Positions 1 through 27,033 of a DNA stretch of 27,033 nucleotides are shown in pieces. The stretch covers positions 1-27,033 of the IMG/VR virus record IMGVR_UViG_3300031658_002733; one strand, given 5' to 3'. This DNA comes from a virus. Under the pieces are notes generated by a model. The model had not been told where the DNA came from, did no database searches, and saw only the letters and a list, made by a program, of their open reading frames with translations. The position numbers and the translations under genes are program-made. How positions within the stretch are numbered: position 1 is the stretch's first letter; the number at the start of each line of letters is the position of its first letter.

Positions 1-555
1 GCTACTACAGTATCAGTATTTGAATCAGCTCCTAGTAAGCCTGTGATACTAGAGTTATCACTAGACATGATAGATAACATGTTAATCGTTTCCCCTCCTA
101 AAGAGGATATAGCGCTAACAGAAGAGCGAAGTACACAAGCAGCTAATATACTAGATTTCAATGGTCTAGATGTGGATGCACTAGCCGAAGATTTCTTAGG
201 TGAAGATGAATTGGAGTTTACCGAGCTTGATATAAATTATCTTGACGGAAATTTCCTGGAAGACCTGCTTAATGTGCTAGATGCTCTTGCGATATCAAAA
301 CAAGAGGATGCTTTAGCAAGTACAGGCACGGTTAAGATAACAGGGACTGCGTTTGGTCAGGATAAAGACACGCAGATTACTACTTTCATTAATGGTGAAA
401 TATTATCATTACAAAGAAGTGTTGGCAATTTTGCGAGAATAGATGTAGACAAGGCAATCGGGTACACGATTATATTTACCCAAGATGGGGTAACTAGGGC
501 CGTCACTGTTAACGGTGGAGGCACTAGTACAATAACTCTAAGTCAAGGTGGCTAA
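1..555 (+). CDS. C-terminal part of an acidic protein, possibly FecR-type cyclase partner (5' partial)
   Basis: The frame is open from the first base, so the true start lies upstream; GTG at 43 and ATG at 67 are internal candidates without a convincing ribosome site. The visible part is strongly acidic (Asp/Glu/Leu-rich over roughly residues 50-100 of the visible chain). It ends in a beta-rich tail with the motifs VKITGTAFG, IIFTQDG and ITLSQGG, and has no membrane segment. The stop TAA shares its last base with the start of the next gene, so the two are probably translationally coupled. From general knowledge, CHASE2 cyclases in bacteria are often encoded beside FecR-domain proteins, whose C-terminal parts can be acidic and beta-rich. 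That is the only basis for the FecR suggestion, because the FecR domain itself would lie outside the window. It could equally be an unrelated surface or virion protein. Confidence 0.6.
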   Translation, partial: ATTVSVFESAPSKPVILELSLDMIDNMLIVSPPKEDIALTEERSTQAANILDFNGLDVDALAEDFLGEDELEFTELDINYLDGNFLEDLLNVLDALAISKQEDALASTGTVKITGTAFGQDKDTQITTFINGEILSLQRSVGNFARIDVDKAIGYTIIFTQDGVTRAVTVNGGGTSTITLSQGG

Positions 556-2315
556 TGAAAAAGTACATTCTGCTTATACTACTGGTCTTAAGCACACCAA
601 TGATATTCCAAACAACATTAACTGAAGTTCTCAAGCTAAGAACATTTGATATATTGGTTCAAACACCAAAAGCTAGTGGTAACTTTACAGTTATGAGTAT
701 TACTGAGGAAGATGTAGAACGAGAGGGTGGTTATCCCTTCCCAAGAGATAGATTAGCACAGATACATCAAAATATAATGCGTAAGGGTGCATTAGGTGTC
801 GGTTGGGTGATCTCGTTTCCACAAAGAGACAGATTTGGTGGTGATATAGAGTTCTCAAAAGAATTGTTGATGAGCCCAAGTGTTATTGCGATGTTTGAGA
901 ATGGTAGGGGTGTGTATCCCGCTCCCACCGGGACAGTAGTTAAAGGGAACGACACCGGGGGTATGTTTACTTCTGGTATTAAGTCTAATATAGAAATACT
1001 TTCATCAAGTACTCTTGAAGGAGTGGCAATTGCCCCAACTGAGATTGATAACCTAGTTAGACGCATTCCTTTATTACTCAGAACTCCTGATGGATGGGTT
1101 GCCTCGTTTGGGACGCAGGTACTAAAATCTATAACTGGAGCGAGAAGCTATATAATAACTACAAATGAAAACGGTATTCAAGAGATAGCAGTGCGGGGTT
1201 TGCCTCCTGTTAAGACCGACAGCTTAGGACGCAAATGGATCAGTTGGATTAAGACAAGCGAGACCAGTCTACAAGAAATGGATGTTGCGGGTAAGTATGT
1301 TTTTGTAGGGGTAACTGCTAATGGAGTTATGCCACAAATAGCCACACCAGTTGGACTATTGGAGCCCCATTACATTCAAGCAGCTCTTGCGGAGTCCATG
1401 TTAGTACAAAATAGCCCTTATATACCTGATTACGCTATTACAGCAGAACTAACAATACTTATAGCCTCTGTGACCCTCACATGGCTCTTATTACACATAT
1501 TAGGTATAACTTGGGGGCTTATATCCGCAGGAGCCGTCTTGTCGCTGACAAGCTGCCTAGGCGTATATATGGTACAACAAGGTTTACTAATCGACGTAAC
1601 ATGGGCAATGATTAGCCAGTTTATCACCGCAACTATTGCTTTTTATCTTAGATTTAGACAACAGTACAAACTCAGACAACAGATTAAGAAGCAGTTTGAG
1701 CATTACCTGGATCCAAGACAAGTCAAACAATTGCAAGACAATCCTGAGTTATTGGTTCTTGGAGGAGAAAAGAGATATGCTACTTTCCTATTCACGGACG
1801 TGCGCGGATTTACTAATATGTCTGAAACTCTCCCGCCTGAGCAGGTGGCATACATAATGAACAAAGCATTAACTGCGCAGCAGTATGCTGTTCAAAGTAA
1901 TGGAGGCATGGTCGATAAGTATATAGGGGATGCAATGATGGCGATATTTAATGCTCCCTTGGACCAAGAAGAGCATGAAGCCAAGGCAGTACAAACCGCT
2001 ATGGACATAGAGGATAATATGATTGTCCTCAACAAAGAGTTAAAAGAGCAGGGCTTACCAGAGATAGTTATAGGGATAGGTATTAATACTGGAGAAGCTG
2101 TGATTGGTAATATGGGCAGCGATTCAAGATTTGATTACACTGCTATTGGAGACGCTGTTAATACGGCTGCACGCTTGGAATCTGCAACTAAAGAGCACGG
2201 TGTAGATCTTCTAATAGGGGAGTCGACAATTCAGGCGGTAGAGTCCGCGTCTACGTATATTGGGAGCATAAAAGTTAAAGGTAAGCAGAAGAAATTAAAG
2301 GTTTACACTATCTAA
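555..2315 (+). CDS. CHASE2-domain class III adenylate cyclase, membrane bound
   Basis: This receptor-type enzyme should convert ATP to cAMP on the cytoplasmic side of the inner membrane in response to a periplasmic signal. Residues 4-20 form a membrane anchor. A CHASE2 sensor with the usual LKLRTFD start follows to about residue 288, then three membrane helices near 296-317, 320-340 and 347-365. A linker with HYLDPRQV leads into the cyclase domain (about 405-586). Key residues are present: metal-binding D415 (LFTD) and D459 (YIGD), the purine-selecting pair K455 and T529, and transition-state N536 and R540. The Lys/Thr pair fits adenylate rather than guanylate cyclase. Length is slightly below the usual CHASE2-cyclase. 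The start is fixed by AAGGTGG at 543-549 and a one-base overlap with the upstream stop. It is followed 48 bases later by phage-type genes in the same direction, which is unusual. Substrate is inferred from sequence only. Confidence 0.93.
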   Translation: MKKYILLILLVLSTPMIFQTTLTEVLKLRTFDILVQTPKASGNFTVMSITEEDVEREGGYPFPRDRLAQIHQNIMRKGALGVGWVISFPQRDRFGGDIEFSKELLMSPSVIAMFENGRGVYPAPTGTVVKGNDTGGMFTSGIKSNIEILSSSTLEGVAIAPTEIDNLVRRIPLLLRTPDGWVASFGTQVLKSITGARSYIITTNENGIQEIAVRGLPPVKTDSLGRKWISWIKTSETSLQEMDVAGKYVFVGVTANGVMPQIATPVGLLEPHYIQAALAESMLVQNSPYIPDYAITAELTILIASVTLTWLLLHILGITWGLISAGAVLSLTSCLGVYMVQQGLLIDVTWAMISQFITATIAFYLRFRQQYKLRQQIKKQFEHYLDPRQVKQLQDNPELLVLGGEKRYATFLFTDVRGFTNMSETLPPEQVAYIMNKALTAQQYAVQSNGGMVDKYIGDAMMAIFNAPLDQEEHEAKAVQTAMDIEDNMIVLNKELKEQGLPEIVIGIGINTGEAVIGNMGSDSRFDYTAIGDAVNTAARLESATKEHGVDLLIGESTIQAVESASTYIGSIKVKGKQKKLKVYTI

Positions 2316-2331
2316 ATAAAAAAGGTATACT
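2302..2331 (+). promoter_or_regulatory. Candidate sigma70 promoter
   Basis: TTTACA (2302-2307) and TATACT (2326-2331) are separated by 18 bases; each box differs from consensus at one position. The -35 box lies inside the last codons of the cyclase, and the first downstream start is at 2364. It would let the DUF6356-to-dNTPase genes be expressed independently of the cyclase. Confidence 0.45.
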
Positions 2332-2363
2332 AGAAAAAAATTAAATTCAGCTTAGGACCTAGC

Positions 2364-2567
2364 ATGAGACTATCATTTACAGAACACCCAAAAGAACTTG
2401 GTGAGACATATTTTCAACATCTTTTATTTGCCCTAATATTTTGCAGTAAAGTCACGCTTGCACTAGCAGCATGCTTGATACACGCAATACTGCCATTCCT
2501 GCTTAAACATACTGGTGGAGATATGATTAATAAGTTATCTGAAACCATAGTACAGAGGAGACCATAA
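2364..2567 (+). CDS. DUF6356-family small membrane protein
   Basis: The 67-residue product has the signature of DUF6356: an N-terminal FTEHP followed by GETYFQH, then a hydrophobic stretch at about residues 22-48 and a short polar C-terminus. The family is found in alphaproteobacteria and in many marine phage genomes, and its function is not known. One or two short membrane passes are likely. TTAGGAC about 10 bases upstream of the ATG serves as ribosome site. The stop abuts the next ATG without a gap. Small size, a central hydrophobic hairpin and a place a little upstream of the endolysin make a holin-like role possible, but nothing in the sequence proves it. Confidence 0.8.
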   Translation: MRLSFTEHPKELGETYFQHLLFALIFCSKVTLALAACLIHAILPFLLKHTGGDMINKLSETIVQRRP

Positions 2568-2660
2568 ATGCCAAAAGGACCAGGAACATATGGGACCAAA
2601 AAAGGTCGCCCACCTAAGAAACCTGCACCCATTAAAAAAGGCACGAAAAAGAGTTATTGA
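2568..2660 (+). CDS. 30-residue basic Lys/Gly/Pro-rich phage peptide
   Basis: A short open frame starts directly after the DUF6356 stop and has a strong GAGGAG ribosome site at 2555-2560, within the upstream gene. The peptide begins MPKGPGTYGTKKGRPPKK, contains 11 lysines and one arginine with no acidic residue, and should be unstructured and nucleic-acid or membrane binding. Very similar small proteins (MPKG-GTYG-K-GRPPKK pattern) recur in tailed phages from memory, usually unannotated because of their size. Function is unknown. The tight coupling to the DUF6356 gene suggests they are used together. Confidence 0.72.
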   Translation: MPKGPGTYGTKKGRPPKKPAPIKKGTKKSY

Positions 2661-2661
2661 A

Positions 2662-2690
2662 TAAAATAAATTACTAGTTTTTTTATTTTA
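2662..2690 (+). terminator. AT-only hairpin, weak terminator candidate
   Basis: A perfect 9-base inverted repeat (2662-2670 with 2682-2690) encloses an 11-base loop just past the small basic gene. The stem has no G-C pair, so it would be weak. It may only reflect local base composition, and the T-run lies within the stem and loop rather than after it. Confidence 0.22.
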
Positions 2691-2725
2691 AGTAGTAAGA
2701 GGTTGATTTATCTAAATAAATATGT

Positions 2726-3925
2726 ATGGTTACTCAACTATCAATAACTAGGAGACTGATCTTGCTAGATCCGAAGTTAAGTAAGTATGCCACAAATAGA
2801 CAGTGGGAAATATTAGAAGCAGTTGAAAAAGAGGGGTCTGGGGTTAAAGCTGCTAAAGCACTAGGGATATCCCCGCCCGCAATTTCTATCACGAGAAAAG
2901 CTGTTTTATACAAAGCAGCACAGAATGGGTATAGCCCTAAAGAGGACTTAAATTACCCGGTTCCTCCGGGACAGCGCGTTAAAGGAATTTCCTCCTTAAT
3001 TAACAAAGAGACTGGTGAAACCACAAGACAGTGGGTCAAAACCGAAGCTGATAAAGAACAACAAGAGATTATATTCCGCGCCGCTATAGAGGCTATGTGC
3101 TCGGACCTTCCTAAAGCCAAACTAGTAAAACAACCTGAGAGTACAAACTCTGAGCTATTAGTAGTTCTACCTGTTGGTGACCACCATTTTGGTATGCTTG
3201 CCTGGGGAGAGGAAACTCTCGGCAAGGACTATAATATTAAAATAGCAGAGAATCTTTTATGTGGCGCTATGGATTATCTTATAGATGTATCCCCACAAGC
3301 GGACGAAGCAGCCATTCTAATCCTAGGAGACTTTCTTCATTATGATGGTATGGTTCCAGTCACTCCAGGCTCAGGGCATATGTTGGATGCAGATACGCGC
3401 TTTCAACATGTAGTCCGAACAGCCTTACGGTCCATTAGATTTTTGGTTAATAGCGCCCTCTCAAAATATGGGCATGTCCGCCTTATTCTAGAAGTAGGAA
3501 ATCATGACCAAAGTATGATGCCTGCCTTCACTGAAATGTTCTATATGCACTATGATGATGAGCCAAGAATAACAGTGGATCGTAGTCCTCATAACTGTCA
3601 TGCGTTTACGTTTGGTAAAAATCTTATCGCTACTCATCATGGGGACAAGATTAAAACCGATCGGCTTCCTTTAATTATAGCTACCGATTATGCTGAAATG
3701 TGGGGAACAACAGAGCACAGAGTGGTCCACACTGGCCACGTACATCATGATCATTTAAAAGAACATCCTGGGTTAATGACCGAATCTCATGGCATTCTAG
3801 CACCTAAAGATGCATATGCTAGTAAAGGTGGGTGGCGAGCCAGACAATCTATGAAGTCAATTACCTACCATAAAGAATATGGTGAAGTAGGAAGACAAAT
3901 GTTTACTCCAAATATGTTGAAATAA
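2726..3925 (+). CDS. Metallophosphoesterase with N-terminal helix-turn-helix
   Basis: This is a calcineurin-like phosphoesterase with a complete two-metal site: G-D152-H-H154, G-D202, G-N259-H260-D261, H304-H305-G-D307 and G-H338-V-H340. Residues about 24-60 (NRQWEILEAV to SPPAISITRK) form a helix-turn-helix. The fusion of a DNA-binding helix-turn-helix with this fold is common in tailed phages near the terminase genes. A nuclease role on DNA is the usual guess, but the fold also includes phosphodiesterases and protein phosphatases. An in-frame stop at 2717 limits the start; ATG 2726 has no good ribosome site, so a start slightly downstream is possible. The next gene begins 2 bases after its stop. 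Substrate is unknown. Confidence 0.88.
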   Translation: MVTQLSITRRLILLDPKLSKYATNRQWEILEAVEKEGSGVKAAKALGISPPAISITRKAVLYKAAQNGYSPKEDLNYPVPPGQRVKGISSLINKETGETTRQWVKTEADKEQQEIIFRAAIEAMCSDLPKAKLVKQPESTNSELLVVLPVGDHHFGMLAWGEETLGKDYNIKIAENLLCGAMDYLIDVSPQADEAAILILGDFLHYDGMVPVTPGSGHMLDADTRFQHVVRTALRSIRFLVNSALSKYGHVRLILEVGNHDQSMMPAFTEMFYMHYDDEPRITVDRSPHNCHAFTFGKNLIATHHGDKIKTDRLPLIIATDYAEMWGTTEHRVVHTGHVHHDHLKEHPGLMTESHGILAPKDAYASKGGWRARQSMKSITYHKEYGEVGRQMFTPNMLK

Positions 3926-3927
3926 CT

Positions 3928-4242
3928 ATGAGCGAATTTAAAAAGCATGATGAGGGGAAAGCACAATTAAGCTTTCTCCCACTAGGACCCCTATCTAAAA
4001 TAGCTGAGGTGCTGGAGTTTGGTGCAAAAAAATATAGTCGGAGTAATTGGCGTAAAGGGTGTAACCATAATAGGTATATGGATGCGGCTTTGCGGCATTT
4101 ATTGTCCCATAATGAAGGTGAAGACTTAGATCCAGAAAGCGGATTAACACATCTGGCACACGCCGGTTGTTGTATTCTATTTCTTATCGAGCTCCAAAAG
4201 ACCCATCCAGAACTCGATTATAGAGAAAATAGCCTTGAATAG
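3928..4242 (+). CDS. dATP/dGTP diphosphohydrolase-like protein (DUF5664)
   Basis: The 104-residue, all-helical product matches the phage dATP/dGTP diphosphohydrolase N-terminal family: FGAKKY then NWRKG near residues 31-44, RYMDAALRHLLSH near 48-61, and GEDLDPESGLTHLAHA near 63-78. The acidic cluster (E62, E64, D65, D67, E69) is of the type that binds Mg and nucleotide pyrophosphate in related all-alpha NTP pyrophosphohydrolases. It may hydrolyse deoxypurine triphosphates and bias the nucleotide pool; some relatives are linked to phages that replace adenine with diaminopurine. No other gene of that pathway is in the window. It has no clear ribosome site and begins 2 bases after the metallophosphoesterase stop, so coupling is likely. 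Confidence 0.8.
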   Translation: MSEFKKHDEGKAQLSFLPLGPLSKIAEVLEFGAKKYSRSNWRKGCNHNRYMDAALRHLLSHNEGEDLDPESGLTHLAHAGCCILFLIELQKTHPELDYRENSLE

Positions 4243-4263
4243 TTAGGCACATCACTATATGAT
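4235..4263 (+). promoter_or_regulatory. Candidate sigma70 promoter before the endolysin
   Basis: TTGAAT (4235-4240) and TATGAT (4258-4263) are 17 bases apart, matching consensus at four and five positions. The -35 box overlaps the end of the preceding gene. The 62-base gap before the endolysin is one of the longest in the window and is very AT-rich, consistent with a transcription start here. Confidence 0.42.
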
Positions 4264-4304
4264 CCATAATGTAAATATATATAGATCACTTTAGGGAGTT
4301 AGTA

Positions 4305-4724
4305 ATGGCTAAATTTGGAAAAAGTTCCGTGCGCAGACTTGATACTTGTGCTCAGCCTTTACAGGCTTTAATGCGTCGTGTTGTAATTCAAAGAGACTGC
4401 TCTATCACCTGTGGTGAAAGAGGACAAGAAGATCAAGATGCTGCATTCAATGCTAAGCCTCAGTTATCAAAAGTAAAATACCCGGGCAGCAAACATAACT
4501 CTTCTCCTTCTATGGCAGTGGATGTTGTACCTTGGCCTGAAAAATGGGGCAGTACCTCTGCGTTCAAAGAGCTTGCTAAAATAGTGCAAGAAGAGTGGGC
4601 GTATATGTCTGATGAAGAAAAAGATGGTTATACCCTACGTTGGGGCGGTGATTGGGATGGTGATGGGGACACAGATGATCAAACATTTGTGGACATGCCT
4701 CATTGGGAACTTATAAGAAAATAA
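4305..4724 (+). CDS. Endolysin, M15 L-Ala-D-Glu-type peptidase
   Basis: This zinc peptidase should cut the peptide stem of peptidoglycan at lysis. The zinc-site motifs of the M15 VanY/CwlK group are present: S62-K-H64, A71-V-D73 and P132-H133-W-E135. No transmembrane or export signal is seen, so it would need a holin to cross the inner membrane. Before the last motif lies an acidic loop (about 116-125, D-W-D-G-D-G-D-T-D-D) that resembles an EF-hand calcium loop and occupies the place of the calcium-regulated loop known in the phage T5 endolysin. GGGAG about 10 bases upstream sets the start. It opens a short cluster with three small tail-type genes. Confidence 0.93.
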   Translation: MAKFGKSSVRRLDTCAQPLQALMRRVVIQRDCSITCGERGQEDQDAAFNAKPQLSKVKYPGSKHNSSPSMAVDVVPWPEKWGSTSAFKELAKIVQEEWAYMSDEEKDGYTLRWGGDWDGDGDTDDQTFVDMPHWELIRK

Positions 4725-4736
4725 ACGGGAAACCCT

Positions 4737-5129
4737 ATGTCGAATTTATCAAACTACGCAGAGAAGTTAGTCCTGGACTGGTTAGTAACCACAGGAAGTG
4801 TGGTACGCCCTACTGCGTGGTTTCTAGCCCTATTCACAAGCACTACAGATGATGCAGGTGGTGGAACGGAATTATCAGGAAATGGTTATGCGCGAGAAGC
4901 TGTTATTTGTGCAGCAGCCGCCACCCCCAGTGGAGGCACACAAAATACAAATGGTATTGTATTTACTGCCGTCGGCGGCTCATGGGGAACTGTGAGCCAT
5001 ATAGCAATTTATGATGCTGTCAGTGGAGGAAACTCTTTATGGCACGGGCCATTGGTCACTCCTCAAGTAATTGTAGATGGTCACTCTTTGGTCTTCACAG
5101 ATGAAGATTTAGATTTTATTTTAGCATAG
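4737..5129 (+). CDS. Small phage tail fibre-like protein
   Basis: The 130-residue product follows the pattern of a small phage family annotated as tail fibre or minor tail protein: MSNLSNYAEKLVLDWL at the N-terminus, PTAWFLALFTS, GGGTELSGNGYAREAV, then WGTVSHIAIYD and a beta-rich C-terminus. These proteins are beta-sandwich virion parts. It lies 12 bases after the endolysin and 11 before the next gene. Its ribosome site (CGGGAAA) is modest. The exact place in the virion is unknown. Confidence 0.7.
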   Translation: MSNLSNYAEKLVLDWLVTTGSVVRPTAWFLALFTSTTDDAGGGTELSGNGYAREAVICAAAATPSGGTQNTNGIVFTAVGGSWGTVSHIAIYDAVSGGNSLWHGPLVTPQVIVDGHSLVFTDEDLDFILA

Positions 5130-5140
5130 AGAGGTAACAC

Positions 5141-5446
5141 ATGCCCGGTGAACGCGTAACAGAAGACTCCCAGTTAAGAGTAGGCCAAGCAGGGATAATC
5201 CGTGTATCGCAAACATTTAATAGAGGTGTTGCGAATTTAGTTGGAACAGGAACACTTGCCGCGGTCAGCACACAGATCCTGATCATAAAGGATTATCTCT
5301 CGCTAGCCTCATTCTCTCTAGATGCCACTACGGTATCTGATAATCTAGTTTATCCAGTGACTCCTGGTGCAGAATCAACTATTGTGATAGAAGCAACAAA
5401 CAGAAACATAGGTATACCGGCAGCTATCCGGGTATTCTCTGTATAG
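5141..5446 (+). CDS. Unrecognised small beta-rich protein, probable virion component
   Basis: I do not recognise this 101-residue protein. It has no membrane segment and few charged residues in its C-terminal two thirds, with alternating hydrophobic/Ser/Thr stretches that suggest beta strands (for example STIVIEATN and AAIRVFSV). GAGAGGT is a good ribosome site. The gene sits between two small proteins that look like virion parts and shares their size and spacing, so a structural role such as fibre attachment is likely but unproven. Confidence 0.6.
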   Translation: MPGERVTEDSQLRVGQAGIIRVSQTFNRGVANLVGTGTLAAVSTQILIIKDYLSLASFSLDATTVSDNLVYPVTPGAESTIVIEATNRNIGIPAAIRVFSV

Positions 5447-5454
5447 GAAGTAAG

Positions 5455-5775
5455 ATGAAAAAAGTATGGAAAGAGCCCTTAGATCATAAAGGCAACTCGA
5501 CTTACAGTATAAACTTTGGTGATGAGATGACAGCACTAGGGCATACGCTGAGTAATGTGGTTTGTACATTAAGTACAGTTGCCACCGCAGCAGGCTTAAG
5601 TAAAGCGTCAGAGCAGATCTCCGGCAATATTTACAAAGTGAAATTTAGTATTCCGCTTGTTTCTAAACAAGTGTTTACAGAAAAAGGCAAGCCTCTAGAT
5701 ATGGAGATAGTATACACTTCTTCAGGTGGAGAAGTAGATAGCTTTACTGCTGTAGTGCATATAAAAGATAAATAA
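5455..5775 (+). CDS. Small virion protein resembling phage fibre-tail adaptor family
   Basis: The 106-residue product has the layout of small Ig-like phage adaptor proteins: an N-terminal K-x-P-x-D region followed by a Y-x-I-N-F strand, a central hydrophobic strand pair, and a closing segment with EIVYTSSGGEVDS. The match is by pattern only and weak. GGAAG is the ribosome site, and the ATG follows the previous stop by 8 bases. It ends the three-gene set after the endolysin, and a 62-base AT-rich gap follows. An alternative is an unrelated small beta-sandwich protein. Confidence 0.55.
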   Translation: MKKVWKEPLDHKGNSTYSINFGDEMTALGHTLSNVVCTLSTVATAAGLSKASEQISGNIYKVKFSIPLVSKQVFTEKGKPLDMEIVYTSSGGEVDSFTAVVHIKDK

Positions 5776-5837
5776 ACTTTCTTTTTTACTATATATAGGC
5801 TATACGATAAACTTCACAGCGAACAAATGAGGTTGCA

Positions 5838-6614
5838 ATGGCTGGCTTACTTACTCAAGAACAATTCGTCCGGGTCCTACCCAAGAAACTACATACACAG
5901 ATTAGTTCTGAACTTGTAGATCAAATTAATACCACTATATCAGATCCCATATTAATGGAGGCTTATAGGGACAACCTATTAAGCTACACTAATGTGATGA
6001 CTGATGGTAAGTTTAAGATGCACAGTTATCTTGATGCAGTCAGGTATGTGAGCTGTAAGTTGTTTGGCTCCTCTAATATAGAAGCGTATACAAAAACCTT
6101 TCCCGACCGTTATCAAAGATTTATTACTAATAACACTAGTCAAAAAGATATTGCTAGCTATGTAACAGCGTATAATAAGACTAAGCTTGTTAACCTTATT
6201 TTTGAACAAACACTTATACCTACTCACATCTTAAATGCCGATTTGTATCAAAGTGCCTTGAATACACAAGCTGAACTTATGCTTTCGGCCTCTAGTGAAA
6301 AAGTTCGCACAGATGCTGCTAATAGTTTGCTTACACATTTAAGAATGCCGGACACAAATAAGATTGAGTTAGATATAACTGTTAAAGAGGACTCGGCTAT
6401 TGCTGATTTACGAGCGTCTACAATGAAATTAGTAGGGGCCCAAAAAGCGGCCATATCCTCTGGTGCAGCTAGTGCCAGACAAATTGCTCACAGCAAACTA
6501 GAGATTGCAGAAGAAGTGATTGAAGGGGAGGCTATGGAAATAGTAAGCGGACCACCAGTAACAAAGAAGGAAGAAGAAGACTTTGAGTTATTTGGAGGGT
6601 TTAGTAATGCTTAG
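5838..6614 (+). CDS. Candidate terminase small subunit or packaging accessory protein
   Basis: The 258-residue, mostly helical protein ends eight bases into the next gene, the large terminase, so the two are translationally linked. Small terminase subunits normally occupy this place and are helical DNA-binding oligomers with an acidic C-terminal tail. This one has a Lys/Glu-rich tail (KKEEEDFELFGG) that could contact TerL. I see no clear helix-turn-helix, so the assignment rests on position and composition. GAGGT is the ribosome site. The central segment around residues 140-220 is rich in Ala, Glu and Lys and may form a coiled coil. Confidence 0.5.
   Translation: MAGLLTQEQFVRVLPKKLHTQISSELVDQINTTISDPILMEAYRDNLLSYTNVMTDGKFKMHSYLDAVRYVSCKLFGSSNIEAYTKTFPDRYQRFITNNTSQKDIASYVTAYNKTKLVNLIFEQTLIPTHILNADLYQSALNTQAELMLSASSEKVRTDAANSLLTHLRMPDTNKIELDITVKEDSAIADLRASTMKLVGAQKAAISSGAASARQIAHSKLEIAEEVIEGEAMEIVSGPPVTKKEEEDFELFGGFSNA
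6594..6599 (+). promoter_or_regulatory. Ribosome binding site deciding the TerL start
   Basis: GGAGGG ends 7 bases before ATG 6607. The longer frame from TTG 6583 would place this site inside the gene and lacks its own ribosome site, so ATG 6607 is preferred. Confidence 0.7.
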
Positions 6615-8223
6615 CCAAAATGATATTGAAGAAGACTTAATCCAAGCCAGAAGTGTTGAGGATTACATCAATACAGTTGTTTATGGGGATGAAGATACAT
6701 ATGTACCCAGTGAATTTGCTCTGGAGTTCATAAACTTTATTAAACTGGTCAATGGAGAAAAAGGAGAGGAAAACCTTACTCCAGTTCTTCATTATAGAAT
6801 GCTTGATGAGGTTCGAGGACAACGTAAGAACATTGTTAACATGTTGTTCCGTGGCGCTGCTAAGACCACATTATTAGGAGAATATTTGTTCCTCTATCTA
6901 GGAGTATATGGATCACTTCCTGGATTTGGGGATGTACCCCTAGCTTTGTACGTGTCAGATAGTATCGAGAACGGTGTAAAGAATATGCGCAAGAATTTAG
7001 AGTATCGTTGGGAGAACTCTGAGTTTCTAAAGAAATATATTCCGTATGTTAGATTTACAGATGTGCGGTGGGAATTCAAAAACATCGACAACAATGTATT
7101 TGTAGTAAAAGGCTACGGCGCAAAAACCGGTGTGCGTGGATCCAAAGAAATGGGTGTCAGACCTGTGCTAGCAATCCTGGATGATTTGGTTTCAGACGAA
7201 GACGCCCGGTCAGCCACTGTTATTTCGTCTATTGAAGATACGGTATATAAGGCTATTGATTACGCCCTCCACCCCACTAAATCTAAAGTAATTTGGTCCG
7301 GTACTCCCTTTAACTCCAGAGACCCCCTATACAAAGCAGTAGAATCTGGGGCGTGGTACGTCAATGTGTATCCAGTATGTGAAGCGTTCCCCTGCACGCG
7401 AACGGAGTTCGCAGGTGCTTGGGAGGACAGGTTCACATACGATTACGTCAAAGGTAAGTATGACAAGGCGATGAAAGCTGGAAAGATCGACACATTCAAC
7501 CAAGAACTTATGCTTCGCATCATGTCAGACGAAGATAGATTGGTTCAAGATGGGGATATATCTTGGTACGAACGAAAAGTAGTGCTACAAAATAGAGGTA
7601 GATACAACTTCTACATTACTACGGACTTTGCAACTAGTGAGAAAACTTCTGCCGATTATAGTGTGATATCTGTATGGGCCTTCAATAACAATGGTGATTG
7701 GTTATGGGTTGACGGTGTGTGCAAAAAACAAGATATGGGTAAGAACGTGGATGATTTATTCCGCCTAGCCCAAGAGTATAAGGTACAAGGAGCAGGTGTA
7801 GAAGTCTCCGGACAACAAGGTGGCTTCATTCAATGGATCCAAAATGAAATGTTAACGCGCAACATATACTTCACACTAACGTCCGAAGGTAACAGTAACA
7901 AGCCTGGTATTAGGCCCAATACAAATAAGATGGTAAGGTTTAATACAGTAATTCCTATGTTTAAGTTAGGTAAAATGTTCTTTCCATTAGAGCGCAAAGA
8001 CAGCATCGAAATGGTAGAATGTATGAACGAATTAACCTTAGCAGCCAAGGGAGGCTTTAAGAGTAAGCACGATGATTTCATAGATACAATCTCAATGTTA
8101 TCAAGTATGGGTGCTTGGCGCCCCTCTCAAGAAGCCGCTATGAGTAAAAAAGAAGGTACTGAATTATGGGGTGCCGACGATGATCACGAAGAAATCAGTG
8201 ACTTAGACTCTTATCTAGTATAA
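6607..8223 (+). CDS. terL: Terminase large subunit (packaging ATPase and nuclease)
   Basis: This motor pumps DNA into the prohead and cuts the concatemer. The N-terminal ATPase has a modified Walker A at 82-88 (RGAAKTT) and a Walker B at 189-193 (AILDD). The C-terminal RNase H-like nuclease shows its first acidic residue at D340 (TTDFATS) and a late acidic cluster at 489-493 (DDFID). The product of 538 residues is of normal length for the family. The start at 6607 is chosen for GGAGGG and overlaps the upstream stop by 8 bases. All motifs are intact. The order TerL, adaptor, fibre, portal differs from T7, where TerL is last. Confidence 0.95.
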   Translation: MLSQNDIEEDLIQARSVEDYINTVVYGDEDTYVPSEFALEFINFIKLVNGEKGEENLTPVLHYRMLDEVRGQRKNIVNMLFRGAAKTTLLGEYLFLYLGVYGSLPGFGDVPLALYVSDSIENGVKNMRKNLEYRWENSEFLKKYIPYVRFTDVRWEFKNIDNNVFVVKGYGAKTGVRGSKEMGVRPVLAILDDLVSDEDARSATVISSIEDTVYKAIDYALHPTKSKVIWSGTPFNSRDPLYKAVESGAWYVNVYPVCEAFPCTRTEFAGAWEDRFTYDYVKGKYDKAMKAGKIDTFNQELMLRIMSDEDRLVQDGDISWYERKVVLQNRGRYNFYITTDFATSEKTSADYSVISVWAFNNNGDWLWVDGVCKKQDMGKNVDDLFRLAQEYKVQGAGVEVSGQQGGFIQWIQNEMLTRNIYFTLTSEGNSNKPGIRPNTNKMVRFNTVIPMFKLGKMFFPLERKDSIEMVECMNELTLAAKGGFKSKHDDFIDTISMLSSMGAWRPSQEAAMSKKEGTELWGADDDHEEISDLDSYLV

Positions 8224-8261
8224 GTTAGATTTGGTTAACACATTTTTACGAGGATATTACA

Positions 8262-8966
8262 ATGCTACTTTCAGAACTATTTGAACAATTGACGTATGGA
8301 GAGCTCTCCAATCTAAAAATTGGAGGCAAATCGTTAGGTGATATAGAAGCCGGCTCCTACCCAGCAATAGTATCACATGTTAATATGGGGCTGACAGCAC
8401 TTCACAAATTATTTCCACTATCATGTAAGGAAATTGTGGTGCAACAGTATGAAGATATTGGTGTGTATAAGTTACACACAGACTTTGCTGTTAATGGGAC
8501 AACTGGCTCAGAAGCAACCAAATATCTCATAGACACCGCTGCCTCTCCTTTTGAAAATACTGTTCTAATGATTGATAAAGTAGTAGATGAAAATGCTAAT
8601 ACATTATTCTTAAATGAGTTAACCGAAACTAAATCCTTATTCACTCCATCTTATAATACATTACAAGTACCAAACCCAACAACAAGTGTGTTAGGTGTTA
8701 CATACAGAGCTAAGCATGCTACCATAGAGGCAGACAATTTAGAGCCAGAAACAGTTGAGTTAGTAATTCCTGAGAGCTTGTTAGAACCGTTGTTATATTA
8801 CATAGCATCAAGAGCTTTTATGGGAACTCCTGCTATAGACGGTGTAGACCGCAGTGCGCTGTACTTTGGCCGGTATCAAGCAAGCATTGCTCGCTTTAAA
8901 GAAGAAGGCTTAATCAATAACGACACATATGAAAACAAAAGATTGGTGGACCACGGATGGGCGTAA
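8262..8966 (+). CDS. Head-tail adaptor, SU10 type
   Basis: The 234-residue product resembles the phage adaptor family named after phage SU10: MLLSELFEQLTYGELSNL at the N-terminus, a central beta part with a hairpin insertion, and a helical C-terminal half with ESLLEPLLYYIASRAFMG. Such proteins form a dodecameric ring below the portal and receive the tail, as the T7 gatekeeper does. ACGAGGATATT gives the ribosome site. Its last 10 bases overlap the fibre gene. Recognition is by overall pattern, and position after TerL is compatible. Confidence 0.75.
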   Translation: MLLSELFEQLTYGELSNLKIGGKSLGDIEAGSYPAIVSHVNMGLTALHKLFPLSCKEIVVQQYEDIGVYKLHTDFAVNGTTGSEATKYLIDTAASPFENTVLMIDKVVDENANTLFLNELTETKSLFTPSYNTLQVPNPTTSVLGVTYRAKHATIEADNLEPETVELVIPESLLEPLLYYIASRAFMGTPAIDGVDRSALYFGRYQASIARFKEEGLINNDTYENKRLVDHGWA

Positions 8967-11704
8967 CATCCAATTTAGGTGATAATACTAATGTTGGTAA
9001 TGTTGAGTTATTTATAGACACTGCCTACGATAATGTAAAAATAGTCGCCGACAATATAACGAAGCTCTTATTACTAGAGAGCCACTTTTCCGCCATAAAC
9101 GGGAACTACCTAGGCACGTCTACAAGTGAGCTTACAGTTCGACCTGACACAACAGCATTACAAGATGGGGATGGGTATTTTAATACTACCCTAAATCTCT
9201 ATTACGTTTATGTAGACGGATCTTGGTTGCATCAAACCATTTTCTACGACCAGGCCGCCTTAACAAGTGCTGTAGGAGCAGGCCCATTCAATGTCTGGGT
9301 TGCTTATGCAGAGGATGCAGCAGGAACAGGTATTTCAACAATACCTTCAGCGTCTAAGAAGTACATAGGTATTGCCAACAACAAGACAACTAATATTATT
9401 GATACCAGCAATCCTGGTGTATTCTCATGGCATTCCTTTGAGGGACCTACTGGAACAACCGGAACAGATGGCGTAGTTGGCACGAGTGCATATGTACATA
9501 TAGCATATGCCGGTTCCGCTAATGGTGCTGTCAGTTTTAATTTCACCAGCGGAGATTATTTAGGTCTATACACAGATTCTACTGCTGCTGATTCTAATGA
9601 CTATGCTGATTACAATTGGACTAGGATAAGCACTCCGGGGACTGCAGGTACCGATGGATTACCTGGCCTTATTGATATTGAGCTTCCTCTGACGCCTGTA
9701 AATGTAGTGGCTACTAAAACCGCAGCAGCAGTTAAAATAACTTGGGGAAACCCAGACTATTCAGGTCATTGGTTTACTAAGGTATATAAAAAAGAATGGA
9801 CTACATACCCTTCTTATCCTGCTTTTTCAGAAAGCTTTTTAGTTAATACAGTCCAAGGAGACTACATAGATTTAGATGTGGACTCTGATACCCGGTATTT
9901 ATATTGGCTGAGGCACGTAAATCTAAATTCTGTAGCAAGTGGTTTATATGGTAGTCTAGAGGTTACCACATTACTAAGTTATGCAGAGAACGTAGATTGG
10001 CTCACAGATGATAATTTGGATCCAAGTCTACAAACTAGAATAAATCTAATTGATTCCCATTTGGTTAACCCCTCTGATGGGGGTTTGCGCAGTGCTTTTA
10101 CAGCTTTAGATACTTCAGTCAGCGGTTTAACTACTTCTGTTGGTACAGTTACAACAGCAGGAAATACTGCCACAAGCAATATCACAAGTTTATCTGGGGC
10201 ACTAACAGCATTAACAACAGTTGTTGGTGATACAAATGCAGGGCTATACTATGAAACAGGCCTTAATACTACATCTGGTGCCGCAAACACAGCTGCAGTT
10301 GCTACTAACTTAACAAGTATTGGTGGCTTACATGCCCAGTATACTGTTAAGATCAACAACAACGGGCACCTGTCAGGTTTTGGATTAGCCAGCACCACAA
10401 GTCCATATGATGGGGCTGTTCATAGTGAGTTTGCTGTCCTAGCAGATAAGTTTCTTATTGCCACACCAGGCAACACAACAAGTGTACCTTTCTTAGTAAG
10501 CGGTGGTACTGTGTTTATGAATTCGGCATATATTGAAGATGCCGCCATTACAAATGCTAAAATTGGTAATACCATTCAATCTGCCTCATGGAACTCAAGC
10601 ACTAAGGCAGGATGGCAATTAGACAAAGCTGGGAATATTTCTGGTAAAAGCATCACAATGTATGATGCAAGTGGTAATGTATTATTATCCTCCGCATCAG
10701 GTGTTGCAGCAGATATTCTTAATGGCAGCCAGTTGTGGACAGAAATCAATGGAAGCACAAAGCCGGCAGATAACGCCACCGTCGGAGCTACTTGGGGATC
10801 AAATTTATCTGGGCAGCCATCAGATACTATCCTATTAAATGCCAATACAACATGGGCAAACGTAGCAGGAACCACTAATGCCCCGGCAAATAATGCAACA
10901 AACACAACTAATACAAACCAATTAACTGACGGCGCTGGGCTGGGCTCTTCTGCAGCATGGGCTAATGTCACAGGTATATCTAATTGGGCGTCTTTATCCC
11001 AGATTACAGTATCTAACGCTTCTACCTATATTGCTAGTGCAGCAATTGTAGATGCCCAGGTTGGAAACTTAAGCGCGGTAAAGATCACAACAGGATCCCT
11101 TTCTGCAGCACGTATAGCCGCTAATACAATTGTTGGAAATCACATAGCAGCAGGCACAATTGTTGCTGATAAAATGGCAGCTAACTCTATAACTGCAGCC
11201 AACGGCGCAATTGCTAATTTGGCGGTGGGTACTTTGAAAATAGCAAACTTTGCTGTGTCCAAACAATGGAGTGCTACTCAAGGAGTAGTTAATAGGACTC
11301 CTACTAGTGGCTCACTACAAAATATTATTGGTGTAGGCACCGGAACGACAGGAGAAGGAACAATTACACTTACTGCAGGTGTGGGCATGGAGTTCTACAC
11401 ATATGAATATGATGACTACTATGTGACGGCTTACCTCTATGCAAACAATGGGGCAACCCTCCTAAAGACCGCTAAGGTTTTCTCCTGGAACCGTCAGGAT
11501 ATTCATGATAGTAACTATGGATACTTGGTCTCCTCAGTCTTTTTGGAGCATCATATGACAAGTGCTGTATATGCTGCTTCGGCCCAATTTAGACTATATT
11601 TGAAGATCACTCAAGTAACCAGTAACTCTCATGGACAGGCATCACAGCCGTCCACTTTTAAAACTAATTGGGCATCTATTAAAGTGCTAGAACAGAAAGT
11701 GTAA
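8957..11704 (+). CDS. Large tail fibre or tail-tip protein with collagen-like and fibronectin III segments
   Basis: The 915-residue virion protein is modular. Short collagen-like Gly-x-x runs occur near residues 163-176 and about 228-240. A fibronectin type III-like domain (NVVATKTAAAVKITW) covers about 245-345. A Thr/Ala/Ser-rich stretch follows at about 385-450. From about 525 there is a region like the C-terminal part of tail-tip J proteins (NAKIGNTIQSASW, then AGWQLDKAGNISG). Repeated Trp/Asn motifs (SKP-ADNATVGATW) and a beta-helix-like run of I/V-A-A-N-T-I steps occur between 700 and 770. Together they suggest a trimeric receptor-binding fibre. It overlaps the adaptor by 10 bases and has a weak own ribosome site, so coupling is likely. 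The C-terminal 130 residues are a probable receptor-facing domain. Confidence 0.82.
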   Translation: MGVTSNLGDNTNVGNVELFIDTAYDNVKIVADNITKLLLLESHFSAINGNYLGTSTSELTVRPDTTALQDGDGYFNTTLNLYYVYVDGSWLHQTIFYDQAALTSAVGAGPFNVWVAYAEDAAGTGISTIPSASKKYIGIANNKTTNIIDTSNPGVFSWHSFEGPTGTTGTDGVVGTSAYVHIAYAGSANGAVSFNFTSGDYLGLYTDSTAADSNDYADYNWTRISTPGTAGTDGLPGLIDIELPLTPVNVVATKTAAAVKITWGNPDYSGHWFTKVYKKEWTTYPSYPAFSESFLVNTVQGDYIDLDVDSDTRYLYWLRHVNLNSVASGLYGSLEVTTLLSYAENVDWLTDDNLDPSLQTRINLIDSHLVNPSDGGLRSAFTALDTSVSGLTTSVGTVTTAGNTATSNITSLSGALTALTTVVGDTNAGLYYETGLNTTSGAANTAAVATNLTSIGGLHAQYTVKINNNGHLSGFGLASTTSPYDGAVHSEFAVLADKFLIATPGNTTSVPFLVSGGTVFMNSAYIEDAAITNAKIGNTIQSASWNSSTKAGWQLDKAGNISGKSITMYDASGNVLLSSASGVAADILNGSQLWTEINGSTKPADNATVGATWGSNLSGQPSDTILLNANTTWANVAGTTNAPANNATNTTNTNQLTDGAGLGSSAAWANVTGISNWASLSQITVSNASTYIASAAIVDAQVGNLSAVKITTGSLSAARIAANTIVGNHIAAGTIVADKMAANSITAANGAIANLAVGTLKIANFAVSKQWSATQGVVNRTPTSGSLQNIIGVGTGTTGEGTITLTAGVGMEFYTYEYDDYYVTAYLYANNGATLLKTAKVFSWNRQDIHDSNYGYLVSSVFLEHHMTSAVYAASAQFRLYLKITQVTSNSHGQASQPSTFKTNWASIKVLEQKV

Positions 11705-11708
11705 GTAA

Positions 11709-12443
11709 ATGGAATGTTTCACATATGATCTAGTTACAGGAGAAATATTAACCAACTACGACATACCCGAAGATTCTGTCCTAGGGCAACAAACAGATAC
11801 AGTGGGTGTGATTGTAGGTAATAGTGATAATGTGGTTGAATATGTAAATGTGAACACTACAGAAATAGCAACTAGAGAAGAGTTCATATTAGTTGCCACC
11901 AGCACAGACGTGCTTGTAGGAGCAACCACAACAATAGCCTTGCCGGATCCCTGCTACATAAAAAAGGATTACGGAGATGTTATTGAAGTTACAGGGGGCA
12001 CATATACATTCTCCTCTTATATTCTAGGAGTACACACAATATCATTAGTGGGTCGCTATTTTGGAGTACCTTTACACATATCAGTTAGTTCTGTGGCTAT
12101 TGACAGTGATAGGACAAACACTTTAATTAATGCTGCACATGTTATAGCCCTGGCGTCTGGGTTTACTTATGATGAAAATATTTATGACAGTGATGCTGAC
12201 TCAATTCAAATGATTACAGCAACTGCTACCATAGCAGCATTGCCTGCAGATTTTACGTGGAAAACAAAAGATAATGTGTTCGTGGCCATGAGTACTAGTG
12301 AGTTTGCAGATTTAAACGCAGCACTATTTACTCATATCACAACAAACTTTAATAAAAAGACAGCACATAAAGTTGCTTTAGCCGCTTTAACAACACTACC
12401 AGAGATAAAGGCATACGGTGTTAGCACCACAGCCTCATTCTAA
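11709..12443 (+). CDS. Tail fibre partner or assembly protein with DUF4376-like C-terminus
   Basis: The N-terminal half looks beta-rich and virion-like (FTYDLVTGEIL at the start, then a middle YFGVPLHISV). The C-terminal third has a DUF4376-like pattern: YDSDADSIQMITATATIAAL, a W-x-T-K-D-N-V-F motif, and a helix ending in HKVALAALTT. DUF4376 occurs at the C-terminus of fibre proteins and fibre chaperones, as in many siphovirus and podovirus fibre loci. It follows the fibre gene by 4 bases with only a weak ribosome site. It may help fold the fibre or be attached to it. Confidence 0.65.
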   Translation: MECFTYDLVTGEILTNYDIPEDSVLGQQTDTVGVIVGNSDNVVEYVNVNTTEIATREEFILVATSTDVLVGATTTIALPDPCYIKKDYGDVIEVTGGTYTFSSYILGVHTISLVGRYFGVPLHISVSSVAIDSDRTNTLINAAHVIALASGFTYDENIYDSDADSIQMITATATIAALPADFTWKTKDNVFVAMSTSEFADLNAALFTHITTNFNKKTAHKVALAALTTLPEIKAYGVSTTASF

Positions 12444-12455
12444 TAGGAGAGTACT

Positions 12456-13187
12456 ATGCCAGGCCTAGGTTTAGCAGCAGGAGTTACATTGGTTCTAACT
12501 ACGTTATTAGGGCTAGCTGTATATGAAGTGAGATCACAAGACAAAGAGCTAGCTGTACTAGAGATGCAGCAAGCTTTACAAACTCAAGCAATTGAGCACG
12601 CTAAGGTACTAAATACAGCGGTTGTGTCTGCACAAACAGAGGCACAAACTAAAGAGACAGCGTTAGTAACACAATTAAATTTAGCTGAAGCAGAACTATT
12701 AAGGAGATCCAGAGATGCAGAAAATCAAGCAAGTGACAAACCGATTGGTTTTGGTGATGAGTTTATTGGGGATATTATCAGGCTTGACTGCTTGTGGGCG
12801 CTTGGGAGAGCAGAGAGTGATCCTACAGCAAGAGCCGCCTGTCTTCGTGAAACCGAGTTGGCCAGTGCCTCCAGCGCGATCATTCCCGTTACCGTCATTA
12901 CCCCAGAATTTAGACAAGTCTGGGTTGAAGCCTGTGACGACTGGACCGAAATTGGAAGAAACGAATACGAACTAGAAGACTGGACAGATGAGTATGGGAA
13001 TTTTGATGATGCGATGTGTCAACAGACAGTAGTTGCATTTACACCAGAATTCTCCTATTATTTTAGAAACTTTCTCAATAACGCTGAAGCGTATACTGCA
13101 AGGCTTACAAACTTTGCTGAAGATAACAGAAGATTATTAGATGTTATTACAACACAAAGAGCTAGTACTACAACTAGTAATGAATAA
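12456..13187 (+). CDS. Inner-membrane spanin (Rz-like), long form
   Basis: Residues 6-23 form a signal-anchor helix, and the region of about 27-90 is a periplasmic coiled coil rich in Ala, Gln and Glu. This is the plan of inner-membrane spanins, which join an outer-membrane lipoprotein to fuse the membranes at the end of lysis. A lipoprotein gene is embedded in another frame (12715-12975), which confirms the call. At 243 residues it is far longer than lambda Rz; the extra 70 residues after the embedded gene contain a Trp/Asp/Glu-rich segment with Cys residues. TAGGAGAG is the ribosome site. It lies about 8 kb away from the endolysin. Confidence 0.85.
   Translation: MPGLGLAAGVTLVLTTLLGLAVYEVRSQDKELAVLEMQQALQTQAIEHAKVLNTAVVSAQTEAQTKETALVTQLNLAEAELLRRSRDAENQASDKPIGFGDEFIGDIIRLDCLWALGRAESDPTARAACLRETELASASSAIIPVTVITPEFRQVWVEACDDWTEIGRNEYELEDWTDEYGNFDDAMCQQTVVAFTPEFSYYFRNFLNNAEAYTARLTNFAEDNRRLLDVITTQRASTTTSNE
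12715..12975 (+). CDS. Outer-membrane spanin lipoprotein (Rz1-like), embedded
   Basis: The 86-residue product, read in the +1 frame inside the Rz-like gene, has a signal sequence with a lipobox LTAC ending at C27. After cleavage it leaves a short, Pro-rich chain (PPVFVKPSWPVPPARSF), the hallmark of Rz1 proteins. AAGGAG at 12701-12706, 8 bases before the ATG, gives an own ribosome site. It would be acylated and sorted to the outer membrane, then bind the coiled coil of the partner. Full nesting of the outer spanin in the inner one is as in lambda. Confidence 0.88.
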   Translation: MQKIKQVTNRLVLVMSLLGILSGLTACGRLGEQRVILQQEPPVFVKPSWPVPPARSFPLPSLPQNLDKSGLKPVTTGPKLEETNTN

Positions 13188-13201
13188 GAACTTGAATTCT
13201 A

Positions 13202-13231
13202 TTGCAAGTAAGTGTAAGTTTTGCGTAGATT
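13202..13231 (+). promoter_or_regulatory. Weak promoter candidate before the portal operon
   Basis: TTGCAA (13202-13207) and TAGATT (13226-13231) lie 18 bases apart, each matching four of six consensus bases. They fall in the 61-base gap before the portal gene. No terminator is seen upstream, so read-through from the spanins is also possible. Confidence 0.25.
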
Positions 13232-13248
13232 AAATTAGGAATATAAAG

Positions 13249-15429
13249 ATGGTTACAGAAGAATTAGCAGAAGATGTAAACTTCGATGATCCAGATCTAG
13301 AGTCTGAGACTGAAGAAGAGGCTTCTCTAACTGAGTGGAAGAACGAGCCAACTGTAGCAAATTTGAAACAAGATTTGACAGATGCTAAGCCCGATACAGA
13401 TGCTCATATAGCTAGAGTTGATGGTTGGTTAGAAAACTTAAACATCACCGGGAAAGCGAAATTAGCAGCGTCTAAAGGACGCTCTACTATTGTGCCTAAA
13501 CTTATTAGGAAACAAGCTGAGTGGCGTTATGCATCTCTGTCAGAGCCCTTCCTAAGTACGTCAGATCTATTTGATGTGGATCCTGTTACTTCAGAAGACA
13601 AGGCCTCTGCCTACCAGAATGCTCTAGTTCTCAATAACCAATTTAATACGAAGATAAAAAAGATCAAGTTCATTGATGAGTATATTCGCACAGCTGTGGA
13701 TGAGGGAACTGTTATTGTTAGAGTTGGCTGGGATTTTCAGGAAACGGTCACAGAAGTAGAACATAATGTGTATGAATACCGCCCAGTTGCTAATGAGCAA
13801 GAGATGCAACAACTACAGCAAGCTATGCAAATTATGGCGGAGGATCCAGGGCAATTTGCTATTTTCCCTGAAGATGTTAGAGAATCTGCAGAACAAAGCA
13901 CCTCACAACAACAACCTATTATAGCTACTGTTACTGGAACAGAGCTTGTAGAAGAAACACAAACTACATATAACTGTCCCACCCTAGAAGTGTGTAACTT
14001 CAGAAATATTACAATTGACCCATCCTGCCAAGGTGATTTAGAGGTTGCTAACTTCTTATCTTACAGTTTCGAGAGTAGCTTATCTGATCTGAAAAAAGAT
14101 GGGAAATATACTAACTTAGGTAAAGTAAAGGTACAAGGAGCCAGCATATTAGGAGAGCCGGACCATGACAGCCCGGATGAGTCTAACTTTAACTTCTCCG
14201 ACAAAGCCAGAAAGAAGTTTGTAGTATATGAATACTGGGGATTCTGGGATATTAATAATGATGGTGTCCTAGTGCCTATCGTAGCTGCTTGGGTTGGCAA
14301 TGAAATGATTCGTTTAGAAGAGAATCCTTTCCCTGATCAAAAAATACCTTTTGTAACTGCGCAATACCTGCCAGTACGCCGCTCTATATTTGGTGAGCCA
14401 GATGGCGAACTTTTAGAAGACAACCAAAAAGTTGTTGGTGCTGTAACGCGTGGTATGATTGATATCATGGGTCGTAGTGCTAATGGCCAAACAGGTATTC
14501 GTAAAGACGCCCTAGATGTAAGCAACAGACGTAAATTTGATGCGGGCAAAGACTATGAGTATAACGGCGGGATAGACCCACGTATTGGTTTCTATATGCA
14601 CACATACCCTGAGATTCCTCAGTCTGCACAATATATGTTAGGTGTGCAGAATGCAGAAGCCGAGTCTCTAACAGGTGTAAAAGCCTTTAGTGGCCCCAAA
14701 GGTATATCAGGAGCTGCTCTAGGAGATAATGTAGGCGGTATTAAGTCTGCAATGGACGCCGCTGCTAAGCGGGAGCTTGGTATATTGCGACGTTTGGCTC
14801 AAGGTATTAATGAGATTGGTCGTAAGATTATCAGTATGAATGCTGAATTCTTAGAAGAAGAAGAAGTTATACGCACAACAGCGAACGAGTTTGTTCCTGT
14901 GCGCAGAGATGATCTAGAAGGTAAACATGATCTTAGACTTTCTATATCCACTCCAGAAGCTGATGAAGCCAAAGCTAAAGAATTGGCATTTATGTTACAG
15001 ACTACTGGGCAGACTATGGGGCCCGCTTTCTCGCAGATCATTCTTTCTGATATAGCTAAACTGCGTAAGATGCCTGACTTAGCAAAAAGAATTGAAAACT
15101 TTGCTCCTGAACCAGACCCTCTTGCAGAGGAAAGAGCTCAGTTGGAAATAGAATTATTGAAAGCGCAAATTGCCAATGAGCATTCTAAAGCCCAAGAAAA
15201 TACAACAGACGCTGAATTGAATATGGCTAAAGTAGCTAATCTGGGCAGTGATACAGACAATAAAGACTTAGACTTTATTGAACAAGAATCCGGCACAAAG
15301 CAAGAGAGAGACTTGCAAAAACTTGACCGAGGCGCCGAGCATAACGCTAAAAAGTCTGTTCTCGATCAAGGACTAAAACAAATGGGAGAGGCAGCTAACG
15401 CTGCAAATACTAACGCAAACTCCCGCTAA
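13249..15429 (+). CDS. Portal protein
   Basis: The 726-residue product matches the portal family of large podoviruses: an acidic disordered N-terminus (about 1-40), then PKLIRKQAEWRYASLSEPFL, the DEGTVIVRVGWDF block near residue 150, a central wing with Asn/Asp-rich loops, and a long helical C-terminal barrel (about 600-726) rich in Glu, Lys and Ala. It would form the dodecameric ring through which DNA enters and leaves. AGGA about 13 bases upstream supports the start. The gene opens the head cluster (portal, small protein, scaffold, capsid). The polar C-terminal tail after residue 690 may reach into the capsid. Confidence 0.92.
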   Translation: MVTEELAEDVNFDDPDLESETEEEASLTEWKNEPTVANLKQDLTDAKPDTDAHIARVDGWLENLNITGKAKLAASKGRSTIVPKLIRKQAEWRYASLSEPFLSTSDLFDVDPVTSEDKASAYQNALVLNNQFNTKIKKIKFIDEYIRTAVDEGTVIVRVGWDFQETVTEVEHNVYEYRPVANEQEMQQLQQAMQIMAEDPGQFAIFPEDVRESAEQSTSQQQPIIATVTGTELVEETQTTYNCPTLEVCNFRNITIDPSCQGDLEVANFLSYSFESSLSDLKKDGKYTNLGKVKVQGASILGEPDHDSPDESNFNFSDKARKKFVVYEYWGFWDINNDGVLVPIVAAWVGNEMIRLEENPFPDQKIPFVTAQYLPVRRSIFGEPDGELLEDNQKVVGAVTRGMIDIMGRSANGQTGIRKDALDVSNRRKFDAGKDYEYNGGIDPRIGFYMHTYPEIPQSAQYMLGVQNAEAESLTGVKAFSGPKGISGAALGDNVGGIKSAMDAAAKRELGILRRLAQGINEIGRKIISMNAEFLEEEEVIRTTANEFVPVRRDDLEGKHDLRLSISTPEADEAKAKELAFMLQTTGQTMGPAFSQIILSDIAKLRKMPDLAKRIENFAPEPDPLAEERAQLEIELLKAQIANEHSKAQENTTDAELNMAKVANLGSDTDNKDLDFIEQESGTKQERDLQKLDRGAEHNAKKSVLDQGLKQMGEAANAANTNANSR

Positions 15430-15485
15430 CTTAAATATCTCATCTCCGCATAATGCAGAGAGAGGACACATGGAAGACCCATACT

Positions 15486-15833
15486 ATGAGTAACTCACAA
15501 ATCGAGCAAATCGAGATCAGCATTGCTGACGCTAAAAAAATGATTGCAAGAGCAGACGCACTGCAACGACTCCAAAAAAATAAAGACTTCAAGAATGTAA
15601 TTGACGAAGGCTACCTCAAAGACGAGGCGGTTCGGTTAGTACATCTGAAAGCACACCCTAATGTTACCCCAGAAATGATGGTAACAATCGACCGGGATAT
15701 TAATAGTGTTGGTTCATTAAGACAGCACTTTGCTGTTATTATGATGTTAGCTGATCGTGCTGAACAAGACATCCAAGCTAATCACGAAGCCCGTGAAGAA
15801 GTGTTGGCTGAAGATCTAGAAGGGATTCATTAA
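15486..15833 (+). CDS. Conserved small helical phage protein between portal and scaffold
   Basis: The 115-residue product is all-helical, with IEQIEISIADAKKMI, then a DALQRLQKNKDFKNVI block and DEGYLKDEAVRLVHL. This pattern recurs beside portal or scaffold genes in many tailed phages from memory, but the function is unknown; a head-assembly accessory role is likely. The start at 15486 is chosen because GGAAG lies 9 bases upstream and the family begins with the IEQIE helix. An in-frame ATG at 15453 would add 11 residues but has no ribosome site. The stop shares one base with the start of the scaffold-like gene. Confidence 0.75.
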   Translation: MSNSQIEQIEISIADAKKMIARADALQRLQKNKDFKNVIDEGYLKDEAVRLVHLKAHPNVTPEMMVTIDRDINSVGSLRQHFAVIMMLADRAEQDIQANHEAREEVLAEDLEGIH

Positions 15834-16996
15834 TGTCCTTAGAAAATGAAGCTTCTGAAGAAGAAGCCCCTAATACAAACCCTTTAACTATGTCTGATGA
15901 TGAGTTAATGGCAATGCCTTTACCGGATTTTGAAGATGCTCCAGAAGAGGTTGAAGATCCAGAAGATGTAGAGGCTACTGAAGATGCTGATACAGACGAA
16001 GAGGAGGAAGAAGAAGTTCCTGAAGACCTTGAACAAACTATCGTTGAAGAGTCTGATGAGGATGTTGTTGAAGACCTTGATGCTCCTGATGCAGATGAGA
16101 AAGAAGAAGAAGAAGAACCTACTTCTTCAAACAAAGATACAAAAGACAAAACATTCGATGATAAAAAAGTTGAAGAAGTTATTGACTACAAGGCTAAGTA
16201 TGAAGAGATACTAGCCCCGTTCAAGGCCAATAATAAGGAAATTCAAGTTAGTAGTATTGAAGATGTACGCCAACTTATGCAGATGGGTGCCAACTATAAT
16301 AAGAAGATGAGTGGACTTAAACCACATCTAAAGATTATACGGCAGCTAGAAAACAATGGCTTGTTAGATGAAACTAAGCTAAACTACCTAATAGACCTGG
16401 ACAAAAAAGACCCAGGGGCTATAACTAAACTAATCAAGGATAGTGGTATAGACCCACTCAATGTTGATACTGAAGCGGAAAGTGACTACCAACCGAAAGC
16501 TTACAATGTTAATGACAAGGAAGTAGAACTAAGCGAAATACTAGATGATCTTAAAGACACTAGTTCTTACGCAGGGACTATAGACGTTATTAGTAATAAG
16601 TGGGACGAGTCAAGTAAACGCGTAATCTTGGATGAGCCAGTCATCATCCGAACTATCAATGATCATATGGCCTCTGGTATATATGATGAAATAGCTTCGG
16701 TGTTAGAGCGAGAGAAAATGCTCGGCCATCTAAATGGACTATCAGATCTAGAAGCATATAAGCAGATAGGTGACCGGATGCACGACAATGGTGAATTTAA
16801 ATCTCAGCAAATTGCAGCGGCAGCCCCTACCCAAGCTAAGCCTGTTTCCAAGATAGATAGTGCAAAAACTAAGAAACGTAAGTTAGCGGCTAGTGGCTCT
16901 AGAAGCGCACCCGGTAAGAAGAAGGCATCAGACTTTGATCCTTTGGCTTTATCAGATGCAGAATTCGAAAAGCTAGATAGTTCTAACTTTATTTGA
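15833..16996 (+). CDS. Putative scaffolding protein
   Basis: The 387-residue protein lies directly before the major capsid gene, where scaffolds are normally found. Residues 1-110 are extremely acidic (Asp/Glu runs). A middle helical region has the blocks YKAKYEEILAPFKANNKEI, LMQMGANYNKKMSGLKPHL and LIDLDKKDPGAI. The C-terminus is basic (KTKKRK, then PGKKKAS) and could bind capsid protein, as the basic tail of P22 scaffold does. The start is coupled by TAATG, with GAAGGGA as ribosome site. I infer the scaffold role from place and charge pattern. The middle block is widespread in marine podoviruses; an alternative is a core protein retained in the virion. Confidence 0.7.
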   Translation: MSLENEASEEEAPNTNPLTMSDDELMAMPLPDFEDAPEEVEDPEDVEATEDADTDEEEEEEVPEDLEQTIVEESDEDVVEDLDAPDADEKEEEEEPTSSNKDTKDKTFDDKKVEEVIDYKAKYEEILAPFKANNKEIQVSSIEDVRQLMQMGANYNKKMSGLKPHLKIIRQLENNGLLDETKLNYLIDLDKKDPGAITKLIKDSGIDPLNVDTEAESDYQPKAYNVNDKEVELSEILDDLKDTSSYAGTIDVISNKWDESSKRVILDEPVIIRTINDHMASGIYDEIASVLEREKMLGHLNGLSDLEAYKQIGDRMHDNGEFKSQQIAAAAPTQAKPVSKIDSAKTKKRKLAASGSRSAPGKKKASDFDPLALSDAEFEKLDSSNFI

Positions 16997-17023
16997 ACGC
17001 CTACTTATTAAAAGGATAATATC

Positions 17024-18535
17024 ATGGCACGTATCTATAATGACCCCGCTGGCGGCTCAGCCTCCACCGTGGGTACACAATTCCGTACCGACTACTACAA
17101 GAAAAAAGCTCTTGTAGAAGCTAAAAAAGAAATGTACTTCGGCCAGATGGCTGATACTACTAACATGCCTAAAAACATGGGTAAGACTATTAAGTGCTAC
17201 CACTATCTACCTCTACTCGATGACGCAAACGTCAACGATCAGGGTCTAGATGCTGCTGGCGCTACAACAAACCAAGACTGTACAGTCGTAGTTACTATGG
17301 CTGATGGCTCTATTCCAGACATCAATCTAGCTCGCTCAGTAGGCAACTCTGCTCACTTTGTGGGTTTAGGTGCTGATGCTGCAGCTGCTAAAGCTGACGC
17401 TATCGTTCATGTAAACGCATGGATGGAACAACTTGTTGTTGCTGGAGGTCTAGCTGTGTCACTTGTTGGATCTTCTGCAGCTCTTAAGTTTGCTGACGGT
17501 GTTAATAGCACTGATGGTCTGGCGTATGTTAAGGGCTATCGTTTTAAGACTAGTGCAGGCACAACTATTGAGGCCACTGCTACTCTTACTTCGCACGCTG
17601 CTTACGGTAACCTATATGGTTCATCTCGTGACGTTGGTACGATTACTGCGAAACTTCCTGCTCTTTCTGAGTCAGGCGGACGTGTTAACCGTGTTGGCTT
17701 TAAGAGACGTGAGATTGAAGGAACTATTTCTAAGTTTGGTTTCTTCGATGAGTATACCCAAGAATCACTTGACTTTGATACCGATGCTGAACTTGAGCAA
17801 CATATCAATCGTGAAATGATTATGGGCGCTAACGAGATCACTGAAGATGCTCTTCAAATTGATCTTCTTAACGGTGCTGGTATCGTTCGTTTTGGTGGCT
17901 CTGCTACTCAAACAAGCGAAATCACTGGTGTTGCTGCTACTAAATCTACAGTATCATACAACGACCTGATTAAACTTTCTATCGACCTAGACAACAACCG
18001 TTGTCCTAAAAATACGAAGATCATTAATGGTACTCGTATGGTTGACACTAGAGTAGTTAACGCAGCTCGTTATATGTATGTAGGTTCTGAGCTTACACCA
18101 ATGCTTAAAGCAATGGCTGATGGCTTCTCTAACCAAGCATTTATCTCTGCTGAGAAGTATGCAACAGGTGGAGATCTAGCAGCAGGTGAGATCGGTGCTA
18201 TTGATCAGTTCCGTGTTATCGTTGTTCCAGAAATGATGCGTTGGGAAGGTGCCGGCGCTGCTGAAGGTACTAACTCTGGTTATCGTGCTACTGGTGGTAA
18301 CTATGATGTGTATCCAATGCTTGTTGTTGGTTCTGAGTCTTTCACAACTATTGGTTTCCAAACTGATGGTAAATCTGTGAAGTTCAAAATCAAGCATGCT
18401 AAGCCTGGTTCTACTGAATCATATGCTAGTGATCCTTATGGTGAAACTGGCTTTATGAGCATCAAATGGTATTACGGTTCAATGATCACTCGTCCAGAGC
18501 GTATTGCTCTGATCAAGACGGTTGCTGAATGGTAA
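17024..18535 (+). CDS. Major capsid protein, N4-gp56 family
   Basis: The 503-residue protein shows the N4-gp56 family pattern: an N-terminal FRTDYYKKKALVEAKK, then MPKNMGKTIKCYHYLPL, GGRVNRVGFKRREIEGTIS, FGFFDEYTQESLDFDTD and ALQIDLLNGAG, followed by the usual C-terminal GTRMVDTRVVNAARY and GFMSIKWYYGSM. It builds the HK97-fold capsid shell. AAAGGATAAT is a strong ribosome site. Codons are more biased than in its neighbours (many GCT, CGT and GGT), as expected for the most abundant virion protein. A strong hairpin terminator follows 17 bases after the stop. Confidence 0.95.
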   Translation: MARIYNDPAGGSASTVGTQFRTDYYKKKALVEAKKEMYFGQMADTTNMPKNMGKTIKCYHYLPLLDDANVNDQGLDAAGATTNQDCTVVVTMADGSIPDINLARSVGNSAHFVGLGADAAAAKADAIVHVNAWMEQLVVAGGLAVSLVGSSAALKFADGVNSTDGLAYVKGYRFKTSAGTTIEATATLTSHAAYGNLYGSSRDVGTITAKLPALSESGGRVNRVGFKRREIEGTISKFGFFDEYTQESLDFDTDAELEQHINREMIMGANEITEDALQIDLLNGAGIVRFGGSATQTSEITGVAATKSTVSYNDLIKLSIDLDNNRCPKNTKIINGTRMVDTRVVNAARYMYVGSELTPMLKAMADGFSNQAFISAEKYATGGDLAAGEIGAIDQFRVIVVPEMMRWEGAGAAEGTNSGYRATGGNYDVYPMLVVGSESFTTIGFQTDGKSVKFKIKHAKPGSTESYASDPYGETGFMSIKWYYGSMITRPERIALIKTVAEW

Positions 18536-18551
18536 TCTCTAACTAACTAGG

Positions 18552-18580
18552 TGGTCCTCTCTCATGGTGGGAGGGGACCA
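18552..18580 (+). terminator. Strong intrinsic terminator after the capsid gene
   Basis: A 12-base-pair stem (18552-18563 with 18569-18580, two G-T pairs) closes a 5-base loop and is followed by TTACTACTTTT, a loose T-rich tail. It is by far the most G-C-rich hairpin in the window. Its place after the capsid gene suggests that it lowers transcription of the downstream genes or protects the capsid mRNA end. Confidence 0.78.
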
Positions 18581-18617
18581 TTACTACTTTTGTAATTCTA
18601 AAAGAGAAGTATATAAT

Positions 18618-19190
18618 ATGACAAATACAGTACAAGACGCAGACCAAGCTGTAGCTGCAAGTGAACTAGATGTTTTAAAAGTTCGCGCAGCTACTCTAGG
18701 AATTAAACACCACCCTTCAATTGGTTTAGATAAATTAAGAGAAAAGGTTACCGCTGCTTTGACGGACACCCCACCTCCTATCGAAGCTGTACCAGAAATA
18801 GCTCTTACGCCCGCTGAAACACAAAGACAAGCCAACTCTCGTTTAAGACGAGAAGCTGGTCAACTGGTTCGAGTCCGTGTTTCATGTATGAATCCTATGA
18901 AACGTGAGTGGGACGGAGAAGTCTTTACAGCAAGTAATAGTGTTGTAGGCAGCTATAAGAAATTTGTTCCCTTCGATAATGACGCCGGTTGGCATGTGCC
19001 ACAGATCGTCCTTAATATGATGAAGGAACGTATGTGCCAAATCTTTGTGCCTAAAAAAGGTGACAAAGGTAGAGGTAAAGAAGGTAAGCTCATTAGAGAG
19101 TTTGCCATTGAGATCATGGCACCCCTAACAGGGCAAGAGATAACAGATTTGGCCGCGCAACAAGCGCTTGGTCACACAATTGACGTTTAA
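18618..19190 (+). CDS. Conserved capsid-proximal phage protein, function unknown
   Basis: The 190-residue protein begins with a helical, SAP/LEM-like segment (LKVRAATLGIKHHPSIGLDKLREKV). A linker rich in Pro follows, then a core with RREAGQLVRVRVSCMNP, KREWDGEVF and a WHVPQIVLN motif. This core recurs next to the capsid gene in related phages from memory. It may be a minor head protein or DNA-binding head component. The start at 18618 has AGAGAAG 8 bases upstream; the longer frame from 18564 begins inside the terminator loop and is rejected. It ends 15 bases before the next start. Confidence 0.68.
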   Translation: MTNTVQDADQAVAASELDVLKVRAATLGIKHHPSIGLDKLREKVTAALTDTPPPIEAVPEIALTPAETQRQANSRLRREAGQLVRVRVSCMNPMKREWDGEVFTASNSVVGSYKKFVPFDNDAGWHVPQIVLNMMKERMCQIFVPKKGDKGRGKEGKLIREFAIEIMAPLTGQEITDLAAQQALGHTIDV

Positions 19191-19205
19191 ACAAGGATAA
19201 TCACT

Positions 19206-20081
19206 ATGGCTGATCTACTAAATGCTGACTTAACAGACGAAGATATCGCTACTGGGACAGGGCTGTTTGACACCCTTATGAGGAGCATGAGTCTTCGTTT
19301 ACAAGAAGAGTTGGAGAATGGCCGGATTCAGTCTAGCGACTATGCTAAAATATATCTAGGGGCAATGGAATCTGCATTATCGCAGTCCATTGCCTACTTG
19401 ATACAGAAACAAACTGTAAACGAGCAAGCGTCCTTGATTACAGCACAGACCGCTAGCGAAGTTTTGCAAGCTTCCTTAATAACAGCACAAACTAATAAGG
19501 TTAATTCAGAGAAGACTCTGACTGATCAACAGTACGCTATTGCCGTTATAGCTGCAGCTAATGCTACAAAAGAGGGATTACAGCTTACTGCTCAAACCGC
19601 ACTAGTAGACGCTGAGAAATTCAAACTGGTTAACTCAGATACTGCGCTAATTACAGCACAGACATCTAAACTAGGTAAAGACGAAGATAAACTTACCGCC
19701 GATATAGCTCTTGTTAATCAACAAAAAGCAAATGTATTAGCAGCTGTTACTAATATACCTAAAGCAGGTGAAAAGATTGACGCCGAAGTAGCTGTACTAA
19801 GTCAAAAAGGTTACACTGAACAGGCGCAGACAAAAGATACTGTAGGACCTGCAGGATCTACATATACTGTTGGTGGCCTTGTGAAGAAACAGAAAGATCT
19901 ATACAATGCACAAGGGGTTGGGTTCACTAGAGATGCTGAACAAAAAGCAGCTAAGATTGTAGTAGATGCTTGGAGTGTGAGAGCATCCGTAGACCCGGAC
20001 ACTATGACTGAACCTGCTGGTATCGCTGACACAGATGTAACGGCAATCATGGCCCAAGTTAAAACAGGAATTAATGTGTAA
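19206..20081 (+). CDS. Repeat-rich coiled-coil virion protein
   Basis: The 291-residue protein contains four copies of a (L/I)TAQT motif, at residues about 78-82, 92-96, 127-131 and 149-153, embedded in a long Ala/Gln/Thr-rich helix (about 60-180) that should form a coiled coil or a repeat-based rod. A Gly-rich step GPAGSTYTVGG near 213-223 precedes a helical C-terminus. Similar ITAQT-type repeat proteins occur after capsid genes in marine podoviruses from memory and are considered virion parts. AAGGATAATC is the ribosome site. The role could be head-tail joining or a needle-like rod. Confidence 0.65.
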   Translation: MADLLNADLTDEDIATGTGLFDTLMRSMSLRLQEELENGRIQSSDYAKIYLGAMESALSQSIAYLIQKQTVNEQASLITAQTASEVLQASLITAQTNKVNSEKTLTDQQYAIAVIAAANATKEGLQLTAQTALVDAEKFKLVNSDTALITAQTSKLGKDEDKLTADIALVNQQKANVLAAVTNIPKAGEKIDAEVAVLSQKGYTEQAQTKDTVGPAGSTYTVGGLVKKQKDLYNAQGVGFTRDAEQKAAKIVVDAWSVRASVDPDTMTEPAGIADTDVTAIMAQVKTGINV

Positions 20082-20090
20082 GGACAGACT

Positions 20091-22307
20091 ATGGGTGAAA
20101 GAGTTGGCGTCAATGTAGCAGTTACCAAGCTGATAACGGGGGCCCCAGACCTTCTCAAGCAAACTTTAGCTGGGGCACTACTTACAGATGATTCCATTCC
20201 TTCTGCTATAGTAGAAGGAGCCGCACACGGGTTTAATGGCAAATGCATAGATTTCTATAATTATGGTAAGAATTACTTTACCGAGGGGCTCCCTGGGAAT
20301 GCTACCTTTGTAAGTACTGTGCCCGCGAAAGCAAATAGGGCAGCAGTCATTACTGTACTAGAAGGATTAGTTGGGGAGGCTGTACGTATTGATGAATTAA
20401 CTGTACGAACAGTGAACCTGCAGCTAATTGCTAAAGAGTGGCTACAAAATACAGCAGCACAAAACTGGGAACCTATTCTACAGGTATTAATACAAGGAGG
20501 GCTGTCCTACAGAGTGTATGCTGCCACCTTTATAAACGGGGTACTGGTTATACGTCTTAGACGGGACCAAGCATTTTCCTCTCCCATTACGATAACCACA
20601 AATATTACAACTATTCCTACCAATGAGGTATATTATCATGTGGTTTATCACTTGGTTTCTGATCCTTATTACGCTCGCACATATTGGAATTATAAATACT
20701 CTCTAGGTACATATTCAACTCTCACCGTAGGTAATGGAGTGATATCTGGAACTACCTTTATGCCAATAGCTCCTATAAGGCGCAATAGTGTCAATGTTGT
20801 AGATGACAAAACTTATAATACACAACAAAAAGATTCTGTAAGGAAGCTACTTAGAAAAATTGGAATGGATCTAGAACAACTTACCAAAGACCTAGTAGAC
20901 CCTAATGATACGGACAGTCTTGAAAATGTGGATGAAGTATTCGTTATGTTTGGTATGGATTTTGATGCAGTAACACCTGTGTCATTAGCCTACTTGAATG
21001 CATCTTTCAGAGCATTCCATTACGGCCAAGCAGTAACCCAAACAACTTGGGTCAACTGGTGGAATGCCGGCAAGATAGGAACTCGGCCAAAGAATGCGAT
21101 TTATATTAGTGATTCCAGTGTATCATTACAGCTAGAGTGGAATTTCACAACTATTGCTATGAAGACGGGAATAGCCAGCTCAGGGGCAACTGCTCCTAAT
21201 CCTTTTACAGTGATACCTGCATATGGGAATGTCTTACACGCACCAAGCAGCACAGATAGTATTACAAAGGTAGTTGTAATAGACACAGTTAATACTCCTA
21301 TGGAGTATAACGATGAGCGCGGACAAAATGAAACTAAGTTACCCGGTAATGATGACGATGATGTTTACAACACACACAGTATTATTTACCGCAGGCAGGT
21401 TACAAGCATAGCCGACGGCGATGCCACAAACACATATGAAGAAATACTAATTCATGGCCTGATAGCAACATACGATGTATATCGTGGGTCAGCTAAGGGC
21501 AGAGGAGAATTTGTCAGAGATGTAACTAGTATGTCGGATGGTGGATTCACGCTCCCAGTTAGTATTGATATAGTAAACTCATTTGCTGGTTATGATGAAA
21601 CACGCGTATATTATGAATCCCTACAAGTTATGGTGTATGCGCGACAAATTCAACATGTTGCTTGGTATCAAACAGGCATATTTGCGGCCATTATTACTGT
21701 GGTGGTGATGGCTGTGGCCCTTTGGTTCCAACAGCCTTGGGCAGGCTTAGCACTGGTAGCAGCTATTCAGGCTACAGTTATCTATATATTAACCGCAATC
21801 ATAATATCTTGGGCTCTGACTAAAGCTTTCACTATTATTGCCAAAGAAATAGGTGGGGACCTAGCTTTAGTTCTAGCTTTCATAGTAGCAGTATACGCCT
21901 TGACTAAGGGAGACACTTCTATATTTGGGAAGCTAGTCACTGCTCAAGACTTCCTAATGATCTCTGCTGCCATATCTTCAGGAGCATCTGCTGCAATACA
22001 AGATGATATAAAACAGCTAATGATTGAGAGACGTGAACTTGAAGCGGACTTTGAAGAAAAGACCGAAGAACTAGAGGCATTAGAGCTCGCAGAATTTGGG
22101 GGAGGACTTCAGTTCGAGCTATATGATATTTTGGCTCCTGAACCTAAATTTGAATTTGATATGAATGTGTCCCAGTGGCACGCACAAAAACTTATTGGTA
22201 ATCCAGGCACACATGTGCTAGATTTGCCTAGAACATATGTTGACATTGCACTACTTATACCAGAAACTGTTAAAAGAGATGTCAACATAGGCACAACAAT
22301 AGCATAA
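20091..22307 (+). CDS. Large virion protein with C-terminal membrane hairpins, candidate ejection or tail protein
   Basis: I do not recognise this 738-residue protein as a named family. The first 520 residues are soluble and beta-rich. Near 529-604 there are three strong hydrophobic segments (about 529-546, 551-580 and 591-604) separated by short turns, then a charged coiled coil near 640-670 (IERRELEADFEEKTEEL) and a beta-rich tail. Membrane segments in a virion protein placed next to internal core genes suggest insertion into the host envelope during DNA delivery. The position after the capsid gene would also suit a tail nozzle, but nozzles lack membrane segments. AAGGACAG is the ribosome site. 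Confidence 0.6.
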   Translation: MGERVGVNVAVTKLITGAPDLLKQTLAGALLTDDSIPSAIVEGAAHGFNGKCIDFYNYGKNYFTEGLPGNATFVSTVPAKANRAAVITVLEGLVGEAVRIDELTVRTVNLQLIAKEWLQNTAAQNWEPILQVLIQGGLSYRVYAATFINGVLVIRLRRDQAFSSPITITTNITTIPTNEVYYHVVYHLVSDPYYARTYWNYKYSLGTYSTLTVGNGVISGTTFMPIAPIRRNSVNVVDDKTYNTQQKDSVRKLLRKIGMDLEQLTKDLVDPNDTDSLENVDEVFVMFGMDFDAVTPVSLAYLNASFRAFHYGQAVTQTTWVNWWNAGKIGTRPKNAIYISDSSVSLQLEWNFTTIAMKTGIASSGATAPNPFTVIPAYGNVLHAPSSTDSITKVVVIDTVNTPMEYNDERGQNETKLPGNDDDDVYNTHSIIYRRQVTSIADGDATNTYEEILIHGLIATYDVYRGSAKGRGEFVRDVTSMSDGGFTLPVSIDIVNSFAGYDETRVYYESLQVMVYARQIQHVAWYQTGIFAAIITVVVMAVALWFQQPWAGLALVAAIQATVIYILTAIIISWALTKAFTIIAKEIGGDLALVLAFIVAVYALTKGDTSIFGKLVTAQDFLMISAAISSGASAAIQDDIKQLMIERRELEADFEEKTEELEALELAEFGGGLQFELYDILAPEPKFEFDMNVSQWHAQKLIGNPGTHVLDLPRTYVDIALLIPETVKRDVNIGTTIA

Positions 22308-22319
22308 AGGAATAAAATT

Positions 22320-22808
22320 ATGAAGATAGATGTTACAGAAGGACTTTATAAGCCCTTTGAGGCGCAAACTTTTTCACAAGCAGGTCCCAGCACAGTTGGA
22401 GTTGGTAAAGATCCTAGTAGTTGGGGCGATTTTGGTAATTGGGCTGCAGGAGCACAAGCATTTGCGTCCGGGCTACAGGGGGTTGCCGGCCTTAAAATGG
22501 TTGGGCAAGCTAAGGAACAAAATAGGCTTACTGGCCTCTTTGGAACAAAAAACTTTAACCAACAAGCTAATGCTTTTAATGAGAGACTTGAGACTAGAGG
22601 CAGATCCAGACTAAACCGTTCATCATTTGATTCTGGTGGGCAGACCTTAGCAGAGGTGATGGCTAAATATGGGGCGAAAAAAATGGACATAAGCCCATTT
22701 GAAAAGAATAGCGCCCCTAATACTCAGTCAGAGCCTAGGCCCGCTTTGGAGAGAATAAATCAATCCCCTACTCGTAATATTCCTGCAGCACGACCAACTT
22801 ATTCATAA
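22320..22808 (+). CDS. Small internal-virion candidate
   Basis: The 162-residue protein has a short acidic start, a Gly/Ala-rich middle with a hydrophobic helix (WAAGAQAFASGLQGVAGLKMVG, about 40-62) and a Pro/Asn-rich, probably disordered C-terminus. The size and composition resemble the smallest of the three internal core proteins of T7-like phages, and it lies directly before two larger proteins of internal-core type. AAAGGAATAA is the ribosome site, and the stop is 11 bases before the next start. Assignment rests on context and composition. Confidence 0.55.
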   Translation: MKIDVTEGLYKPFEAQTFSQAGPSTVGVGKDPSSWGDFGNWAAGAQAFASGLQGVAGLKMVGQAKEQNRLTGLFGTKNFNQQANAFNERLETRGRSRLNRSSFDSGGQTLAEVMAKYGAKKMDISPFEKNSAPNTQSEPRPALERINQSPTRNIPAARPTYS

Positions 22809-22819
22809 GGAGAACTAAT

Positions 22820-24787
22820 ATGGCGGCCTTAACTTGGAAAAATGTAGCTGGTCCTGATTTCACGGCAGGTAATGCTTTAATGAAAACCGGAGTAGCTTTA
22901 GCTAGCACAGGAGCAGAGGGTCTTGTCACTGGTGTGGAGGGCTTGGCTACTAGGCAAGATGAGAATGAACTTGCAAATGTTGACCAACAGCTAGCAGGGG
23001 CAACCATAGAGGAAGCTGTTGCTATGCGCTCAGCGGGCTATAACGGCCCCGGTGATAGAAATGCAATTATGGCTCGTCTTAATGCAGGTGTAGGAGAAGT
23101 TACATCTAGAGTGCAAGGAAATGAAGATCGCTTTAATGCTCCTCTACTTCAACAGAAAGCTTTATTGCAGTCTCAAGGGGACGTTGCAGGAATGCAAGCC
23201 ATTGATGCGCAGTTAAGAGGCAATCGGAACGCAAGCGAATTTACAGCAACCGATACTGTTGCTGACAGCACAAATATATCCTCTATATCTAATATCTTTG
23301 CAGGTCCTGGCACAGATGCTGAGAGACAAATTGCAGCTGAGGAAGCTGCCGTAGGTATGAACCTAACAGAGGAACAAATGTTAGCCGCCAGGAATACTGG
23401 CTACAGCCAACAAAAGACAGACCGTGACAGGGTTAAGTCCGAAGAGGAATTCCGTAATGAATCCTTCATTCAAGATTTTGAAGCTGGCATGCTTAATAAT
23501 AATCGGGACGCTACAGTAGAGGCACTGAAAAATATAACAGGTTCTCAGAAAGCAGCGTACGCACAAAGACTAGACACAAGAGATGATGAATTAAGATCAA
23601 CAGAGTCTGAAGACAACTTCACTAAATACCATGAAGACAATGAGGGAACAGCTGGGTATCAAGACATTGAAACTGTGAAAAGAAAAAAAGCCATCATCGC
23701 ACGTATGATTGAAGATGGTGATACGGCAGCTCAGGCCCAACTAAATTATGAGGGTGGACGAGCTAAGTATGATGCTAAGTTTGAACTAGACGCCACTGCT
23801 CAAGGCATTGTGGATGATCAGATGGTCACTCAAACAGCAGAGTATGATGAACTTACTGCTCATTTGGCATCTGATTTAAGCATACTTACTCAATATAAGG
23901 ACGACCCAAAAAGTGTTTCAGAAAAGCTTAGTGATGAAACCGCAGTGCTTGAAAGCATTGGTAAGTTGTCGACTGACGATGATACACAGATTAAAACAAT
24001 GGCTAAAGACTGGATGTCAGCAGGTATAGAGGTTCCTGACGACTCTGGTAATTTTATCCCAGTCAGCGCCATACAGATGAGGTTTGCTGTAGCAGCAGCC
24101 GCAACTAAAGATGATAATTTCTTATACGTCTTAGGTAACCGCGAAGTTAGGCCTGATGCCTTAAAGTCTGCGTTATTGGATGTAATTGACCAGAACGATA
24201 ACCGAGCTTATGTAGACTTTCTACAGAGGGGCTACGACAAACGAGTACGTGAAAAAAAGTCTATTTTGGGGTACGAAAAAAAAGAGTTAGAGAGACAATC
24301 TCTTGTTAATTCTGGTAAAAGCACCCGCAGAAATGTAGCCACAACAAGTAAGAATTCTAAGTATTCTTCAGCGGGACAAGCAAGAACAGCAGCTGCAACT
24401 AAAAAGGCAGAAGCGAACCGACTAAAGCTTATAGAAGAGTCTAAAAAGAAGAAGAAGAACCCTCCTACGAATACCGTAGGCTCCAAAAAGTTATTAGCGG
24501 ATGCTGGGCTTGCCGCTGTAACGGCACAAGACTTCTACAAATTGAATAACAGCCCGTTACAGCCTAAGCAGATTTCAAATATACCTAATCTAGTATCTGA
24601 CGGTATGAAAAAGATACAGCAAAAAAGTGGTGGTTTATTTACTGCCGGACAGAGAAAGGAAATGAAAGCAAACTTAACCGATCTGTTAAACCAGCAACTT
24701 GCTGTTGCTAACAAAGACAAGATTGCTAAAAACAAAGCAGCTTCGGTAAACGCTCAACGTCTTATTAATTCATATCGTCAACCTTAA
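22820..24787 (+). CDS. Internal virion protein, T7 gp15-like position
   Basis: The 655-residue product is long, helical and polar. The N-terminus (ALTWKNVAGPDFTAGNALM) is typical of internal core proteins from marine T7-like phages, and a Gly/Ala-rich hydrophobic stretch follows at about 24-42. The rest is Asp/Lys/Gln-rich helix, with a basic run (ESKKKKKNP) near residue 545. Such proteins are ejected with DNA and line a channel across the periplasm. It precedes a transglycosylase-like protein, matching the T7 order gp15, gp16. AAGGAGAAC is the ribosome site. The call rests on pattern and order, not on a catalytic motif. Confidence 0.65.
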   Translation: MAALTWKNVAGPDFTAGNALMKTGVALASTGAEGLVTGVEGLATRQDENELANVDQQLAGATIEEAVAMRSAGYNGPGDRNAIMARLNAGVGEVTSRVQGNEDRFNAPLLQQKALLQSQGDVAGMQAIDAQLRGNRNASEFTATDTVADSTNISSISNIFAGPGTDAERQIAAEEAAVGMNLTEEQMLAARNTGYSQQKTDRDRVKSEEEFRNESFIQDFEAGMLNNNRDATVEALKNITGSQKAAYAQRLDTRDDELRSTESEDNFTKYHEDNEGTAGYQDIETVKRKKAIIARMIEDGDTAAQAQLNYEGGRAKYDAKFELDATAQGIVDDQMVTQTAEYDELTAHLASDLSILTQYKDDPKSVSEKLSDETAVLESIGKLSTDDDTQIKTMAKDWMSAGIEVPDDSGNFIPVSAIQMRFAVAAAATKDDNFLYVLGNREVRPDALKSALLDVIDQNDNRAYVDFLQRGYDKRVREKKSILGYEKKELERQSLVNSGKSTRRNVATTSKNSKYSSAGQARTAAATKKAEANRLKLIEESKKKKKNPPTNTVGSKKLLADAGLAAVTAQDFYKLNNSPLQPKQISNIPNLVSDGMKKIQQKSGGLFTAGQRKEMKANLTDLLNQQLAVANKDKIAKNKAASVNAQRLINSYRQP

Positions 24788-24814
24788 TTACACCAATAAA
24801 TATTAGGAAATAAA

Positions 24815-27033
24815 ATGGCGAACGAAGCCAAAATGCAAACAGTTGCTTCTGCGGGGAAGCATAAAACATCTTCTCTTTCGGATCTTTTCGATACTAAGAC
24901 ACAAAACATAGGTTCTGTTACGCAGGCTAAACAGAGTAAGATTTCAGGACCCCCTAATATTGGTGGAGCTAGTTTAGGTATGAGAGCCGAGCTCCTATTC
25001 TCGGAATCAAGTAATAACTACAGCGCAGTAAACCAACAAGGCTATACAGGCGGATTCCAATTCGGCGCTATGGCTTTGGAAACTCTTGGGTACCTCGTAC
25101 CAGGAGCATCTAAATTAGGTAATAGCGCCTTACTAGACCCAGCTAACTGGACTGGTAAAAACGGCATGGCTAATGTCGATATGTTTAAAAATAACCCAGG
25201 CGAACAAGATCTCGCTTTCCAAGCAAATACACAAAGCAATTTTAAGCAGCTAAAGAACCTAGGTGTACTTACTGATGATAGTACACAAAAAGACGTAGAT
25301 GGTTACTTAGCAGCTGCACATTTATTGGGGGCTACTGGAGCTGCCAATAATATTAATAATGCAGATGCAAATGGAACAACAGGGCAGGATTACTTTAATA
25401 AAGCAAAAGATTACTATCCTGGAATAGACGACCCAGAAAATGATCCTGCAAATCAACCTGCTGAAGCCCCGGCTTCTTTGCCGGTAGAGGAATCCCTTGC
25501 AGATCGTTATAGAGATGCATCGGTTACAGAGACTCTTGATGCATTAATAGCTGAGCAAGCAAATAGTAATCCTCGTGACGAGTTGATAGCCAAACTAAAG
25601 GCTGCTGATTCCGGTCCTAGAAGTGACGAGTTTGAAGCAGAGGTGGCCAGTATAAAAGGTGTGGCGGGTGTTGGAACTGACTCTGAGATTACCGAACAAA
25701 CGGCTAAACAAGTAGAAGATTTGGCTGCTATGCAAGCTAGAGAGAAATACATAGCTGATCGCAATGTGGGCGAGTTTGCACAAGATACTGCTTCCTCTCT
25801 TATTACAGGTATTATAGACATAGCAGGAACTGCTTATGGCTTAGCAAACTTTGGTACAGGAGGCGGATTAGACGCTGCTGTAGCTAGTATGAATAAAGAA
25901 GGTAAAGTTGGGTCACAGTATCTAGAAGATGCTAAGGCTGCTGTACGAGACACAATGGACTCTTCAACACTGACTGCGATGGAAGCACGTCAACAAGCAC
26001 GATCTACATATAGACAAGCACAGAATGCAGAGAAATATGACAACGAATGGGCTAAATTTGGGGCGAATTTCTTAGACGCAGCAGGTGAGTACGCAACTTC
26101 TCCTGGATTATCTGCAGATGCTGTATTTGACTCCCTACCGCAAATGTTTGTTCCTGGTGTTATTGCGTCTAAAATTGTTGGTGGTGTTGTTAAACAGGGT
26201 GCAATAGCTATAGCTAAGAAAAATCTCGCTAAGCGCACTACTCCAGGGGCGTCTCAAGTGTCTCGAGCATATGCTAAAGACCGTGGTGAATTTATCCCTA
26301 AAAAACAGATAAAGACATATATGGCTTCCGACGCAGGCAAAAAGGCAATATCAGATATACAGACACGTACTGGTCTATCATACATAGCTGCATCTGAAGG
26401 TGTTAGTAATGGTTTACAAATACAAGCAGAGATACTAAACGCTTCTTTTAATGATCTAAAAGAAAGCTCACCTAAGTTTAGGAAGCTTCTGTTGCAGGGT
26501 GAGAGCCCTGAGAAGGCTCGCAAATCATTAGCTAATGAAGCGGCCTTAATAACAGGAGGTATATCAGCACTATTTGGTTTAGGCGCCGCTAAAATATCTG
26601 GAGCAGGTAAACTAGAAGGAGCTATGTTTAAAGTAGACAGTAAGGTAGGTAAAGGCATTCTTAGTAAAATGGTTTCATCTAAACTATCTAAAGGCGTAGT
26701 TGCAAGTAAAGTAGTACGAGGAACTGTTTCCGAAGGAGTTGAAGAAACTCTACAAGGAGGTAGCGGAGAATTTGGTGGGAATGTAGGTAAGAAAAATACA
26801 ACCAACCCTGAACAAGACCTAGTTGAAGGCGTCGCAGATGCTGCAGCACAAGGGTTAGTAGTTGGTTCATTATCAGGCGGCGGTATGGTAGGACTAAGCA
26901 ATGTACCTGCTGGCGTGAGTAAAACTGTAGGAGCAACTTTATCAGGAGTAAATAAAGCTGCAAGTGCAGTGGAAACAGCTACCAGTGGTATAGGCAAAGC
27001 TGCTAAAGAGATACGCACAGAACGGGAAATAAC
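24815..27033 (+). CDS. Internal virion protein with lytic transglycosylase-like N-terminus (3' partial)
   Basis: The frame opens at 24815 after AGGAAATAAA and is still open at the window end, so at least 739 residues are encoded and the C-terminus lies outside. Residues about 55-95 carry a lysozyme-like transglycosylase motif: candidate catalytic E64 (FSESSNNY), then AVNQQGYTGGFQFG with Q82 and a following GAMALETLG. A helix with LAAAHLLGATGAA near 164-177 completes the domain. This order resembles T7 gp16, which opens peptidoglycan as DNA enters and then forms part of the ejection channel. Further on the chain is helical with Gly/Ala/Val-rich segments (for example about 450-465) that could enter membranes. 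The large size supports a gp16-like role. Confidence 0.85.
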   Translation, partial: MANEAKMQTVASAGKHKTSSLSDLFDTKTQNIGSVTQAKQSKISGPPNIGGASLGMRAELLFSESSNNYSAVNQQGYTGGFQFGAMALETLGYLVPGASKLGNSALLDPANWTGKNGMANVDMFKNNPGEQDLAFQANTQSNFKQLKNLGVLTDDSTQKDVDGYLAAAHLLGATGAANNINNADANGTTGQDYFNKAKDYYPGIDDPENDPANQPAEAPASLPVEESLADRYRDASVTETLDALIAEQANSNPRDELIAKLKAADSGPRSDEFEAEVASIKGVAGVGTDSEITEQTAKQVEDLAAMQAREKYIADRNVGEFAQDTASSLITGIIDIAGTAYGLANFGTGGGLDAAVASMNKEGKVGSQYLEDAKAAVRDTMDSSTLTAMEARQQARSTYRQAQNAEKYDNEWAKFGANFLDAAGEYATSPGLSADAVFDSLPQMFVPGVIASKIVGGVVKQGAIAIAKKNLAKRTTPGASQVSRAYAKDRGEFIPKKQIKTYMASDAGKKAISDIQTRTGLSYIAASEGVSNGLQIQAEILNASFNDLKESSPKFRKLLLQGESPEKARKSLANEAALITGGISALFGLGAAKISGAGKLEGAMFKVDSKVGKGILSKMVSSKLSKGVVASKVVRGTVSEGVEETLQGGSGEFGGNVGKKNTTNPEQDLVEGVADAAAQGLVVGSLSGGGMVGLSNVPAGVSKTVGATLSGVNKAASAVETATSGIGKAAKEIRTEREI

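Follow-up and report, generated by a model that had tools for sequence, protein, structure and literature searches.

Curli genes linked to a cyclic nucleotide-producing enzyme have been described in phages before. A curli (T8SS) cassette that includes FecR and adenylate cyclase genes is known from podovirus and myovirus pelagiphages, where HTVC023P-type podoviruses and pelagimyophages are the carriers; it is found across ocean stations and is expressed, and one or two genes before CsgF are labeled as histidine kinases (PMC9599517). The curli part of the phage cassette is also described in two further papers (PMC7029224, PMC9004378). Phages HTVC008M and Melnitz carry the cassette; Melnitz, a myovirus of Methylophilales, has the arrangement CsgF–CsgG–curlin–FecR–curlin–cyclase, in which a second curlin gene sits between FecR and the cyclase within an otherwise shared order. 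A lysis role was proposed for the Melnitz curli genes, with a pinholin or secretin suggested for the curli pore, in a text that mentions neither cyclase nor FecR (PMC9004378).

Related pairs are also found in bacteria. The accessible portions of two papers describe, as in the phage loci, a gene for an exported FecR-domain protein beside one for a CHASE2 class III cyclase, both in S. meliloti (SMc02177/CyaD1; PMC5498481) and in Campylobacterota clusters (PMC9239204); these portions mention no curli genes, and the partners they give are a TPR protein, a phosphodiesterase and Clr. In S. meliloti, CyaD1 without its CHASE2 domain produces cAMP constitutively, and the FecR-domain gene is dispensable for plant signal perception (PMC5498481). 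At the level of the catalytic domain, cyanobacterial CyaC and P. aeruginosa CyaB (1wc1, 3r5g) share the class III fold and catalytic residues with the phage enzyme, whereas their sensor domains differ from it.

We analyzed a linear virus record of 27,033 bases (referred to hereafter as the window), which, being linear, is probably a fragment of a genome. A FecR–cyclase pair lies at its start, and the first-pass annotation had considered that no system of this type was described in podoviruses; this was mistaken, because PMC9599517 reports the podovirus cassette with both genes. The published cassette and those of the closest relatives of the window (L002, L006, L277) consist of the same gene families in the same order. 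The window cassette differs from the published one in its N4-like phage, in a GC content of 42% and in the DUF6356 gene that comes after the cyclase.

A CHASE2 receptor-type cyclase with an intact catalytic site

The plus-strand ORF at 555..2315 encodes a protein of 586 residues in which a CHASE2 sensor domain, predicted to be periplasmic (aa 14–301, positions 594..1457; PF05226, 81.5 bits against a cut-off of 26.3 bits), is followed by three membrane helices (aa about 294–382, positions 1434..1700; 294–315, 317–341 and 349–382 in the model) that lead into a class III nucleotide cyclase domain (aa 404–586, positions 1764..2312). The cyclase domain matches PF00211 (Guanylate_cyc) over aa 409–585 at 72.2 bits, against a cut-off of 21.9 bits, and this order of sensor, helices and cyclase is that of a CHASE2 receptor cyclase; the ORF also matches phrog_35576 across its full length (420 bits). 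An AlphaFold model (mean pLDDT 84.8) comprises an N-terminal helix, an alpha/beta sensor domain, the three membrane helices and the cyclase domain. Its closest solved fold is CyaC (1wc3/1wc1), and the cyclase domain was also aligned with the CyaB and Cya2 structures.

Class III enzymes are recognized by two metal-binding Asp residues, a Lys with Thr, Ser or Asp for adenine, and an Asn and Arg for the transition state. All six residues named when the gene was first called a complete CHASE2–cyclase (D415, K455, D459, T529, N536 and R540) are indeed present, and both Pfam domains score above cut-off. D415, D459, K455, N536 and R540 are invariant in the homologue alignment (A4), and the catalytic sites read DDK[T/S]NR in 142 of 143 phage cyclases, the window enzyme among them. 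The sole exception is the Melnitz cyclase (DDKDSR, with D at position 529), which is about 31% identical to that of the window; D, D, K and R are kept in all 143. Pairwise comparison of close homologues gave a median dN/dS of 0.14, which together with the scores and the conservation excludes chance, and together with the intact sites indicates that the gene is constrained as an enzyme. We predict that ORF 555–2315 is a phage-borne receptor-type adenylate cyclase, able to make cAMP. In one related locus (L037:3308–5095) the cyclase is split over two frames, possibly as a pseudogene or through a sequencing error.

The FecR partner and adjoining genes

Immediately 5′ of the cyclase, the plus-strand ORF at 1..555, truncated on its 5′ side where the contig begins, covers the C-terminal half of a periplasmic protein of the FecR-domain type. 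The ORF aligns to positions 197–380 of the 382 of phrog_37870 (the last 184 residues, 90 bits), and the FecR domain itself lies, with the curli genes, beyond the contig end. Full-length homologues of this ORF (L012:6892–8001 and L017:6332–7429) match the Pfam FecR family PF04773 at 34–40 bits. The suggestion that the partner may be FecR-like is right on account of these two family matches. A model of the FecR protein (pLDDT 51.7) was too low in confidence for fold assignment.

The FecR stop shares one base with the cyclase ATG (GGCTAATG; junction TAATG), as first noted, and an overlap of 1 or 4 bases recurs at this junction in 89 of 143 loci. One locus (L086:1694–2857) carries an inserted ORF resembling a DNA cytosine methyltransferase between FecR and the cyclase. 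Downstream, a gene for a small hydrophobic DUF6356 protein (2364..2567, plus strand; PF19883, 79.6 bits) begins 48 bases after the cyclase stop, in agreement with the original call, and it comes after the cyclase also in the related N4-like contigs L005, L277, L278, L279 and L281. Promoters and terminators predicted at the locus were no more numerous than in shuffled sequence. Further along the window, positions 3928–4242 encode a protein of only 104 aa that consists of an N-terminal dATP/dGTP diphosphohydrolase domain on its own (PF18909, 111 bits).

The pair is probably the distal end of a curli cassette

Comparison with relatives indicates that the pair is not a stand-alone two-gene module. 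In relatives with enough upstream DNA the gene order is fixed, running CsgF, CsgG, a curlin-repeat protein, FecR and the CHASE2 cyclase. Among the 80 viral cyclase loci closest to the window, FecR lies 5′ of the cyclase in 54/54 with room to judge, as in the window itself (ORF 1–555), and each of the 30 with 4.3 kb or more has the full order; when CsgG is taken as the starting point, its 80 nearest viral loci have FecR and the cyclase 3′ of it in 54/54 with room, all these counts covering nearest homologues and under-sampling rarer arrangements. Some relatives have a second curlin-like gene between FecR and the cyclase, and the same-lineage contig L277 has CsgF, CsgG and a curlin gene 5′ of the pair. 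On the basis of gene order in its relatives, the window pair is probably the distal end of a CsgF–CsgG–curlin–FecR–cyclase cassette cut by the contig end.

Before CsgF, nearly all of 36 loci encode one or two small proteins (about 80–117 aa; phrog_18771) with one transmembrane segment and a coiled coil, and with weak matches to holin families (E 0.005–0.1). These occupy the place of the histidine kinases labeled in PMC9599517. A kinase domain was sought in five of the small proteins and none was found, and among deposited phages a phrog_18771-type protein occurs in only six records (HTVC008M twice, Melnitz four times), all of cassette carriers. Judging by loci L006–L083, the published “histidine kinase” is probably this small transmembrane/coiled-coil protein, which casts doubt on the label and not on membership of the cassette family.

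In bacteria, CsgF was detected in only 5 of 289 alphaproteobacterial genomes (4 above cut-off). Three of the loci appear chromosomal, and the sequence around them, to a distance of about 9 kb, contained no cyclase; the idea of bacterial curli operons that include a CHASE2 cyclase was accordingly rejected for these CsgF loci, which are too few to generalize from. The fourth above-cut-off locus (L354, in a Maricaulis MAG) is a phage contig with CsgF–CsgG–curlin–FecR and holin-like and lysozyme genes directly 3′ of FecR. It has no cyclase. The module therefore does not require the enzyme, and L354 is a ready point of comparison for what the cyclase does. Short phage contigs with the curli cassette occur inside several GTDB MAGs (L084, L085, L086, L088, L354) labeled as Pelagibacter, Maricaulis, Neomarinimicrobiota and Flavobacteriaceae. 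Such contigs may have been binned wrongly, or they may point to hosts. A 1.5 kb record named “Salmonella phage S.Kent 1-2-1” (OR851715.1) matches CsgG at 45% and may be host DNA.

The cassette is carried by an N4-like phage

The genes 3′ of the cyclase are all phage genes on the plus strand, and the contig is phage throughout, which upholds the initial placement of the cyclase in a plus-strand phage gene block. At the far end of the window, positions 24815–27031 hold the start of a virion RNA polymerase gene (phrog_2206 match, N4-type), and the closest matches of the portal and major capsid proteins are N4-like isolates. By these three genes the window phage is an N4-like (Schitoviridae) marine podovirus. 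Several related contigs measure 67–79 kb; the window is a 27 kb piece, N4-like genomes being about 70 kb.

The position of the cyclase and its partner at the extreme contig end would suit a contig start made of recent bacterial DNA or created by chimeric assembly. We consider this very improbable. The window, L278, L005 and L277 form a single clade in the cyclase tree (SH-aLRT 99), and L005 and L277 join the N4-like genes of the window's portal region to the cassette and DUF6356; in all, two or three contigs other than the window link this clade to N4-like portal, terminase and DUF6356 genes. GC content is nearly equal at the contig start (41.2%) and in the remainder of the window (41.6%), the closest sequenced matches are all viral, and genome-collection matches above 45% identity are small MAG contigs of viral appearance. 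A search of related phages for the same pair, which had been called for, thus found it in L005, L277 and L278, and a bacterial origin of the contig start was rejected on these grounds.

The neighbor of this clade in the cyclase tree is L002/L003/L275; N4-like genes were searched for in L002 and L003 and none was detected. In L277 the cassette is flanked by a tail-fibre gene and the portal gene, and in the window it lies 5′ of exonuclease and terminase. The cassette is accordingly the lineage's own and has occupied two places in it. Cassette genes were found in none of the 160 loci nearest to the window portal or terminase (fetched flanks of up to 10 kb could miss some), so the cassette appears uncommon in this lineage.

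CHASE2 diverges together with the FecR domain

Co-divergence was assessed from pairwise distances across 96 loci. Distances in CHASE2 correlate best with those in the FecR domain (r 0.57, the same after dereplication, and 0.66 when a divergent clade is left out), and less with the FecR C-terminus (0.39–0.47) and the linker (0.31–0.36), both of which are nearer on the DNA. Lower values were obtained for CHASE2 against CsgG (0.21–0.30) and curlin (0.20), and the cyclase domain of the same gene correlates with the FecR domain at only 0.10–0.18. Given CsgG, the partial correlation of CHASE2 and the FecR domain is 0.55–0.65 (p 0.001, partial Mantel test with permutation). Linkage alone would favor the nearer segments, and direct contact between the FecR domain and CHASE2 is therefore reasonable, if not proven. 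The pattern suggests that the two domains form a sensor pair, although past recombination can also make domains co-diverge.

Lysis genes beside the cassette and cAMP receivers in hosts

After dereplication, 44 of 55 loci have a gene for a holin, spanin or endolysin no more than 4 kb 3′ of the cyclase, and all 18 loci with both flanks have one on at least one side. On the same contigs, 0 of 64 three-kilobase windows taken away from the cassette contained such a gene. These loci share ancestry and are not independent, and the lysis queries were drawn from cassette contigs. The genes belong to several unrelated families, and an i-spanin start can overlap the cyclase stop. The recognized lysis gene nearest the cassette end in the window is an endolysin (4305..4724, plus strand; phrog_465, 89 bits), 1,990 bases 3′ of it. 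Elsewhere in the window, positions 12456–13187 (plus strand) encode a 243-aa protein with one N-terminal transmembrane segment, in which another frame (12715–12975) contains an ORF of 86 aa that has a proline-rich tail and a lipobox-like motif (SGLTACG); this looks like a nested i-spanin/o-spanin (Rz/Rz1) pair, neither ORF having a family match.

Such a neighborhood is what one would expect if the whole cassette were a lysis or envelope-permeability module, in which CsgG/CsgF would act as an outer-membrane leak or release pore, the small membrane proteins would be holin-like, and FecR and the cyclase would time lysis. The proposal made for Melnitz (PMC9004378) and the single transmembrane segment, coiled coil and holin matches of the small upstream proteins point the same way. 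The holin scores are weak, however; no lysis gene was found near the myovirus cassettes (within 4 kb in HTVC008M and Melnitz, with the query set used); neighborhood does not equal function; and the secreted curlin-repeat protein that the cassette retains would be superfluous to a pure pore. We regard this explanation as possible and the less likely one.

A further proposal, that the phage rewires host CRP control, was not supported. Here the cyclase would raise host cAMP, and CRP-type regulators would alter carbon use or other genes, with the curli genes as passengers or targets. The intact class III site, the presence of cNMP-binding proteins in 212 of 289 sampled Alphaproteobacteria and the feeding of gammaproteobacterial cAMP into curli control via CsgD (discussed in PMC9599517) are in its favor. 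In the SAR11 family, however, which includes the best-known hosts (and Pelagibacter genome G001), a cNMP-binding domain was found in 5 of 118 genomes, class I cyclase in none and class III cyclase in 3, one of them below the family cut-off, many of these genomes being possibly incomplete. The G001 class III cyclase sits on phage contig L084, and that of G336 resembles the HTVC008M/Melnitz type. A cNMP-binding protein (PF00027) was absent from 20 cassette-phage records, two of them complete, and a phage-encoded cAMP receptor was rejected accordingly. Takeover of host CRP is doubtful in SAR11 because of these two counts, and the cyclase travels with FecR and the curli genes, not alone. We judge control through host CRP unlikely in SAR11 hosts, and the explanation as a whole unlikely; the host of the window phage may be from another group.

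Discussion

We favor, with moderate confidence, a reading in which the window retains the sensory, distal part of a mobile type VIII (curli-type) secretion cassette of phages, with a FecR-to-CHASE2 envelope sensor, in an N4-like marine podovirus. CsgG and CsgF would form a phage-encoded pore in the outer membrane of the host, through which curlin-repeat proteins would be exported. Periplasmic FecR may report the state of the pore, the substrate or the envelope directly to CHASE2, and this signal would switch the class III cyclase and raise cytoplasmic cAMP late in infection, in step with the adjoining lysis genes.

Although widespread in the ocean, the curli cassette of phages has been without a settled function since 2020. 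What is new here is an N4-like carrier of this already published cassette, to which the analysis adds a catalytic site intact in 143 copies, a cyclase gene evolving with the FecR domain, and lysis genes adjoining the cassette in most carriers. It also exposes a gap, in that the SAR11 family of the best-known hosts seems nearly devoid of a cAMP receptor. Tentatively, as an idea on which we would place little weight, the cassette may be a trans-envelope relay running from curli pore or substrate through FecR to the CHASE2 cyclase; it would then make a cyclic nucleotide in hosts without the usual cAMP receptors, for some other receiver, and so time or condition secretion and lysis.
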